A stretch of DNA of 64,000 bases from Anaerolineales bacterium (GTDB taxonomy: Bacteria > Chloroflexota > Anaerolineae > Anaerolineales > DRMV01). The stretch is from positions 48,931-112,930 of the forward strand of contig JALVVL010000010.1 in the NCBI GenBank assembly GCA_027023425.1. Direction: 5' to 3'. This document shows, one piece after another, positions 1-64,000 of this stretch; the stretch's first letter is position 1, and the number at the start of each line of letters is the position of its first letter. A model generated the notes under the pieces. That model was not told the DNA's origin. It worked only from the letters and a program-made list of their open reading frames with translations, and made no database searches. The translations under genes and the position numbers were made by a program.

Positions 1-175
1 CACAGATTTTTTCTGTGTTCTCTGTAAATTTCTGTGTCCTCTGTGGTTTTCTTTTTCAATCGGTGTAAATCTGTGTCAATCGGTGGATAAAAACTACAGA
101 TTACACAGATTAGCGCAGATTTTCTCTGTGTCTCCTGTGTTTTTTCTTGGCAAGGCCGAATAGTAACACAGAGGG
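1..175. repeat. Intergenic modular repeat array (CACAGATT-type)
   Basis: The stretch is built from degenerate copies of short words such as CACAGATTACACAGATT, CTGTGTCCTCTGTGG and CGGTGTAAATCTGTG. The same words recur in at least five other intergenic regions of this window. No ORF or RNA gene is evident. The array runs off the left edge, so its true extent is unknown. Confidence 0.85.
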
Positions 176-182
176 TCAGAAA

Positions 183-204
183 AGGCGGGCTTTGAAGCCC
201 GCCT
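183..204 (-). terminator. Rho-independent terminator of the LysM gene
   Basis: AGGCGGGCTT pairs with AAGCCCGCCT around a two-base loop. On the minus strand the stem is followed by TTTTCTGACC. It lies just past the stop of the LysM protein gene. Confidence 0.75.
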
Positions 205-210
205 CGGTGA

Positions 211-1353
211 TTACGGCGTTGGGGTGGGTGGGGCAACCGCTCCGCTCCAACTGAACACCCGCTTTTCACTCGGAGCACCGGCTTCCTTCCAAATAGGCTT
301 GCCGTCCTCATCGGTGCCGACGCGCCTCACCGTGACAACCCACCATTGGAAAATGTGCGGCTTCGTCCCTTGAGGGCGGAAGGAAGAAGGCACAACGAAC
401 TTGGTATCGGTCACGTAATCCACAATCTTGCGGCCGCGGTCGGCTGTTAGGTCTTCAACCACCACTTTGTAAGCCTCGTTGTCGCGCAGTTCGCCAACCG
501 AAGCCCACTGGAGCGCCACCGTGTTATCGGCAAGGGTAAAAACCGCCCCGTTGACGGGTATCAGCAAACTGGGCGCAGGGTAAGGCGGCGGCGGGGTCGG
601 GGTTGGGGTTTGTCCGGGCGGCGCATTACGCATACATAGCGGGATGACCAAAGTCTCGCCGGCCAGCACCGTGTTGCCCACCAAGCCGTTGTAGGTGCGG
701 ATGGCATCAATGGGCACATTGTAGGCCGCGGCAATGCCGCTAAGCGTATCGTTGGCCTTGACGGTGTAAGTCGTCTTCTGGCAGGCTTGCCGCGTTGCCT
801 CGGCGGGGCTTAGGGTGGCCTTCGGCGTCGGCGTTGCCGTCGGCGTAGGCTGAGGAATCAGCAACCTCTGCCCAACCCTAAGTGTGCAGGACGACGAAAG
901 GTTATTCTGCAAAATTATGCTTTGGATTGAAGTGTGGAAAGCCAACGCAATTTTGCCGCAGTTATCGCCCTGCTTCACAATGTAGGTAAAAGGCGTCGGC
1001 GTAGGGCGGGGAGTATCCGTAGGCGTAGGAGGAAGCGGCGTGACGGTTGGCGTTGGTGTCAGGGTGGCAGTTGCCGTTGGTATTTGGGTCGGGGCGGCTA
1101 TGCGATTGGTCTTCTGAAGGGCAAGGTAAACCATACCCGCCCCAAGGGCAACAAAGAAGGCCAAAAGCCCCAACGCGAGCGGCAAACTCAATGTTATTGC
1201 CGGTATACGGCTTTTGTGCATCGCAGGCGGCGTGCTCACCTGCCCATCGGGCGTCAGAACCGCGCCGCAAACATGGCATCTCGTTGCATTGACGTCCAAA
1301 CGTGCACCGCATACCGGGCAAGTTTTGGTGGCAATTTCTTTTTTCTCATCCAT
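211..1353 (-). CDS. Membrane-anchored zinc-ribbon / double LysM protein
   Basis: 380 aa. A zinc ribbon lies at the N-terminus (CPVC near residue 12, CHVC near 26), followed by one membrane segment (about 50-78) and a Pro/Thr-rich linker. Two LysM domains (about 126-168 and 195-240), separated by a second Pro/Thr linker, start with YIVKQGDN and YTVKANDT. A C-terminal beta-sandwich-like domain (about 260-370) follows. The layout implies a cytoplasmic zinc ribbon and extracellular glycan-binding LysM domains. The role is unknown; a cell-wall-bound sensor or scaffold is an inference. The gene is divergent from menA and has its own terminator. No catalytic domain is visible. Confidence 0.85.
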   Translation of the reverse strand: MDEKKEIATKTCPVCGARLDVNATRCHVCGAVLTPDGQVSTPPAMHKSRIPAITLSLPLALGLLAFFVALGAGMVYLALQKTNRIAAPTQIPTATATLTPTPTVTPLPPTPTDTPRPTPTPFTYIVKQGDNCGKIALAFHTSIQSIILQNNLSSSCTLRVGQRLLIPQPTPTATPTPKATLSPAEATRQACQKTTYTVKANDTLSGIAAAYNVPIDAIRTYNGLVGNTVLAGETLVIPLCMRNAPPGQTPTPTPPPPYPAPSLLIPVNGAVFTLADNTVALQWASVGELRDNEAYKVVVEDLTADRGRKIVDYVTDTKFVVPSSFRPQGTKPHIFQWWVVTVRRVGTDEDGKPIWKEAGAPSEKRVFSWSGAVAPPTPTP

Positions 1354-1387
1354 AAGTCACCTTTTTCGGCTGCGAAAAGCCGCGGGC

Positions 1388-1393
1388 ATTATA
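1388..1393 (-). promoter_or_regulatory. Candidate -10 box of the LysM gene
   Basis: TATAAT on the minus strand, about 35 nt upstream of the LysM start, in the short divergent region shared with menA. No good -35 hexamer was found at 16-18 nt, so support is weak. Confidence 0.3.
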
Positions 1394-1480
1394 CCATCCT
1401 TTCAGAATGTGGTATCCTTTCCGGCGCGGCGAGGAGCGCCTACGCGCCGCATACCACCCTCAAACCCATCGGAGACGCCT

Positions 1481-2356
1481 ATGCCGCGTTGGAAAATCTG
1501 GATTTTAGCAATCAGGCCAAAAACACTCTTCGCCTCCATCGGGCCTGTTTTAGCCGGTTGGGGATTGGCGACCTATACAGGCCATTTCAAACTTTTGCCC
1601 GCGCTGGCCGCGTTGCTCGGCGGGGTTTTGCTACAAATCGGGGCTAACTTAGCCAACGACGTTGCCGATTTCCATCGCGGAGCAGATTCGGGCGAAAGGT
1701 TAGGCCCCCTCAGAGTAACCCAAGCCGGCCTACTCACCCCAAGCGAAGTAACCCGCGGGATGTGGGTAGCGTTCGGCCTCGGAGCGCTGGCAGGCGCTTA
1801 CCTAATTGCGGTGGCGGGATGGCCGGTGTTGCTCATCGGCGTTACGGCGATACTCGCCGCCATCGGCTACACCGGCGGGCCTCTTCCATACGGCTATTAT
1901 GGCTTGGGGGACTTGTTTGTGTTCATTTACTTCGGCATTGCCGCGGTCGGCGGTACCTACTACGTGCAATCAAAGGCATGGGATAGCATAATTTGGTGGG
2001 CGGCAGTGCCCTTGGGGCTACTTTCGGTAGCCCTGCTGGTGGTGAACAACTTGCGCGATCGGGAAAACGACCGCCGCGCGGGCAAAATCACACTGGCCGT
2101 CCTTCTCGGGGAAGCCGGAACACGCGCCGAATACATCCTCACGGCTTTTGCACCATACTTGATAGTGACTTTGGCCGTAGCCATAAAAACTTTCCCCGTG
2201 TGGGCGCTGCTGGTGTGGCTTTCGCTGCCGGTTGCAATAAAAGCGGCGCGCATTGTGCTCACGCAAAGCGGGCGCGCCCTAAATGCCGCCTTAGCCCTAA
2301 CGGGGCAATTGATTTTCGTTTTCGGAGCACTTCTGGCTATTGGGCTTTGCCTGTAA
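1481..2356 (+). CDS. menA: 1,4-dihydroxy-2-naphthoate polyprenyltransferase (MenA, UbiA family)
   Basis: 291 aa from the ATG at 1481. The longer ORF start at 1214 would run through the divergent gene and is rejected. It is an integral membrane prenyltransferase with about eight hydrophobic segments. The first Asp-rich motif is NDVADFHRGAD and the second is DRENDRRAGK; these bind the Mg-polyprenyl diphosphate. MenA attaches the prenyl tail to DHNA in menaquinone synthesis. The facing neighbour is the ubiE/menG methyltransferase that performs the next step, which supports MenA over other UbiA enzymes. The two genes overlap tail-to-tail by 20 bp. Confidence 0.88.
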   Translation: MPRWKIWILAIRPKTLFASIGPVLAGWGLATYTGHFKLLPALAALLGGVLLQIGANLANDVADFHRGADSGERLGPLRVTQAGLLTPSEVTRGMWVAFGLGALAGAYLIAVAGWPVLLIGVTAILAAIGYTGGPLPYGYYGLGDLFVFIYFGIAAVGGTYYVQSKAWDSIIWWAAVPLGLLSVALLVVNNLRDRENDRRAGKITLAVLLGEAGTRAEYILTAFAPYLIVTLAVAIKTFPVWALLVWLSLPVAIKAARIVLTQSGRALNAALALTGQLIFVFGALLAIGLCL

Positions 2357-3080
2357 GCAGTTTCTTTCCCCAATGTATGGCAACCGTACCCAGCATCAGC
2401 CGCCGAAAGCCAACTTGCCGCAAGCCAACGCCGCGCAACACTTCTGCCAATTCATCAGCAGATAGAAAAGCCTCGGTAGAAGCCTGCAAATAGCGGTAGG
2501 CGTGCTCATTGTTGGCAAACAATTTGCCGAGGAAGGGCACCACGCCCCGCATGTGGATGCGTACAAACGGCCAAAGCAAGTTGCGCGCCGGGCGGGTAGT
2601 GTCTAAAGTGACAAACATGCCGCCCGGACGCAAAACCCGCATCTGCTCGCGAAGGGCTTGCTCAATATCGGCCACATTGCGAAGCAAAAAGCCAGAAACC
2701 ACGGCATCAAAAGCGCTTTCCGGAAAGGGAAGCGCCAAAGCGTCGTTGTTTACCCAATGAACAGCACGGGGGAAATTCCAAGAGCGCTTACCAACATCCA
2801 GCATCTCCCAAGTCAAATCAGAAGCCACCACCTCGGCAGAAGGGTGCGCCTCCAGCACAGCAGCGCTAAGTGCACCGGTGCCAGCGCCAAGGTCAAGCAC
2901 ACGCCCCTGAGGGGGGAGTTGAAGGCGGCGCGCTACCATCCTCCGCCAGCGCGAATCCTGCCCAAGAGAAATCAAAGCGTTGAGCAAATCATAGCGGGCC
3001 GCAATTTGCGCAAACACCGAGCGCACGAAAGTGGCTTTTTCGTCCTTGGAAGGCAGAGGAGCATTTGGATCGGCAACCAC
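2337..3080 (-). CDS. menG: Demethylmenaquinone methyltransferase (UbiE/MenG family)
   Basis: 247 aa, GTG start. A class I SAM methyltransferase with motif I LDLGAGTG near residue 60, preceded by the UbiE-type segment FAQIAARYDLLNALISLG. It would methylate demethylmenaquinone to menaquinone, the last step of the pathway served by the convergent menA. Length and motif order fit the family. Its 3' end overlaps that of menA by 20 bp, so convergent transcription must cross both genes. The tRNA-Asn terminator sits just upstream. A general ubiE function is the alternative; the menA neighbour favours menaquinone. Confidence 0.85.
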   Translation of the reverse strand: MVADPNAPLPSKDEKATFVRSVFAQIAARYDLLNALISLGQDSRWRRMVARRLQLPPQGRVLDLGAGTGALSAAVLEAHPSAEVVASDLTWEMLDVGKRSWNFPRAVHWVNNDALALPFPESAFDAVVSGFLLRNVADIEQALREQMRVLRPGGMFVTLDTTRPARNLLWPFVRIHMRGVVPFLGKLFANNEHAYRYLQASTEAFLSADELAEVLRGVGLRQVGFRRLMLGTVAIHWGKKLLTGKAQ

Positions 3081-3114
3081 AGCAACACCTCAAACTCAGC
3101 CATACAAACAAAAA

Positions 3115-3139
3115 CCCCAGCCCTGAAATCAGGGCGGGG
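3115..3139 (-). terminator. Terminator downstream of tRNA-Asn
   Basis: On the minus strand CCCC-GCCCTGA pairs with TCAGGGC-TGGGG, followed directly by TTTTTGTTTG. It lies a few bases past the CCA end of the tRNA and before the start of the methyltransferase gene. Confidence 0.85.
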
Positions 3140-3141
3140 CT

Positions 3142-3217
3142 TGGCTCCTCGGGCAGGACTCGAACCTGCAACCTAGCGGTTAACAGCCGCCCGCTCTGCC
3201 GATTGAGCTACCGAGGA
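3142..3217 (-). tRNA. tRNA-Asn (GTT)
   Basis: Seen directly: a 7-bp acceptor stem TCCTCGG/CCGAGGA, D-loop AGCTCAATCGGCAGAG, anticodon arm GGCGG-CTGTTAA-CCGCT giving anticodon GTT, T-arm GCAGGTTCGAGTCCTGC, discriminator G and an encoded CCA end. 76 nt including CCA. It is followed by a terminator. This is the only tRNA I could find in the window. Confidence 0.96.
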
Positions 3218-3279
3218 ACGCGAGGGGAATTATATGCAAAAGCCATGCTCGTGTCAAGCAAAACGGGAGAATGCCAAGA

Positions 3280-3640
3280 TTAACGCAAAGACGCAGAGAA
3301 ACGCAGAGAGGTTAACGCCAAGGTCGCCAAGGAAGCAAAGGACGCCAAGGATAAAAAACCACAGATTACACAGATTAGCGCAGATTTTTCTCCTACGAAA
3401 TCTGCGGTTTCAACAATCAAATCGGTGTAAATCTGTGCCAATCTGTGGATGAAAACCACAGATTACACAGATTAGCACAGATTTTTTCTGCGGAATCTGC
3501 GAAATCTGTGGTTTCAATCATCCAATCGGTGTAAATCCGTGTCAATCCTACGACCTAACGCCTCAACGACTCAACACCCCAATCCCTCAGTACCTCAATC
3601 CCTCTCTTTTTCTGTGCCTTCTGTGGTTTTCCAGCAATCT
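3280..3640. repeat. Intergenic modular repeat array
   Basis: Gene-free stretch between tRNA-Asn and trmD. It contains AACGCAGAG / CGCCAAGG purine-rich words, then two copies of an ACCACAGATTACACAGATTAG unit alternating with CGGTGTAAATCTGTG, then CCTCAGTACCTCAATCCC. No coding potential or RNA structure was recognised beyond the repeats. Confidence 0.85.
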
Positions 3641-3647
3641 ATGGATG

Positions 3648-4403
3648 TCAATCTTCAGAGGGTAAAGCCTCCCCATCCTCCGAAAGCAATTTCCGCAAAA
3701 AAGCGCGATCTTCCTCTGTAAGTTGCGCCTTAGCCAGCAAATCGGGGCGGCGATGCAAAGTGCGCAACAAAGATTGCTCACGACGCCAGCGGGCAATTTT
3801 ACCGTGGTCACCCGAAAGGAGCACCGGCGGCACCTCCCATCCACGAAAGACGGCCGGGCGGGTGTAGTGGGGGTGCTCCAGCAGGCCGGTAGCGTGGGAA
3901 TCCTTATCAGGGGCATCGGGGTCGCCCAAAACATTGGGGAGCAGGCGTGTAACAGCATCCAGCACCACCAAAGCGGCCAATTCACCGCCGGTGAGCACGT
4001 AATCGCCGATGGAAATTTCATCGGTGACCAAGTGCTGGCGGACGCGCTCGTCAATTCCCTCATAACGGCCGCAAAGCAATGCCACACGGGGCAATTCGGC
4101 CAACTCCCGCGCCACCTTTTGGCTGAACGGCCTCCCCTGCGGGGTGAGCAAAATCACCGGCGCTTGCGGCGGGCGGCCGAGCACGCTTTCCACCGCGGCG
4201 AAGATGGGCTCGGCCTTCATCACCATCCCGCCGCCGCCGCCATAAGGCTCGTCGTCCACGGTGCGATGCTTGTCGGTCGCCCAATCGCGGATGTTGTGCA
4301 AATGAACTTCAAGCGCCCCCGATTTCCGCGCTCGCCCGATAATGCTCACATCAATGTAAGGATGAAACACCTCGGGGAAAAGGGTAAAAATATCAAAACG
4401 CAT
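3648..4403 (-). CDS. trmD: tRNA (guanine-37-N1)-methyltransferase TrmD
   Basis: 251 aa, SPOUT-class (trefoil knot) SAM methyltransferase that makes m1G37 in tRNAs with a G36 anticodon base. Family motifs are clear: [10 protein letters not shown] at the N-terminus, [17 protein letters not shown] (about 47-63), [13 protein letters not shown] (about 110) and [12 protein letters not shown] (about 133), which form the knot and SAM site. It is last in a minus-strand run with a deacetylase and an OCD-like gene, starting 3 bp after the OCD stop. It is not next to rimM or rplS, its usual partners, and those are not in the window. Confidence 0.95.
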
Positions 4404-4406
4404 TGC

Positions 4407-5396
4407 TCACTCAAACTTTATCGTCCGTCCCAAGTTTTGCGCTTTGGCGTTTCGGACTGCTGCCAAAGAAGCCATCGCATCTTGCACAGCAACGCCCACC
4501 GATTTGAAAAAGGTGATCTGGTCGGCAGCAGTGCGCCCTTCCTTGCGCCCCAGCAAAATTTCGCCCAGTTCGGCGTGGATGTGCTCGGGGGTGATAATGC
4601 CCGCCTCAATTGGCTGAATCAAATCTCCGGCCTCAGCAAGCGCCGCTTCACGAGAATCCACCACCACCAACGCCCGCGCCACCGTCTCGGGCGGCACCTC
4701 GGCCATTTGGGGTGTGTAAGCGCCGATACCGTTGATGTGCACACCGGGCTTCAAATCGGCATCGTCAAACACCGGCTTGGACGAAATGGTGGCAGTGCAA
4801 ATCACGTCGGCCTCACGCACCGCCTCGCGCGGGGTTTCGGCCACGCGCACATCTTGGGGAATTGGGCCAAAACCGGCCATCTCGGCGGCAAAAGCCTCGG
4901 CGCGCTCGCGGCTGATGTCATACACCCATACGCGTTCAATCGGGCGCACCGTGCAAACTGCTTCGGCCTGCGTGCGCCCCTGAGTGCCTGCGCCAAAAAC
5001 GGCCAAAACGCGGCTATCGCGGCGGGCAAGCACATCGGTCGCCGCGCCAGAAGCCGCCCCCGTGCGCAGCGCTGTCAACATACCGCCTTCCAAGAGCGCA
5101 ATCGGCCGGCCGGTATCCGGCTCAAGCACCAGCACAGCGGCGTAAATGGTCGGCATGCCGCGCTCGGGGTTGTGCGGAAAAACCGAAACCACCTTCACCG
5201 CCAGCGCCTCCTCCTCGCCGCCAACAAATGCGGGCATAAACAGGCTCACACCATCGTGCGGCGCAACCGGAAGCGAAAGCCGCAAAGGCACTTCGGCGCG
5301 CCCCGCCGAAAGCGCACGGTAAGCCTCTTTCACGGCGTCAATCGCCTCACGCATTGGCAAAGCCTGCCGCACTTCCTCCTTGCTGAGCACCAACAC
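4407..5396 (-). CDS. Ornithine cyclodeaminase / mu-crystallin family dehydrogenase
   Basis: About 329 aa from a GTG at 5396, chosen because AAAGGAGGTG lies 7 nt upstream; the longer ORF start at 5465 would overlap the preceding gene. A Rossmann NAD(P) site FGAGTQG lies near residue 125. The family includes ornithine cyclodeaminase, alanine dehydrogenase, ketimine reductase and siderophore-pathway enzymes, and the substrate cannot be assigned here. The gene is 13 bp downstream of a Tat-exported deacetylase and 3 bp upstream of trmD, so probably co-transcribed, but the three do not form an obvious pathway. Confidence 0.85.
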   Translation of the reverse strand: MLVLSKEEVRQALPMREAIDAVKEAYRALSAGRAEVPLRLSLPVAPHDGVSLFMPAFVGGEEEALAVKVVSVFPHNPERGMPTIYAAVLVLEPDTGRPIALLEGGMLTALRTGAASGAATDVLARRDSRVLAVFGAGTQGRTQAEAVCTVRPIERVWVYDISRERAEAFAAEMAGFGPIPQDVRVAETPREAVREADVICTATISSKPVFDDADLKPGVHINGIGAYTPQMAEVPPETVARALVVVDSREAALAEAGDLIQPIEAGIITPEHIHAELGEILLGRKEGRTAADQITFFKSVGVAVQDAMASLAAVRNAKAQNLGRTIKFE

Positions 5397-5409
5397 CGCG
5401 CACCTCCTT

Positions 5410-6240
5410 TTACCAATGCCTGCCAAACCCTTCCACACGCTTAAGTTCAGCAAGGGTGCCACCAAGCGCAGTTTCGGGGTCGGCTTGTCCTACTGCTTTG
5501 ATAGCGTCACACACAGCCTCAAAAGCCCGCAGATCCCACCAATTGGAATGCAAAAGGGCAATATCGCCGCGGCGGATAGCAGAAGCAGAAGCCGCGATCG
5601 CACGCCATATCTGCGAAAAGCGAGGCTCTTTCAAAGCCGCTTGCGGGTTGTCATAAGCATGGGACTTTGTCAAAATTTCACCCTCGTCCCAGGTCCATTC
5701 CACCACCGTGTAGCCGAGGTCGGAAAGGACACGATGGACGCGCGGCGTATTCTTGCCCGCGCCAAACGGAATGCGAAAATAGGGGTAACGGGCTTTGACA
5801 GTGCGCAAAAAATCTTTGCCCATTGCCTTGACAATTTCCCGTTCCCAGCCAAGCACCTCCTCGGCAATTTGTTTGGCGCTCAAATGGGTGAAATACGGGT
5901 GCGAATAGGAATGGTTGCAGATGATGCAACCCATATCCACCAGTTCTTCAAGGATGTTACGGCCCTCGTAATTAGCAAGGATGCTCACCATGCGCCCCAT
6001 CGGGAAAAAGGCAATCGGGCAGTTTTTGCGCTTGATGAGGTCTACCATTGGGACAAAAGTTTGGGAATAGCCGTCATCAACCGTAAGAAGGGCGCCGAAA
6101 CGCGGGTCAAGGGAAGTGATTTTGAACATTTCCCGCGGTTGGGCAATCACGGCCGAGGAAAGGCGTGGTTTAGTTCCAAGAACCAAAGCGGCGCCCCCGA
6201 CCCCCAACAGCCGCAAAAAATCCCGCCGAGAAATCGCCAT
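5410..6240 (-). CDS. Tat-exported polysaccharide deacetylase-like protein (NodB fold)
   Basis: 276 aa from the ATG at 6240, preceded by CGGAGG. The ORF start at 6264 lacks a ribosome site. The N-terminus carries a twin-arginine signal (SRRDFLRLLG) followed by a hydrophobic stretch. The NodB metal site is visible: TVDDGYS supplies the Asp pair and NHSYSHPYF the two His. It probably removes acetyl groups from a cell-surface or exogenous glycan outside the membrane; the substrate is unknown. It is the first gene of the minus-strand operon that continues into the OCD-like gene and trmD, and lies just after the liv terminator. Confidence 0.85.
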   Translation of the reverse strand: MAISRRDFLRLLGVGGAALVLGTKPRLSSAVIAQPREMFKITSLDPRFGALLTVDDGYSQTFVPMVDLIKRKNCPIAFFPMGRMVSILANYEGRNILEELVDMGCIICNHSYSHPYFTHLSAKQIAEEVLGWEREIVKAMGKDFLRTVKARYPYFRIPFGAGKNTPRVHRVLSDLGYTVVEWTWDEGEILTKSHAYDNPQAALKEPRFSQIWRAIAASASAIRRGDIALLHSNWWDLRAFEAVCDAIKAVGQADPETALGGTLAELKRVEGFGRHW

Positions 6241-6306
6241 AAGGCCTCCGAAACTTCGTTGCAAGTGGTGAGGCTATTATATCCTGAATGGCTGGCGGGG
6301 AAGGCC

Positions 6307-6349
6307 ACAACACAAAAAGCGCGGGAGCGTCCCGCGCTTTTTGTGTTGT
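6307..6349 (-). terminator. Strong terminator after the liv operon
   Basis: A perfect 20-bp stem, ACAACACAAAAAGCGCGGGA with its complement, around a 3-nt loop. The GC-rich core is followed by TTTTTGTGTTGT in both directions, so it can work on either strand. It lies 14 bp past livF. Confidence 0.93.
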
Positions 6350-6362
6350 CGGGTACGGCTTG

Positions 6363-7076
6363 CTACTCCATGCCGAGGTAAGTTTTCTGCACCATTTCGT
6401 TGTTGCGGAGGTTTTCGGCGCTATCGGCAAGCACAATTTCGCCCGTGCGGAGCACGTAACCACGATGGGCAATTGAAAGCGCCATCAGGGCGTTTTGCTC
6501 CACCAGCAGGATAGTTGTGCCCTGTTTGTTGATATCCACAATGGTATCAAAGATTAGTTCAACCAACACGGGCGCCAAGCCCATTGAAGGCTCATCCAAA
6601 AGCAGGAGGCGAGGGCGCGCCATCAACGCCCGCCCAATGGCGAGCATCTGCTGTTCACCGCCCGAAAGCGTGCCCGCAACCTGATTGCGGCGCTCCTTCA
6701 AGCGCGGGAAAAGTTCATACACGCGCTCCAGGTCCTCTTTGATGCCTTCTTTATCGTTGCGGATATAAGCGCCAAGGTCAAGGTTTTCAGCAACGGTCAA
6801 ACGGGCAAAAATCCCGCGCCCCTCAGGCACCATTGAAACGCCTTTGTAAACGATTTCGTGCGGCTTGAATTTGGTCAAATCCTCGCCTTCCAGCGTAACC
6901 GTGCCCTGACGGGGCTTGATCAAACCGGTGATGGTGCGCAAAGTGGTGGTCTTACCGGCGCCGTTTGCGCCGATAAGCGTCACAATCTCGCCCTCATCCA
7001 CATAAAGCGAAATACCTTTGAGGGCTTCAATGTTGCCGTAGAAGGAATGCACATCCTTGAGTTCAAGCATAGCCAT
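6363..7076 (-). CDS. livF: Branched-chain amino acid-type ABC transporter ATPase LivF
   Basis: 237 aa. ABC ATPase with Walker A GANGAGKT (near residue 34), signature LSGGEQQ (near 140) and Walker B LLLLDEP (near 160). The early ELKDVHSFYGN segment and the total length are typical of LivF. The start follows AGGAG with 7-nt spacing. It is the last gene of the livKHMGF operon, 12 bp after livG, and together they power uptake of branched-chain amino acids or a related substrate. Confidence 0.92.
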   Translation of the reverse strand: MAMLELKDVHSFYGNIEALKGISLYVDEGEIVTLIGANGAGKTTTLRTITGLIKPRQGTVTLEGEDLTKFKPHEIVYKGVSMVPEGRGIFARLTVAENLDLGAYIRNDKEGIKEDLERVYELFPRLKERRNQVAGTLSGGEQQMLAIGRALMARPRLLLLDEPSMGLAPVLVELIFDTIVDINKQGTTILLVEQNALMALSIAHRGYVLRTGEIVLADSAENLRNNEMVQKTYLGME

Positions 7077-7088
7077 AAGCGGTCTCCT

Positions 7089-7889
7089 CTAAGCCGTTGC
7101 AGTGGCCTTTCCGATACCCGAAGCGGCACCGCGCCCCAAGTATGCCTCAATCACCCGCGGGTTGCGCTGAATTTCTTCGGGCTTGCCCTCGGCGATCTTC
7201 TTACCGAAATCCATCACGGCAATTTTTTCGCTAATGGTCATCACGACTTTCATATCGTGCTCAATCAGCAAAATGCTCAAGCCCAGTTCATCACGCAAAT
7301 GGCGGATGAAGCGGATCATTTCGGAAGTTTCCTGCGGGTTCATGCCGGCGGTTGGCTCATCAAGCAACAGGAGTTTAGGCTCGCTGGCAAGAGCGCGGGC
7401 AATTTCCAAACGGCGCTGAGCACCGTAGGGGAGATTGCGGGCTAACTGATCGCCAAGCCCCTGCAAGCCCACAAAGTTGAGCAAGCGCCGCGCCGCCTCC
7501 AAGGCTTCCTGCTCCTCGCGCTTATAGCGGCGGGTGTGCAAAATTGCGTCCCACCACTGATGGCGCATGAGGGGGTGCCGCCCAACCATGATGTTTTCAA
7601 GCGCGGTCATGTTAGAAAAGAGGCGGATGTTCTGATAAGTGCGGGCGATACCCATGCGGGTAACACGGTCGGGGGTCAAGCCCTGAATTTCGCGCCCGTC
7701 AAATATGATTTTGCCCTCTTCGGGGGTGTAAAAGCCGGTAATGCAGTTGAAAAAGGTAGTTTTGCCCGCGCCATTTGGGCCGATAACGCTGGCAATGCTG
7801 CCGCGCTCAATGGTGAAATCAAGGTTGTTCACCGCCACCAAGCCGCCAAACCGCTTTGTTACACCCTTAGCAATCAAAATCGGTTCCAT
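7089..7889 (-). CDS. livG: Branched-chain amino acid-type ABC transporter ATPase LivG
   Basis: 266 aa from the ATG at 7889 (AGGAGG 7 nt upstream; the GTG one codon earlier is too close). Walker A GPNGAGKTT, a signature region reading LPYGAQRRLEIARAL in place of LSGGQ as is usual for LivG, and Walker B LLLLDEPTAGMNP. It forms the ATPase heterodimer with LivF under the LivH/LivM pore. Confidence 0.92.
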   Translation of the reverse strand: MEPILIAKGVTKRFGGLVAVNNLDFTIERGSIASVIGPNGAGKTTFFNCITGFYTPEEGKIIFDGREIQGLTPDRVTRMGIARTYQNIRLFSNMTALENIMVGRHPLMRHQWWDAILHTRRYKREEQEALEAARRLLNFVGLQGLGDQLARNLPYGAQRRLEIARALASEPKLLLLDEPTAGMNPQETSEMIRFIRHLRDELGLSILLIEHDMKVVMTISEKIAVMDFGKKIAEGKPEEIQRNPRVIEAYLGRGAASGIGKATATA

Positions 7890-7900
7890 CACAGCGCCTC

Positions 7901-9553
7901 CTAATCCCCTACTTCTTCGCGAAGTTCACGTTTGCGAATCGGCTCAGGCCAAAAGCCCTCGGGCTTGAGCAACATCATCGCAATCAGCGAAAGGCCGTAA
8001 ATCAACATCCGGTATTCGGCGAATTCGCGCAACAGTTCTGGCAAGCCAACCAAGGCAAGCGAACCGACGAACACACCGGGCATACTGCCAACACCGCCCA
8101 CAATGATGAGCGAAAGCACGTTGATGGAAATCAGCAAGTTGAAACTGTGCGGGAAAATTGAGCCTACATACGAGGCGAAAATTGCACCTGCCAAGCCCGA
8201 GAACGAAGCGCCAAAGGCAAAAGCCGTCAATTTGGTCACCACGAGGTCAATGCCCATTGCTTCGGCCACGTCTTCGTCCTCGCGCATAGCCATCCACGCG
8301 CGGCCAAGGCGCGACTCGCGCAAGCGATAGGCCACAAATGCCGCTATGCCTATCCCCACAAGTATCAGGTAGTAAAAGTGGATGGGCGTTTGTATTTTGA
8401 ACCCAAATAGCGGCGGCTTGGGGATGAGCAAAATGCCCTGGGCACCGCCGATTAGCGGCTTCAACCAGTTTGAAAGGGCTAAGATGCGGATGATTTCGCC
8501 AAAGCCCAAGGTCACAATGGCGAGGTAGTCGCCGCGCATACGCAACACCGGCACGCCGAGCAAAATGCCCGCCACCATCGCCACCAGAATTGAGAAGGGC
8601 ACAGCCTCCCAAAACGTCCAATGGGCAATGCCCAAGGGGCCTGTAGAGGTGAGCAAGCCCATAGTGTACGCGCCAAGAGCAAAGAAGGCCACATAACCGA
8701 GGTCAAGCAAGCCAGCATAGCCCACCACAATGTTCAAGCCCAAACCCATGATGGTGTAAAGTCCCACCATATTGAGCACATGGCTGAGGTAAGAACCAAG
8801 CAAAAGGGGCAAGCCAGCCACAACCACCAGCGCCAAGGCACCGACAACCATGCGCCGTAACTGTGATTTGGTTACGCCAGCAGGCTCGGTTGCAACAGCC
8901 TCGGCAGATTCCTTGGGCTTGCGGTGTGCACTCCAATAATCATAGGCTATACTCAGGCCAAATACCAGCACAGCGCCCAAAATGTTGAGCCCTTCCACAC
9001 CCAAAAACGGCTGGAACATCCAACCGATAGTCATTCCAGTGAACAGGTCTGAGAGCAACCCCACCGTAATCGTTATCAAAAACGCCTTGACTACGCTGTC
9101 GCGCCAAAAAGTAGGCAGGGAGACAACCAACGCTATCAAGATCCCCCACAAAGCACCTACCGCAACAAGCATGGCCGAGCCAAGCCACGGCCCTTTGCCA
9201 AAGGTGAGGAGCGAATACATTTCCGGCCCGGCGTGGACAAACACAAAATGGTAATCCACCCACTGGGCGGTCATGGGCAGAAGAGCAACCAAAAAAGCAC
9301 CCAAACCGCCCACAAGGGCACCGGCGGCTATAAGTTTGCCTTTGGACTCGCTCTCACGATGATGGTTCAAGAACACATACGCAACCACACCCCAAGAGAG
9401 CAAAAGGGTGATGTGCCCCAAAGAAAGTTGTTCAATCACAGCGCGCTTGTTGAACGCCTGCACCAACCCAACAAGGGTGGAATACAACCCGATAGCACCA
9501 GCAAGGAGGCCGTTTTTGACGGCGCTTTTCCAAAAAGTGTTTTGGGAATCCAT
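7901..9553 (-). CDS. livM: LivM-type ABC permease with a long N-terminal membrane extension
   Basis: 550 aa, larger than the usual LivM permeases of roughly 300-430 aa. The C-terminal part (about 240-540) is a standard LivM domain with GLGLNIVVGYAGLLDLGYVAF and the coupling-loop region RESRLGRAWMAMREDEDVAEAMG. Residues 1-230 add about six membrane segments, including YDYWSAHRK at the end and a charged linker. ATG start with AGGAGG. The neighbours are livH upstream (15 bp) and livG downstream. The function of the extension is unknown. Confidence 0.9.
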   Translation of the reverse strand: MDSQNTFWKSAVKNGLLAGAIGLYSTLVGLVQAFNKRAVIEQLSLGHITLLLSWGVVAYVFLNHHRESESKGKLIAAGALVGGLGAFLVALLPMTAQWVDYHFVFVHAGPEMYSLLTFGKGPWLGSAMLVAVGALWGILIALVVSLPTFWRDSVVKAFLITITVGLLSDLFTGMTIGWMFQPFLGVEGLNILGAVLVFGLSIAYDYWSAHRKPKESAEAVATEPAGVTKSQLRRMVVGALALVVVAGLPLLLGSYLSHVLNMVGLYTIMGLGLNIVVGYAGLLDLGYVAFFALGAYTMGLLTSTGPLGIAHWTFWEAVPFSILVAMVAGILLGVPVLRMRGDYLAIVTLGFGEIIRILALSNWLKPLIGGAQGILLIPKPPLFGFKIQTPIHFYYLILVGIGIAAFVAYRLRESRLGRAWMAMREDEDVAEAMGIDLVVTKLTAFAFGASFSGLAGAIFASYVGSIFPHSFNLLISINVLSLIIVGGVGSMPGVFVGSLALVGLPELLREFAEYRMLIYGLSLIAMMLLKPEGFWPEPIRKRELREEVGD

Positions 9554-9568
9554 TTTTGCCGCCTCCTG

Positions 9569-10639
9569 CTACACTTTCTCTTCCGAAAGGCGCTCGCCCA
9601 TCAAGCCCGTGGGGCGGAAAATGAGCACAAGCACCAACAGGGTGAAAGCGATAACGTCCTTCAATTGATAGGAAGCCGGTATGCCCAAGCCTTCCAAAAT
9701 CAAACCCGGGCCAAGGGCTTCAAAAATCCCGAGAATAAAGCCACCCAGCATAGCGCCGGGGACATTGCCGATGCCGCCCACCACCGCGGCAGTAAAGGCT
9801 TTGATGCCCGGAATGAAGCCCATAAAGAAGTGCACCTGCTTGAAAATCAAAGCATAAAGCACGCCCGCAATGCCCGCCAGCGCCGCGCCCAGAATGAAGG
9901 TGTTGACAATCACGCGGTCCACATCAACGCCCATCAGCGAGGCAACATCTTTATCTTCGGCTACGGCGCGCATTGCCTTGCCTGCTTTGGTGTACTGCAC
10001 ATAGGCGTACAAACCAGCCATCAACAAGATTGAAAGGATGATGACCAGCAAGTGAACTTTGAGAATTCGCAGCCCAAACACCGAAGTTTTGCCCACGAAG
10101 ATTTTCATATCGGGGTAGGCTTCCACACCAGAGCCGTAGAGGCCGCGGAAGGTGTACTCAATTGTGAAGGAAGCGCCGATAGCGGTAATGAGCGGCACAA
10201 GCCGGGGCGCTTTACGAAGTGGGCGATAGGCAACACGCTCGGTGATGAGCGCTACCACAACCGAAGTTACCATTGCCAACAGCATTATCAACAAAAGCGA
10301 AATGATAGGGTGAGAGTTATAAATGCCATACTGGTTCAGTTTCGCGGCAAGGAAGTAACCGGTAAATGCACCGGCCATAAAAATATCGCCGTGGGCAAAG
10401 TTGATCATAAAGAGAATGCCGTAAACCAGCGTGTAACCCAAGGCTATCAACGCATACACACCACCTTGGGAAATGCCAAAAACAACAAAATCCATCCACT
10501 GCTCTTTGGTGTAGTAAGCGTTGTGGATGGAACCAATCACCCCGATAACGGCGATGACTAAAATGGCGAGGCCGAAAAGCCACACCATAATATCTACCCA
10601 ACTAAGTCGCTCAAGGAAATACTTGATTTTCTCGGACAT
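9569..10639 (-). CDS. livH: LivH-type ABC permease
   Basis: 356 aa from the ATG at 10639 (AAGGAGG with 8-nt spacing; the upstream GTG is only 2 nt from it). Integral membrane protein with about eight to nine segments. The early GGVYALIALGYTLVYGILFMINFAHGD segment is characteristic of LivH, and the coupling loop reads TKAGKAMRAVAEDKDVASLMGVD. It pairs with LivM. An N-terminal membrane anchor precedes the family core. It is separated from livK by a hairpin. Confidence 0.92.
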   Translation of the reverse strand: MSEKIKYFLERLSWVDIMVWLFGLAILVIAVIGVIGSIHNAYYTKEQWMDFVVFGISQGGVYALIALGYTLVYGILFMINFAHGDIFMAGAFTGYFLAAKLNQYGIYNSHPIISLLLIMLLAMVTSVVVALITERVAYRPLRKAPRLVPLITAIGASFTIEYTFRGLYGSGVEAYPDMKIFVGKTSVFGLRILKVHLLVIILSILLMAGLYAYVQYTKAGKAMRAVAEDKDVASLMGVDVDRVIVNTFILGAALAGIAGVLYALIFKQVHFFMGFIPGIKAFTAAVVGGIGNVPGAMLGGFILGIFEALGPGLILEGLGIPASYQLKDVIAFTLLVLVLIFRPTGLMGERLSEEKV

Positions 10640-10715
10640 GCACACAGCCTCCTTGGTCTAAGGCGGCATTCACCCGTAGAGCGCCCAAAACACACGAATA
10701 AATAACAGCAGAGGA

Positions 10716-10748
10716 AGGGCACCGGCGGCGGACACCCACCGGCGCCCT
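10716..10748 (-). terminator. Intercistronic hairpin between livK and livH
   Basis: AGGGCACCGGCGG pairs with CCACCGGCGCCCT (two G-U pairs) around a 7-nt loop. On the minus strand TCCTCTGCTGTTATTTATT follows, which is only partly T-rich. Inference: a leaky terminator or 3' stabiliser that lets the binding protein be made in excess over the permeases, as known for many ABC importers. Confidence 0.65.
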
Positions 10749-10773
10749 TCTCAAAGCCTACGAAGCCACTCGG

Positions 10774-11988
10774 TTACTTCTTCGGCCACACCGGCACGTA
10801 CTTGCCGTTGATGATCTTGTTGATGTTGATCTTCGGGTCGGCGCAGTCACCGTACTGGTTGCAGGTGAGCGTGCCGGTCAAGCCCTTGAAGTTCTTGGTG
10901 CTGAAGAGAGCCTGGCAGAGAGCCTTGCGCGGGATGTGAATAGTGCCGTCCTTGTCCACCACGGCTACCTTCTTGATGGCGTCAAGCAACATCATGGTAG
11001 CGTCGTAGGCATGCAGGTGGAAGGCGCTGGGCGGCTCCTGCCCGTACTTGGCCTCGTACTTCTTGTTGAACTCTTCGTTGTTCACAGCCGCGGGGCCAGA
11101 GAGGTACATACCCTCAGCCGCCTTGCCGGCCGCCTTGATGAAGTCGGGCGAGATCATGCCGTCAGAGCCCATCAACACGGTCTTCTCCAAACCGGGCACC
11201 TCTTTGGCCTGCTGGGTGATCAAAGCGCCCTCTTGGATGAAGATCGGGTAATAGAGCACATCGGGGTGAGTGGCCGCGATCTTGGTCAGCACCGGGCGCA
11301 TGTCGGTATCGCCAACGTTGATGGCCTCTTGAGCCACGCATTTGCCGCCCAATTGGGTGAAGACATCGCAAGCCACCTGCTGCAACTGCTCGGCGTAGGG
11401 GCTACCATCGTGAATGGTCGCCATAGTCCTCGCACCGAGCACCTTGTAGGCAAATTCGGCCACGGCCTTACCCTGCACTTTGTCGTTGTGGGCAGTGCGC
11501 AGGTAGCACTCGGCGTGGGTCTTCGGCGCAGTCAGCGAGGGCGCAGTGTTGGAGGGCGAAATCATGGGGATGTGAGCATCCGAAAGGATCTTGGATGCAG
11601 GCTCACCGGCGCTGGAGCAGTTGGTACCGATCACGCCCACAATGGACTTGTCGGCCGCCAACTTCTGCGCGGCGGTCTGGCCGCCCTCGGCGGAGCACTG
11701 GGAGTCTTCCTTCACCACCTGAATGGAGTGCTTGCCTTTCGCAAGCCAATCCTTGTTCGCGGCGGTGAAGTCATCCACGGCGATTTCAACGCCGCCCAGT
11801 GAGTCCACGCCCAGCGATTCATTCGGGCCGCTCAGCACCAGTGCGGCGCCGATCTTGATGGGCTGCCCGGGGGCAACGTTCACACAGCCGTACGGGTCTT
11901 CGCACTTGTACGAAGACTTACCGCATGCCGCCAGCACAACTGCTACCAGCAACACCACGGCAATTAAGATGAACCAGCGTTTCTTCAT
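10774..11988 (-). CDS. livK: Branched-chain amino acid-type ABC transporter substrate-binding lipoprotein
   Basis: 404 aa with a lipoprotein signal (VLLVAVVLAACGKS, lipobox AAC). The periplasmic-binding-protein type 1 fold is recognisable from IKIGAALVLSGPNESLG, VGVIGTNCSSAGEPASKI and IPMISPSNTAPSLT. It captures the substrate for LivHMGF; branched-chain amino acids are the default, but amides, urea or aromatic compounds are possible in this family. AAGGAGGAGG precedes the start. First gene of the operon. Confidence 0.92.
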   Translation of the reverse strand: MKKRWFILIAVVLLVAVVLAACGKSSYKCEDPYGCVNVAPGQPIKIGAALVLSGPNESLGVDSLGGVEIAVDDFTAANKDWLAKGKHSIQVVKEDSQCSAEGGQTAAQKLAADKSIVGVIGTNCSSAGEPASKILSDAHIPMISPSNTAPSLTAPKTHAECYLRTAHNDKVQGKAVAEFAYKVLGARTMATIHDGSPYAEQLQQVACDVFTQLGGKCVAQEAINVGDTDMRPVLTKIAATHPDVLYYPIFIQEGALITQQAKEVPGLEKTVLMGSDGMISPDFIKAAGKAAEGMYLSGPAAVNNEEFNKKYEAKYGQEPPSAFHLHAYDATMMLLDAIKKVAVVDKDGTIHIPRKALCQALFSTKNFKGLTGTLTCNQYGDCADPKININKIINGKYVPVWPKK

Positions 11989-12038
11989 GCTTCCTCCTCC
12001 TTTATAAGGAACACGAATTGGGATAGGATGGACAAAGA

Positions 12039-12056
12039 AGGGGCAAAAAAGCCCCT
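12039..12056. other. Small hairpin at the 5' end of the livK leader
   Basis: AGGGGC-AAAAAA-GCCCCT. It falls within the first bases of the transcript expected from the livK promoter. No T-tract follows on either strand, so it is more likely a 5' stability element than a terminator. Inference. Confidence 0.4.
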
Positions 12057-12065
12057 CCTGTGCTC

Positions 12066-12094
12066 ATTTTACAGACAACAAGGGGCAAGGTCAA
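12066..12094 (-). promoter_or_regulatory. Sigma-70-type promoter of the liv operon
   Basis: On the minus strand TTGACC, a 17-nt spacer and TAAAAT. The predicted start is near 12059, about 70 nt upstream of livK. No operator was recognised. Confidence 0.7.
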
Positions 12095-12171
12095 GCGCTC
12101 CCCGCAATCACCCTTATTTTTTTACGATGATTTTATGTTCCCGATGCTCAACAAGAGCAAAAGCCCCATTA

Positions 12172-12180
12172 TGGTAGAAT
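12172..12180 (+). promoter_or_regulatory. Candidate extended -10 promoter of gyrB
   Basis: TGG-TAGAAT, an extended -10 without a good -35, about 30 nt upstream of the gyrB start. GAGG lies at the usual ribosome-binding distance from the GTG. Confidence 0.5.
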
Positions 12181-12210
12181 TAAGCCAGTGTGGAACTGTG
12201 GAGGTAACGA

Positions 12211-14127
12211 GTGACTCAATCTCAAAACAACTCTTACGACGCTTCCAGCATTCAAGTTTTAGAAGGTTTAGAAGCAGTACGCCGCCGTCCGGGGATGTAT
12301 GTGGGCGGCACAGATTCAAAAGCCCTCCACCACCTCATCTACGAGGTGGTGGACAACTCTATTGACGAAGCACTGGCCGGAGCGTGCGACCGCATTGAAG
12401 TCATCATCCATCCCGACCAGAGCGTGACGGTGGAGGATAACGGCCGCGGCATCCCTGTGGATATTCACCCGCAGACGGGTAAACCCGCGCTTGAAGTGGT
12501 GATGACCACCCTGCACGCGGGCGGCAAGTTCGGCGGCGGAGGCTACAAAGTCTCCGGCGGCTTGCATGGCGTCGGCGTTTCAGCCGTGAACGCCCTTTCG
12601 GAATGGTGCGAGGTGGTGGTCAAACGCGATGGCTTCATCTACCGCCAGCGCTATAAGCAAGGCCGCCCCGTAACTCCGGTGGAAAAAATCGGCAAAGCCC
12701 CAAAAGGCCAAACCGGAACCCGCACCACTTTCAAGTTTGACCCTACCATTTTCAAGGACAATCTCTCTTTCAAATACGAAACGCTGGTGCAGCGCTTCCG
12801 CGAGATGGCTTTTGTTACCCGCGGCGTGACCATCCACTTTGTGGATGAACGCACCGACCGCGAAATGACCTTTTACTTTGAAGGCGGCATCAAGTCCTTT
12901 GTGCGCTACCTCAACCGCAACCGCCAGCCGCTCCATCCGGTCGTCCACGCCGAAAAGACAATTGAAAATATCACAATTGAATTTGCCCTGCAATACACCG
13001 ATGCCTTCACCGAATCGGTTTACGCATTTGCCAACACCATCAACACAGTTGACGGCGGCACACACCTAACCGGAATGCGTAGCGCAATCACCCGCACGCT
13101 CAACGATTACGCCCGTAAAGCCGGTTTGCTGAAAGATTCCGACCCGAACTTCAGCGGTGATGATACCCGCGAAGGGCTCACCGCCATCGTGAGCGTCAAG
13201 CACCCCGACCCACAGTTTGAAAGCCAAACCAAAGTCAAACTGATGAACCCCGAGGTGCAAACTTACACCGCTCAGGTGGTGAGCGAAGCCTTTGGCAGGT
13301 TTTTGGAAGAAAACCCCTCGGCCGCGAAGGCCATAATCAAAAAATGCCTCACTTCGGCGAGGGCACGCATGGCGGCGCGCAAAGCGCGCGACCTCGTCAT
13401 CCGCAAATCCGCCCTTGAAAGCCTGACGCTCCCGGGCAAACTGGCCGACTGCTCCTCGCGCGATGCCACCAAAACCGAACTTTACATCGTGGAGGGCGAA
13501 TCGGCAGGCGGCTCAGCCAAGCAAGGGCGCGACCGCCACTTCCAAGCCGTCTTGCCCCTGCGCGGCAAAATCCTCAACACCGAGCGCGCTCGGCTGGATA
13601 AAATCCTTTCCAACAAAGAAATCAAAGCGCTCATTTCGGCGTTAGGCACCGGCATCGGCGAAGATTTCAACATCCAAAACCTGCGCTACGGGCGCGTCAT
13701 CATCATGACCGACGCCGACGTGGACGGCAGCCACATCCGCACCCTACTGCTCACCTTCTTCTTCCGCTACATGCTACCGCTGATTGAAGAAGGCCACCTC
13801 TACATCGCCCAGCCGCCGCTCTACCGCATAGCGGTCAAAAACAAGGTCTACTACGCCTACACCGAGGCCGACCGCGAGCGCATCCTCAAAGAAATCGGTG
13901 ACGGCGCGAAAGTCAACATCCAGCGCTACAAAGGCCTTGGTGAAATGAACCCACAGCAATTGTGGGAAACCACAATGGACCCACAAAACCGCACCCTTTT
14001 GCAGGTCACGATTGAAGATGCGGCAGAAGCCGACCGCGTGTTCAGCATGCTAATGGGAAGCGAAGTGCCGCCGCGGCGGCGTTTCATCCAAACGCACGCG
14101 CGCGAAGTCCGCAATTTGGATATCTAA
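12211..14127 (+). CDS. gyrB: DNA gyrase subunit B
   Basis: 638 aa, GTG start preceded by GGAGGTAACGA. GHKL ATPase domain with [12 protein letters not shown] (near 25), [23 protein letters not shown] and [21 protein letters not shown] domain with [18 protein letters not shown] (near 425) and [19 protein letters not shown] (near 500). The short length without an insert matches Gram-positive/Chloroflexota GyrB. With GyrA it introduces negative supercoils. gyrA, dnaA and recF are not adjacent. A Ser/Thr kinase gene starts 8 bp downstream, so the two are probably co-transcribed. Confidence 0.96.
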
Positions 14128-14135
14128 AGGCCAAA

Positions 14136-16427
14136 ATGCCCCTAAACCCCGGCGACATCCTGAACGGACGCTACAAAATCATTTCCATCCTCGGTCAGGG
14201 AGGGATGGGGTTTGTTTACCACGCCTTGGATACAAGCCTCAACATTGAAGTCGCCATTAAAGAAAACATTTTCACAACCCAAGAATACGCCGAGCAGTTT
14301 AAACGAGAGGCGCGGCTGCTTGCCGCCTTGCGACACCCAAACCTGCCGCGCGTAACCGACTACTTCGTCATAGAACAACAAGGCCAATACCTGGTGATGG
14401 ACTACATTCAGGGGGAAGACCTAAAAAAGCGCATTGAAAGAGAAGGCAAAATAGGAATTGCCGAAGCGGTAACAATAGGATTGGCGCTATGCGAGGCGCT
14501 GGAATACCTGCATTCCCAAGACCCACCGGTGATACACCGCGATATCAAACCCGGCAATGTGCGCATCACACCCGAAGGGCACGTCTACTTGGTAGATTTT
14601 GGGCTTGCCAAAATAGGCGGGCGCGACCAACGCACAATAACCGGCGCGCAAGCAGTAACTCCCGGCTTTTCACCACCCGAGCAATACGGCTCAGGACACA
14701 CCTCGGCCGTTTCGGATATTTACAGCCTTGGCGCAACCCTCTACACAGCCTTGAGCGGCGAAATTCCACCAGACGCCTTTGAGCGCGCATTAGACCAAGA
14801 AGAACTGAAGCCTCTTGACGAAATAAACCCCGAAGTGCCCTCGGCGCTTGCTCGTATCATAGAAACAGCCATGGCGTTACAGCCCGGCGAGCGTTTTCAA
14901 ACCGCTGCCGAGATGAAAGAAGCCCTTCTGAGCCTGAACTTGGTGCCCAACCAGCAGGAACACCTTTCGGAGCACGAATGGAGCATTGCCCCGCCACCAC
15001 AGCCGGAACACTGGCGCACGGAAACCAAACCAGAAACAGAACTCCCGCAGGGAAACAAGCCACTCCCATCACCGCCGTGGAGAAACGCGAGAGAAGCCAC
15101 CATTCCCGAAAATGACGGCAACCCACCCAAACCGCCAACGCCGCCGTCCAAACCTCCTCATGCCGCAAATGGCAAAGGCGGCAGAGCGCTTCTCCTTGTG
15201 ATGCTCATCGCCATCGTTTTAGCAGGATGGCGGCTTTTAGCACCCGCCGCTTTTATAAACACAACTCAACAAGCGATCTCGGCAGCAGAGGCGAAAATAA
15301 AACCCCTTATTCCGCCGCTCATCCCATCACGAACACCGGCTACGGAGGTCAGCGCGTCCATCCCAACCATCGTTTCAGCCGCCGAAAACACTGCCTTAGC
15401 CCCATCTCCAGTCCCACCTTCAGCGACCCCAAGCGCCACCATCAAACCGTCCCCCACCTATTTACCCAGCCCAACCCCCTCACCGACTAAGCGGCCGACC
15501 CCAACCGCAACGGTTGCAAACACGCCAACGTCCTCAGCCGTTGCAAGCAAACCGACCACCGTCCCCAAACCTACTCCAACGCCACTCGGCGGGAGCGGCC
15601 TCATTGCCTTTGCCGCCTACACCACAAACGAAGGCGTGCAAATTTTCCAAATCAACCCTCAAACGAAAGAGTATCGGCAGATCACCCACCGCAACGGCGG
15701 TGCTTGCCAGCCGCGTTGGTCACCGGATGGCAAATCACTGCTCTTCACCGCGCCTTGCTCCAAAAATGCGCTCTCTTACCCCAATGCGCAAATCTATTTG
15801 TTGCACTTGGGTAGCCTCAAACCAAAAGAAATCACACCCCCCGGCCTTGGAGATTACGACCCTGCATGGTCGCCAGATGGCCGCTACATAGCCTTCACCA
15901 GCCTGAGAGATGGCTATCCGCGCATTTACTATTTTGACACCCTAACCGACGAAACACATCCGCTCACCCCGGCAAAACAACACGCCTTCCAGCCTGCATG
16001 GTCGCCCGACGGCAAAACTGTGGCCTTCATCAGCAACAGCCAAGGCAGCTACCGCATCTGGATGGTAGGCTTTGCCTCACCACCTACCAAGCCTAAGCCA
16101 TTTTCACACAGTGGCATCAAAGCCAATTTCCACCCGAGTTGGACACCTGACGGCAAATGGCTTGTTTACGGTCAAACCAACCCAGCCCTTCCACTGCCAT
16201 ATTTGGTAAAAACGCCGCTAAACAACCCACTGCTGGAAACACGATTGCTCAAATCGGGATTAGCAATGCGCGAGCCCGCCGTCTCGCCCGATGGAAGATG
16301 GATAGCATTTGAGGGTTGGGAAACTGCCCCGGAGCACAAAATTTACATCATGCGCTTGGACGGCAGTTCAATAACAGCGCTCCTCAAACACGGGGGAAAG
16401 GTTTTTGATGCAGATTGGAAGCCATAG
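14136..16427 (+). CDS. Transmembrane Ser/Thr protein kinase with extracellular WD40-like (PD40) propeller
   Basis: 763 aa. Kinase domain at residues 10-275 with the glycine loop LGQGGMGFVY, VAIKE lysine, catalytic loop HRDIKPGN, DFG, and an activation segment TPGFSPPEQYG. A proline-rich juxtamembrane stretch is followed by one membrane segment (about 350-370) and a Pro/Thr/Ser linker. A TolB-type propeller of about five or six PD40 repeats (PRWSPDGKS, PAWSPDGRY, PAWSPDGKT, PSWTPDGKW, AVSPDGRW) follows. The layout is that of a membrane receptor kinase with an external sensor; the ligand and targets are unknown. It starts 8 bp after gyrB. Confidence 0.93.
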   Translation: MPLNPGDILNGRYKIISILGQGGMGFVYHALDTSLNIEVAIKENIFTTQEYAEQFKREARLLAALRHPNLPRVTDYFVIEQQGQYLVMDYIQGEDLKKRIEREGKIGIAEAVTIGLALCEALEYLHSQDPPVIHRDIKPGNVRITPEGHVYLVDFGLAKIGGRDQRTITGAQAVTPGFSPPEQYGSGHTSAVSDIYSLGATLYTALSGEIPPDAFERALDQEELKPLDEINPEVPSALARIIETAMALQPGERFQTAAEMKEALLSLNLVPNQQEHLSEHEWSIAPPPQPEHWRTETKPETELPQGNKPLPSPPWRNAREATIPENDGNPPKPPTPPSKPPHAANGKGGRALLLVMLIAIVLAGWRLLAPAAFINTTQQAISAAEAKIKPLIPPLIPSRTPATEVSASIPTIVSAAENTALAPSPVPPSATPSATIKPSPTYLPSPTPSPTKRPTPTATVANTPTSSAVASKPTTVPKPTPTPLGGSGLIAFAAYTTNEGVQIFQINPQTKEYRQITHRNGGACQPRWSPDGKSLLFTAPCSKNALSYPNAQIYLLHLGSLKPKEITPPGLGDYDPAWSPDGRYIAFTSLRDGYPRIYYFDTLTDETHPLTPAKQHAFQPAWSPDGKTVAFISNSQGSYRIWMVGFASPPTKPKPFSHSGIKANFHPSWTPDGKWLVYGQTNPALPLPYLVKTPLNNPLLETRLLKSGLAMREPAVSPDGRWIAFEGWETAPEHKIYIMRLDGSSITALLKHGGKVFDADWKP

Positions 16428-16463
16428 CCGCCCCCCACGCTTTGGAGTAGGGCGACTTCGCGA

Positions 16464-16490
16464 AAGCGGTAGGTGCAGTTTCAACTGCCG
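16464..16490. repeat. Solo REP-like palindromic repeat
   Basis: A 27-bp sequence containing the palindrome GCAGTTTCAACTGC, preceded by CGACTTCGC. The same 27 bases occur at 51199-51225 and 51868-51894, either side of an IS200-like transposase gene. Confidence 0.8.
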
Positions 16491-16536
16491 CCGGAAAACC
16501 ACAGAAGGCACAGAAGCACTACAGAAAGCGGCAGGT

Positions 16537-16566
16537 GTAGGGGCGGCTTTGAAAAGCCGCCCCTAC
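16537..16566. repeat. Perfect GC-rich inverted repeat in the 16.4-16.8 kb gap
   Basis: GTAGGGGCGGCTTT and its complement form a 14-bp stem with a 2-nt loop. No T-tract follows. The rest of the 417-bp gap holds other palindromic GC-rich fragments (for example AGGCGCACGCCGTGCGCCCC, GCCCCGTAGGGGC) and no gene. It looks like a graveyard of dispersed repeats; a weak terminator role after the kinase gene is possible. Confidence 0.6.
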
Positions 16567-16844
16567 GCTTTGGGAAACGGCGACTCGTCGCCGCACACAA
16601 GAGCGCCGCGGCGCTGTGGCAGGGAAAGAGATGTCATTGCAAGCCCCGTAGGGGCGAAGCAATTCCCTTTTCGGCCCCGGGACAGGCGCACGCCGTGCGC
16701 CCCTACACGAGGCTTCGGCAGGATCACTTTTGTAAGGGCAAACGGCTGTTTACCCAGCGCCCCAAGCCGCCGCAGGGCAACTTGGCAGAAGAGTTTTCAA
16801 ATAGGTCTTACTCTTGAATTACCAAAATCCTGTTTGATAACGCA

Positions 16845-19655
16845 TTACTCCCCAAAAATAACAATCCACAAAACTCCAAAACCAACACCTATCACCCCAC
16901 CCAAAAGGGCAACCAAAGGGGCGGTTCCATAGCCAAAACGCGCCAGCAAGTCAGATGTGTGCGGACTAAGGGCAAGGAAAAGATACGCCCCCATGCCGCC
17001 GATAAAGGCCAAAAGCCCCACTCTGATGCCCCAGCGCACTGCGCCGCGCCACCTCATCCAACGGCAAGCCAACCACCCAATCCCAAGCGAAACCAGCAGC
17101 GCGCCAAGGTAATCTACAAAATCAAGCCGATTGTGCGAAACCGGCGCAACAGCGGCCTGCGCAGGCGTGCTGACCACCGTGGGAGACGGCGAAGGCGAAG
17201 CCGTGGGCAAAACGACAGTGGCGGTGCTTTCTGCCGCACCCGGCACCTCAACTTGGAGGGGCTTGGACTTTGTGGCCGGGTCGCTCTGCGCTTTGATTTC
17301 CCACAACCCCGGTGTGGAAATTTGGAACGACGCGCGCGCAACCCCGTCCACCGTAGTGACTTCTACACTCTGTTGCACCTGCTCACCGCCCGGCGTGGTG
17401 ATCAAAAAACGCACCACCGTGCCGTCAGGCACAGGATTGCCGTTGTGGTCAACGATTACGGAGGTGCGCACCGGCAAGGTTTGGCCTACGGTAGCCCTAA
17501 ACGGTTTATCGGCAGGGATTGGGGTAGCCTTAGCCGAATCCTTGGGAGCAGGAAAATCCCATTCCAATTGAATAACTTGCTTAGGATCAGGCGAAGTGGC
17601 AGTAATCAAATCGTACCCCACCCCCGGCACAGAAACTGGCAAAGCGCCGCGCGGCGCAAGTTCACGGAATAGAAGCCTAACCGCTGCCTCAACAAATGGT
17701 GTGGTTTTGCTGTAAAGGCCGTAATAGGCCGAGAGTTTGGAAATGTCGGTGGCGTCCAAATAGTAAGGTGCATGAAAAGCAAAAACTACAACATGCTTAG
17801 AGCGCAAAAGCGCCGACTGCTGATCCAACAAACGGCGAAAGGCAAGCGACTCGGGGCGCGCGGGGTTCATATCCAGCAAGCCAACCACAATCCAATTTGC
17901 AAGGCGTATTTTGGCCTCAACCTCGGGGTATTTATCGGGGGCCTCAAGCCATTTTTGCAACTCGGCAAAGGTGAGGGTGAACATATTGCCGGCGCGCATC
18001 TGCCCACTGGTTTTAGGGCCGTAAAGGCGCAGGACAGCATTGCGTAAAGATTCAGGCGAAAGGGAATGCCGTTGAGGGCAATCGGCGCATTCGCGGTACA
18101 GTAGGTCGTCAGTGAGGAAGAGAATACGGTCGCGCGGCTGAGGCGGTGTCGGCAGCACAGCGTCCAAATCGGTCGGCGAAGGGGAAATGAGCGTCGCGGC
18201 CTGCTGGGCTACTTGAAACACCACATCGCGCTTTTTGCTGAGCGAGCTCAAATCCTCCTTGCGCGGCGTAACAGAAGAATAAGTAAAACTGGGGTAAAGT
18301 TTCAGTTTGAGGGTAAGCACCCGAAGGGCGGCAGCGTCAACGCGCTGAGCAAAAGCCGGGTCGGTGTGGTATTTCTGCAAGAAAAAGTCAAGCGTGCGCA
18401 ACACAGTTTGGTACTGAGAATCGTCACCCGGGGAGCGAAAACCAATGCCAAGGTAAAGCACATCATTACCAGCAAGGAGAGCGTCGCGCGCCACCAAGGG
18501 GGCATTAAAAGTTTTCTCGGTGGGGTCGTAAAAGCGGTGGATGGCGCGGCTGCCGAGGTCATCGCTAACGGCCAAACCGCCGTTCTTGCGCCACTCCGCA
18601 AAAGGCTGGAGCGCCATCAAAGCCGCGAACGCCTGCGGGTCAAGGCTTACGGGGCGGGTGGTGGCGCGGATGTTCCCCTGAAATCCCTGATAGCGGATGT
18701 GAGAAACCAGCAAACCGTCAGCCACCATTTCAGGAGAAGCATTGGAAGAAGTCACAGCAAAAAACGGAGCGAGTTCTATTTGCTTTAGTTGCTCAAGTGA
18801 TTTTCGGACAGTGGCAACCTCGTCCTCGGGGGAACGGTCGGAGCCACTGTAGCCGGGAAAGTGCTTGGCAACAACAGCCAAATGCCCGTGGCTACCCTGA
18901 TGCACCCCACGGATGTAAGCCTTCCCCATCTTTCCGACCCAATACGGGTCGCCACCAAAGGCATTGACGCCCAAATCGCCCGGTTTCCCCGGATGAGGGG
19001 TGGCAAGCACATCCAAACTTGGGCCCAAAAGCATATTGAAACCTATAGCCGCCATTTCTTCGCCCAAAACCGCGCCAACTTTCCGCGCCAGTTCGGGCTT
19101 CCACGTAGCCCCGATCGCCATCGGGCTGGGCAAGGGCGCAACACCATCCAAAACTTGGTCGTTTGGGTAGCCATCCCCATCCTGCACAGTTGCGACAAAC
19201 AACGGCACAAAGGTGCCAACGTAAAACTTGCCGGTAACGGGGTCTTGGTGCAAAGTCCGCCCCCCTTCCCAGGCGGCGTTCTGCAAAGCGGCAATCTCGC
19301 CCTGCAATGCTTGCAAAACGTCATCACCCGCTGGTATATTGCCGTTTGAACGGAGGAGGATCACGCCACCAATGCGTCGCTCTGCTATCAGTTTGTAGAT
19401 GGGGGCATCTGGGCCCACTGAATCTCCCGGATAGGCAACGAGAAAGAGTTGTCCAATGCGCTCGGCAGGCGAGAGGCGTTCCAAAAGTTCCCGCGCGCGC
19501 GCCTCGGCCGATGTGCGCGCGGGGAAAGCCCGCACCTGCCACAACGGTGCGAGCACAAACAGCAACAAAATCAACAGCCCTACGCCCACGCGTTTGGCTA
19601 CAAAACGCAATTCTTCCTCCAAACGCAACCCTTCCAGACGGAATATATGCCTCAC
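16845..19655 (-). CDS. Glycoside hydrolase family 3-like membrane protein with Ig-like domain
   Basis: 936 aa. GTG start overlapping the stop of the GDPD gene (GTGA). N-terminal signal/anchor (about 22-42), then a GH3 catalytic domain (about 55-400) with SPAERIGQLFLVAYPG, VVAKHFPGYSGSDRS and the nucleophile segment VSDDLGSRAI. The NagZ-type Asp-His dyad after KHFPG is not seen, the text reading SDRSPED. A GH3 C-terminal-like region follows, then an Ig-like domain near 730-830 (GNPVPDGTVVRFLITTPGG), a Pro/Thr/Ser linker and three C-terminal membrane segments. Probably a cell-envelope hexosaminidase-like protein; substrate unknown. Confidence 0.85.
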   Translation of the reverse strand: MRHIFRLEGLRLEEELRFVAKRVGVGLLILLLFVLAPLWQVRAFPARTSAEARARELLERLSPAERIGQLFLVAYPGDSVGPDAPIYKLIAERRIGGVILLRSNGNIPAGDDVLQALQGEIAALQNAAWEGGRTLHQDPVTGKFYVGTFVPLFVATVQDGDGYPNDQVLDGVAPLPSPMAIGATWKPELARKVGAVLGEEMAAIGFNMLLGPSLDVLATPHPGKPGDLGVNAFGGDPYWVGKMGKAYIRGVHQGSHGHLAVVAKHFPGYSGSDRSPEDEVATVRKSLEQLKQIELAPFFAVTSSNASPEMVADGLLVSHIRYQGFQGNIRATTRPVSLDPQAFAALMALQPFAEWRKNGGLAVSDDLGSRAIHRFYDPTEKTFNAPLVARDALLAGNDVLYLGIGFRSPGDDSQYQTVLRTLDFFLQKYHTDPAFAQRVDAAALRVLTLKLKLYPSFTYSSVTPRKEDLSSLSKKRDVVFQVAQQAATLISPSPTDLDAVLPTPPQPRDRILFLTDDLLYRECADCPQRHSLSPESLRNAVLRLYGPKTSGQMRAGNMFTLTFAELQKWLEAPDKYPEVEAKIRLANWIVVGLLDMNPARPESLAFRRLLDQQSALLRSKHVVVFAFHAPYYLDATDISKLSAYYGLYSKTTPFVEAAVRLLFRELAPRGALPVSVPGVGYDLITATSPDPKQVIQLEWDFPAPKDSAKATPIPADKPFRATVGQTLPVRTSVIVDHNGNPVPDGTVVRFLITTPGGEQVQQSVEVTTVDGVARASFQISTPGLWEIKAQSDPATKSKPLQVEVPGAAESTATVVLPTASPSPSPTVVSTPAQAAVAPVSHNRLDFVDYLGALLVSLGIGWLACRWMRWRGAVRWGIRVGLLAFIGGMGAYLFLALSPHTSDLLARFGYGTAPLVALLGGVIGVGFGVLWIVIFGE

Positions 19656-20404
19656 CGAGGGGTCGCTTTTACTTCTGAGCGCACTTTTTGGGCTAAAATC
19701 GGGTCATCGGTAAAAATGCCATCAACACCTATGCGAAAGAGGCGGCGCATCTCCTCCGGCTCGTTCACGGTGTAGACGAAAACCCGTTTGCCCGCGCGAT
19801 GCCACTTTTCCACCCGCCGCGACGTTACGAACGAAAAGTGCGGGTGTATGGCGCGGTGCGGTATTAAACCGCGCAAGGGGTAAATCAGGCGCGGGTGCGA
19901 TTTTAGCAAAAGCCCGGTCGGAATTTCGGGCATTGCCGCCGCAAAGCGGTAAATCGCAACCGGGTTAAAGGAGGAAACCCACACCCGTTCGGCCACCCCC
20001 AATTTTCGCACCAACGCGGCCACCCTTTGCGGCAAATTATCAAAAGGGGTGGCGTAATTGGTCAATTCAATGTTGACCATCAGGTACGGTGTAACTGCTT
20101 CAAGCACCTCGGCGAGCAGAGGGATGTGCGTATCGGGAGCAGACCGCCCGCTATAGAACTTGCTCAGTTCCTCCCAAGTATGCTCACGCACAAGGCCGTG
20201 GCCGTTGGTGGTGCGGTCAATGGAATTATCGTGCATGACCACCACGCGGCCGTCGGCGGTGAGTTTGGCATCCAACTCCACTGCGTCAGCATGCTGGCGG
20301 ACGGCAAGGTTGAAAGCCGCGAGGGTGTTTTCAGGCTCATAAGCCGAAGCGCCGCGGTGGGCTATCACTGCTGGCTTAGGCAATTCTTTCCACGAAAGCG
20401 CCAT
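19652..20404 (-). CDS. Glycerophosphodiester phosphodiesterase (GDPD family)
   Basis: About 250 aa from the ATG at 20404, one base after the stop of the MoxR-like gene; the ORF track start at 20443 would overlap that gene. GDPD active-site residues are present: IAHRGASAYEPENT (His, Arg, Glu), AVELDAK (Glu, Asp) and VVMHDNSIDRTTNG (His, Asp). It hydrolyses glycerophosphodiesters to glycerol-3-phosphate and an alcohol. No signal peptide, so cytoplasmic. Middle gene of the MoxR-GDPD-GH3 operon with overlapping or abutting junctions. Confidence 0.9.
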   Translation of the reverse strand: MALSWKELPKPAVIAHRGASAYEPENTLAAFNLAVRQHADAVELDAKLTADGRVVVMHDNSIDRTTNGHGLVREHTWEELSKFYSGRSAPDTHIPLLAEVLEAVTPYLMVNIELTNYATPFDNLPQRVAALVRKLGVAERVWVSSFNPVAIYRFAAAMPEIPTGLLLKSHPRLIYPLRGLIPHRAIHPHFSFVTSRRVEKWHRAGKRVFVYTVNEPEEMRRLFRIGVDGIFTDDPILAQKVRSEVKATPR

Positions 20405-20405
20405 G

Positions 20406-21734
20406 CTACAAATCCACAAAATAAGCGGCGGCGGCCTCGTCAATGAGGGCGCGCGTCATGGCCGGCTCAACCCCGCGATAACTGGCTATGTCCAAAATCT
20501 GATCGCAAATATCGCGCGGGTGAGAGGCACGCAATTTGCGCCCGCGCTTGATGTACCATTCTTGGAGCAAGTAGGCCAAGCCTTGATCGGAGTAGCGCAC
20601 TCCCTTGTGCTGAGCCACGCGGCGGAAGATTTCGCGGTATTCTGCATAGGTCGGGTCGCCAATGTAAATTTTGTGGCGCAGACGGCGCAAAAAGGCTTCA
20701 TCTACCAATTCCTTCGGGGGCAAGTTGGTAGAAAAGACCACCAACACGTCAAAAGGCACTTCTATTTTGCGGCCGGTGTGCAGGGTGAGGTAATCAATGC
20801 GGTTTTCCAGCGGTACAATCCAGCGGTTGAGCAAGTCGCGCGGCTGCACTTGTTGGCGCCCAAAATCGTCCACAAGCAAAATTCCGCCGTTGGCTTTGAC
20901 CTGCACAGGCGCTTGATAAAACTTGTGCACGTCGTCAAAGATGAGATCAAGGCTTGCCAAAGTGAGTTCACCACCGACCATGATGAAGGGGCGGCGAATG
21001 CGAACCCAGCGCGGGTCGCGATATTTGCCGGAGCGCAAAGAACCGGTGCCGCGCGAGGTTGAATGCGGCTCAGGGGCAAGTTGGTGGTTTACAGAATCGT
21101 AAAGCGTAACAACCTGCCCATCCACATAAATGGCGTATGGGATATAAATCGCTTCCGAGAGCACCAAATTACCGATAGCGCGAGCAATGGTTGTTTTGCC
21201 GTTGCCCGGTGGCCCGTAGATAAAAATAGAAGCACCGGAGTTGACCGCAGGCCCAATCTGGTGAAAAGTTTTCTCGGAAAGCACAAGGTTGGAAAGCGCG
21301 CGCCTCATTATCGGCGGGGTAACTCTTAGGCGGGCGCGGCTCTGGCGGCGCATCGCTTTATTGTACTCTTCCAGGGGGACCGGCGCGGGGCCGGCATATT
21401 GGCTGCGCGCCAACGCCTCGCGCGCCCTCGCCAGCCCCAGTTGTGTGAGGGCATACTCGTACCCGCCGGAGCCAAGGCCGCCGCGCGAAGTCTTCACTTC
21501 CACAAGTTTTTCGCGCTTCAGCGCCTCAAGCAGTTGCTCGGTCAGACCGGTATAAGGCAATGCCACCGTCTCAGCAATATCGTAACCGGTCATGTAACCC
21601 CGGAAATAAAGAATTTTCAGCACCAAATCCTGCAGCCAAAGCGCCGAAAGGCCAGTTTCTTCAAGGCGTGTTATCGGCCGCGGCATAAAGCCAGAGCGCT
21701 TGCTAACGCGAACCGCGTCGGAGTTTGCTGTCAT
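20406..21734 (-). CDS. MoxR-like AAA+ ATPase with N-terminal winged-helix region
   Basis: 442 aa. The N-terminal part (about 20-110) looks like a winged helix (YDIAETVALPYTGLTEQLLEALK). An AAA+ module follows with Walker A IYGPPGNGKTT (near 173), Walker B GILLVDDFGRQ (near 278) and sensor region VVFSTNLPPKEL. The ATPase resembles MoxR/RavA-type chaperone ATPases. No von Willebrand-factor A partner gene is adjacent, which is unusual. GAGGAGG precedes the ATG. It is first in an operon with a glycerophosphodiesterase and a GH3-like envelope protein; a role in envelope or protein-complex remodelling is only an inference. Confidence 0.82.
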   Translation of the reverse strand: MTANSDAVRVSKRSGFMPRPITRLEETGLSALWLQDLVLKILYFRGYMTGYDIAETVALPYTGLTEQLLEALKREKLVEVKTSRGGLGSGGYEYALTQLGLARAREALARSQYAGPAPVPLEEYNKAMRRQSRARLRVTPPIMRRALSNLVLSEKTFHQIGPAVNSGASIFIYGPPGNGKTTIARAIGNLVLSEAIYIPYAIYVDGQVVTLYDSVNHQLAPEPHSTSRGTGSLRSGKYRDPRWVRIRRPFIMVGGELTLASLDLIFDDVHKFYQAPVQVKANGGILLVDDFGRQQVQPRDLLNRWIVPLENRIDYLTLHTGRKIEVPFDVLVVFSTNLPPKELVDEAFLRRLRHKIYIGDPTYAEYREIFRRVAQHKGVRYSDQGLAYLLQEWYIKRGRKLRASHPRDICDQILDIASYRGVEPAMTRALIDEAAAAYFVDL

Positions 21735-21774
21735 TTACCCGGTACCTCCTCTTCGGACAAGTAAGGAATAAATT

Positions 21775-21990
21775 CGTTAGGTCGTTAGGTCGTTAGGTCG
21801 TGGGTCGTTAGGTCGTGGGTCGTTGGGTGGAGTAGAAAGCCACAGAGGACACAGAAACGCCACAGAAAACACAGAAAAAAATCTGTGCTAATCTGTGTAA
21901 TCTGTGGTTTTTCTCTTTGCGCTCTCTGCGTCTCTGCGTTACTCTTGGCGTTCTTGGCGTCCCTTGGCGCCCTTGGCGTTAACCTCTTGG
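21775..21990. repeat. Tandem GTTAGGTC repeats and modular repeat array
   Basis: The first part (21775-21828) is a tandem GTTAGGTC / GTGGGTC repeat. It is followed by the CACAGATT-type modules in the reverse orientation to those at 1-175 (AATCTGTGTAATCTGTGG) and by CTTGGCG-type repeats. The array is upstream of the MoxR operon. No promoter could be picked out within it. Confidence 0.85.
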
Positions 21991-22033
21991 CGTTACCATC
22001 CACATTATAGCACCCAACCCGCATAGAGAAAAA

Positions 22034-22066
22034 AGCAGGCTGAGGGGTAAGTCTCCTCAGCCTGCT
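22034..22066 (-). terminator. Terminator of the sulfur-redox operon
   Basis: AGCAGGCTGAGG pairs perfectly with CCTCAGCCTGCT around a 9-nt loop. On the minus strand TTTTTTCTC follows. It lies about 20 bp past the last gene of the operon. Confidence 0.93.
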
Positions 22067-22086
22067 ACCGGGCGCAACGCTAAAGG

Positions 22087-23358
22087 CTATCCACAGCCGC
22101 CGCCAGCAACGCCCTTAGGCTTTTGCAGTTTAATCTTGGGCTTGAACTTGAGTTTTTCAAGCATTTCCTCAGCCCATTCATCATTGATAGAAAGGTCAGA
22201 AGCGCGATAGCGGTCTCCAAGAGCACCCTTGAAGTAATAATTCAAACGCTCCACCTCCGAAACCGAAGACGGCGCCGGCGCGCACAAGCCTTTCTCAATA
22301 TCCTCATCCCCAAACGTCATTATCAGGCTGTTGAAACCGCCGCTGAGGATGTAAACGTTTGGCACGCCTTCGGCTTCTAAAATCTTCCAGCCTTCGGTGG
22401 ACTTGCCCTCATCATCGCTGACCAACACAAACACCGTCAGCGGCACCTCCTTCACCTCTTTCTTGAGAATGGGAGCATAAGCCTCCAATTCGTTTAGGGG
22501 AATGTGATGCTCCCATTTCAAGTGGAAGAGGTTGTAAGAATAGTCATCGCGCACGTCAATCACAACCGTATTGGTCTTGTGGTCCTGGAGCGAAGAAAAG
22601 AGTTCGGCAGGAGAAATTTGCACTTGGTACTGCTCAAGAAGCGGCGCTTTCTTGGGGGCAACCCGCGTCCACTTCTGCTGCCAAGTAGGCCAAATTGCCC
22701 ACACAATCAAAGCACCAGCGACCAGCACAATCGCGACCCTGCCAACCCAGCCGCGCTTCAGGAAGGGATCGCTATCCTCACGGGCATACTTGCGCACCAG
22801 CACATCGTTCAGCCAGAAGAGGAGCACGGCCAAGATTACGAAGATGGTAACAGTAAGGCCGGTGCTGATATGAAACACATCCATCACCGTGAGACGCCCG
22901 TAGAAACTGTCGTTGTAGAAGTAGTGGAACAGCGGCTCAGTTTCGCTGAAGAGAAAAGTGCCAAACAAGCCGCCCAGCACAAAGAACCATGCGTCCTTCT
23001 TCAGCGAAACCGAAGAGACAATTGAGGTGCCGGGGCAGTAACCGCCGATGATTATGCCCAAGCCCATCAACAGGCCGCCGACTATGCCGGGCCAAAGGTA
23101 AGTCGGGTCAACCCAAATCACATCGTAATCCAAAATGCCCAGCGCAACCGACCCAAAGATGAGCACCATTGCCACCATAATGGCGGTGAACATTGCCTTG
23201 ATTACGCGGCCGTTGCGGAAGTAGAACTGCCCCGTAAGCACATACGAATTGCTAAAGCCGGAGATTTCCAACCCAAAGCCAAAGGCAAAACCTATCAACA
23301 CCTCTATTAGGAAAACTCCGGTCTTGCCGAGAGCGTTGATTGAAGCCAGTGGGAACAT
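22087..23358 (-). CDS. YeeE/YedE sulfur-transport half fused to a rhodanese-like domain
   Basis: 423 aa from the ATG at 23358 (GAGGAGG upstream); the ORF start at 23412 lacks a site and overlaps the previous gene. The N-terminal half (about 1-225) is a YeeE/YedE membrane domain with the GGYCPGTS motif, about six segments plus one more near 220-240. The C-terminal half is a rhodanese-like domain (VVIDVRDDYSYNLFHL) in which the catalytic Cys position reads VLVSDDEGKS, so Ser appears to replace Cys. The protein ends in GGGCG. It complements the preceding gene, which carries the other YeeE half. Likely thiosulfate/sulfane-sulfur uptake (inference from TsuA/PmpAB relatives). Confidence 0.85.
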   Translation of the reverse strand: MFPLASINALGKTGVFLIEVLIGFAFGFGLEISGFSNSYVLTGQFYFRNGRVIKAMFTAIMVAMVLIFGSVALGILDYDVIWVDPTYLWPGIVGGLLMGLGIIIGGYCPGTSIVSSVSLKKDAWFFVLGGLFGTFLFSETEPLFHYFYNDSFYGRLTVMDVFHISTGLTVTIFVILAVLLFWLNDVLVRKYAREDSDPFLKRGWVGRVAIVLVAGALIVWAIWPTWQQKWTRVAPKKAPLLEQYQVQISPAELFSSLQDHKTNTVVIDVRDDYSYNLFHLKWEHHIPLNELEAYAPILKKEVKEVPLTVFVLVSDDEGKSTEGWKILEAEGVPNVYILSGGFNSLIMTFGDEDIEKGLCAPAPSSVSEVERLNYYFKGALGDRYRASDLSINDEWAEEMLEKLKFKPKIKLQKPKGVAGGGCG

Positions 23359-23368
23359 GGCATCCTCC

Positions 23369-23920
23369 TCAGTTCCAAATCTTCCGCACGAAGTAGGCCA
23401 CGATAAAGGCAATGGTAAACATTACCAAGCCAATAGACCAACTTCCGGCCGAGAGCGACGCACCGCCGGACATAACTTGCCCCGAAGTACAACCGCGAGC
23501 CATCCGAGCGCCGTAGAGGAAAATCGCGCCGCCGATGAAGGCAAGCAGCCAGCGGGTTTTCTCGCTCACGCGGGGGCCTTTGGTGGTCTCAACCTTGAAG
23601 CGGCCGAAGAGAATTGAGGCTGTTAGCGCGCCGATTATCAACCCCGTCACCTCAAAGGTGATCCAATTGTTGAAGGGATTGCGCGAGCCTCCGGCCACTT
23701 TTATCAACTGCGGCACTCGGTCAACATGGGATGGAGCAACCAAGTTGACCAAAAAGCCGTTTATCCGAGCGAAAATCGCCGAGGCACCCAAGCCGTTCGC
23801 CGTCAACATCAGCGAGAGGAAAAGGGTAACGCCGAGTATCGCCCCGCCGATGTAGGGGTTGGCATATGGCTTGCGCGGACGCTCGGTCAGTTTCTGAAAC
23901 CAAGACTTCTTTTCAGACAT
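23369..23920 (-). CDS. YeeE/YedE family sulfur transporter, N-terminal-type half
   Basis: 183 aa with about four to five membrane segments and the hallmark GARMARGCTSGQ (near 133), whose Cys is in the sulfur pathway of YeeE/TsuA thiosulfate importers. Together with the GGYCPGT-containing next gene it reconstitutes the two pseudo-repeats of full-length YeeE, so the transporter appears split over two genes (as in PmpA/PmpB). AAGGAGAG precedes the ATG. It lies 21 bp after the cytochrome gene and 10 bp before its partner. Confidence 0.87.
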   Translation of the reverse strand: MSEKKSWFQKLTERPRKPYANPYIGGAILGVTLFLSLMLTANGLGASAIFARINGFLVNLVAPSHVDRVPQLIKVAGGSRNPFNNWITFEVTGLIIGALTASILFGRFKVETTKGPRVSEKTRWLLAFIGGAIFLYGARMARGCTSGQVMSGGASLSAGSWSIGLVMFTIAFIVAYFVRKIWN

Positions 23921-23941
23921 TGTCCACTCTCCTTGGGACGG

Positions 23942-26389
23942 TTACGCCTGCTCGGCGTCGGTGTCGTCCGCCACTTCCACGTCTTCCCAACCGGTTATCA
24001 TGGCAACGATGTAGTCAAAGATGCCGTGCCCGGTGGTGGTCAGGTAGACATGGCCTACCACAAACGCCGCTATCAGCCAAGCGTCAAGCGTGTGAGTAGC
24101 CGCCACGTAGGTCATCGTTTCACTGCCAAGCAGTTGAGTTACAGTTTGCGGCCATATCCTTGCTGCCCACAGCCAGAGACCAGTTATCATCTGCACAGGT
24201 AGCAGGAAGAAGATGAGCCCAAAGTAAGCCATCCGCTGCAACGGGTTCAGTTTGTTCCAGTAACTCTTGGTAAACGGATGAGGCTCACCTTTGAAAATGC
24301 CGCTAAGGTAGAACTTTGCCTGCTTGATAGCCCGCTGTATGTAGCCTTTGGGGTTGGGGATGAACTGCCCAATGTACCCAATGGCTATGAAGTAGTACAT
24401 TGCCAGCAGGAAGTTGATGACCAAAATCCAGCCAAAAACGGTGTGCAAGAACACCAAGTAGCGGAACTTGGCGCCAGCAATGCCAAACCACTCAGGCTCG
24501 TGGATCGCTAACCCGATGAGCAAGAGCAAAATGATGCTCGCCATCTGCGTCCAGTGCCAGAAGCGCTCGGCGCCGGTGTAGAGGTATTCGCGGCGGGTCT
24601 TGCCGTGATGCGGGTGATGTTTCTTCGCCGCCACATACCGTAGCGCACCGTGGAAGGACACGCCGAGGAGCGTACCGATAAAGGCGAGCACGCCGATGAG
24701 GTCAATCCACCAAATGTGGTGATAACCAGCCACATACACTTTGTCCAAATTGTTGGAGGGCTGGTACAGGACTTTTCCGTCCTTGACTTCAACCTTTCCA
24801 CTGCCGTTCAGGTCGTTATCGTTGAAGGAAACCTGAGCGCCCGCGGGCACAAACGCCGCCAATTCCAGCGACTTGCCAATCCGCGAATCCTCGCCGTGGC
24901 AGGCTTGGCAGTTGTTGAGCGCGAAGTCACTCTGCACCACGCCGTGGTGGATGGGGTAAGCCTTCACCACGCCCACGATGTGAGCGCCGCTAAAGCCGAG
25001 GTCAGCAAGCCGCTTGGCGATTACCTGCTCTTTAGCCTGCGAATCAATCACCAACTCGTCGGCGGTCAATTTGCCGTCCTTGTTGGCGTCAAATGCCTTC
25101 ACCACATCGGCGGCATAGGTCTTGCCGTCGGGCATCCATGCCTTCTTGACAGCATCGGCGCTGATGGGTGCGTCCTTGCCATCCTTCTTGTAAACCCATT
25201 GGAAGGTAGTGATGAGGTTGTAGGGAGCAAGTTTACCGTCGCTGTTGCGCTTGAGCACGGCCGGTTCGTAGCCCTTCACCACATGCGAGACGGTGAACGG
25301 CTCGGCAGTGTCCGCGCCCTCAGGCGCTTGCGCCGTGGCTTCTACGCCGCGGTACACCACCTTTTCCTCGCCGTTGGGCAAGACCACGGTCTTGTCAACC
25401 GTTTCCGCCGCCGGGCCGTAAAGATGAGGCACGTGGCAGGTCTCGCATGCGACCTTGGACATGTGCAGTTTCAGGTACGGCAGCCAATCTTTGTGGCTGG
25501 CGACGGGGTCATGGCAACTTTCGCAATTCTCTTTGGTGAGGATGTGGCTCGGCTCTTTGAGGAACTCGCCCGGGGAAGGATGGCGAGGCTCAAAGGTGAG
25601 GTAGGAAGGCAATTCAGAGGCGCGGCGGGCGCGCGGGCTGTTTGCGCTTGTGTGGCAGTCCACGCATTGCAAACCGCGCTCGGCGTGCACATCCCACGCA
25701 TAGGTTAGTTTTTCCTTGCCAACTATGTCCATCCCCGAAAACGAAATTTTTTGCGGGGAAACCACAACGCCGGTTGTGAAGGTCTGCCATTCGCTCTCGC
25801 CAACTTTGTTGATGATGAGCGGGCTCTTCATATCCGTGTGGACCACGCCATGACACTGAGCGCAGTTTGCGTTTGTGGGGCGGTGGATGTCAACATAGTC
25901 GGACTTCAAGCGGCCATCAGGCCAGAAAGCATCGGCGTTCCACTTCCAGCCCTTGTCGGTCTTTTCCACCACGCCCCTGCCGAGCAAGAGGGCGGTATCG
26001 GCCCATTTGCTACCCTGAGCGTAAGCCTGCTGGTAGGCCTTCCAGTTTGCGCCGTCGCTGTGGCACACATAGCAGGCTTTGGTCAGCCCCGCAAAGCCGG
26101 GGACATTCTCGGCTTTTTGGTGGGTGGCGTGGGTGGTGATGAACTCGGTATCGTGACATTGGCCGCATGTTTTAGCCAGAGACAGCGGCTCACCGCTTTC
26201 GCTGACCGGCACGCCGTTAGCGTCCAGCAAAATGTAGTCGGGGTGCATGGGTGAAGGGGTAGCCTGACCGCCGGCGCTGCCGGGCTTTTCGCCCTCCGCA
26301 ACCGCCTGATGCACGCCCAGGGCTAACCCAGCCGCCATGACCGCGACAAGCGCAGTAAGCAACAACAAGGGTATCCATTTTCGTCGCAT
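23942..26389 (-). CDS. Heptaheme cytochrome c fused to a cytochrome b561-type membrane domain
   Basis: 815 aa. N-terminal signal anchor (about 5-30). The extracytoplasmic part has seven CXXCH heme c motifs (CGQCH, CYVCH, CAQCH, CVDCH, CESCH, CETCH, CQACH, about residues 75-500). An EF-hand-like loop DANKDGKLTADE and a second Asp-rich loop DNDLNGSGKVEV lie between and after the last hemes. The C-terminal third (about 560-800) has five hydrophobic segments with conserved His (FWHWTQ, LHTVFGW, ATHTLDAW, VVGHVYLTTTGHG), typical of cytochrome b561/PhsC-like quinol oxidoreductases. It probably passes electrons between the menaquinone pool and the octaheme protein encoded 12 bp upstream. Confidence 0.87.
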   Translation of the reverse strand: MRRKWIPLLLLTALVAVMAAGLALGVHQAVAEGEKPGSAGGQATPSPMHPDYILLDANGVPVSESGEPLSLAKTCGQCHDTEFITTHATHQKAENVPGFAGLTKACYVCHSDGANWKAYQQAYAQGSKWADTALLLGRGVVEKTDKGWKWNADAFWPDGRLKSDYVDIHRPTNANCAQCHGVVHTDMKSPLIINKVGESEWQTFTTGVVVSPQKISFSGMDIVGKEKLTYAWDVHAERGLQCVDCHTSANSPRARRASELPSYLTFEPRHPSPGEFLKEPSHILTKENCESCHDPVASHKDWLPYLKLHMSKVACETCHVPHLYGPAAETVDKTVVLPNGEEKVVYRGVEATAQAPEGADTAEPFTVSHVVKGYEPAVLKRNSDGKLAPYNLITTFQWVYKKDGKDAPISADAVKKAWMPDGKTYAADVVKAFDANKDGKLTADELVIDSQAKEQVIAKRLADLGFSGAHIVGVVKAYPIHHGVVQSDFALNNCQACHGEDSRIGKSLELAAFVPAGAQVSFNDNDLNGSGKVEVKDGKVLYQPSNNLDKVYVAGYHHIWWIDLIGVLAFIGTLLGVSFHGALRYVAAKKHHPHHGKTRREYLYTGAERFWHWTQMASIILLLLIGLAIHEPEWFGIAGAKFRYLVFLHTVFGWILVINFLLAMYYFIAIGYIGQFIPNPKGYIQRAIKQAKFYLSGIFKGEPHPFTKSYWNKLNPLQRMAYFGLIFFLLPVQMITGLWLWAARIWPQTVTQLLGSETMTYVAATHTLDAWLIAAFVVGHVYLTTTGHGIFDYIVAMITGWEDVEVADDTDAEQA

Positions 26390-26401
26390 GGCTACACTCC
26401 G

Positions 26402-27865
26402 TTAGTGGTTGTCGTCAAAGCGGCCGCCCCACTTCATCGGGTCACCCGGGTAACCCAGAGCCTGCCAATCAAGGCGACCGTTCGGGCTGTGGCAGTCAGC
26501 ACATTGAAGCGCCTGTTCCTTGGGGCGCACCATGTGGGTCTGCGGCCAATACATCACCGTTTGGGTGAAGGCAAAATGCCCGCTGTACTTCAGGCCAGTG
26601 TAAGGTGCGGCAATGCGGAAAGCCAAATCCCAATCAAACTTGCTCCAGAAGCCATTGGGCACCGAAGCCGTGGAAGGAGCCAGCAAGTAGCCATAAACCG
26701 TGTCGTAAGGCTGCAAGGTATGGTTGACCTTGAACGGGAAAATCTTGGCAGTCGGGTCGTTTATGCTACCGGCAGGCTTGTTGATGTAGGTAACGCCGTT
26801 GTGGTTAATCGGGTCGCCTTCCACATAGCGCTCCGATTCATTGCCGTTGAACCACAGGTAGGTAGGAATCATGTTCTTGACATAGACGAAACTACCCTTG
26901 ATCTTCAAGTAGTGGAAGTGGTTCTGCGGGCGGTCTTGACCAGCCGTTGACCAGTCCCAATAAATTTTGGTGGGGACTTCCTCCGCCGTTTCGGGCACGT
27001 GGCAAGTTTGGCAAGCGACCGACTTCACGTGAGCGTTCAAGCGGGCGTCCTTGTGCGGGGCGTTGCTGTGGCAGTCGGTGCATTGCACCTGCTCAGAAGG
27101 AGCAACCTGCGGGTTGAGGTTGATGAGTTTGCCTTTGATTTGGTGGTGCGAAGTGCGGTGGCAGTCGGTGCACTGCATGTTGTAGCGCCCCATGTGGACG
27201 TCCAAATCGGGCGAGGGGTGATATAGGGCGCTGCTGATGTCGCCGTGCTTGACGTTGTCGCCACCGCCGCCAAAGGCATGGCATTTCAAGCAGTTATCGC
27301 GCGTCGGATTGCGCACACTTTTAGCCGCCGCTACCAAATTCACGCCCTTGGCAGGCTTGCCATAGGGACCACGACCGTAAAGGTTGGGGTCGGCATGGCA
27401 GACCAAGCAGTCAACTTCTTCCGGCTTCTTCAAGTCTTCGGCAACCTGCTGGTTGCTCATGCCCTCTTCCCAGAAATAGCCGGTGTGGCATTTCATGCAC
27501 ACACGCTGGTTGGTGCGTGTGCCGATGCAGAAATTGTTGAAAGAATGCAACTTACCAAAATGTACCGGCTTATCGTGGCCCGGGACCTTATAGCCTTTCA
27601 CGCTGTCCCAGCGCCAGTGGGTCGTGTGCATGAAATCCGAAGCCGCGTTGGGATGACACGAAAGGCAGGTTTTGGTCACGTCCTCGCCGCTCTTGAACGG
27701 GCCCTTGATAATTGCCGAGTGATCCACATGCGGCGGATGCTTGGGCAGGTTCGCCCAAGGGTTGTCCGCGGGCTGTTGGGGCTTAGGCCATAAAATGACC
27801 ACTGGCACTATTAGCACCAGCAAAATACCCAACAAGCCCAACCACCAAAGAGATTTTTGCTTCAT
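26402..27865 (-). CDS. Octaheme tetrathionate reductase-family cytochrome c (OTR-like)
   Basis: 487 aa. N-terminal membrane anchor/signal (about 6-26) followed by eight CXXCH motifs (CLSCH, CMKCH, CLVCH, CLKCH, CTDCH, CTDCH, CQTCH, CADCH). The segment CLKCHAFGGGGDNVKHGD and the HFGKLHSFNNFCIG stretch match the OTR family as I remember it from Shewanella. Characterised OTR reduces tetrathionate, and also nitrite and hydroxylamine in vitro. The location with a quinol cytochrome, a sulfur-type transporter and an ArsR regulator favours a sulfur oxyanion as substrate here. The start follows an AAGGAGA-type site, and the gene is 15 bp after arsR. Confidence 0.87.
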   Translation of the reverse strand: MKQKSLWWLGLLGILLVLIVPVVILWPKPQQPADNPWANLPKHPPHVDHSAIIKGPFKSGEDVTKTCLSCHPNAASDFMHTTHWRWDSVKGYKVPGHDKPVHFGKLHSFNNFCIGTRTNQRVCMKCHTGYFWEEGMSNQQVAEDLKKPEEVDCLVCHADPNLYGRGPYGKPAKGVNLVAAAKSVRNPTRDNCLKCHAFGGGGDNVKHGDISSALYHPSPDLDVHMGRYNMQCTDCHRTSHHQIKGKLINLNPQVAPSEQVQCTDCHSNAPHKDARLNAHVKSVACQTCHVPETAEEVPTKIYWDWSTAGQDRPQNHFHYLKIKGSFVYVKNMIPTYLWFNGNESERYVEGDPINHNGVTYINKPAGSINDPTAKIFPFKVNHTLQPYDTVYGYLLAPSTASVPNGFWSKFDWDLAFRIAAPYTGLKYSGHFAFTQTVMYWPQTHMVRPKEQALQCADCHSPNGRLDWQALGYPGDPMKWGGRFDDNH

Positions 27866-27880
27866 AGCCGTCTCCTTGAA

Positions 27881-28246
27881 TTAGGATTGGGACTTTGCGG
27901 CCACGGTGTCGCGCGCCTCCAAAACGCTGGCATGATGCGAAAGGCGCTCCCGTAGCACTGCCCTCATCAGATCCAGAGCGCTTATCAGCCTCTGGTCGGC
28001 TACTTCGTAGAAAACTTTCACGCCTTCACGCTTGGCGCTTACTATTCCCTGCTCGCGAAGCAGTTTTAAATGCCGCGAGGCGGTAGGCTGGCTCATGCCC
28101 AGCCGTTCCGCCAATTGGCTAACATGCGCTGGCCCCTCCGCCAGCGTGCACAGTATGGCCACCCGCTGAGGATGCGCCAACGCCGAACACAAATCGGCTT
28201 GCAAAGGCGCTATTTCCTCTCTCAATTCGTCTAAATTTCTACCCAT
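27881..28246 (-). CDS. ArsR/SmtB-family transcriptional regulator
   Basis: 121 aa from the ATG at 28246 (AGGAAAG upstream); the track start at 28270 is a GTG. A winged helix-turn-helix covers most of the chain (HVSQLAERLGMSQPTASRHL recognition region, then REGVKVFYEV wing). The classical metal-binding ELCVCDL motif is absent. Two Cys remain, at about residues 20 and 33; the second, in AILCTLAEGP, sits where the persulfide-sensing SqrR/BigR-type regulators carry their first Cys, but no C-terminal Cys is present. First gene of the sulfur-redox operon, so probably autoregulatory and sulfur- or redox-responsive (inference). Confidence 0.9.
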   Translation of the reverse strand: MGRNLDELREEIAPLQADLCSALAHPQRVAILCTLAEGPAHVSQLAERLGMSQPTASRHLKLLREQGIVSAKREGVKVFYEVADQRLISALDLMRAVLRERLSHHASVLEARDTVAAKSQS

Positions 28247-28304
28247 GGGCGCATCTTTCCTTTTATGCACCTATACACATACTTCATTTTCATCTGCAAT
28301 TAAG

Positions 28305-28310
28305 AGTATA
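28305..28310 (-). promoter_or_regulatory. -10 box of the arsR-otr operon
   Basis: TATACT on the minus strand, predicting a transcript start near 28298, about 50 nt before arsR. There is no good -35 hexamer. Instead a palindrome is centred 41.5 bp upstream of that start, the geometry of an activator-dependent promoter. Confidence 0.6.
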
Positions 28311-28332
28311 ACATCCCATGAAAAAAATGTGA

Positions 28333-28346
28333 GTGACAAACGTCAC
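28333..28346. promoter_or_regulatory. CRP/FNR-type palindrome upstream of the sulfur operon
   Basis: GTGACAAACGTCAC, that is GTGA-N6-TCAC, the core spacing of CRP-family sites. An almost identical copy (GTGACAATCGTCAC) lies in front of icd. The regulator is not in the window. From 28347 to the thioesterase stop at 28669 I see no gene and no convincing element beyond a loose GC-rich inverted repeat around 28560-28605. Confidence 0.65.
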
Positions 28347-28668
28347 CCATTAGGGCGCAAGCATGTGAATTGTTGAAAATTAAGCAAAGGGCAAACATTC
28401 CAAAGCACTTCCCCCATGGAAATCGGCAAAGGCACACGAAGCCGGCAGCAACCTACTTCGCCAAGGCAAGGCCGCCTAAAAGTGAAGGCTAATACGACTA
28501 AGAGTTGCGCAGTTCCCCTCTTTACGTCACCGCGAGGCGGTCGTAGATTGCCAAACCGATCTCCCCCACCGTGCTGGCGCTCGGCTCAGCGGGGGGACGG
28601 GTGAGATCTTGCCACAATAGCGATAGATCACACCTTTTGCAATAACCGAGATCTTGTTTGAAAATGCA

Positions 28669-29142
28669 TTAGGAACCACGCACCGGCTTGTAAAAATTGC
28701 GAACGCGGCACAGCGAAAGCAGTTCACCGCTTTCTTTGAGGCGAATTTCAACTTCGTGGACGATGAAATTGCGGCCGCGCTGCACCACGCGCCCTATTGC
28801 CTGCACCGTTCCCTCAGCGGCAGGGCGCAAGTGCGAGCCGCTCACCTCCACCCCAACAGGGATGCGCTCTCGCAAGTCAACTTTCCATGTGGCATGGCCG
28901 CTTGCCGCCGTCTCGGCCAAAAGCAAACTAACCCCGCCATGCAAAAGTCCAAGCGGCTGGCGGCTCGCATCTGTAATCGGCATTTCCAGCACCACAAAGT
29001 CATCCCCCACCTCGGTAAACCGAATATCAAGCACGCCCTGAACGGTGAAAGGACGCGCCGCGTTCATCGCCTCCAGCCATTCCTTCGGCGAGGCGGGCAG
29101 TGTGCCGTTTGCTTGGATGTATTCCATGACTTCAGGACGCAT
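28669..29142 (-). CDS. Hotdog-fold thioesterase (PaaI-like)
   Basis: 157 aa. The hotdog core is visible: LGLLHGGVSLLLAETAAS (near 78-95) with the conserved HGG and catalytic acidic residue, and RIPVGVEVSGSHLRPA. It hydrolyses acyl-CoA thioesters in the cytoplasm; specificity is unknown. ATG start with CGGAGG. It is 18 bp after a lactate-permease-family gene, so it is the last gene of the upp operon. No link in function between the three genes is obvious. Confidence 0.87.
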   Translation of the reverse strand: MRPEVMEYIQANGTLPASPKEWLEAMNAARPFTVQGVLDIRFTEVGDDFVVLEMPITDASRQPLGLLHGGVSLLLAETAASGHATWKVDLRERIPVGVEVSGSHLRPAAEGTVQAIGRVVQRGRNFIVHEVEIRLKESGELLSLCRVRNFYKPVRGS

Positions 29143-29160
29143 GTGAACCTCCGGTAGCCG

Positions 29161-30693
29161 TCAAAGGAGAAGAGCCCCCACAGTGAGCAGGCTAACAAGG
29201 GCTATCAAAATCACAACGTAAGCGCCGAGCGCCGCCATCACATCGCCCTCTTTGCCCGCCATGCCGGTTGTGCTTGCTCCAACCACCACTTTGGTTGGGG
29301 CAATAACCGACGCAAGCGCCCCACCTGCGCTTTGCGCCGCCAAAATCACCGGCACGGCATAGCCCAGCAGTTGGGCAGTGCGCATTTGCAACGCCGCGAA
29401 CACCACGTTGGAATTGGTATTGCTGCCCGTCATAAAAGCCCCCAAAGCGCCAACCCACGGCGCCATCAGCGGATACGCCCTTCCAACCGCAGAAGCCAAC
29501 CCGCGCGCCAGCGTTTCGGTCATTCCGGCATGTTGCATCACCATTGCCATTGCAACCATTGACGCAATGCCAACGCTGGAGCCCATCACGCGCTGCACCG
29601 TGCCGCCGACTATGCGCTTTAGCGCGCCCACTTTGTACCAGCCGGCGCGCCGGTAGAAAAGGTAAGCCACCGCAGCAGAATAGAACAACACCGCGCCGGC
29701 GTGTCTAAACAGGGGAATTTTGCGCCCCATCCCTGCGGGGGTGACGAAGCCGCGCGCCGTCCTCAGTTCAGGGAAGGGCACCTGAATCACCAGCAAACTT
29801 TCCAGAAACGCACGCACGGGGTGCACTAACTGCACCGTCAGAGTAATGACCACCAGCGCAAGGTAGCCCGAAAGCGCAATCAAAAGCACTTTTGCGCCAT
29901 CGGCAGAAGCCCTTTCCCCAGCATGGTTTTGCCGCCAACGGGGAGCAATGAACACGCCCACGGCCAAACCCGTGATGCCCCCACCCAGCGCGGCGATGTT
30001 CCACATGCGGTTGGTGGCGACCAAAAATTGGGCGACGCTCATAGCAACGCCCATCACCAACACCGCAGGCCAAAGCCGCCAGACGCCATCCCAGCCGGCC
30101 GCGGCGTGGGCAACCATTCCGCCGACCAGCAAACCTGCAATGCCGAGAAAAGCCGCCGTGGGCGGGGCAAGCAGCACGCCTGAAACCCCAGTAGCCGCCA
30201 TCAACGCTTGGAAAGAGGTAGCCAGCGAGCCAAAACTGACTGCCCATGAGTGCCCAACCGAGGGAATTACAACCGCTTCAAGCGGCGAAAAGCCCAGCCC
30301 AACCAAAAGCGGTGCGGTAACGGCAACTGGAACCCCAAACCCGCCCACGCCTTGCAAGAAGGACGCAAACGCCCAGCCGAGCAAAAGCGCCTGCATGCCG
30401 CGGTTATCGGTCAGCCGGGGCAGGGCGCGCCCGATGACAGCGATTGCACCCGCTTCATCGGCAACACGGTAGAGCAGAAAAGCCGCCCAAACGATGAGCA
30501 ACACGTCAAGGGTGAGAAAGAGCGCCTTCGCATGGGCGTAGGCGAGCACGCGCGGCCCAGCCCCAAAATAAGCCCAAGCGATGATGAGCGCGGTGAGGTA
30601 GCCTGCGCCGCCAGCGCGCGACGCTCCCCATCGCTTGCCGATCATCAACGCCAAAATCACCAAAATCGGCAGTGATGCAAGCAGGAACGCCAT
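29161..30693 (-). CDS. L-lactate permease family transporter (LctP/LldP)
   Basis: 510 aa from the ATG at 30693 (GAGG upstream, 7 bp after the upp stop; the track start at 30714 would overlap upp). About 12-14 membrane segments. Family stretches are clear: SFLQGVGGFGVPVAVTAPLLVGLGF, VGHSWAVSFGSLATSFQ and, near the end, GALGAFMTGSNTNSNVVF and IAPTKVVVGASTTG. It probably imports lactate or glycolate with protons; the substrate is not provable from sequence. No lactate dehydrogenase gene is nearby. Confidence 0.88.
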   Translation of the reverse strand: MAFLLASLPILVILALMIGKRWGASRAGGAGYLTALIIAWAYFGAGPRVLAYAHAKALFLTLDVLLIVWAAFLLYRVADEAGAIAVIGRALPRLTDNRGMQALLLGWAFASFLQGVGGFGVPVAVTAPLLVGLGFSPLEAVVIPSVGHSWAVSFGSLATSFQALMAATGVSGVLLAPPTAAFLGIAGLLVGGMVAHAAAGWDGVWRLWPAVLVMGVAMSVAQFLVATNRMWNIAALGGGITGLAVGVFIAPRWRQNHAGERASADGAKVLLIALSGYLALVVITLTVQLVHPVRAFLESLLVIQVPFPELRTARGFVTPAGMGRKIPLFRHAGAVLFYSAAVAYLFYRRAGWYKVGALKRIVGGTVQRVMGSSVGIASMVAMAMVMQHAGMTETLARGLASAVGRAYPLMAPWVGALGAFMTGSNTNSNVVFAALQMRTAQLLGYAVPVILAAQSAGGALASVIAPTKVVVGASTTGMAGKEGDVMAALGAYVVILIALVSLLTVGALLL

Positions 30694-30700
30694 AAATGCC

Positions 30701-31327
30701 TCAGCCCGTGCCAAACTGCCGATCGCCTGCGTCGCCGAGGCCGGGCAGGATGTAGCCGTTTTCGTTCAACCCCTCATCAATCGCCGCAAGGTGTATCGGC
30801 ACATCAGGATGGTGCTTCTGCATCAGAGCAATGCCTTCGGGCGCGCCGATAATGCCCATAAACTTGATGCGCTTTACGCCCCAGCGCTTGAGGATGTCAA
30901 CCGTCGCAACGGCTGAGCCGCCAGTGGCAAGCATGGGGTCAAGCACCAAGCACAGCGTCACGGTTGGGGCGACGGGCAGTTTGTTGTAGTATTCAACCGG
31001 ACGGAGGGTACGCTCGTCGCGGTACAGCCCAATGTGCCACACCTGAGCGCCCGGGAGCAAATTCCAAACACCCTCAACCATGCCCAAGCCGGCGCGCAAA
31101 ATCGGCACTAAGCCGATTATGTCGCTCACCTCCGAACCGGTCATCGGCGCGAGCGGCGTCTCTATGGGCTTTGGGCGGGTTGGCAGGTCGGCGGTGGCCT
31201 CGTAGGTGAGCAAAGTCGCAATCTCGCGGATGAGTTCACGGAAAGTTTTAGGATCAGTGCGCTTATCGCGCAACAGGGTAAGTTTATGTGCTACCAACGG
31301 ATGAGGAGACGGAAAGACGTTTTTCAT
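30701..31327 (-). CDS. upp: Uracil phosphoribosyltransferase
   Basis: 208 aa, normal length. It converts uracil and PRPP to UMP (pyrimidine salvage). The PRPP loop [19 protein letters not shown] (near 125-143) and the C-terminal uracil-binding segment [16 protein letters not shown] are typical. ATG start with GGAG. First gene of a three-gene minus-strand operon, divergent from rpoD. Confidence 0.95.
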
Positions 31328-31368
31328 TTTTGTTCTCCAAAAAGGGCGTATAAACTGGCGGCCTTCCC

Positions 31369-31374
31369 ATTATA
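31369..31374 (-). promoter_or_regulatory. Candidate -10 box of the upp operon
   Basis: TATAAT on the minus strand, about 40 nt upstream of the upp start, in the divergent region shared with rpoD. The matching -35 is poor. Confidence 0.45.
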
Positions 31375-31517
31375 GCCGAAAAAGGCAAGTGCCTACCTGT
31401 CCTGTAAGGGAAGGGACACACTTCGCCGCGACGTGAGCAGAAGTCCACTTTCCATAAACCGCGCCTTTGCCCAGAGATTAGAAAACGTTAACAATTCGTA
31501 TTAATTCGGCAAAGGGG

Positions 31518-31546
31518 TTGATTTTTGACCTTAAAAGTTGTATTCT
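31518..31546 (+). promoter_or_regulatory. Sigma-70-type promoter of rpoD
   Basis: TTGATT, 17-nt spacer, TATTCT. The predicted start is near 31553, leaving a leader of about 100 nt that contains an imperfect hairpin (GACGGT-TTCA-ACTGTC, 31606-31621). The remainder of the 328-bp upp-rpoD gap shows nothing else. Confidence 0.65.
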
Positions 31547-31655
31547 GGAAATGCCGTTGCGGTAAAATAGCATCTTTGATTGCAACGGCGCTAACAAGGC
31601 TGTGACGGTTTCAACTGTCCGGCCTTTATAAATTCAAGCCGGGAGAGTGAAGAAA

Positions 31656-32870
31656 ATGATGGACGAAGAAATTTTGTTGCATGATTTTGATGAAGAATAC
31701 TCTCCTACCGCCCAACTAATTGACTTGGGCCGGCAAAAAGGCTACGTAACGCTGGACGACATCCTCCATTACTTTCCCGAAGCAGAAAAAAATGTTGACC
31801 AGTTAGAGGAAGCATTTGCCGCCCTATTGAGTGCAGGGATTCCGTACCTTGAAGACGACATTGTAGAATCGCCCAGCGATGAAGAACTGGAAAGTGAAGC
31901 AGAGGCCGAGGAAGAAGAGGAAGAACGCAGCCAGCAAGACGAAGAAGATTACCTCGCCAACATAGACACCGACGACATGATAGGCCTCTACTTGAAAGAG
32001 GTGGGGCGGATACCGCTTTTGACCGCGGAGGAAGAGGTTGATTTGGCAAAACGGATTGAGGCCGGGCGGGCAGCGCGCGCCGAACTCGCTCAGGGCGTTT
32101 CAGACCCCAAACGCCGCGAGGAACTGCGCCGCTTGATTGAAGACGGGTGGAAGGCGCGCGAACATCTGATAACCGCCAACTCGCGTTTGGTCATCAGTGT
32201 GGCGAAAAAGTACATGGGGCGCGGCGTGCCCTTCCTTGACCTCATCCAAGAAGGCAACATCGGGCTAATACGCGCCATCAAAAAATTTGACTACCGCCGC
32301 GGCCACAAATTCAGCACCTACGCCACGTGGTGGATACGGCAAGCGGTGACACGCGCCATAGCCGATCAAGGGCGCACCATCCGCGTCCCAGTCCACATGG
32401 GCGACCAAATCAACAAACTCCTGCGCGTCCAACACCACCTCACCCAAAAACTGGGGCGCACCCCTGAAATTGAGGAACTCGCCGAAGAACTGGGCGTGCC
32501 GCCCAAAAAAGTGGAATACATGATAAAGGTAGCGCGGCGGCCACTTTCGCTTGAAATGCCCACCGATGACGAAGAAGATTCGGTGCTGGGCGATTTTATT
32601 GAAGACAAAGATACCCCCGCCCCCGACGAGGCGGCAACGCAAAACCTGCTGCGCGAGCATTTGGAAAGCATTTTGAACACATTGCCGCCGCGCGAAGTCC
32701 GCATTTTGCAGTTGCGCTACGGCCTATTGGATGGGCAGGCGTATACGCTGGAGGAAGTGGGACGCAAAATGGGCGTGACGCGCGAGCGCGTGCGCCAAAT
32801 TGAAGCCCAAGCCCTCAGCCGCCTACGCCACCCCGACATACGCCGCCAACTAAGAGAATACTTGGGCTAA
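31656..32870 (+). CDS. rpoD: Primary RNA polymerase sigma factor (SigA/RpoD)
   Basis: About 404 aa from the ATG at 31656 (GGGAGAG upstream). An acidic region 1.1-like N-terminus (long E/D run near residues 70-100) leads to region 1.2 ([17 protein letters not shown]). Region 2 carries [32 protein letters not shown] and [13 protein letters not shown], region 3 follows, and region 4 carries [15 protein letters not shown] and [20 protein letters not shown]. All core- and promoter-contacting motifs are intact, so this is the housekeeping sigma factor rather than an alternative one. Own promoter and terminator. Confidence 0.95.
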
Positions 32871-32921
32871 AAAACCTGCTCCTCGTGAAGACAGACATTG
32901 CCAAAAACCTCTCTCAAACAA

Positions 32922-32960
32922 AACTGCTCAGTGTTGGCCTACGGCCAATGCTGAGCAGTT
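32922..32960 (+). terminator. Terminator of rpoD
   Basis: AACTGCTCAGTGTTGGCC pairs with GGCCAATGCTGAGCAGTT (two G-U pairs, 2-nt loop), followed by ACGTTTTCC. An 18-bp stem about 50 nt after the rpoD stop. Confidence 0.85.
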
Positions 32961-32993
32961 ACGTTTTCCTACCGACCTATCGGGAGAAAGCAC

Positions 32994-33779
32994 ATGGCGC
33001 CGGAAAAAGATTTCCTCAAATTGCACCTTGAATCCATGGGCCCACACCGAGCAATACTGCGCTCGGTGGAAGCAAAATTGATGAGCAAAGTGCCGTTCAA
33101 GCATCCGGTCTTAGACCTCGGAGTGGGTGACGGCCACTTTGCCTCAATTGCATACGATGAACCAATAGACGTGGGAATTGACGTGCTTGAACGCGACCTG
33201 CGTGAAGCCGCAGGCAGAAAAGGCGTTTACCGGAATTTGGTATTAGCCAGCGCAACCGATATGCCATTTGCCGACGCCTCTTTCAACACCGTGGTCAGCA
33301 ACTGCGTAATTGAACACATTCCCGACCTAAACGCCACCCTGCACGAAATTCACCGCGTGCTCGCGCCGGGCGGGACGTTTGCCACCACCGTACCCAGCCA
33401 ACATTTCGCCGAATACTTACTTGGAAGCACGATCTTCCGCAAAATCGGCCTCAAATTCCTCGCAAACGCATACGGCAACTTCTTCAATAAAATCTCAAAA
33501 CACTACCACACCTACTCGCCCGAAGTGTGGAAGGAAAAATTAGAAAGCCTCGGCTTCAAAGTGATTGAACAGAAGTACTACTTCTCCCAAAAAGCACACC
33601 ACACTTTTGACCTGTGTCACTACATAGCCCTGCCGATGTGGATCACAAAGCGGCTATTCGGCAAATGGGTAATCCATCCGGCAATTACCAAACCGCTTGA
33701 GCCGATATTGCGCAAGCACTACGAAGAGCCATGGCCGGACGAAGGTGCCTATCATTTCTTGATAGCGGTGAAGGAATGA
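32994..33779 (+). CDS. Class I SAM-dependent methyltransferase
   Basis: 261 aa. SAM motif I LDLGVGDGHF (near 39), motif II VGIDVLERDLREA, and LPDAS-type MPFADASFNTVVSNCVIEH followed by HEIHRVLAPGGTFATTVPS, the methyltransferase domain 11 pattern. Substrate unknown; such enzymes often act on lipids, quinones or glycans. Ribosome site GGGAGAAAG. It stands alone between the rpoD terminator and the promoter of the signalling cluster. Confidence 0.85.
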   Translation: MAPEKDFLKLHLESMGPHRAILRSVEAKLMSKVPFKHPVLDLGVGDGHFASIAYDEPIDVGIDVLERDLREAAGRKGVYRNLVLASATDMPFADASFNTVVSNCVIEHIPDLNATLHEIHRVLAPGGTFATTVPSQHFAEYLLGSTIFRKIGLKFLANAYGNFFNKISKHYHTYSPEVWKEKLESLGFKVIEQKYYFSQKAHHTFDLCHYIALPMWITKRLFGKWVIHPAITKPLEPILRKHYEEPWPDEGAYHFLIAVKE

Positions 33780-33822
33780 CCCCCCCACCGAGCACACAGC
33801 ACAGCCCGCGAGTCGTGCGTGT

Positions 33823-33851
33823 TTGACGCCGCCTTAGGTTACAAGTATAAT
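33823..33851 (+). promoter_or_regulatory. Near-consensus promoter of the DUF4388-GTPase signalling cluster
   Basis: TTGACG, 17-nt spacer, TATAAT. This is the best sigma-70-type promoter in the window. The predicted start is near 33858, about 53 nt before the DUF4388 gene. Confidence 0.8.
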
Positions 33852-33910
33852 CACTTCAATCTACAACACTGCCATAAAAAGCAAGCGCATCCCCACATCA
33901 GGAAAGCCAA

Positions 33911-34726
33911 ATGGCACTCAAAGGAAACTTGCGCGACTTTTCTGTTACGCAGCTGCTAAACCTGATACACTTGGCGCACAAAACCGGCGCCTTGAAGGTA
34001 AAAGGTGAAACCACCGCGAACGCTTACTTCCGCGAAGGCAAACTTGCTTATGCACATATGGATAACGAACCCGATGATTTAGCCACAATTCTCTATCGGG
34101 ATAAAAAAATAACCCGCGCTCAATACCGCACCCTCAAAAGTCGCGCCGGCCACCTCAACGACAAAGCACTGGGCTTGCTCCTCATCAATGCTGGCTATTT
34201 GACCCAAGAAGACATACTCGCCAGCGTGCAATCCCATTACCTGAGCACAATGCAGCGCCTATTTGCATGGGCTGAAGGTCTATTTGTGTTTGACGCTCAC
34301 GCCGCACCGCCAAACGGCAAAATCCTCACCAAAATAGGGCTGGGCAATCTGATAATAGAAGGCGCGCGCCGCCTGCGTGAATGGGAAAAACTGCAAGACG
34401 AAATTCCGAATCTGGATATGGCGCTCAAATTCACCGAGCGCCCCGGCACAGACCTGCGAAAGTTGAACCTGAGCGTAGAAGAATGGCGAGTAGTATCTTA
34501 CATAAACCCGCGCAACACCATCCGCCAAATAGCGCGCGCCACAAAAATGACCGATTTGGAAATTAGGCGCATAGTGTACAGCCTCCTCCAAGCCGGGCTG
34601 GTTGAATTGGTAAGGCCAGAAGGCCAAACCGTTCCCAAACCAATTCACACTGCCTTAGAAGGCAAAAGTAAAGAAGAACAAAAGTCCCTCGTCAACCGGC
34701 TCATTGCACGAATACGCGGGTTATAG
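33911..34726 (+). CDS. DUF4388 (PATAN-type) domain protein
   Basis: 271 aa. The N-terminal 110 residues match the DUF4388 pattern: MALKGNLRDFSVTQLLNLIH, then TGALKVKGE and AYFREGKLAYAHMDN. A central part with a second helical segment follows (LLINAGYLTQEDILASVQSH, resembling the type IV pilus assembly PilZ/PilB N-domain style). The C-terminal part (about 185-240) looks like a winged helix (TIRQIARATKMTDLEIRRIVYSLLQAGLVEL). DUF4388 proteins often accompany small GTPases and two-component genes, as here. Molecular role unknown. First gene of the cluster. Confidence 0.82.
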   Translation: MALKGNLRDFSVTQLLNLIHLAHKTGALKVKGETTANAYFREGKLAYAHMDNEPDDLATILYRDKKITRAQYRTLKSRAGHLNDKALGLLLINAGYLTQEDILASVQSHYLSTMQRLFAWAEGLFVFDAHAAPPNGKILTKIGLGNLIIEGARRLREWEKLQDEIPNLDMALKFTERPGTDLRKLNLSVEEWRVVSYINPRNTIRQIARATKMTDLEIRRIVYSLLQAGLVELVRPEGQTVPKPIHTALEGKSKEEQKSLVNRLIARIRGL

Positions 34727-34759
34727 CCGCCCTGAACCCCCTATGCCGAGGAATAAAAC

Positions 34760-35302
34760 ATGCAAACAGTAAAAATCGTGGTAACAGGCCCCTTCAATTC
34801 TGGCAAATCGGCATTCATCCAAAGCGTTAGCGAAATAGATGTAGTATCCACCGAGCGCAAAATCACCTCTGAGGCCGAAAAAATAAAAAACACCACCACA
34901 GTAGCAATGGATTTTGGCCGCATTACAGTTGACGAAGACCTTGTGCTCTACCTGTTCGGCACCCCCGGCCAACGCCGCTTTGACTTCATGTGGGAAATCC
35001 TTTCGGAAGGCATGTTGGGGTTCATAGTAATGGTAGATAGCACCCGCCCCGAAACCTTCCGCGAAGCCCGCAGCATACTTGAAACTTTCCGCGCCTATGC
35101 TCCAACACCCTATGTGGTAGCCGCCAACAAGCAAGATTTGGAAGACGCATGGGACGTGGAAGATATGCGAATCGCCTTACGCCTCCCCGACAATGTAAAA
35201 ATCCTACCCTGCGTAGCAACCGACAAAGAATCGGTCAAAAAAGTCTTGCTGGAACTCCTGTTCAGCATCTTAGAAGAAGTAGAGAAAAACTCATCCCAAT
35301 AA
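34760..35302 (+). CDS. Small Ras/Arf-like GTPase
   Basis: 180 aa. P-loop TGPFNSGKSAF (residues 9-19), switch II region GTPGQRRFDF (near 71) and base-recognition NKQD (near 121). It belongs to the prokaryotic small GTPases related to MglA and the conservon CvnD proteins, which act as nucleotide-dependent switches with a roadblock or similar regulator. The usual Asp before the switch II PGQ reads Gly (FGTPGQ). No roadblock gene was recognised nearby; the adjacent DUF4388 protein is the candidate partner (inference). It starts 33 bp after that gene and 16 bp before an alpha/beta hydrolase. Confidence 0.88.
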   Translation: MQTVKIVVTGPFNSGKSAFIQSVSEIDVVSTERKITSEAEKIKNTTTVAMDFGRITVDEDLVLYLFGTPGQRRFDFMWEILSEGMLGFIVMVDSTRPETFREARSILETFRAYAPTPYVVAANKQDLEDAWDVEDMRIALRLPDNVKILPCVATDKESVKKVLLELLFSILEEVEKNSSQ

Positions 35303-35318
35303 AACACAGGGCAGAACC

Positions 35319-36146
35319 GTGTCCTCAATTACAACCGACCAAGGCGTAGTGCACTACGAAGTTTTCGGCCGCGGCAAGCCGGTTATCTTGCTGCATGGCT
35401 GGTTAGGCTCATGGGGAGTTTGGCAAGAAACCATGACCTACCTCGGCCAGTTTTACCGCACCTACGCCATAGACTTTTGGGGGTTTGGAGAATCGGGCAA
35501 AAAGCGAGAATCCTACGCCGTAAACGACTTTGTGAGCCTTGTAGATCAATTCATGGAACGGCTCGGCATCCCAAGCGCACCACTTGTAGGCCACAGCATG
35601 GGCGGAACGGTCGCGCTAAGTGTAGCGATCAAATACCCCCACAGAGTGCATCAAGTAGTGGTGATCGGCTCGCCAATAACCGGCTCCTCACTTGCACTCG
35701 CACTAAAACTGGCTGGATACAAACCGATAGCATTCATGGTATACAAAAACATGGGCTTGCTCAAACTGGGGCTGAAGATTACAGCCCCGTTGATAAGCGA
35801 AGACCCACGCTGGTCGCAAATGATAAATCGCGATCTTTCCCAAACCACACTGGATTCATTCCTACAAAGCATCTCTACTTTGCGCAACACCGACCTGCGC
35901 CCAATGCTAAAGAAAATTCAAGTACCCACAATGGGCATGTACGGCGATAAAGATGTGATAGTAGACCCCAACCAGTGGATAACCCTAAAGCAAAACTTGC
36001 CGCACGCAATTATCAAAAGGTACAGCAACGCCGGCCACTTTGTAATGCTGGACGAACCTGAAAAGTTCCGCGCCGACCTAAAACAATTTCTGTACGCCGA
36101 CAAGGAAAAACTGCTCTCAATACCTCACATCTTTTACGATGAATGA
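35319..36146 (+). CDS. Alpha/beta hydrolase (first paralogue)
   Basis: 275 aa, GTG start. Oxyanion motif LLHGWLGSWGVW (near 25), nucleophile elbow VGHSMGGTVA (Ser near 95), acid loop MYGDKDVIVD and catalytic His in NAGHFVMLDEP. All triad residues are present. Substrate unknown. It is clearly paralogous to the hydrolase at 48028-48816: both share VHYEV.GRG, LHGW.GSW and DFWGFG.S. Tightly packed between the GTPase and an unknown gene that overlaps its stop. Confidence 0.87.
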   Translation: MSSITTDQGVVHYEVFGRGKPVILLHGWLGSWGVWQETMTYLGQFYRTYAIDFWGFGESGKKRESYAVNDFVSLVDQFMERLGIPSAPLVGHSMGGTVALSVAIKYPHRVHQVVVIGSPITGSSLALALKLAGYKPIAFMVYKNMGLLKLGLKITAPLISEDPRWSQMINRDLSQTTLDSFLQSISTLRNTDLRPMLKKIQVPTMGMYGDKDVIVDPNQWITLKQNLPHAIIKRYSNAGHFVMLDEPEKFRADLKQFLYADKEKLLSIPHIFYDE

Positions 36147-36651
36147 GCCACTGCCCCAACAAAACATTCCGGCTGAAGAATTGCAACACGCCTGGCAACA
36201 AAGCCTTGCCGAAATACTCGGCGAAGCAAAAGAGGACGAAAGTTTTACCCACGCAGGCTTACTCAGCACCATAACCCGCATCAGACGAAAATACGGAGCA
36301 CAAGCGGCAGACGGCTTGCTCTTGCGGCTTGGCAGGTCTCTTGCACGGAATTTGTTACCGTGGGTATGTGCAAACACCCACGCTACAGAGCGGCTTGCAC
36401 CCAGAAGCCAAAAAATACTAAAAACTGCTCGGAGAATGGCCGAAGCCCTATCGTTCCTGCAAAATGCCGCTCCGCAAGTGACACTCAAAACCCGCTCACT
36501 TGAGGTAAAACTTCCAGCCTCCGCTTCGGAAATGGCGGCATTTTGGGCGGGGCTTTTTCAAGAAACAACATATTGGGCCAGTGGCGGCCAACTGCGGCCC
36601 ACCTTCACAGGCGCGGAGAACGGCGCGGCGGTGATACGTATTCATCTGTAG
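36139..36651 (+). CDS. Unknown conserved-looking protein in the GTPase cluster
   Basis: 170 aa. The start overlaps the hydrolase stop by 8 bp, implying translational coupling. No family could be named with confidence. A helical N-terminal half (LLSTITRIRRKYGAQAADGLLLRLGRSLARNLLPW) is followed by a mixed region with paired Trp (FWAGLFQETTYWASGG). The pattern is faintly like V4R small-molecule-binding domains, but this is a guess. No signal peptide or membrane segment. Confidence 0.7.
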   Translation: MNEPLPQQNIPAEELQHAWQQSLAEILGEAKEDESFTHAGLLSTITRIRRKYGAQAADGLLLRLGRSLARNLLPWVCANTHATERLAPRSQKILKTARRMAEALSFLQNAAPQVTLKTRSLEVKLPASASEMAAFWAGLFQETTYWASGGQLRPTFTGAENGAAVIRIHL

Positions 36652-36823
36652 GGCCGATGCAGCCGCACAATGCAGTTCCTCCGCAAGCATACAATTGCCG
36701 CTGAAGCAAATGCCCAATACGCCCCACCGCACATAAGCAAATGCAAACTGGTGAACGCTCCGCCCCAGAGAAACCGGCAGACAGCCGTTTTCACCTTCCT
36801 ATCCCGGCAGCCCAAAGTGCCAA

Positions 36824-38107
36824 ATGCTAAAAATTATTCTCCACGACGATAGACACATAATCCCCTTCAACGAACCGGCGCGCGATCTACGCATTCAAAA
36901 CAAGCCGCTTTGGCTCGCCCAGCGCGACGTCCTTACCCCCTACGTAGATCGCGAAATTGAAATCCGTTACGGTCAACAACTACCGCCAGTAAAGGAAGAA
37001 ACAATAGTCTATCGTGACAACCTTTTCTTTGATGAATTTTACATAAAGGAATTTTTAGAAAGGGCACAACGCCGGCAACAACCCGTACAAGCGGCCTTTT
37101 TTGCCGACGATCCGGCGTTTCGCGAGCACGCCTTGCCACTTTCTACTTCCTACACCCCTTACGGCGACCTTTATTTGGCGGATTTGTGGTACTACCCCGA
37201 AGGTACGGCCACCGATGAAGAACCTGTGCCGTTGCCAATAGACTTGCAGGCGCGCGAAATCGGCTACTATCACGTGCCAACCTACATGGCCTCCGAGGAA
37301 GGCGACTTAGTCTTTCAAGTGCCGCTGCGCGCCATGCTTGCGATAGATTCTTGGGTGCACATTTTCATAGCCGATGTTGTTTTTGGGCTTTTTGCGCGCG
37401 GAGCGCGCTTTGAAGAGCGCCTAAAAGCCGACCCTTTCTTCAAACTCAAAATACTCGCCAAAGCAATGTACGAGGGCAAACAAGTGTTGGAATCTTCCGA
37501 ACTTGTGCAAGTGGGGCACAACGTGGTAATTGACCCGACAGCGGTAATACACGGCCCTACCATAATAGGCGACAACGTAACCATCGGCGCAGGCGCGGTA
37601 ATTGACAACTGCATCATTGGCAACAATGTAAACATTTCCCAAGGATGCCAACTCATGCTCTCGGTGGTAGGGGACGGTGCGTTTCTACCATTCCGCGCCG
37701 CGCTGTTTATGACCACGTTCATGGATAACAGCATGGTAGCGCAAAACGCCTGCCTCCAAATGTGCGTGATAGGGCGCAACACTTTCATCGGCGCAGGCAC
37801 AACATTCACCGACTTCAACCTACTCTCGGCGCCGATAAAGGCTCGCGACGGCTACGGCAACCTAAAAGACTCAAACCGACCTGTGCTGGGCGGCTGTGTG
37901 GGGCACAACTGTCGTTTGGGCTCGGGGTTGATCATTTTCCCCGCGCGCACAATTGAATCGGATGTTGTGCTGGTGGCCTCCCGCAAGGAAAAAGTGATCA
38001 CCAAAGACGTAACCTACGAGCAGAGCGACCATCACCACTTGCGTGGCGGTGAACGCCATCCGCGGCTATACCCTCGCCCGGGCGAAAAATCTGAGCAGAA
38101 GTGGTAA
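36824..38107 (+). CDS. Left-handed beta-helix (GlmU-like) protein
   Basis: 427 aa. The N-terminal half (1-220) has a GlmU-like layout with ALPLSTSYTPYGDLYLADLWYYP and no clear nucleotidyltransferase signature. The C-terminal half (about 225-390) carries hexapeptide repeats (IDPTAVIHGPTIIGDNVTIGAG, VIDNCIIGNNVNISQGCQ, IGRNTFIGAGTTF, LGGCVGHNCRLGSGLIIFP) that form a left-handed beta helix, as in acyltransferases and sugar-nucleotide pyrophosphorylases. Function unknown. It follows a 172-bp gap without recognised elements, and the CACAGATT-type repeat array begins just at its stop. Confidence 0.8.
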   Translation: MLKIILHDDRHIIPFNEPARDLRIQNKPLWLAQRDVLTPYVDREIEIRYGQQLPPVKEETIVYRDNLFFDEFYIKEFLERAQRRQQPVQAAFFADDPAFREHALPLSTSYTPYGDLYLADLWYYPEGTATDEEPVPLPIDLQAREIGYYHVPTYMASEEGDLVFQVPLRAMLAIDSWVHIFIADVVFGLFARGARFEERLKADPFFKLKILAKAMYEGKQVLESSELVQVGHNVVIDPTAVIHGPTIIGDNVTIGAGAVIDNCIIGNNVNISQGCQLMLSVVGDGAFLPFRAALFMTTFMDNSMVAQNACLQMCVIGRNTFIGAGTTFTDFNLLSAPIKARDGYGNLKDSNRPVLGGCVGHNCRLGSGLIIFPARTIESDVVLVASRKEKVITKDVTYEQSDHHHLRGGERHPRLYPRPGEKSEQKW

Positions 38108-38415
38108 CGCAGAGGTTAACGCCAAGGACGCCAAGGGTAACGCAGAAACACAGAGGAAGCAGAGACGCCAAGGTCGCCAAGGATAAAAACCACAGATTAC
38201 ACAGATTAGCACAGATTTTTTCTGTGTTTTCTGTGGTGTTTCTGTGTCCTCTGTGGTTTTCTACTCCACCCACGACCCAACGACTCAACGCCCCAATCCC
38301 TCAGTACCTAAATCCCTAAACCCCTCTTTCTGTGTTCTCTGTAAATTTCTGTGTTCTCTGTGGTTTTCCTCCTCAATCGGTGCAAATCTGTGTCAATCTG
38401 TGGACAAGCCACCCG
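38108..38415. repeat. Intergenic modular repeat array
   Basis: Gene-free 321-bp gap between the beta-helix and acyl-ACP-reductase-like genes. It starts with AACGCCAAGGACGCCAAGG-type words and continues with CACAGATTACACAGATTAG, CTGTGTTTTCTGTGG and CCCTCAGTACCTAAATCCC modules, ending 13 bp before the next start codon. No promoter could be discerned inside it. Confidence 0.88.
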
Positions 38416-38428
38416 CATCCCACGGCCT

Positions 38429-39517
38429 ATGGATACGTTCGCCTTCATTATCCACCCCATCCACCCAAAGCGCGACGTAAGTCGTAAGTTCCCCCTGCTC
38501 GGCAAAATACTGACCGAGCGGCAAATAGACTTCTTTTCCACCTTCTTCCCGCCGGTCTACATTTCGGAAATCACGGGCATCACTTCTGAAAGCACAGGCA
38601 AAGAGATAAAAGGCTGGTTTGTGGCCTGCCCACTCACCCCGAGGCGCATGTTAGAACTTCCGGAAAAGACGGTTTACCGCAAGATCATCCAAACCGGACG
38701 CATGGCCGAAAAACTGGGCGCGAAAATCCTCGGGCTGGGCGCTTTCACCTCGGTGGTGGGCGATGGAGGGATAACCATTGCCAAAGCGCTGGATATTCCG
38801 GTCACCACAGGCGACTCGTACACAGTTGCAATAGCATTGGACGCGTTGCGCGAAGCCGCCCGTATCATGGAAATTGACTACCCAAACGCCAAAGCGGCAG
38901 TACTCGGTGCCACCGGCGCAATAGGGCGCGTTTCGGCCGAACTTTTGGCGCACGAGGTAGGTGAGGTATACTTAATCGGAAAGCGGCGCGCCGCGCTGGA
39001 AGAAATAAAATCCAAAATTCAAAACAGCGGCGCGCGGGCAATTCTGCACGTTAGCACCAACCCTTCCGACATAAAAAACGCCCAATTGGTGCTAACGGTA
39101 ACGAGTTCTTTGGACACAGTTGTTGAGCCGGAGCACCTACAGCCCGGCAGCGTGGTATGCGATGTGGCGCGGCCGCGTGACGTCTCAGCCCAAGTTGCGG
39201 CCGCGCGCCCCGATGTGCTGGTGATTGACGGCGGCATGGTGGAAGTTCCCGGCCGCGTGGATTTTCATTTTGACTTCGGGTTCCCGCCCGGCAAAGCATA
39301 CGCCTGCATGGCTGAAACTATGGTGCTCGCCTTGGAAGGACGCTTTGAAGATTACACCGTGGGCAAACACATTACAACCAACCAAGTCAAAGAAATTGCC
39401 CAATTAGCGGCCAAACACGGCTTCAAACTGGGCGGCTTCCGCTCTTTTGAAAAACCAATCACCGAAGAAGAAATCACCCGGATAAAGACGCAAGCCCAAA
39501 AGCGGCGTCACAGATGA
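38429..39517 (+). CDS. Long-chain acyl-[ACP] reductase-like protein (AAR family)
   Basis: 362 aa from the ATG at 38429; the track start at 38351 lies in repeat DNA. Motifs resemble cyanobacterial acyl-ACP reductase: ILGLGAFTSVVGDGG (near 100), VTTGDSYTVA, the NAD(P) site VLGATGAIGRVSAEL (near 155), VIDGGMVEVPGRVDFHFDFG and CMAETMVLALEGRFEDYTVG. AAR reduces fatty acyl-ACP or -CoA to aldehydes, the first step of alkane and alcohol synthesis. The partner aldehyde-deformylating oxygenase is not in the window, so alcohol, wax or another aldehyde use is more likely. It sits 16 bp upstream of a response regulator gene in the signalling cluster. Confidence 0.8.
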   Translation: MDTFAFIIHPIHPKRDVSRKFPLLGKILTERQIDFFSTFFPPVYISEITGITSESTGKEIKGWFVACPLTPRRMLELPEKTVYRKIIQTGRMAEKLGAKILGLGAFTSVVGDGGITIAKALDIPVTTGDSYTVAIALDALREAARIMEIDYPNAKAAVLGATGAIGRVSAELLAHEVGEVYLIGKRRAALEEIKSKIQNSGARAILHVSTNPSDIKNAQLVLTVTSSLDTVVEPEHLQPGSVVCDVARPRDVSAQVAAARPDVLVIDGGMVEVPGRVDFHFDFGFPPGKAYACMAETMVLALEGRFEDYTVGKHITTNQVKEIAQLAAKHGFKLGGFRSFEKPITEEEITRIKTQAQKRRHR

Positions 39518-39533
39518 AAGGGAGGTCGGTCTC

Positions 39534-40436
39534 ATGAGCAAAGCGCGCATATTAGTGGTTGAAGACGATGCAGACATCGCCAACATGCTGAAAATTTACT
39601 TCAGCAGCCAAGGCTACGATGTAGACATCGCCGCGCGCGGCGAAGAAGCCTTGGAAAAAACTCGGCAAAACATGCCCCACCTCATAGTGCTGGACATAAT
39701 GCTACCCGATATTGACGGCTACGAAGTTTGCCGGCGCCTGCGCACCAGCACCCGCACCAGCCACATTCCCATCATTTTCCTCACCCAAAAAGACGAGCGG
39801 AGCGACCGCTTGCAAGGGTTGGAACTCGGCGCAGACGACTACATAACCAAACCGTTTGACATTGAAGAACTGCGCCTGCGGGTGCAAAACGCTATTAGCC
39901 GCTCAGAACGCGAAAGCCTAACCGACCCGCGCTCCGGCCTGCCCGCGGGGCGGCTCATAGAAGACCACCTGAGGCAAATAATCAGCCAGCGCGGTTGGGC
40001 ACTGATGGACATTCGCATCAACTACTACGATGCCTTCCGCGAGGTGTACGGCTTTGTGGCCGCAGGCGACGTCCTCCGCTTCACAGCCATGCTCCTGAAC
40101 GAAGTGGTGGACGAAGTAGGCACGCCCGACGACTTCATCGGCCACCCGGGCGAAGAAAATTTTGTGGTGATAACCACCGAAGAGGCCGCGCCGGCTATAC
40201 GCGAGCGGCTAAAAGAACGTTTTGCCGAGGAAGTGAAAAGCCATTACACCTTCCTTGACCGAGAACAGGGCTATATCACCCTTGAAGAAAACGGCAAAGA
40301 GAAAAAAGTGCCGCTGATGAGCCTTTCAATAGGAATTGTCTCGCCTTCGCAATATGAATTTGCCGACATACGCGAAATCACCGAACTCGCGGCCGAAGCG
40401 CGCCGCAAAGATCTACCCCCTCAACTGGAACAATAA
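39534..40436 (+). CDS. Response regulator with degenerate GGDEF-like output domain
   Basis: 300 aa. Receiver domain 4-120 with acidic pocket VVEDDAD, phosphoacceptor Asp54 in LIVLDIMLPDIDG and the KPFD lysine. It is followed by a GGDEF-like domain (about 128-295: LTDPRSGLPAGRLIEDHL) in which the signature reads HPGEENFVV in place of GGDEF, so cyclase activity is doubtful. The domain may bind a nucleotide or a partner instead. AGGGAGG precedes the ATG. It lies 15 bp upstream of the giant histidine kinase, its probable cognate kinase. Confidence 0.88.
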   Translation: MSKARILVVEDDADIANMLKIYFSSQGYDVDIAARGEEALEKTRQNMPHLIVLDIMLPDIDGYEVCRRLRTSTRTSHIPIIFLTQKDERSDRLQGLELGADDYITKPFDIEELRLRVQNAISRSERESLTDPRSGLPAGRLIEDHLRQIISQRGWALMDIRINYYDAFREVYGFVAAGDVLRFTAMLLNEVVDEVGTPDDFIGHPGEENFVVITTEEAAPAIRERLKERFAEEVKSHYTFLDREQGYITLEENGKEKKVPLMSLSIGIVSPSQYEFADIREITELAAEARRKDLPPQLEQ

Positions 40437-40451
40437 CCACAACACCAAAAC

Positions 40452-43400
40452 ATGGATAGCACAAACCTGCTCGTCTTGGGCACTACATTAGCCTCTACCG
40501 GCGCTGGGCTGTGGTTAGTAGCATGGGCTCTTGCTCATGTTACAAAACCCGAGGATGCGGTCAACGTAAAAACCGCTCCTCTTACGCCCATTCCTGCGAC
40601 AGAAGAACCAAAGTCGGATAGCGCCGTTTTGATAGTGACTGAAGGGGGGAAGGTAGCATACATTGATAATCAGGCGCGCGAGATGCTCAACCTTAGCACG
40701 GCCGACTTCCCTTCATTGGACTACATACTTGAACACACCCATCCAGAGGAAGAACTGCTAAAACTGTGCAACAGCCCCGGCCAAGCCACGCTAACCATCG
40801 GCTCCACACCGGTAGAAGCAACATCTTATCCCGTGCCATATAACGGCACAAAAGCAATGTTAATAGCCCTGCGGCCATTTGGCTCTCTAAAAGAAGAAAA
40901 ATCTTCTCTGGGCACAACAATCCAAACGCTAAATTTGTTTGCCGATCTGGCGCAATCGGTCAGCAAAGAATTAGACGTAGAAAAAGTGATGCACGCTTTG
41001 GCGCGTGCAGTCAACAGGGTAATACAAACCGACGCCGTACGCATTTCACTTCTTGACGAACAGGGAATACTCCACCCATACGTTTTCCACGGCGCTCCGG
41101 GGAAAGTGTACGAAGCAAGGACAATCCCGCCGCACCCGCCCACAAGCGGGTTGGCCAAGCACGTGCTCACTACCAAAAAGCCCCTGCTGATTCCCGACGT
41201 ACAAAACCTACCCGAAAAATTTAAGGCCAACCCGCCGCATCAACCGCGCGGCACTTACCTCGGCGTGCCAATACTTATAGACGACAAAGTAATAGGCCTT
41301 ATAGAAGTCGGCAAGGCCGAACCAAACGCATTTTTTGGCATTCAACTTGAGTTTCTCACCCTATTGGCAAACATGGCTGGGGCATCGGTGCGCAACGCAC
41401 ACCTATTCACCGAAACCCAAAAACGCCTGCGCGAACTCCAAAGCCTCACCGACCTCGCCGCCGCCATAAGCGGCTCAAAAGAACTACGCACACTGGTACA
41501 AAAAATTCTGGAAAGCATCCGCCCGCTCACAAAAGCAGAAATTCTCGGCCTAATCTTATACGACGAAGCCCACCGTGACCTTGTAGCACAAAAGCCATTC
41601 CTCGGCCTGCCGGAAAGCATAATATCCAACTACCGCGGCCATGTGGCCTCAGGCTCAAAAGCCGAAGCAATTATCCAAAACAGAGAGCCAATTGTTGTTG
41701 AAGCCAACGCCCCGGAAGACGAGCGGATAAAAGCCTTGGGCTTCTCAAACTTTTACCTCGCCGCAAGCATAGATGCCACAGTGCTGTACCCCCTCCATTC
41801 AGGGCGGCAGTTTCTGGGCTATTTACAAATAGCCAACACGCCCGAGCGCCCGCCATTCACCGAAGAAGAGCGGAAAGTGGTGGCCTTGGCGGCCTCGCAA
41901 ATAGCGCCGTTATTAGAAAATGCCGTGCTCTTCCAACAAGCACGGGAGCGCGCCCGCAGAGCAGAAGCGCTGCGGCGCGTAGCAAGCCTTGCCGCCTCAT
42001 CGGCAAGCATAGATGAACTCCTTAAGTTCTCAATTTTAGAATTAGCCCACTTGCTAAATGTAAAAAAGGCGGCTGTTCGGTTATTGGATGAAGACAGTAA
42101 CCGCCTCGTACCTCACCTGCCTTCTCTCGTTGGAATTCCAAAAGAGTTAGCAAAAAAACTCGGCGAGTCTTCCGCTCAACATACGGATTTTGCCAGCACT
42201 GCCACCCATAGCGGCAAGGCGCTTATTTCCAAAAACGCCCAAACCGACGAAAACTTGCCACAAGTTTACCGTGAACTATTGCAAAATTTCCACGAAGTAA
42301 AATCTGTGCTGATAGTACCCCTAAAAACCGAGCAAGGCGGCCTCGGGGAACTTATTTTCCTGAGCGAACAAGAAGGACGGTTTGACGAAAACGATCTCAA
42401 ACTTGTAAGCGCCACAGCCGCACAAATCGCACTTTCACTTGAACGCCAACGTTTGCTTTCCGAAAGCGATATTAGCCTCCGCCGCCGTGTGGAAGAATTG
42501 AGCACGCTCGCGCATTTAAGCCGCGAACTTGGCCTGCTTTCTTCTCTAAACGAAGTGCTGCGCTACTCCCACAAACAGATGCTTGCCCTAACAAACTCAA
42601 CGTGCGGAGCAATTTTCTTGCTTCGCAAACAGCAAGGCAACTACAAAATCAAGCATCTTGTGGCCGATGAAGGCTGCCAGCGCGCCCTTTCGGCGCTGGA
42701 TAAAGAAACGTTGGAACGCGGGGAACCCCTTTCCGTGGAAGATTACAGCACCGATGTGCTCCAACCGCCCCACGAAGGAGTGCGTTCTTCGCTATCGCTT
42801 CCCCTAAAATACCAAGACAAGATTCTCGGTGTAGCGCACCTCCATTCCAACAAAGCAAGGCACTTTACAACCAAAAGCATTCACCTTGCCCGACTCATAG
42901 CCCAACACGTGGCCGTAGCCATCGGCAACGCGCAGCGCCAACAAGACCTGCTTGAAGAAAACGCCGCACTGCAAAGCAAAGCACACGCCCTCACTTTGCT
43001 GCGCAATTTCCTACGCTCCGAGCAGCCACTAAGCGACACCAAAGGCGCAATAAGCAAACTCATAAGTGCCCTTCACCAGATCACCCCCTTTGACGCCATC
43101 TGGGTGGGCGAATACACCCCAAGCAAAGGCACAATCAGCGCCATAACCTCGGTTGGCTTCCAACCCGGCGAGCCGCTCCCTTGGGATTCCCTAAGCCTGT
43201 TGCTGGAAGATGAATTCAACCGCGCGGGAGTTTATTTCATCCCGGCCGAAAAGCGACCACCGACGCCTTCTAACCTGAACCTTCCACAACCCAAAAACCC
43301 AATCCTCGGCCAAGATGAAGAAAACTCATGGCGGCAGGATGACCTATTGCTCGTGCCGCTTAGGGCTTCAAACGGACAGGTTATTGGCCTGATTTACTTC

Positions 43401-46400
43401 AACTCACCGCGCAACGGCTTGCGGCCATCCGCCACCGAGTTGGAAATCATCCGCCTGTTTGCCGAACAAATAGCGTGGCTGATGGAGGCACACCAAACCG
43501 CGCAAGCCCTGATAAAACGACAAGAGGCACTTGAAAAGCAAATAAAGCAAACCGACGAAGCACTCCGTACCGCACAAAAAGATACACCGCGCTGGATGCG
43601 CAAAGACCTACAGCAAACGATTGACCGCTACCGGCTTGGTCAACGAGCAAATCGTCTGCACAAAGGGCTCAACATCGCGGCGCTGGTAAACCAACAGCCC
43701 AGCCGCTCAGCAGTTTTAGACGCTCTTGGCACCCAATTGATAGAACAATTTGGGTTCAACTATTTGCTAATTGCCGCTCCGGCCGCCGGCACCAAAGAAG
43801 GCCTGCACCTTGAACAAGCCTTTGGCGATTTGCCCACCGACCTAAAGATAGAAATTCTGCTTGGGCAGCGCAATCCCCTTTCCGAAGTTGCACGCAAGGG
43901 CGAAGTAATCATAGAACCCGATATCCAGCGCAACAACAAATGGGCAAATTCACCGCTACTGGAGAGGCTTGAAATCAAGGGATTTGTTGCTTTCCCAATT
44001 CACACCGAACAAGCCGGGGAAGAGACAACAAACCAAAAGGTTATCAGCCATGTAGTAATGGCGGGCTCGTGCACACCTTTGCTTGAATTTTCAGAGGATG
44101 AAAGCGCGATCTTCCAACTGATAAGCCGCCAAGTAGGTATAACGCTTGACAACCTAACCATGCTGGCACGCACCGAACGGCGACTGCGCGAAGCCGCCTT
44201 GCTTTTGGAATTTAGCAGTCAACTCGGCGTTTTAGACCCAGAACGCATCCTCAACACGTTGCTCCACAGCACCCTTGGCGTCCTGCAAAACGTGCACGCC
44301 GGCTTTGTAGCGCTATGGCAACCGGAAGAAGAAATCCTAAAGCCGGTTGTGGCAACAGGCTATGCGCGTTCCGATGAAATAAAAAACATCGTCCTGCCCA
44401 AAGAAAGCCTGCCCGCAAAAGTAATGTTTGAAGGGCGCAGCAGGATAATAGACGAACTGGACTTTGCCTCCGCCTACCCATTTGACGCCGACAACCTGCT
44501 GCGTTACCGGACGGCCACGGCCGAGCGCCTGCCGGTCTCCAGCATGATGGTGCCCATACGCTCCGGCGAAAACTCGCTCGGCGTGATTGTGCTGGACAAT
44601 TTCAACACGGCTTCGGCTTTCACCGCCGAGGACGAAAAACTGGTACTTTCGCTAACCCAGCAGACGGCTTTGGCATTAGAAAACGCCCGGTTGCTCAACA
44701 CAGCCGAGCGCCGCGCCTCTCAGTTGCAAGCGCTTGCAAAAGTATCTACCAACATAACTGCCCACATCCTTTCATACGAAGAAGTGGCAAAATCGCTGCT
44801 TGACCAATTAGCCCAAGTACTGCCTTACGATCGCGGCACGCTGTGGCTGCTTGAAGGCAACCGGCTGACGGTGCATGATGCGCGTGGCTTTGAAAACGCT
44901 CAGGAAATCATCGGCATCTCCACAAATGTGGAAGACAGCGCCCTGTTTCAAGAAATGCTCAGAGACAAACGGCCTTTGGTTGTGGACGACATAACCAAAG
45001 ACCCGCGCTTCCCCCAAGCGCAACCGATACCCTACCGCTCATGGCTCGGCATCCCGCTGGTGCTCAAAGAAAAAGTGCTGGGCGTAATAGCGCTGGAAAA
45101 AGACAAAGCGCGGTTCTTCACAGCAGACTGGGTAGAAACGGCAGAAACGTTTGCCGCACAAGCCGCCGCCGCGCTTGAAAACGCCCGGCTCCACGAAGAA
45201 ACCCTCCGCCGCACCAACGAATTAGACGAACGGACGCGCAGGCTTGCTCTTGTTTACCAAGTAACTTCCAACCTCGCAACCTCTTTAGACCCCCAATACA
45301 TTGCCCGCTACACCGCTGAGCGCCTGCACGAAGCACTCGGCAAAGGCAAAGTAATAACCCTGCTGTGGCACGAAAGCAAACCTACCGTCGTCGCCGAATT
45401 CCCCGAAAGCGCTAAAACCGAAAACGCATCGGAAATCCCCGCGGAAGCACCGCTTTGGGAACACCTGCGGGAATCCGGCGGCATCTACAGAGCCAAAAAC
45501 GCACTTGACGATGAGGAATTGGCACCGTTGCACCCACTAATTGCCGCCCACAAGGCAAAAAGCGCCACCTTGGTGCCCATGATCGCAGGGCAAAGCCTGA
45601 TGGGAGTGATGGTGTTGCTGACTGGCGAAGAGGAAGAAGTAGACGCCGATGAGTTGGAACTTGTGAAGACATTGGCAAACCAAGCCGCAGTTGCCCTCCA
45701 AAACGCTCGGCTATACGAAGAGACGCGCCGATTCTCCGAAGAATTGGAGCGCCGCGTGGAAGAGCGCACAGCCGAACTTCAGCGCGAGCATCACCGCTCC
45801 CAAACCCTCCTTAAAATCATCGGCGAACTGGCCGCCAGTCTGGACTTAGACCAAGTACTAAACCGCACGCTGGCACTGCTGAACGAAAGCCTTTCGGCTG
45901 ACCACAGTAGCATTTTGCTCGCCCGCCCGGGAGAAAAAACGCTCTTCCTGCGCGCCGCCTACGGCAAATCCGGCCGGTTGCCGCTCGGCGGAAGGCCTAC
46001 CAACATCTCCGCAACCGATTCCCTCGCGGGCTGGGTCATCACGCACCGCCAGCCCATCCTGATAGGCGATTTACAAGCCGACCCACGCTGGCGAAAAGGG
46101 CTTGAAGGTGAAGAACTACAACACCGTAGCGCCATCTGCGTCCCGCTGATTTTTGGCGAAGAGGTGCTCGGCGCGCTGATGATTTTCCACGAAGAGCCCG
46201 ACCACTTCACCGAATACCATTTGGATTTGGCAATGGCAACGGCCAAACAAATGGCAATCACCATCAACCAATCGGAAATTTTCCGCTTGGTAAACGAGCA
46301 AGCGGAGCACTTGGGGCGAATGGCGCGCGCACAAGAAATTGAAGCCCGGCGGGCAAAAGCAATCCTTGAAGCAATTGCCGACGGCGTAGTGGTAACCGAC

Positions 46401-47459
46401 AAACGCAACAAAATAACCCTTTTCAACCCCTCTGCAAGCCGCATTTTAGGAATCCCGGCCGAAAAAGCCATCGGTCAGCCGCTTGCACACTTTGTAGGCT
46501 TTTTCGGCGCGGCAGGCCGGCAGTGGATGGAAACCATCCATATGTGGTCTGAAAACCCCGAAATGAGCGCCGAGGGCATAACTTACGAAGAGCAAATAGA
46601 GATGGAAGACGGGCGTGTAATTTCAGTACACCTTGCGCCGGTTTTCTCACACAACGAATTCTTGGGCACGGTTTCCGTTTTCCGCGACATCACCCACCAA
46701 GTTGAGGTTGACCGCCTGAAATCTGAATTCGTCGCCACTGTGTCACACGAACTGCGCACCCCGATGACGGCCATCAAAGGCTATGTGGACATTTTGCTAA
46801 TGGGCGCAGCCGGGCCGCTCACCGAACAACAAAGGCAATTCCTAAACACCGTCAAATCCAACACCGAGCGCCTCAACCTGTTAGTGAGCGACTTGCTTGA
46901 CATTTCGCGCATTGAAGCAGGGCATATCTCGCTTATCAAAGAAGAAATTGACCTTGGCAAACTCATCCAAGAAGTAGTTGCCGAAGTAAAGCGAATCGCC
47001 AAAGATGAAAACCGCCCCATGAATTTTGAAGTAGAAATTGCTCCTGACCTCCCTCACATCTACGCCGACCGTGAGCGCATCCGGCAAGTTGTTGAAAACT
47101 TGGTGGAAAACGCCTACCGCTACACCTCCGAAGGCGGCAAAATAACAGTGCGGGCATACCCGCTCAATGAGGCCGAAATCCAAGTGGACGTGATTGACAC
47201 CGGCATAGGGATTCCACCCGAGGAACAAGAGCGTGTCTTTGAACGTTTTTACCGAGGCGAAAACCCACTGGTAATGGCATCGGCAGGCACTGGCCTTGGC
47301 CTCTCAATTGTGAAAACATTGGTTGAAATGCACAACGGTGAGATTTGGCTCAGCAGCGAAGGAATCCCCGGCAAAGGAAGCACGTTCTCCTTCAAACTGC
47401 CGGTCAAAGGCGAAAACAATGACGAAACACAACACTATGCGCCACCATCCGAGGAGTAG
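40452..47459 (+). CDS. Giant multi-GAF sensor histidine kinase
   Basis: 2335 aa, the largest gene here. One N-terminal membrane segment (about 5-29) is followed by a PAS-like region (about 55-145). About ten consecutive GAF-type modules lie between residues 155 and 1950, each starting after a linker helix and ending in a VALQNARLYEE-like helix; one coiled segment (RRVEERTAELQREH) precedes the last. A PAS domain (about 1965-2075) follows, then HisKA with phosphorylatable His2099 in TVSHELRTP and HATPase_c with NLVENAYRY, DTGIGIPPEEQERVFERF and GTGLGLSIVKTLVE. The kinase core is intact. It is flanked by a receiver-GGDEF gene (15 bp upstream) and a lone receiver (3 bp downstream). Ligands unknown. 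Confidence 0.95.
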   Translation: MDSTNLLVLGTTLASTGAGLWLVAWALAHVTKPEDAVNVKTAPLTPIPATEEPKSDSAVLIVTEGGKVAYIDNQAREMLNLSTADFPSLDYILEHTHPEEELLKLCNSPGQATLTIGSTPVEATSYPVPYNGTKAMLIALRPFGSLKEEKSSLGTTIQTLNLFADLAQSVSKELDVEKVMHALARAVNRVIQTDAVRISLLDEQGILHPYVFHGAPGKVYEARTIPPHPPTSGLAKHVLTTKKPLLIPDVQNLPEKFKANPPHQPRGTYLGVPILIDDKVIGLIEVGKAEPNAFFGIQLEFLTLLANMAGASVRNAHLFTETQKRLRELQSLTDLAAAISGSKELRTLVQKILESIRPLTKAEILGLILYDEAHRDLVAQKPFLGLPESIISNYRGHVASGSKAEAIIQNREPIVVEANAPEDERIKALGFSNFYLAASIDATVLYPLHSGRQFLGYLQIANTPERPPFTEEERKVVALAASQIAPLLENAVLFQQARERARRAEALRRVASLAASSASIDELLKFSILELAHLLNVKKAAVRLLDEDSNRLVPHLPSLVGIPKELAKKLGESSAQHTDFASTATHSGKALISKNAQTDENLPQVYRELLQNFHEVKSVLIVPLKTEQGGLGELIFLSEQEGRFDENDLKLVSATAAQIALSLERQRLLSESDISLRRRVEELSTLAHLSRELGLLSSLNEVLRYSHKQMLALTNSTCGAIFLLRKQQGNYKIKHLVADEGCQRALSALDKETLERGEPLSVEDYSTDVLQPPHEGVRSSLSLPLKYQDKILGVAHLHSNKARHFTTKSIHLARLIAQHVAVAIGNAQRQQDLLEENAALQSKAHALTLLRNFLRSEQPLSDTKGAISKLISALHQITPFDAIWVGEYTPSKGTISAITSVGFQPGEPLPWDSLSLLLEDEFNRAGVYFIPAEKRPPTPSNLNLPQPKNPILGQDEENSWRQDDLLLVPLRASNGQVIGLIYFNSPRNGLRPSATELEIIRLFAEQIAWLMEAHQTAQALIKRQEALEKQIKQTDEALRTAQKDTPRWMRKDLQQTIDRYRLGQRANRLHKGLNIAALVNQQPSRSAVLDALGTQLIEQFGFNYLLIAAPAAGTKEGLHLEQAFGDLPTDLKIEILLGQRNPLSEVARKGEVIIEPDIQRNNKWANSPLLERLEIKGFVAFPIHTEQAGEETTNQKVISHVVMAGSCTPLLEFSEDESAIFQLISRQVGITLDNLTMLARTERRLREAALLLEFSSQLGVLDPERILNTLLHSTLGVLQNVHAGFVALWQPEEEILKPVVATGYARSDEIKNIVLPKESLPAKVMFEGRSRIIDELDFASAYPFDADNLLRYRTATAERLPVSSMMVPIRSGENSLGVIVLDNFNTASAFTAEDEKLVLSLTQQTALALENARLLNTAERRASQLQALAKVSTNITAHILSYEEVAKSLLDQLAQVLPYDRGTLWLLEGNRLTVHDARGFENAQEIIGISTNVEDSALFQEMLRDKRPLVVDDITKDPRFPQAQPIPYRSWLGIPLVLKEKVLGVIALEKDKARFFTADWVETAETFAAQAAAALENARLHEETLRRTNELDERTRRLALVYQVTSNLATSLDPQYIARYTAERLHEALGKGKVITLLWHESKPTVVAEFPESAKTENASEIPAEAPLWEHLRESGGIYRAKNALDDEELAPLHPLIAAHKAKSATLVPMIAGQSLMGVMVLLTGEEEEVDADELELVKTLANQAAVALQNARLYEETRRFSEELERRVEERTAELQREHHRSQTLLKIIGELAASLDLDQVLNRTLALLNESLSADHSSILLARPGEKTLFLRAAYGKSGRLPLGGRPTNISATDSLAGWVITHRQPILIGDLQADPRWRKGLEGEELQHRSAICVPLIFGEEVLGALMIFHEEPDHFTEYHLDLAMATAKQMAITINQSEIFRLVNEQAEHLGRMARAQEIEARRAKAILEAIADGVVVTDKRNKITLFNPSASRILGIPAEKAIGQPLAHFVGFFGAAGRQWMETIHMWSENPEMSAEGITYEEQIEMEDGRVISVHLAPVFSHNEFLGTVSVFRDITHQVEVDRLKSEFVATVSHELRTPMTAIKGYVDILLMGAAGPLTEQQRQFLNTVKSNTERLNLLVSDLLDISRIEAGHISLIKEEIDLGKLIQEVVAEVKRIAKDENRPMNFEVEIAPDLPHIYADRERIRQVVENLVENAYRYTSEGGKITVRAYPLNEAEIQVDVIDTGIGIPPEEQERVFERFYRGENPLVMASAGTGLGLSIVKTLVEMHNGEIWLSSEGIPGKGSTFSFKLPVKGENNDETQHYAPPSEE

Positions 47460-47462
47460 CAA

Positions 47463-47831
47463 ATGGCTAAAATCGTAATTGCCGAAGACGAACCCGATAT
47501 CCGCGACCTCATCACTTTCACACTGCAATTCGCGGGCCATCAAGTAATCGCCACCGCCAACGGCGTAGAAGCAGTGCAAGCAGTGGAAAAAGAGCGTCCG
47601 GATCTGGTGCTAATGGATGTGAGGATGCCCAAAATGAGCGGATATGAAGCCTGCCGCGCGTTGAAAGACAATCCGGAAACGGCCAGCGTGCCGGTAGTGT
47701 TCCTTTCTGCCAAGGGGCAAGAAAGCGAAGTGCAAGAAGGGTTGGCCGCGGGCGCAATTGCCTACATCCTCAAACCCTTTTCGCCGGACGAATTGATAAG
47801 CCGCGTTCAGGAAATTTTGCAATCGGCATAA
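47463..47831 (+). CDS. Single-domain response regulator (CheY-like)
   Basis: 122 aa, a receiver only: acidic pair IAEDEPD, phosphoacceptor Asp52 in LVLMDVRMPKMSG, Ser/Thr position VVFLSAKG and KPFSPDEL. No output domain, so it acts through protein contact or as a phosphate shuttle/sink. It starts 3 bp after the giant kinase and must be co-translated with it. A MITE-like repeat follows. Confidence 0.93.
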   Translation: MAKIVIAEDEPDIRDLITFTLQFAGHQVIATANGVEAVQAVEKERPDLVLMDVRMPKMSGYEACRALKDNPETASVPVVFLSAKGQESEVQEGLAAGAIAYILKPFSPDELISRVQEILQSA

Positions 47832-47848
47832 AACCAACGACAACACCT

Positions 47849-48003
47849 TAGGGCTTACGCAGTTACTCATAGAAACGCTCGTTTTCATGTCATGGCGAGC
47901 CGCCGTAGGCGGCGAAGCCATCCCCCAGATGATGGAGGAGACCGCTTCAGCGGTCTACGACCGCCTCGCGGCGACATGAAGGAGGAGAACTGCGTAACTC
48001 CTA
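47849..48003. mobile_element. MITE-like repeat, copy 1
   Basis: 155 bp, no ORF of its own. Imperfect terminal inverted repeats (TAGGGCTTACGCAGTTACTC against TAGGAGTTACGCAGTTCTC), flanked by CACCT on both sides, a likely 5-bp target duplication. The interior is strongly palindromic (TCATGTCATGGCGAGCCGCC against the complement of GGCGACATGA). A second copy, nearly identical over the interior, is at 61561-61714. Confidence 0.8.
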
Positions 48004-48027
48004 CACCTAATACTTCGCAGGCGCGCG

Positions 48028-48816
48028 ATGAGTGCCATAATAATCCAAGACAGAATAGTACATTACGAAGTCCTCGGCCGCGGGAGGCCAGTGGTATTCC
48101 TGCACGGCTGGGTTGGCTCGTGGAGGTATTGGATTCCGGCCATGCAACACGCCTCCATGCGCTACCGTGCGTATGCCCTTGACTTTTGGGGCTTTGGCGA
48201 CAGCGATAAGGACACAAATTTCTTCGGGCTGGATTCGCAAACACACCTGCTGGCCGCCTTTCTTGAAGAACTCGGTATTGCCAAAGTGGTGCTAATAGGC
48301 CACGGTCTTGGGGCTATCGTTAGCCTAATTTTCGGCCTGCGCTACCCCCCCGCAGTAGACCGGATGATGCTTATCGGCCTGCCAAGCGATGAAAAAGCGA
48401 TAAACCCACGCCTTTTCAGCGATTCCCCTTCTAAACTGGCCGAATGGTTGCTCAAACCCAGCATAAATACAAAAGCCGCGCGATTAGAAGCCCCCAAAGC
48501 CCACCCGGAGGCAATTGCAAAAAGTGCAAAAGATTTCACCGAGCAACGCTTGTTTTCCCACATGCGGGCTATGACAATTCCAACTCTGCTGGTGCACGGG
48601 CGCAACGACCCGCTGATAAGCGCGCCGACAAGCGCTATCATGGAAACATGGCCTGAGAACGTGCACCAAATCACCTTTGAATCCTCAGGCCACTTTCCAA
48701 TGCTGGATGAGCCGAGCAAGTTCAACCGCTTGCTGACCGACTTTCTGCTTTTGCCATCCGGAGCAAGCCCTAAGCAATTGCAACTCAAGGAAGAATGGAA
48801 ACGCCGCGTGCGCTGA
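48028..48816 (+). CDS. Alpha/beta hydrolase paralogue lacking the nucleophile serine
   Basis: 262 aa. Same architecture as the hydrolase at 35319-36146 (IVHYEVLGRGRPVVFLHGWV, DFWGFGDS, SSGHFPMLDEPSKF). The nucleophile elbow reads LIGHGLGAIV: the Ser codon of the GHSMG motif is GGT (Gly). Acid (GRNDPLIS) and His residues are kept. It is therefore probably a non-catalytic pseudoenzyme acting by binding. It closes the signalling cluster, separated from the lone receiver only by the MITE-like repeat. Confidence 0.87.
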   Translation: MSAIIIQDRIVHYEVLGRGRPVVFLHGWVGSWRYWIPAMQHASMRYRAYALDFWGFGDSDKDTNFFGLDSQTHLLAAFLEELGIAKVVLIGHGLGAIVSLIFGLRYPPAVDRMMLIGLPSDEKAINPRLFSDSPSKLAEWLLKPSINTKAARLEAPKAHPEAIAKSAKDFTEQRLFSHMRAMTIPTLLVHGRNDPLISAPTSAIMETWPENVHQITFESSGHFPMLDEPSKFNRLLTDFLLLPSGASPKQLQLKEEWKRRVR

Positions 48817-48868
48817 AGCGCCGCCAATGCCCACAACGGCAAAAACAAAAGCGACTTTGGAGCAGTCG

Positions 48869-49849
48869 GTGAAAAAGCCGAGGGAATTCATCAAGTTAGC
48901 CCTATGTTGCGCCATAGGGCTGTTTTTATTGAGCGCATGTGTGCTTGGGAACGGCGAACATGCCGCCCCACACACGCCTACCGCGCCAGCCACACCCAGA
49001 TTTTCCGCGCCAGCGCCTGCCTCACACACAATAGCCTTCCACAACGCCTCTTCTGCGACAAGCACACCACACCCCCCAACCGTCACCCCAACTCCGACCT
49101 CACCACCTCCCCCCGCCTGCCTGCAAAAGCCCGGCACAATCCAAGCAGGCTGGCTGCCCGACAAAGCCCTCCCAACCCCCATGGCAGTGCTGGTTTACCT
49201 GCCGCCATGCTACCATGAGCACAAAAACCAAACCTACCCCGTGCTTTACCTTTTGCACGGGCAAGGCTACTCACAGCAACAATGGGTGAGGCTCGGCGCA
49301 ACCAGAACCGCCGATAGGTTAATAGCCGCGGGCGAAGCACCGCCGTTCATAATCGTTATGCCGCGCGAACTCGTCTGGAAAGATCCACCCAAAACCGGCT
49401 TTGACGAAGCATTTTTGCGAACTCTAATGCCGTGGGTGGATAACACTTTCCGCACGCGTCGCGAAAGGCGCTACCGGGCAATTGGCGGCCTTTCGCGCGG
49501 CGCCGCGTGGGCAATCCATTTCGGCTTGCAACGCTGGGACCTGTTCGGCAGTATCGGCGCTCACAGTCCCCCCGTCTTTTGGTCGGATGTAAACAGCGTA
49601 AAACGCTGGCTGTTTTCCATTCCCTATGGAAAATGGCCGCGCATCTACATGGACATTGGCAACAAAGACACCCCTGAAATAATGGACTCAGCAGTTTGGT
49701 TTGAAAAAGAGGTGCTCACCCCCAACGGCATACCGCATGAATGGCATCTGAACCAAGGCATGCACAACGAAAAATACTGGTCGGGGCATGTTGAAGAATA
49801 CCTGCGGTGGTACACCGCGCCTTGGAAGGAAAACGAGGCCAGCCGATGA
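48869..49849 (+). CDS. Putative esterase lipoprotein (esterase D / PF00756 type)
   Basis: About 326 aa from the GTG at 48869 (GGAG 6 nt upstream, placing a short signal VKKPREFIKLALCC before lipobox LLSAC); an ATG at 48827 is the alternative start. A Pro/Thr-rich linker is followed by an alpha/beta hydrolase of the esterase-D type: YLPPCYHEHKNQTYPVLYLLHGQG, the nucleophile elbow GGLSRGAAWA, and a C-terminal His (NQGMHNEKYW). It acts outside the membrane on an unknown ester. Its stop overlaps the queG start by 4 bp. Confidence 0.83.
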   Translation: MKKPREFIKLALCCAIGLFLLSACVLGNGEHAAPHTPTAPATPRFSAPAPASHTIAFHNASSATSTPHPPTVTPTPTSPPPPACLQKPGTIQAGWLPDKALPTPMAVLVYLPPCYHEHKNQTYPVLYLLHGQGYSQQQWVRLGATRTADRLIAAGEAPPFIIVMPRELVWKDPPKTGFDEAFLRTLMPWVDNTFRTRRERRYRAIGGLSRGAAWAIHFGLQRWDLFGSIGAHSPPVFWSDVNSVKRWLFSIPYGKWPRIYMDIGNKDTPEIMDSAVWFEKEVLTPNGIPHEWHLNQGMHNEKYWSGHVEEYLRWYTAPWKENEASR

Positions 49850-51009
49850 AAGCCCCAACTGAATTGAGAGCGCTAAAAGCGGAAATAAAAGCATACGCCC
49901 GCAGTTTGGGGTTTGATTTGGTGGGAATCGCGCCCTGCGAAGCACCGGAAGAGGGCTACGCGCGCTACCTCTCATGGCTGGAAGCAGGCCACCATGCCGA
50001 AATGGGATACATGGCGCGGCCGGAGAATGTGCAACGGCGCGGCAATCCGCGCTTGATTTTGCCCGAATGCCAATCCATCATCACTTTGGCAGTGCGCTAC
50101 TACAAGCAAACCGACAAAAAAGCGCAAGATGAAAAGCCTCGCGGCAAGGTGGCCTCCTACGCTTGGGGCGATGATTACCACGATGTGCTCGTGCGCTGGA
50201 TGCGCGAACTTGTAAAGTTCATTGAAGGCAAAGTCGGGCGCTCAATTCCCAACCGCTATTACACCGACACCGGGCCAATCCTTGAAAGGGACATTGCCGT
50301 GCGCGGCGGCTTGGGCTGGCTGGGCAAAAACGGCTTGCTAATCAACCCCCAACTCGGCAGTTACCTGTTTTTGGCAGAAATCCTGCTTGGCCTGCCGCTG
50401 GAGCCGGATGAGCCGTTCAGCGCTGACTTATGCGGCTCATGCACCCGTTGCATTGACGCTTGCCCCACCCATGCAATCCTGCCGAACCGCACCGTTGACG
50501 CAAACTTGTGCATTTCATACCTCACAATTGAGCATCGCGGCGCAGTTCCCTCAGAATTGCGAGAACCAATTGGCAACTGGGTGTTCGGCTGCGACATCTG
50601 CCAAACCGTCTGCCCGTGGAACCGCCGCCCGCCGGAAGAAGGAAACCCCGCCTTCGCGCCGCGTGCGGGCGTGCCGCGCCCCATCCTCAGCGAGGAACTG
50701 CGCCTCACACCGCAGGAATTCAACCGCAAATTCAAGGGGAGCGCTGTAAAGCGCACCAAGCGCCGCGGCTACCTGCGGAACGCGGCGGTCGCATTAGGCA
50801 ATTCTGGCAACACAAGCAAGGAAAGCATTGAGGCCCTCATCACCGCCCTGCACGACCACGAGCCGTTGGTGCGCGCCCACGCCGCTTGGGCTTTGGGACG
50901 CTTGGGAAAAGCAGAAGCGCGGCGCGCCCTGCAAGCGGCGCTCGCCTCCGAAGAAAATGCCGAAGTGCGGCAGGAAATCCGCCGCGCACTGCTGCAGTCT
51001 TCAAAATAA
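49846..51009 (+). CDS. queG: Epoxyqueuosine reductase QueG
   Basis: 387 aa from the ATG at 49846, which overlaps the esterase stop (ATGA). The cobalamin- and Fe-S-dependent enzyme performs the last step of queuosine synthesis in tRNA. Two 4Fe-4S clusters come from CGSCTRCIDACPTHAI (near 200) and CDICQTVCPWN (near 252). The N-terminal GFDLVGIAPCEAPEEG and the central ILERDIAVRGGLGWLGKNGLLI match the family. A C-terminal HEAT-like pair (VRAHAAWALGRLG) is typical. No other queuosine genes are in the window. The tRNA-Asn (GTT) at 3.1 kb belongs to the class of tRNAs that carry queuosine. Confidence 0.93.
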   Translation: MKAPTELRALKAEIKAYARSLGFDLVGIAPCEAPEEGYARYLSWLEAGHHAEMGYMARPENVQRRGNPRLILPECQSIITLAVRYYKQTDKKAQDEKPRGKVASYAWGDDYHDVLVRWMRELVKFIEGKVGRSIPNRYYTDTGPILERDIAVRGGLGWLGKNGLLINPQLGSYLFLAEILLGLPLEPDEPFSADLCGSCTRCIDACPTHAILPNRTVDANLCISYLTIEHRGAVPSELREPIGNWVFGCDICQTVCPWNRRPPEEGNPAFAPRAGVPRPILSEELRLTPQEFNRKFKGSAVKRTKRRGYLRNAAVALGNSGNTSKESIEALITALHDHEPLVRAHAAWALGRLGKAEARRALQAALASEENAEVRQEIRRALLQSSK

Positions 51010-51083
51010 GCCTGACGCGAGTTTGGGCTGGGGAAAGAAAAACCCAAAAAAGCACAGAAGTGCCGCAGAAAACACATGCTCTG

Positions 51084-51284
51084 GCGACTGAAGTCGCGGG
51101 ATACGCTTTGCGAAGCAATTCGCCCAGCGACTGAAGTCGCAGGCTACCCTTTGCAAAGTCCGCCTGCGCGGACTAAAGTCGCCGCAGGGCGCCTTCGCAA
51201 GCGGTAGGTGCAGTTTCAACTGCCGGGATTCGCCCAGCGACTAAAGTCGCAGGCTACGCTTTGCAAAGTCCGCCTGCGCGGACT
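51084..51284. repeat. REP-like palindrome cluster, left of the transposase
   Basis: Three copies of GCGACTNAAGTCGC (51084-51097, 51127-51140, 51237-51250), related GCGGACTAAAGTCGC, and one copy of the 27-bp unit containing GCAGTTTCAACTGC (51199-51225). All are short palindromes separated by CAGGCTACGCTTTGC-like spacers. No gene is present. Confidence 0.85.
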
Positions 51285-51692
51285 TCACTTAACCTCCCAT
51301 TCAGAGATAATGCTCTGCTCCGCATGGTGCCGTTTCTGGTTCCGGATATATGCTTTCACCGTGGGCACATCCGATTTACAGATCGTGAAGGCACCGTAAG
51401 CACCCTGCCATTTGAAGAACTCGTTGGGTTTGATTTCGTGCGTCACCAAGTGCGAGGAAGCCCCTTTGACTTCTTTCACCAAACGGGCAACGGACACAGT
51501 AGGGTGCAGGCGTAGCAGCACGTGGATATGGTCCTCGGTGCCGTTGATGGCCAGCGGCTCGCATTTCAATTGGCGGCACTTGGCAGCAATGGCAGCGTAG
51601 AGCCGACTTTCCATATCCTCCGTGATCAAAGGCAGGCGATCCCAAGTTGCCCAAACCAGATGAAGGTAAAGTTGTGTGTATGGAGCACGCAT
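51285..51692 (-). CDS. IS200-like / REP-associated Y1 tyrosine transposase
   Basis: 135 aa. Y1 HUH transposase: the HUH motif EDHIHVLLRL lies near residue 54 and the catalytic Tyr in VKAYIRNQKRHH near 115. The start of the chain (YTQLYLHLVWATWDRLPLI) is typical of IS200/IS605 TnpA. The length fits a complete IS200-type enzyme. It is embedded between REP-like palindromes on both sides, which is the arrangement of RAYT domestication. No tnpB or other cargo. It appears intact. Confidence 0.9.
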   Translation of the reverse strand: MRAPYTQLYLHLVWATWDRLPLITEDMESRLYAAIAAKCRQLKCEPLAINGTEDHIHVLLRLHPTVSVARLVKEVKGASSHLVTHEIKPNEFFKWQGAYGAFTICKSDVPTVKAYIRNQKRHHAEQSIISEWEVK

Positions 51693-51789
51693 AACTTCCG
51701 TTCCTCCCTCTTTTTTCCATTTTACTCCATCTCAGATTCAACGGCTTGCACCCTGCCACTGGAAATTGCAGGCTACGTCCACAAAGATT

Positions 51790-51900
51790 CGCCCTGCGAC
51801 TGAAGTCGCAGGCTGCGCTTTGCGAAGTCCGCCTGAGCGGGCCGAAGTCGCCGCAGGGCGACTTCGCAAGCGGTAGGTGCAGTTTCAACTGCCGCCGTTT
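51790..51900. repeat. REP-like palindrome cluster, right of the transposase
   Basis: One GCGACTGAAGTCGC copy (51796-51809), a CGAAGTCGCCGCAGGGCGACTTCG inverted unit, and the 27-bp GCAGTTTCAACTGC unit (51868-51894), in the same order as on the left side. Confidence 0.85.
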
Positions 51901-51919
51901 GCTCGCGCGAGCCTCCCCC

Positions 51920-53206
51920 TCATCCACCGTTCTGCAACTCTCTGAGTTTGTTCCAAGCCAAAACGAAGTGGGGGTTCAGCCTCACGGCTTCTTCTAAATC
52001 AGCAATTGCTTTTTTGCGCTGCCCCAACTTGGCCTCAGCAAGCGCCCGCCAGTAATAACTTTCCTCCAAAACGGGCTCATTCATGGCGTCAAGCGTGGTC
52101 GTGGCAAGGTTTATCACATCTTGATAGCGCCCCGAGTAGTAATAAGCAAAGTACGGGCCGGTTTGGTACCACAGCATCCGCCAAGGGCGCTCATCTTTGG
52201 GCAATTGGGCATAAACAGCAAACGCTTGGTCGTAAGCGTGAGCGGCATCCACATACTCATGAAGCCACACGTGGCTTGTGCCCACGTTGTACCAAGCAAA
52301 AAACAACGGCCTGCCGGTGAGCGTTTTAGTCTCAGCGGTAGCAATTTCCAAAGCATGGCGCGCCGCCCACTGAGAATCAGCCCAAGGGCCAAGCACGGCC
52401 ATCAAGCGAGCGGTGAGCGCCTTGTCGTAGGGTAAAAGGAAAATGTAATTGAAAGCGCGCCAATCCCGCCGCATGGCGTCATAAGAAACAGGATAGTTCG
52501 GGCCACGATACGAATCCTGAGCGTAAAAAGTCTTCTTAGCGTCATCATAGCCTATCAAAAGTTCATAATGCCCCATCCAGCCCTCAAATCCGGCCCCGTA
52601 AAAGCCTTTCTCAACCATTACCGGGAAACCGTTTGCTATCAGGGCTTTGAGCAAATGCAAATCGCCGCCGTAGCGCCAAATAAAGCCGTAGGGGGTCTTC
52701 TGGGCGACGAAATTTGCCATTTCATAGGGTGAAACGTTTTTGTCGCGCTGGTTGGGTTTGAGAAAGGCGGCGGTCACGTCCTGATTGCCACTCCAGCCCC
52801 AATAATGCAGTGCCATGCTGAGTGTGGCAGGGCCGCAGTTGTTCCACTTTTGGTATTCATGCCAGCGCAAATTCAAGTGCGCCTGTTTGGGCAAAGGCGT
52901 CGGAGATGGCGTTGGTGAAGGAGTAATGGTCGGCGTAGGGGTAGGCCCCGGCGTGGGAGACAAAGTTGGGGTTGGGGTGGAGGTTGAAGTTGGGGAAAGT
53001 GAGGGCGTGGCCGCGGCAGTGGCATTTCCAACTGGCAAAAACACCTGCTCTTGCGGCGGATGAATTGCATATTTGATGCGAGCGCGGAGCAAAGTGGCGT
53101 AAATTTGCAGACGCGTTCTCACAGGCGGTAGCATAAACGCCACGCCGAGCAAAAGCACAAAAGCGAGCATCGCACCCGCGAGGAAACTCATCGTCTTATT
53201 TTTCAT
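51920..53206 (-). CDS. Peptidase C39-like family protein with TPR tail
   Basis: About 428 aa from the ATG giving MKNKTMSF; the track start at 53365 runs over the divergent DUF971 gene. N-terminal membrane anchor (about 5-28) and a long Pro/Thr/Ser linker (about 70-110). A papain-like C39_2 domain (about 115-270) follows with catalytic Cys in NNCGPATLS, His in MGHYELLIGYDD and AQDSYRG. The C-terminus carries TPR-like repeats (ALAEAKLGQRKKAIADLEEAVRLNP). Probably a surface protease-like protein; substrate unknown. Confidence 0.85.
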   Translation of the reverse strand: MKNKTMSFLAGAMLAFVLLLGVAFMLPPVRTRLQIYATLLRARIKYAIHPPQEQVFLPVGNATAAATPSLSPTSTSTPTPTLSPTPGPTPTPTITPSPTPSPTPLPKQAHLNLRWHEYQKWNNCGPATLSMALHYWGWSGNQDVTAAFLKPNQRDKNVSPYEMANFVAQKTPYGFIWRYGGDLHLLKALIANGFPVMVEKGFYGAGFEGWMGHYELLIGYDDAKKTFYAQDSYRGPNYPVSYDAMRRDWRAFNYIFLLPYDKALTARLMAVLGPWADSQWAARHALEIATAETKTLTGRPLFFAWYNVGTSHVWLHEYVDAAHAYDQAFAVYAQLPKDERPWRMLWYQTGPYFAYYYSGRYQDVINLATTTLDAMNEPVLEESYYWRALAEAKLGQRKKAIADLEEAVRLNPHFVLAWNKLRELQNGG

Positions 53207-53324
53207 GCCGCTTATTGTACTACGGTTGCCCAGCCTCGGCGAATTGCCAACGGACGCACGCCCATTTATCGCGGTATAATCACACCACATGCCAATTTGG
53301 CACAACAACGCGAAAGGCAAAGCC

Positions 53325-53747
53325 ATGACCACAATGATAAAACCGACCAAAATTTCAATTGACAAAGAAAAGCGCGAAATGACCGTCGTTTGGGCAGACG
53401 GTCATGTCAGCGTTTATTCGTTCACACTTTTGCGCAATGCTTGCCCCTGCGCCGAATGCTCAGGCGGGCACGAAAACATGCGCCACGACCCCGACCCCAT
53501 CGTTTTCACCTTGCCCGATGAAGACACACCGCGCACCCGCCTCAAGGACGCCGTCCTCGTGGGCAACTATGGCATCAACCTGATCTGGGAAGACGGGCAC
53601 CACTACGGCATTTACAATTGGGACTATCTGCGCAAACTCTGCCCCTGCGAGGAGTGCATGAGCAAGCGCCCGCCTATTGACCCTAACCGCAAACCACCAA
53701 AGCCGCGCAAAAAAGCCCTTTCGGGCGGGTTTTATTTGGATTTGTAG
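53325..53747 (+). CDS. DUF971 protein
   Basis: About 140 aa from the ATG at 53325 (GAAAGG upstream; the track start at 53289 overlaps the divergent gene's region). The DUF971/GBBH-like core is clear: the conserved LRNACPCAECSGG near residue 40 and a second Cys pair in LRKLCPCEECMSKRP near 110, separated by VGNYGINLIWEDGHHYGIYNWDYLR. The four Cys could hold a metal. DUF971 is linked to Fe-S assembly or Mrp-type proteins in other bacteria. No such neighbour here. Confidence 0.88.
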   Translation: MTTMIKPTKISIDKEKREMTVVWADGHVSVYSFTLLRNACPCAECSGGHENMRHDPDPIVFTLPDEDTPRTRLKDAVLVGNYGINLIWEDGHHYGIYNWDYLRKLCPCEECMSKRPPIDPNRKPPKPRKKALSGGFYLDL

Positions 53748-53752
53748 CAGCG

Positions 53753-54110
53753 CCAAGGGTAACGCAGAGACGCAAAGAGAAAACCACAGATTACACAGAT
53801 TTTTCTGCAGAATCTGCGAAATCTGCGGCTTCATACAACCAATCGGTGTAAATCTGTGTCAATCGGTGGATGAAACAAACCACAGATTACACAGATTAGC
53901 ACAGATTTTTCTCTGTGTGCTCTGGAAATTTCTATGTCCTCTGTGGTTATTTCTTCAATCGGTGTAAATCTGTGTCAATCGGTGGATGATACCAACGACT
54001 CAACGACTCAACGCCCCAATCCCTTAGTACCTCAATTCCTCAATCCCTCTCTTTCTGTGTTCTCTGTAAATTTCTGTGTTTTCTGTGGTTTTTCCTCAAT
54101 CAGTGCAAAT
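53753..54110. repeat. Intergenic modular repeat array
   Basis: 391-bp gap filled with CACAGATTACACAGATT, CGGTGTAAATCTGTGTCAATCGGTGGATGA (twice) and CTGTGTTCTCTGTAAATTTCTGTG modules. These are the same building blocks as at 1-175 and 38108-38415, in the same orientation. No other element was recognised. Confidence 0.88.
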
Positions 54111-54138
54111 CTGTGGTTTCAAACTTGAAAAATCAACC

Positions 54139-54699
54139 GTGAGCAAAGCCACCATCGGCATAATTGCCGACACGCACATTCCCGACCGAGCGCGCCGCCT
54201 CCCGCCAGCCGTCCTGGAAGTGTTCAAGCAGGCAAACGTAGCCGCCATTCTGCACGCAGGCGACATTGTGCACCCAAGGGTGTTGAACAGGCTGGCGCAA
54301 ATTGCCCCAACCTACGCCGTGCGCGGCAACCGAGATTTCTACTTCCTCCGCCGCTTGCCATTACACCGGCAACTCACATTCGCAAACACAAAAATTGCAC
54401 TCTGGCACGGCCACGGTAGCCTTCAAGAATACATCGGTGAAAAGATCCGCTACTTTACTTCCGGCAAGGTGGGCTTTGCAGATTTCGCCGAGCGTGCCAT
54501 CGCAACCTTTCCCGAAGCGCAGGTCATCATTTTCGGCCACACCCATTACCCCATATGCGAAAAAGTCGGCGCCCACTTAATTTGCAACCCGGGCTCGCCC
54601 ACGGTGCCGGCTTTCAAATGGCTCGCCGCCAGCATCGCCCTGCTCCATCTGGGGGAAGGAGAGCCGCGCGGCGAACTGATTTACCTACCCTACCACTAA
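54139..54699 (+). CDS. YfcE/MJ0936-type metallophosphoesterase
   Basis: About 186 aa from the GTG at 54139; the track start at 54076 is within repeat DNA. Metal-binding motifs of the calcineurin-like family: IADTHIPD (near 9), HAGDIVHPRVL (near 38), RGNRDFY (near 60), LWHGHGS, and IFGHTHYPI (near 136), ending with NPGSPTVP. A small cytoplasmic phosphodiesterase; substrate unknown. It is 25 bp upstream of a lipoprotein gene. Confidence 0.88.
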   Translation: MSKATIGIIADTHIPDRARRLPPAVLEVFKQANVAAILHAGDIVHPRVLNRLAQIAPTYAVRGNRDFYFLRRLPLHRQLTFANTKIALWHGHGSLQEYIGEKIRYFTSGKVGFADFAERAIATFPEAQVIIFGHTHYPICEKVGAHLICNPGSPTVPAFKWLAASIALLHLGEGEPRGELIYLPYH

Positions 54700-54724
54700 C
54701 CCCTAAACCCCACGGAGGAATTTG

Positions 54725-55660
54725 ATGAACAAAAAACGCTTACTTTTAGCAATTGCCCTGATAGCACTGCTGGCTCTACTGAGCGCCTGCGCCCCCAAGC
54801 AATTCAAAATCCAACTCCACCTAAAACCCGGCACCACATACCACATCACCTCAAAAATCCACCAGCATTTTGTGCAAGAATTTATGGGGCAGAAGCAAGA
54901 TATAACCCAAGAAATGGAAATAGGCTACACTTGGAAAGTGGTTGATGTGGACGCTAATGGCAATGCAACGGTAGAAATGACCTACGACCATATCGCCATT
55001 TCCCAAAAGCAGGGCAAAGCGACCAACCTACAATACGACTCCGCCAAGGACAAAAAGCCCCCGAAAGAATTTGCCGGCTTGAACCTGCTGGTGGGCAAAA
55101 AATTCAGCGTGGTCTTTACTCCAAACGGAGCGGTAAAGAAAGTGATAGGGCTGGATGAAATGTTCAAGCAAATGGAAAAGGAATCCGGCCTGCAGGGCGA
55201 AGAGTTGAAGCGATACCACCAATCGCTCACTCAAACGCTCGGCGAAAAGACCTTGGAAGACCAGTTTGCTTCCACCTTTGGCCCATACGGCGACACCCCA
55301 CGACAGGTGGGGAGCAAGTGGTCAAGCGATATAACCCTCAACTCCTTCTTCCCAATAACCGTGCACACCGACTACACCGTAAAATCGCTCAAAGGCCACC
55401 AAGTGGTCATAGAGTTTCAAGGCACGCTGGCAAGCGACCCCGAACAGTTATACAAACTTCCCATGTTCAACGCCAAATACGACATAAAAGGCACCCAAAA
55501 AGGCACAATGAGCCTGAATTTGAAAGACGGCATCCCAACTGACGCCAACGTGAACCAGCACATGGAAGGCACAATTCACCTTTTAGACCCCACAGGCAGC
55601 GAATCCATCCCCCTACCGGTAACGGTGGATACAGTGATGGAGATGAAGGCGGAGAAATGA
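54725..55660 (+). CDS. Lipoprotein of DUF6263 type (unknown function)
   Basis: 311 aa from the ATG at 54725 (GGAGG upstream; the track start at 54722 is a TTG). A clear lipoprotein signal ends at LLSACAPK. The mature part is predicted beta-rich, with YHITSKIHQHFVQEFMGQ, VTFEMTYD-type strands and no catalytic motif. The fold resembles DUF6263 proteins as I recall them; this is not certain. It ends just before a bidirectional terminator shared with sdhB. Confidence 0.75.
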   Translation: MNKKRLLLAIALIALLALLSACAPKQFKIQLHLKPGTTYHITSKIHQHFVQEFMGQKQDITQEMEIGYTWKVVDVDANGNATVEMTYDHIAISQKQGKATNLQYDSAKDKKPPKEFAGLNLLVGKKFSVVFTPNGAVKKVIGLDEMFKQMEKESGLQGEELKRYHQSLTQTLGEKTLEDQFASTFGPYGDTPRQVGSKWSSDITLNSFFPITVHTDYTVKSLKGHQVVIEFQGTLASDPEQLYKLPMFNAKYDIKGTQKGTMSLNLKDGIPTDANVNQHMEGTIHLLDPTGSESIPLPVTVDTVMEMKAEK

Positions 55661-55705
55661 GGGACTGAGGGATTAAGGGATTAAGGGATTGAGGGATTGA
55701 GGGAA
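55659..55705. repeat. Short tandem repeat (AGGGATTRAGGGATT)
   Basis: Five consecutive copies of a roughly 9-10-bp unit (GAGGGATT / AAGGGATT) directly after the lipoprotein stop. The same unit, in reverse complement, appears inside the modular arrays (CCCTCAATCCC). Confidence 0.8.
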
Positions 55706-55712
55706 AAAGAGG

Positions 55713-55740
55713 AAAGCCCCGACGCGTGGTCGGGGCTTTT
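55713..55740. terminator. Bidirectional terminator between the lipoprotein gene and sdhB
   Basis: AAAGCCCCGAC pairs with GTCGGGGCTTT around a 5-nt loop. TTTT follows on the plus strand, and TTT-C on the minus strand. It can end both convergent transcripts. Confidence 0.85.
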
Positions 55741-55773
55741 AGTTTGGAGGGGGAAGCACAACCGAGTGGTGTT

Positions 55774-56493
55774 TCAGTCCAGCCGGCCGGTGATGATGGC
55801 GCGCTTGACTTCGGCGATGGCTTTGGTGATTTTGATTTCGCGCGGGCAGGCTTCGGTGCAGTTGAACGCCGTGCGGCAGCGGAAAACGCCGCTATCGCCG
55901 GCGAGTATCTTGAGGCGCTCGGCGGCGGCGCGGTCACGGCTGTCAAAGATAAAGCGGTGGGCGTTGACAATCGCCGAGGGGCCAACATAGGAGTTATCAG
56001 CCCAGAAGGTGGGGCAGGCAGTAGTGCACGCGCCGCAAAGGATGCACTTGGTGGTGTCGTCAAAGCGCGCGCGCTCCTCGGGCGATTGCAGCCGCTCGCG
56101 GCCATCCTCCGGCAGCGGTTCATCGTTGATGAAGTAGGGCATGACCTTCTTGTAGTTATCAAAGAAGGTGGTCATGTCCACAATGAGGTCTTTGACCCGC
56201 GGCAAGCCCAAAATCGGCTCAACGGTGATTTCCTTGCTGGTGTCAAGAGTCTTGAGCAAAGTCTTGCACGCCAGCCGGTTGCGTCCGTTGATGCGCATGG
56301 CGCATGAACCGCAAATGCCGTGGGCGCAGGAGCGGCGGAAGGTCAGCGTACCGTCTTGGTAGGCTTTGATTTTCTCCAAAACGTCCAAAATCCGGTCGGT
56401 AGGCTCAGCCTCCACCGTGTAGCGCTCGTAGTGGGGCTGAGCGTCCTTCTCGGGGTTGTAGCGTAGGATTTTTAGGGTGACTTTTTCCAACAT
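55774..56493 (-). CDS. sdhB: Succinate dehydrogenase iron-sulfur subunit
   Basis: 239 aa. 2Fe-2S site CAHGICGSCAMRINGRNRLAC (near 55-75), 4Fe-4S site CILCGACTTACP (near 145) and 3Fe-4S site CRTAFNCTEACP (near 195). It carries electrons from SdhA to the quinone site. The reading frame abuts the sdhA gene (12 bp). The plain EKVTLKILRYNPE start is normal. Last gene of the sdhCDAB operon. Confidence 0.95.
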   Translation of the reverse strand: MLEKVTLKILRYNPEKDAQPHYERYTVEAEPTDRILDVLEKIKAYQDGTLTFRRSCAHGICGSCAMRINGRNRLACKTLLKTLDTSKEITVEPILGLPRVKDLIVDMTTFFDNYKKVMPYFINDEPLPEDGRERLQSPEERARFDDTTKCILCGACTTACPTFWADNSYVGPSAIVNAHRFIFDSRDRAAAERLKILAGDSGVFRCRTAFNCTEACPREIKITKAIAEVKRAIITGRLD

Positions 56494-56505
56494 CGCGCCG
56501 CCTCC

Positions 56506-58305
56506 TTAGTACACGCGTTCCTTGGGCTGGTACTTGGTGATTACGACGGGCTTGTAGCGCAGTTCAATCTCGCCGTTTTCACGCCGCCAGGCCAAGGTGT
56601 GCTTCAGCCAGTTCTGGTCGTCGCGCTTGGGATAATCGTCGCGGGAATGGGCGCCACGACTTTCTTTGCGGGCCAAGGCCGAAGCCGTGGTGATTTCCGC
56701 CACGTCAAGCAGGTTGCTGAGTTCCCAAGCGGTGAGCAAATCAGTGTTGAAGACTTTGCCGTGGTCGTCAATGTGGATGTGCTTGAAGCGCTCTTTGAGT
56801 TCGCGGATTTTGTTCAGCGCCTCTTGCATACCCTCTTCGGTGCGGAACACGCCGACCTTGTCCATCATCTCGTGCTTCATTTCATTGGCAATATCGGCGA
56901 CGCGCTCGTTGCCTTTGCTGTTGAGGATGGCGTCCAGTTGAGAGCGGGCATAATCGGCGGCGTCATCGGGCAGAGGCTCAAACTGCGCGCCCGCCGCGTA
57001 TTCCGCCGCGTGAATGCCCGCCTCTTTACCGAACACCACCAAGTCCAGCAGCGAGTTAGTGCCCAAGCGGTTGGCGCCGTGCACCGAAACGCACGCATTT
57101 TCGCCCGCCGCATACAGGCCGGGAACCACGGTGTTCTTTTCGTCGGAAAGCACCTCAGTTTTCATATTGGTCGGAATGCCGCCCATGGCATAGTGCGCCG
57201 TCGGCTGGACGGGCATCGGCTCTTTCACCGGGTCAACGCCGAGGTAAGTCTTGCAGAAGTCAATGATGTCGGGCAGTTTGCGGAGGATATCCTCGGCAGT
57301 AACCTGATAGGGCGTGCCGTCGGGGTTAGTGCGCCCATCAATCTTGGCATATTTGTTGACCGTCTCGGGGCGCACATCCAAGTAGAGGTAGCGCTGGCCG
57401 TTGATGCCGCGGCCCTCTTTCATTTCAATGTACATGGCGCGGCTGACCACATCGCGCGAAGCGAGGTCTTTCACGTGCGGCGCGTAGCGCTCCATAAAGC
57501 GCTCGCCCTTATCGTTGATAAGCACGCCGCCCTCGCCGCGCACGCCCTCGGTGATCAAAATGCCCAGTTTGTAAATGCCGGTCGGGTGGAACTGGAAGAA
57601 TTCCATGTCCTCAACCGGCAAACCTTTGCGCAAAATCATCGCCGGAGCGTCGCCGGTGTAGGCGTAGGCATTGGAGGTGATTTCCCAGACCCTGCCCCAG
57701 CCACCGGTGGCGAGGATAACGGCTTTGGCATGGAAAACGTGGATGTCGCCGGTGGCAATTTCAATTGCAACCACACCGGCGGCTTTGCCGTTGACCATAA
57801 TGATATCCAGCACCTGAAATTCGTCAAAGAAAGTGACGTTGTTTTTGATACACTGCTGGTAGAGGGTCTGGAGGATCATGTGGCCGGTGCGGTCGGCGGC
57901 GTGGCAGGCGCGGCGCACCGGTTTGCCGGTTATGTTATTGGTATGCCCGCCAAACGGGCGCTGCAGGATGCGCCCTTCGGGGGTGCGGTCAAAAGGCAAC
58001 CCCATGTGCTCCAGTTCGTAAACCAGTTCGGGGGCTTTGAAGCACATAAATTCAATTGCATCTTGGTCGCCCAAGTAATCGCTACCCTTGACAGTATCGT
58101 AGGTGTGCCATTCGGGGCGGTCTTCTTCAATGTTGCCCAACGCGGCGCTGATGCCGCCCTGAGCCGCGCCGGTGTGTGAACGGCTGGGGTACAGTTTGCT
58201 GATGACGGCGGTAGAGGCCTTTTTGGAAGCATAAAGAGCCGCCATCAAGCCTGCACCACCAGCACCGACAATTACCACTTCGTACTGATGGGTTTTGATG
58301 CTCAT
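56506..58305 (-). CDS. sdhA: Succinate dehydrogenase flavoprotein subunit
   Basis: 599 aa, the usual size. FAD-binding [16 protein letters not shown] near residue 14; the covalent-FAD histidine lies in [11 protein letters not shown] (near 45). Active-site segments HPTGIY and [15 protein letters not shown] and the C-terminal [26 protein letters not shown] are present. It oxidises succinate in the TCA cycle, or works as fumarate reductase under anoxia. The order of neighbours (sdhC, sdhD upstream, sdhB downstream) supports a complete complex II. Confidence 0.95.
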
Positions 58306-58340
58306 AATTCCAACTCCTTCTAAGGGATGCCGGCCTCAAC

Positions 58341-58721
58341 TCACGCCGCGGGGGGTGTAAAGCCGAAAATCGCGACGGTGCCGATAACGACTACCACTGC
58401 CCAGATTATGAGCAGAATCCAGTTCAAAGCACGCCGTGCGCCCGCGCCGTGAATGTAATCTGCAAGCACCTGCCGCGTGCCGTTCATGCCGTGCGAGAAG
58501 GCAAAGAACAGCAACAAGAAGTCGTAAACGCGCCAGAAGCCGCCATGCCAGCGTCCGGCAACGTAGTTGATATCAATTTTGTAAACGCCGACCAAAATAT
58601 CTTGAATGAGCACGTGTATCCAGGCCAGGATGAAAATGAGCACGCCCGAGTAGCGCATCCACTTCCAAGCAAACGCCTCCCAGCCTTGAGGCACTTCAAC
58701 TTTTCTGGTTTGGGTGGTCAT
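58341..58721 (-). CDS. sdhD: Succinate dehydrogenase membrane subunit D
   Basis: 126 aa with three membrane segments. The heme-ligand histidine candidate lies in LAWIHVLIQD and a second in FAFSHGMNGTRQVL. Assigned by position between sdhC and sdhA and by size; sequence conservation in these anchors is low. It anchors SdhAB and forms the quinone site. Confidence 0.85.
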   Translation of the reverse strand: MTTQTRKVEVPQGWEAFAWKWMRYSGVLIFILAWIHVLIQDILVGVYKIDINYVAGRWHGGFWRVYDFLLLFFAFSHGMNGTRQVLADYIHGAGARRALNWILLIIWAVVVVIGTVAIFGFTPPAA

Positions 58722-58753
58722 AACGAAACCTCCTCATGCAGGCACTGTGCAGG

Positions 58754-59155
58754 TCAACTGCCCAAATGCTCAATGATGTGGCTACCCATCACCACCGCGG
58801 CCGGGAGCCAGAGTACCAAGGTGATAATCCAGGTCCAAATCACCGACTTGCGGTTGATTTCTATCGTCCACAGGTTGGGGTTTATCATGTCAAAGTAGAT
58901 AATCCGCAAGCCGTTCAGACCGTGATAAATCACACATAGTACCAAGATAATTTCCCCAATGCCGAACACCGGGGAGCGGTAAAGCGACACGGCTTCAGCA
59001 TACAAACTCGGTTTGAAGTAAACTGCCGCCGTGTCCAACACGTGGATGATGAGGAAGAGGATTACACCCAGCCCCGCGAGGCGGTGCAGGATGAAAGCCC
59101 AGTTGCCCAAGCCTTCATACTTGGCGTAACCCTCCATAGCGGTTTTGAAGGACAT
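58754..59155 (-). CDS. sdhC: Succinate dehydrogenase cytochrome b subunit C
   Basis: 133 aa from the ATG at 59155 (GAGGAGG upstream; the track start at 59170 is on the ribosome site itself). Three membrane segments; the FILHRLAGLGVILFLIIHVLD region has the typical SdhC HRxxG element and a heme-ligand His, and YHGLNGLRII follows later. First gene of sdhCDAB. It lies right after the icd terminator, and no promoter of its own was identified in the short gap. Confidence 0.88.
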   Translation of the reverse strand: MSFKTAMEGYAKYEGLGNWAFILHRLAGLGVILFLIIHVLDTAAVYFKPSLYAEAVSLYRSPVFGIGEIILVLCVIYHGLNGLRIIYFDMINPNLWTIEINRKSVIWTWIITLVLWLPAAVVMGSHIIEHLGS

Positions 59156-59186
59156 ACGAGACCTCCTCACAAATGGTATGTGCAGT

Positions 59187-59227
59187 CAAAAAATATCAGG
59201 CACGGCTCGCGCGCGAGCCGTGCCTGA
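59187..59227 (-). terminator. Terminator of icd
   Basis: A perfect 32-bp palindrome (TCAGGCACGGCTCGCG and its complement, 59196-59227) followed on the minus strand by TATTTTTTG. It separates icd from sdhC. Because the sdh operon starts only 41 bp further on, read-through or a promoter overlapping the hairpin may feed sdhCDAB. Confidence 0.9.
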
Positions 59228-59233
59228 GGCGTT

Positions 59234-60640
59234 TCAGTCGTCCATGTGCTGGACAATCGCTTCGCCGAACTCGGAGCATTTCAGCAGAGTAGCCCCTTCC
59301 ATCAAGCGGTGGAAGTCGTAGGTCACGGTCTTGGCTTTCACCGCGCCGGTGATACCCTTCCAAATCAAATCGGCGGCTTCATCCCAGCCCATGTAGCGGA
59401 ACATCATCTCGCCCGAGAGGATGACCGAACTGGGGTTGACTTTGTCCAAATCGGCGTATTTGGGCGCTGTGCCGTGGGTGGCTTCAAAGATGGCATGGCC
59501 GGTGTCGTAGTTGATGTTTGCGCCCGGGGCAATGCCCATGCCGCCGACCTGCGCCGCCAGCGCGTCGGAGAGGTAGTCGCCGTTCAGGTTCATCGTCGCC
59601 AACACATCAAACTCGCGGGCGCGGGTGATCGTCTGCTGGAAGACGATGTCGGCGATCGTGTCTTTGATGAGCAGTTTGGACTTCCACTTGCCGTCGCCGT
59701 GGGTCGGCCAGAGTTTGAGGGCGTCGCGCACCTCTTGGATAACCGCCTCTTTGCGGTCGGGCGGGAGCATGGCAAAGCCGGGCTCAATCATGCGCGCGTT
59801 CTCTTCATCCGTCAAGTTGGGGTTCTTCTCTTTGTTGCTCAAAATCCACGATTCGCGCTCGGTCACAATCTCATTGCGGAATTCGCGCTTTGCCAGAGCG
59901 TAACCCCAGTTGCGGAAAGCGCCCTCGGTGAATTTCATAATGTTGCCTTTGTGGACGAGGCTCACGCGCTTGCGGTTGTTCGCGAGCGCCCATTTGATTG
60001 CCGCGCGCACCAAGCGCTCGGTGCCTTCTTTGGAAACCGGCTTGATGCCGATGCCCGAAGTGTTGGGGAAGCGCATTTTGGCGTACTCTTCAGGGAAGTT
60101 TTCCTTGAAGAGTTCCATAAACTTCTTCCACTCAGGCGAACCCATTTGGAACTCAATACCGGCGTAAATGTCTTCCGTGTTCTCGCGGAAGACCACCATA
60201 TCCACATACTCAGGGTGCTTCACCGGCGAAGGCACGCCGTCCACGTATTTGACGGGGCGCTGGCAGACGTACAAATCCAAAGCCTTGCGCAGAGCAACGT
60301 TGAGCGAGCGGATGCCGCCGCCGATGGGGGTGGTCAACGGGCCTTTGATACCCACAAGGAACTCACGGAACGCCTGCACAGTTTCTTCAGGAAGCCACTC
60401 GCCAAACTTGTTGTAAGCCTTTTCGCCGGCATAAACTTCCATCCAATAAATCTTGCGCTTGCCCTTGTAGGCTTTTTCAACCGCGGCGTTGAACACCCGC
60501 GACGCGGCGCGCCAAATATCGCGCCCGGTGCCATCGCCCTCAATAAAGGGGATGATGGGGTTGTCGGGAACGATAAGCCGCTCACCATCCTTGGTTATTT
60601 TGGCACCGCCTTCCGGCACTTGGATAATCGTATAGCCCAT
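59234..60640 (-). CDS. icd: Isocitrate dehydrogenase (NADP-type)
   Basis: 468 aa, somewhat longer than the roughly 416-aa E. coli enzyme. Substrate site segment [34 protein letters not shown], and the cofactor segment [18 protein letters not shown]; the Lys-Tyr in APKYA matches NADP-specific enzymes. It oxidises isocitrate to 2-oxoglutarate. ATG start preceded by AAGGAGAG. A near-perfect TATAAT and a CRP/FNR-type palindrome lie upstream, and a strong terminator follows. It is adjacent to sdhCDAB, forming a TCA block. Confidence 0.95.
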
Positions 60641-60710
60641 TTTTCTGCCTCTCCTTGCGTTGGTTTAGGTTTTCAAACAAGCGAAAGTCGCTTTTTCTAA
60701 CATTGTTCTC

Positions 60711-60716
60711 ATTATA
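60711..60716 (-). promoter_or_regulatory. -10 box of icd
   Basis: TATAAT on the minus strand, about 70 nt before icd, predicting a start near 60704. No strong -35; the palindrome at 60740-60753 is centred at about -42.5, the place of a class II activator site. Confidence 0.7.
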
Positions 60717-60739
60717 TCACCCTCAACTACATTGTCAGG

Positions 60740-60753
60740 GTGACAATCGTCAC
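60740..60753. promoter_or_regulatory. CRP/FNR-type palindrome upstream of icd
   Basis: GTGACAATCGTCAC, i.e. GTGA-N6-TCAC. It differs by one base from the palindrome upstream of the arsR-otr operon, and the distances to the -10 hexamers agree within 1 bp. Confidence 0.7.
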
Positions 60754-60760
60754 TGAGAAA

Positions 60761-60803
60761 TTTTGGGAAGGAGAGCGATATGGAGCGCGCCCCCTTCCCA
60801 AAA
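60761..60803 (-). terminator. Weak terminator-like hairpin downstream of the membrane-protein genes
   Basis: TTTTGGGAAGG pairs with CCTTCCCAAAA around a 21-nt loop. On the minus strand it comes after the stop at 60833 and is followed by TTTCTCAG. The long loop lowers confidence. Confidence 0.5.
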
Positions 60804-60832
60804 GCCGAAGGGCAAAGCGTTGTGGATGGGCT

Positions 60833-61246
60833 TCACCGCCTCCATAAAGTAAGCCCCAACCCCAAAGCCACCCAGCCAAGCGTAACCGCTATGCCGAATG
60901 CCATTTCAGATTTGGACGTCAGCCCTGCAACATAGAGCCAGACGCCGTAGGCAATGGCGAACGCGGCGGCGAGGAACAAAATGGTCAATCGCGGCCGCCC
61001 ACGCCACTTGCGAGGCTTTTCCTCTTCCCCGCTTTGCAAGCGCCGCACGCGCCGCACAAACATAAAAACGGCTACCACAAGCGGCGAGGCAAGGGAAATT
61101 GCCCCAACCACTTCAACCGTGCGGTCGCTAAATCCCAAACCTTCCACAATGCCAATTGGCGGGGTGCCGATGATGGCTTCCAGCGCCATGCAGCGAATGC
61201 ACTCCTCAATTGCAATTCGCCTCACGGCTTTGGGATCTGCCCTCAT
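60833..61246 (-). CDS. Small membrane protein, function unknown
   Basis: 137 aa. No family recognised. A cytoplasmic-looking N-terminus containing IEECIRCMALEAIIGTPP is followed by three hydrophobic segments (about 44-63, 88-108, 115-133) with an Arg/Lys-rich loop between the first two. The ATG abuts the stop of the upstream gene (61247), so the two are translationally linked. Both are small membrane proteins between icd and a MITE. Confidence 0.7.
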   Translation of the reverse strand: MRADPKAVRRIAIEECIRCMALEAIIGTPPIGIVEGLGFSDRTVEVVGAISLASPLVVAVFMFVRRVRRLQSGEEEKPRKWRGRPRLTILFLAAAFAIAYGVWLYVAGLTSKSEMAFGIAVTLGWVALGLGLTLWRR

Positions 61247-61540
61247 TTACCCTTCTTCTCGCTTCACAAACATCGCCCGCAGGAAAAAGAACACTGCTAC
61301 CAAGGCCAAGAGCATGCTCAGCAAGTTCAAAACCATAGCATAGCGCGGCCAAAAGTACATTGCGCTGCTGAGCAAAAAAGAAATACCCAGCCACAGCGAA
61401 CCAATGAGCGAGAAAAAGCGGCGTCGGCGTTCCCATTCAACCGGCACTTTGGAAAGGCGCGCGAAGCCGAAAATCGCCAACCCCACCACAGCCACTCCAA
61501 CCCCCAACAAGAACCATGTTTTGAATACGATTAGCGACAT
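61247..61540 (-). CDS. Small three-TM membrane protein, function unknown
   Basis: 97 aa from the ATG at 61540 (GGGAGG upstream; the track start at 61555 precedes this site). Three hydrophobic segments (about 5-24, 43-62, 68-88) and an Arg-rich loop VEWERRRRFF after the first. No family recognised. Upstream partner of the 137-aa membrane protein; together a two-gene unit. Confidence 0.7.
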   Translation of the reverse strand: MSLIVFKTWFLLGVGVAVVGLAIFGFARLSKVPVEWERRRRFFSLIGSLWLGISFLLSSAMYFWPRYAMVLNLLSMLLALVAVFFFLRAMFVKREEG

Positions 61541-61560
61541 GAGAAACCTCCCCACATACG

Positions 61561-61714
61561 TAGGACTTACAAGTTGCCCGTAGAAGCGCTCGTTTTCATG
61601 TCATGGCGAGCCGCCGTAGGCGGCGAAGCCATCCCCCAGATGATGGGGAAGACCGCTTCGGCGGTCTACGACCGCCTCGCGGCGACATGAAGTAGGAGAA
61701 CTGCGTAACTCCTA
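61561..61714. mobile_element. MITE-like repeat, copy 2
   Basis: 154 bp, nearly identical over its interior to 47849-48003 (TCATGTCATGGCGAGCCGCC ... CGACCGCCTCGCGGCGACAT). The right end GAACTGCGTAACTCCTA is the same; the left end (TAGGACTTACAAGTTGCCC) has diverged. A 3-bp ACG flanks both ends, too short to prove a target duplication. Confidence 0.75.
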
Positions 61715-61767
61715 ACGAATAATGGCCCAACCGTCATTGCTGAGCGAAAGCGGCAAAACCATGCCGC

Positions 61768-62634
61768 TCACTCCCACTCTGCCGCCAATCCCAAAAGTCC
61801 GGGGCCAAAATGCACCGCCAGCGCAGGGCCAAAATCGGTAACGATTACCTCGCCTGTGTAGCCCAGCGCCTCCGCCGCCTCGGTAGCCCACGCTTTGGCT
61901 TTTTCGTAAATGCCGCCATGAACAACGGCGAGGTTCACAATGGGCGCGCCCTGCGCGGCGTCTTTCACCTGCCGGATGACCTCCTGCAAAGCGGCGCGGT
62001 AGGTGCGCGCCGTGTTCACCACCTTCGGCACACCGTCAAGCAAGCCCACAACCGGCTTGACCTTGAGCGCCGACTGCGACGCCTTCTCCGTGCCCTGCGT
62101 GCGTCCCGAAGCGGCAAGGTGCTCCAATTCAGTGACTGTGAAAAAGAGCGCCGAGCGGCTTTTTACATCCTCAATCGCTGCGAGCGCCTCCTCAGCCGTG
62201 CCGCCGCGCTTCAAAACCTCAGCTGCTGCCATCAGCATAAAGCCCATTTGCATAGAAGTAGTGGCGCTGTCAACGACATGCACGCGAATGCGATCCTTCA
62301 CCTCCTCCGCCGCTATCTGCGCCGACTGACACGTGCCCGAAGCCTTGGCGGTAACATGCACCGAAATCACCTCATCGTAGCCCTCATCCGCCAGCGCCTC
62401 GTATGCGGCCACAAAATCCGCCGGCGAAGGCTGCGAAGTGGTGGGCATGTTGCCCGTCTCTTGCTTGTATTCAACAAGGCGGCGGTAAAACTCCTCGGGC
62501 GAAATTTCCTCATAGTCCTTCAACGATTCGTTGCCAAAAATGACATACACCGGCAATTGGCGAATGCCCAACTCTGCCGCCAGTTCGCGCGGCATATTGG
62601 CAGTAGTGTCGGTCAACAAAGCAATACGGGACAT
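61768..62634 (-). CDS. DegV family (fatty-acid-binding) protein
   Basis: 288 aa. DegV fold recognisable from IALLTDTTANMPRELAAELGI (N-terminal), the ligand-site motif MPTTSQPSPADF (near 60), and VVDSATTSMQMGFMLMAAAEVLKRG (near 120). These proteins bind fatty acids and, in FakB, present them to a kinase. No fakA-type kinase gene is near. AAGGAGGCAACC precedes the ATG. Monocistronic. Confidence 0.9.
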   Translation of the reverse strand: MSRIALLTDTTANMPRELAAELGIRQLPVYVIFGNESLKDYEEISPEEFYRRLVEYKQETGNMPTTSQPSPADFVAAYEALADEGYDEVISVHVTAKASGTCQSAQIAAEEVKDRIRVHVVDSATTSMQMGFMLMAAAEVLKRGGTAEEALAAIEDVKSRSALFFTVTELEHLAASGRTQGTEKASQSALKVKPVVGLLDGVPKVVNTARTYRAALQEVIRQVKDAAQGAPIVNLAVVHGGIYEKAKAWATEAAEALGYTGEVIVTDFGPALAVHFGPGLLGLAAEWE

Positions 62635-62699
62635 GGTTGCCTCCTTCTGTAAAAATTATGAACCACAAATTGCGCAGAAAACCCGCGGCATTTCACCAC

Positions 62700-62780
62700 A
62701 GCACCTGACACCGGAACACCTGACACTGGAGCACTTGACACTGGAGCACTTGACACTGGAGCACTTGACACTGCAACACC
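62700..62780. repeat. 15-bp tandem repeat upstream of degV
   Basis: About five head-to-tail copies of a 15-bp unit (CTTGACACTGGAGCA; outer copies degenerate as CCTGACACCGGAACA). It sits between the divergent ends of the DegV and methyltransferase genes. The ORF track shows it as a spurious LTLEH peptide repeat on the plus strand. Confidence 0.85.
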
Positions 62781-62789
62781 GCCCCCGCC

Positions 62790-63674
62790 TCACGGCTTTG
62801 TGACAATTATATGCCCAATCCAACCGCGGCGGACAATTTCCACCCGCGCCTCAGGCGGGAAAAACGCCGCAATAGCCTCCGGCGTGAGGAAGTGACTTCG
62901 CATGAGCATGGATTTTTCCCACATTGCGAGCACCTTCACCCACGGGTGGGTAAAATCGGGCTCTTCAATCACCAAACGCCCGCCCGAAGCCAGCACGCGC
63001 CACATTTCCAGCGCGGTGCGCCGCTGTTCAAAGACATGGTGAAGCGCATCAACCATCACCACGCGCTCAAAAGTCGCTTCGGGGAAAGGGAGTTCCTCGC
63101 TGCGCGAAGCCACCGCCTGCACGCCATCTTTCTTGTGCGCCATGCGGAGCATCGCCACCGAAATATCGGCAACCACAACCTGACGCGCCGAGGTGAGGAA
63201 CTGGGCCACGCGCCCCGTGCCGCCGCCCACATCCAAAACCTTATCTTTGGGCGTAAGGCGGAGGTCCTCTAAAAGCGGTGTGGGGTCTTGCGGGTGGATG
63301 AAACGCTCATACCACGGGGCGATCAAATCAAAGTGGAAATCGGCGCCATAGTGGCGGACGCGCCACCGCCAGAGCAAAGCGCCGCCCAACGCCGCCGACA
63401 AATCCAACGCAATGGTAGCCCACCACAGCCCGAAACTGCCGAGCGCGGCAAAGCGAAGCCCCAATTGCGCCGCCGCAATCGCCAAAACGCCCACAAAGGC
63501 GCTTCCGTAGCCGAGCGCGCCGCTCAGCAAATAGCCGCTTCCAAAGAAAAACGCGGCCTGTAGCAAAAAAGCAACGCCTACCAGCGACGGGTAGGCGTGC
63601 GCCAGCAATGCCGGCAAAGGCAACAACGTGATGAATGCCCAAACAGCGGTCAAGGCTTTATTCGGCTCCTGCAA
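62790..63674 (-). CDS. Membrane-anchored class I SAM methyltransferase
   Basis: 294 aa. The first about 105 residues carry four hydrophobic segments. The rest is a UbiE-like SAM methyltransferase: FDLIAPWYERFIHP, motif I LDVGGGTGRVAQFL (near 145), ELPFPEATFERVVMVDALHHV and MWRVLASGGRLVIEEPD. Fusion of a membrane domain to the catalytic domain suggests a lipid or quinone substrate (inference). The repeat array starts about 30 bp upstream of its start. Confidence 0.87.
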   Translation of the reverse strand: MQEPNKALTAVWAFITLLPLPALLAHAYPSLVGVAFLLQAAFFFGSGYLLSGALGYGSAFVGVLAIAAAQLGLRFAALGSFGLWWATIALDLSAALGGALLWRWRVRHYGADFHFDLIAPWYERFIHPQDPTPLLEDLRLTPKDKVLDVGGGTGRVAQFLTSARQVVVADISVAMLRMAHKKDGVQAVASRSEELPFPEATFERVVMVDALHHVFEQRRTALEMWRVLASGGRLVIEEPDFTHPWVKVLAMWEKSMLMRSHFLTPEAIAAFFPPEARVEIVRRGWIGHIIVTKP

Positions 63675-63704
63675 TGAGCGCCTCCAAGTGAGAAATTAAT
63701 CCAC

Positions 63705-64000
63705 CGATTGGGTGATTGAAACCGCAGATTCCGCAGATCCCGCAGAAAAAAATCTGTACTAATCTGTGTAATCTGTGGTTTCCTATCCACCGATTGACAC
63801 AGATTTACACCGATTGGGGAAGAAAACCACAGAGGACACAGAAATTTACAGAGAACACAGAGAAAAATCTGTGCTAATCTGTGTAATCTGTGGTTTCCTA
63901 TCCACCGATTGACACAGATTTACACCGATTGGGGAAGAAAACCACAGAGGACACAGAAATTTACAGAGAACACAGAGAAAAATCTGTGCTAATCTGTGTA
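63705..64000. repeat. Modular repeat array with a 115-bp tandem repeat
   Basis: CACAGATT-type modules in reverse orientation. From about 63750 to the window end the sequence repeats with a 115-bp period (TCCACCGATTGACACAGATT at 63786 and 63901) and almost no differences between copies. No gene. The array continues beyond the window. Confidence 0.9.

Follow-up and report, generated by a model that had tools for sequence, protein, structure and literature searches.

A hydrolase-fold family with a degenerate nucleophile elbow is linked to a giant GAF-histidine kinase system in Chloroflexota

Results

The gene at 48028..48816 (+) in the window, which here denotes the whole 64,000-nucleotide stretch analysed from an Anaerolineales genome (2.2 Mb, 94% complete), encodes a 262-residue α/β-hydrolase-fold protein (P0001) in which the nucleophile appears to be dispensable. 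This pseudohydrolase is probably a non-catalytic subunit of a Chloroflexota two-component system, with a kinase adaptor carrying a docking tail as its likely role. Comparison of its orthologues, hereafter the tail class, shows a loss of constraint at the nucleophile, purifying selection, a conserved C-terminal tail and a near-absolute linkage to kinase and regulator genes. Whether the proteins constitute a new bacterial pseudohydrolase family, present in two Chloroflexota classes, that would act as an obligate third component of the giant GAF-kinase system and dock through a W-[KR]-R-R motif is, in our judgement, an evenly balanced question.

Loss of constraint at the nucleophile position

The window protein belongs to the α/β-hydrolase superfamily, as indicated by its match to Pfam Abhydrolase_1 (PF00561; 89.4 bits, E 3.8e-25), whereas Ndr (PF03096) scores only 25.0 bits and NCBIfam offers only below-cutoff matches for naming the family. 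In its nucleophile elbow, GHGLG (48298..48312, +), the G-x-Nu-x-G position that holds Ser (or Cys/Asp) in catalytic hydrolases is Gly93 (codon 48304-48306, +). The acid and base positions of the triad are retained as Asp194 (48607..48609, +) and His222 (48691..48693, +), which are conserved in 95% and 99% of the tail class, respectively. The earlier note had described a hydrolase whose elbow reads GHGLG and not GHSMG, which retains the acid and His and shares three motifs with another hydrolase of the cluster, P0002 (35319..36146, +). This description is borne out: VHYEVLGRG/VHYEVFGRG, LHGWVGSW/LHGWLGSW and DFWGFGDS/DFWGFGES are common to the two proteins, which are 33% identical (BLASTP, E 9e-43).

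Homologues are present in 17 of the 18 genomes of the same family, in 173/301 genomes of the order and in 165/396 of the class, usually two per genome, and a second class of the phylum has them as well; the relatives identified by name are Anaerolineae/Anaerolineales MAGs and isolates. GHGLG, Asp194 and His222 are invariant in 16 aligned same-family orthologues with 36-67% identity to the window protein, and GHGLG recurs in the isolates Levilinea saccharolytica, Anaerolinea thermolimosa and Thermanaerothrix daxensis (loci L073, L080 and L091), so the elbow is not a sequencing error.

After identical and truncated proteins were discarded, 178 tail-class proteins from Anaerolineae and the second Chloroflexota class were compared with 85 active-class (P0002-like) proteins. 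The residue at position 93 of the tail class is Gly in 140, Ser in 13, Asp in 12, Ala in 9, and Asn and Thr in 2 each; it is therefore other than Ser in 165 of 178 (93%), as opposed to none of the 85 active-class proteins, all of which carry Ser. These counts dispose of the case in which the orthologues have Ser and the Gly is a private mutation or sequencing error. The conservation of the Ser-to-Gly change, which the earlier note had proposed to check, holds in most orthologues, where the position is usually Gly, and a strict Ser-to-Gly rule is rejected because the position varies among orthologues. Within the genus g74, proteins with 88-90% identity differ at this position, two having Ser and one Asn. 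The thirteen orthologues with Ser may be active. Close homologues found in nature differ in this one residue (Ser, Asn, Gly, Asp, Ala), which provides an experimental series for studying how an enzyme becomes a signalling part.

In a tree built with the nucleophile position excluded, the tail class forms one side of a branch with an SH-aLRT of 89. Parsimony requires at least 18 residue changes at the nucleophile position across 130 tail-class rows and gives a root set of {G,S}, which leaves Gly versus Ser unsettled as the ancestral state. The median dN/dS is 0.12 for the tail class versus 0.14 for the active class, which indicates that constraint is relaxed at a single residue within a strongly selected protein rather than by decay of the gene, and which rules out a pseudogene. 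The tail class is therefore conserved under selection without a catalytic residue, as expected of a pseudoenzyme. Constraint on the nucleophile is lost while purifying selection stays strong, and in both classes the gene keeps its place next to the giant sensor kinase, which suggests that a hydrolase-fold protein has been repurposed as a signalling part and has not decayed.

A conserved C-terminal tail

The tail-class proteins share a C-terminal ending, L-x-L-[KR]-[ED]-E-W-[KR]-R-R-x-R (in short, L-x-LKEEWKRRVR), which in the window protein reads LQLKEEWKRRVR (codons at 48778..48813, +). Among 176 aligned tail-class proteins, Trp257 and Arg259 are universal (100%) and Arg260 reaches 99%, so the Trp and Arg residues of the tail are better conserved than the nucleophile position; no such tail exists in the active paralogue class. 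The second-class proteins keep W-R-R-R-V and run on past it, for example with EWRRRVNQREYL, which indicates that the motif, and not the chain end, is what is conserved.

The AF2 model of the pseudohydrolase, computed with 99 sequences as input, is confident overall (pLDDT 94.9, pTM 0.92), and the pLDDT of residues 250-262 falls to 52-69, with the tail undocked from the confident body. As the tail is highly conserved yet unpacked on its own protein, it is best read from the model as a putative docking motif, although the low pLDDT could alternatively reflect a merely flexible end.

Linkage to the kinase gene cluster

In Anaerolineae, the cluster runs in the order DUF4388 protein (33911..34726), small Ras/MglA-like GTPase (34760..35302), active hydrolase, hexapeptide (left-handed β-helix) protein HEX (36824..38107), an optional acyl-ACP reductase/PigE-like protein (AAR; 38351..39517; NCBIfam AcACP_reductase, 111 bits, below the cutoff), a response regulator whose GGDEF-like domain is degenerate (RRGG; 39534..40436), giant GAF-histidine kinase (40452..47459), single-domain response regulator (47463..47831) and pseudohydrolase; the coordinates are those of the window, where all of these genes lie on the + strand. 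The DUF4388 protein and the GTPase are assigned by Pfam and by their conserved neighbourhood, RRGG, which belongs to the conserved core, by Pfam and its neighbourhoods, and the single-domain regulator by Pfam Response_reg. The kinase consists of 2335 residues with approximately nine GAF domains, a PAS domain, HisKA and HATPase, and its orthologues are neighbours of the pseudohydrolase elsewhere. We found no paper on this Chloroflexota cluster or on a Chloroflexus kinase-hydrolase system in the open-access literature searched, and the pseudohydrolase offers a defined entry into this regulatory cluster conserved in Anaerolineae and the second class.

Directly upstream of the 178 tail-class genes lies a response regulator in 170, the kinase in 6 and a GGDEF-like regulator in 1, the remaining copy being at a locus edge. 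The median gap between the regulator and the pseudohydrolase is 15 bp. The regulator is missing in 6 of the second-class loci examined, and in 5 of these the kinase gene runs 4 bp into the pseudohydrolase gene, so that stop and start overlap. Since the second-class copies without a regulator keep the tail, the kinase rather than the regulator is indicated as the partner.

HEX co-occurs with the pseudohydrolase. In a hand count from match tables (cut at E ~1e-58; raw genome counts that ignore kinship), both are present in 154 genomes of the order, the pseudohydrolase only in 6 (mostly fragmented MAGs), HEX only in 3 and neither in 138, so that the two occur together in 154 of the 163 genomes holding either. 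A Rosetta-stone search for fusions of the pseudohydrolase with the kinase or regulator was negative: the long open reading frames are cap-region insertions. Separately, the Levilinea saccharolytica contig NZ_LGCM01000042 (L073, L076) apparently carries the entire cluster twice, in inverted orientation, and both copies match with the same scores.

Based on this arrangement, HEX, RRGG, the giant kinase, the response regulator and the pseudohydrolase would be members of one system. In the most probable mechanism, the rigid α/β-hydrolase fold would bind the kinase in the manner of an adaptor, with the docking peptide being the invariant W-[KR]-R-R tail, whose partner is presumably also the kinase. 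The adaptor would tune the output or localisation of the kinase and might affect phosphorylation.

Adaptor or ligand receptor

Some features of the sequences count against the adaptor model. The retention of Asp194 and His222 is more than a pure scaffold needs, the pocket-facing SWRYW is nearly invariant, and the thirteen orthologues with Ser could be enzymes. Asp194, His222 and SWRYW belong to a wider conserved set, as the pocket/oxyanion-loop and elbow motifs HGW.GSWRYW, GH.LG and HFPML are maintained in the tail class and leave room for ligand binding. The strongest rival, which we nevertheless consider unlikely, is a receptor of the kind to which the earlier note pointed by analogy: a small molecule, perhaps the substrate or product of P0002 or an acyl compound linked to AAR, would occupy the former active site of the dead fold, which would signal to the kinase. 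The conserved pocket motifs together with Asp and His, and the location of P0002 and AAR within the same cluster, favour such a receptor, whereas the second class, in which the active paralogue sits apart, speaks against it.

The cap argues in the other direction. In one lineage group (L246-L249, L255-L259), a disordered low-complexity insert of 80-310 residues, rich in Pro/Ser/Thr, follows strand 6 and precedes strand 7 where other members have the cap, while the core and the tail are kept. A protein that closes over a ligand is not expected to tolerate the loss of its cap, so an adaptor fits better than a receptor. Both models are possible, and the replacement of the cap favours the adaptor.

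A foldseek comparison of the AF2 model matches PDB hydrolases with TM values of 0.7-0.8, the closest being esterases and meta-cleavage hydrolases; the strigolactone and karrikin receptors appear (D14, HTL5) only among equals, and esterases rank as high or higher. The α/β-hydrolase fold is likewise reused for signalling in D14/KAI2, but these receptors keep the Ser-His-Asp triad, whereas the pseudohydrolase lacks the nucleophile and is no closer to them than to ordinary esterases. To our knowledge, the dead α/β-hydrolases of signalling are mainly eukaryotic.

The RsbQ-RsbP and RsbQ-PAS modules of Bacillus subtilis and other bacteria, in which a small α/β-hydrolase is likewise encoded beside a multidomain sensor, are the nearest functional precedent. 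RsbQ pairs with an N-terminal PAS domain, with a histidine kinase at the end of some RsbQ-PAS modules (PMC3183031), which lends the receptor a precedent for an α/β-hydrolase beside a PAS-containing kinase. However, RsbQ needs its intact Ser-Asp-His triad for signalling (PMC3183031), whereas in the tail class the Ser is lost in 93% and a conserved C-terminal tail is present. Additionally, the PAS domain of the giant kinase sits near the C-terminus, and its first 187 residues have no Pfam match, so an N-terminal PAS of the RsbQ type is not apparent there, although a divergent PAS is possible. The likeness to hormone or strigolactone receptors that the earlier note had drawn is thus weak, given the triad requirement of RsbQ, the equal or greater closeness of generic esterases and the lineage in which the pocket-closing cap has been lost.

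For the non-enzymatic use of the fold, the nearest precedent is NDRG, a eukaryotic α/β-hydrolase fold turned to signalling and protein interaction in which all triad residues are replaced and the pocket is blocked (PMC7022630). The pseudohydrolase is not an NDRG member: it retains Asp and His, and its gene is part of a bacterial two-component cluster. In contrast to RsbQ, which needs its active site, a whole bacterial family has here shed the need for a nucleophile but kept its place next to a multi-GAF histidine kinase.

Retention of His222 and Asp194 could also mean a non-classical enzyme, in which Asp-His without Ser performs a base-only reaction such as that of a lyase or a cofactor-free oxidation, or in which Asp, present at the elbow of 12 orthologues, is the nucleophile of the GHDLG sublineage in the manner of dehalogenases. 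We regard this as very improbable, because the residue at the nucleophile position (G, D, S, A, N or T) has changed at least 18 times, Asn or Ser frequently replaces the acid in the GHDLG group, and the folded cap is absent in one lineage. In a GHDLG-elbow sublineage (L141, L167, L168, L180, L235), Asn stands at the acid position, so that two triad positions are altered together.

The active paralogue

The P0002 class is the sister group of the pseudohydrolase and has the same motifs, but it differs in its GHS[MTF]G elbow (85/85), a longer helical cap, the missing W-R-R tail and a linkage to the GTPase-DUF4388 module, with the GTPase directly upstream of 70 of the 85 active-class genes. The paralogues usually occupy the same cluster in Anaerolineae, approximately 12 kb apart, whereas at the second-class loci (L266-L277) the kinase has the dead gene beside it and the GHSMG paralogue lies elsewhere. 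This arrangement and the immediate neighbours assign the dead gene to the kinase and the active one to the GTPase module. A heteromeric hydrolase with the dead protein as regulatory subunit of P0002 is the least probable of the rivals, since the usual sharing of a cluster in Anaerolineae is offset by the distance between the genes in the second class and by their different neighbours (regulator/kinase versus GTPase).

Of the picture drawn in the earlier note, the catalytically degenerate hydrolase locked to a two-component signalling cluster stands, and the active and dead paralogues as one functional unit must be given up, the second-class arrangement and the differing neighbours ruling out such a natural pair. 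A 170-residue protein, whose coding region at 36139-36651 overlaps the last part of the active hydrolase gene, has no convincing Pfam match. In one genome of another family, f81 (L284), the stretch examined contains the DUF4388, GTPase and hexapeptide genes together with a gene for a GHSTG hydrolase but lacks the kinase-pseudohydrolase portion.

Mobile elements near the gene

A MITE-like repeat (47849..48003; approximately 154 bp), which has terminal inverted repeats of 16 nt and at least 40 copies in the genome and is no part of the system, sits between the response regulator and pseudohydrolase genes. Its insertion accounts for the 196-bp gap between these two genes in the window. A further core copy of the element begins near 61610, and an IS200-like Y1 transposase gene (51285-51692, -) is a possible source of mobility in the region.
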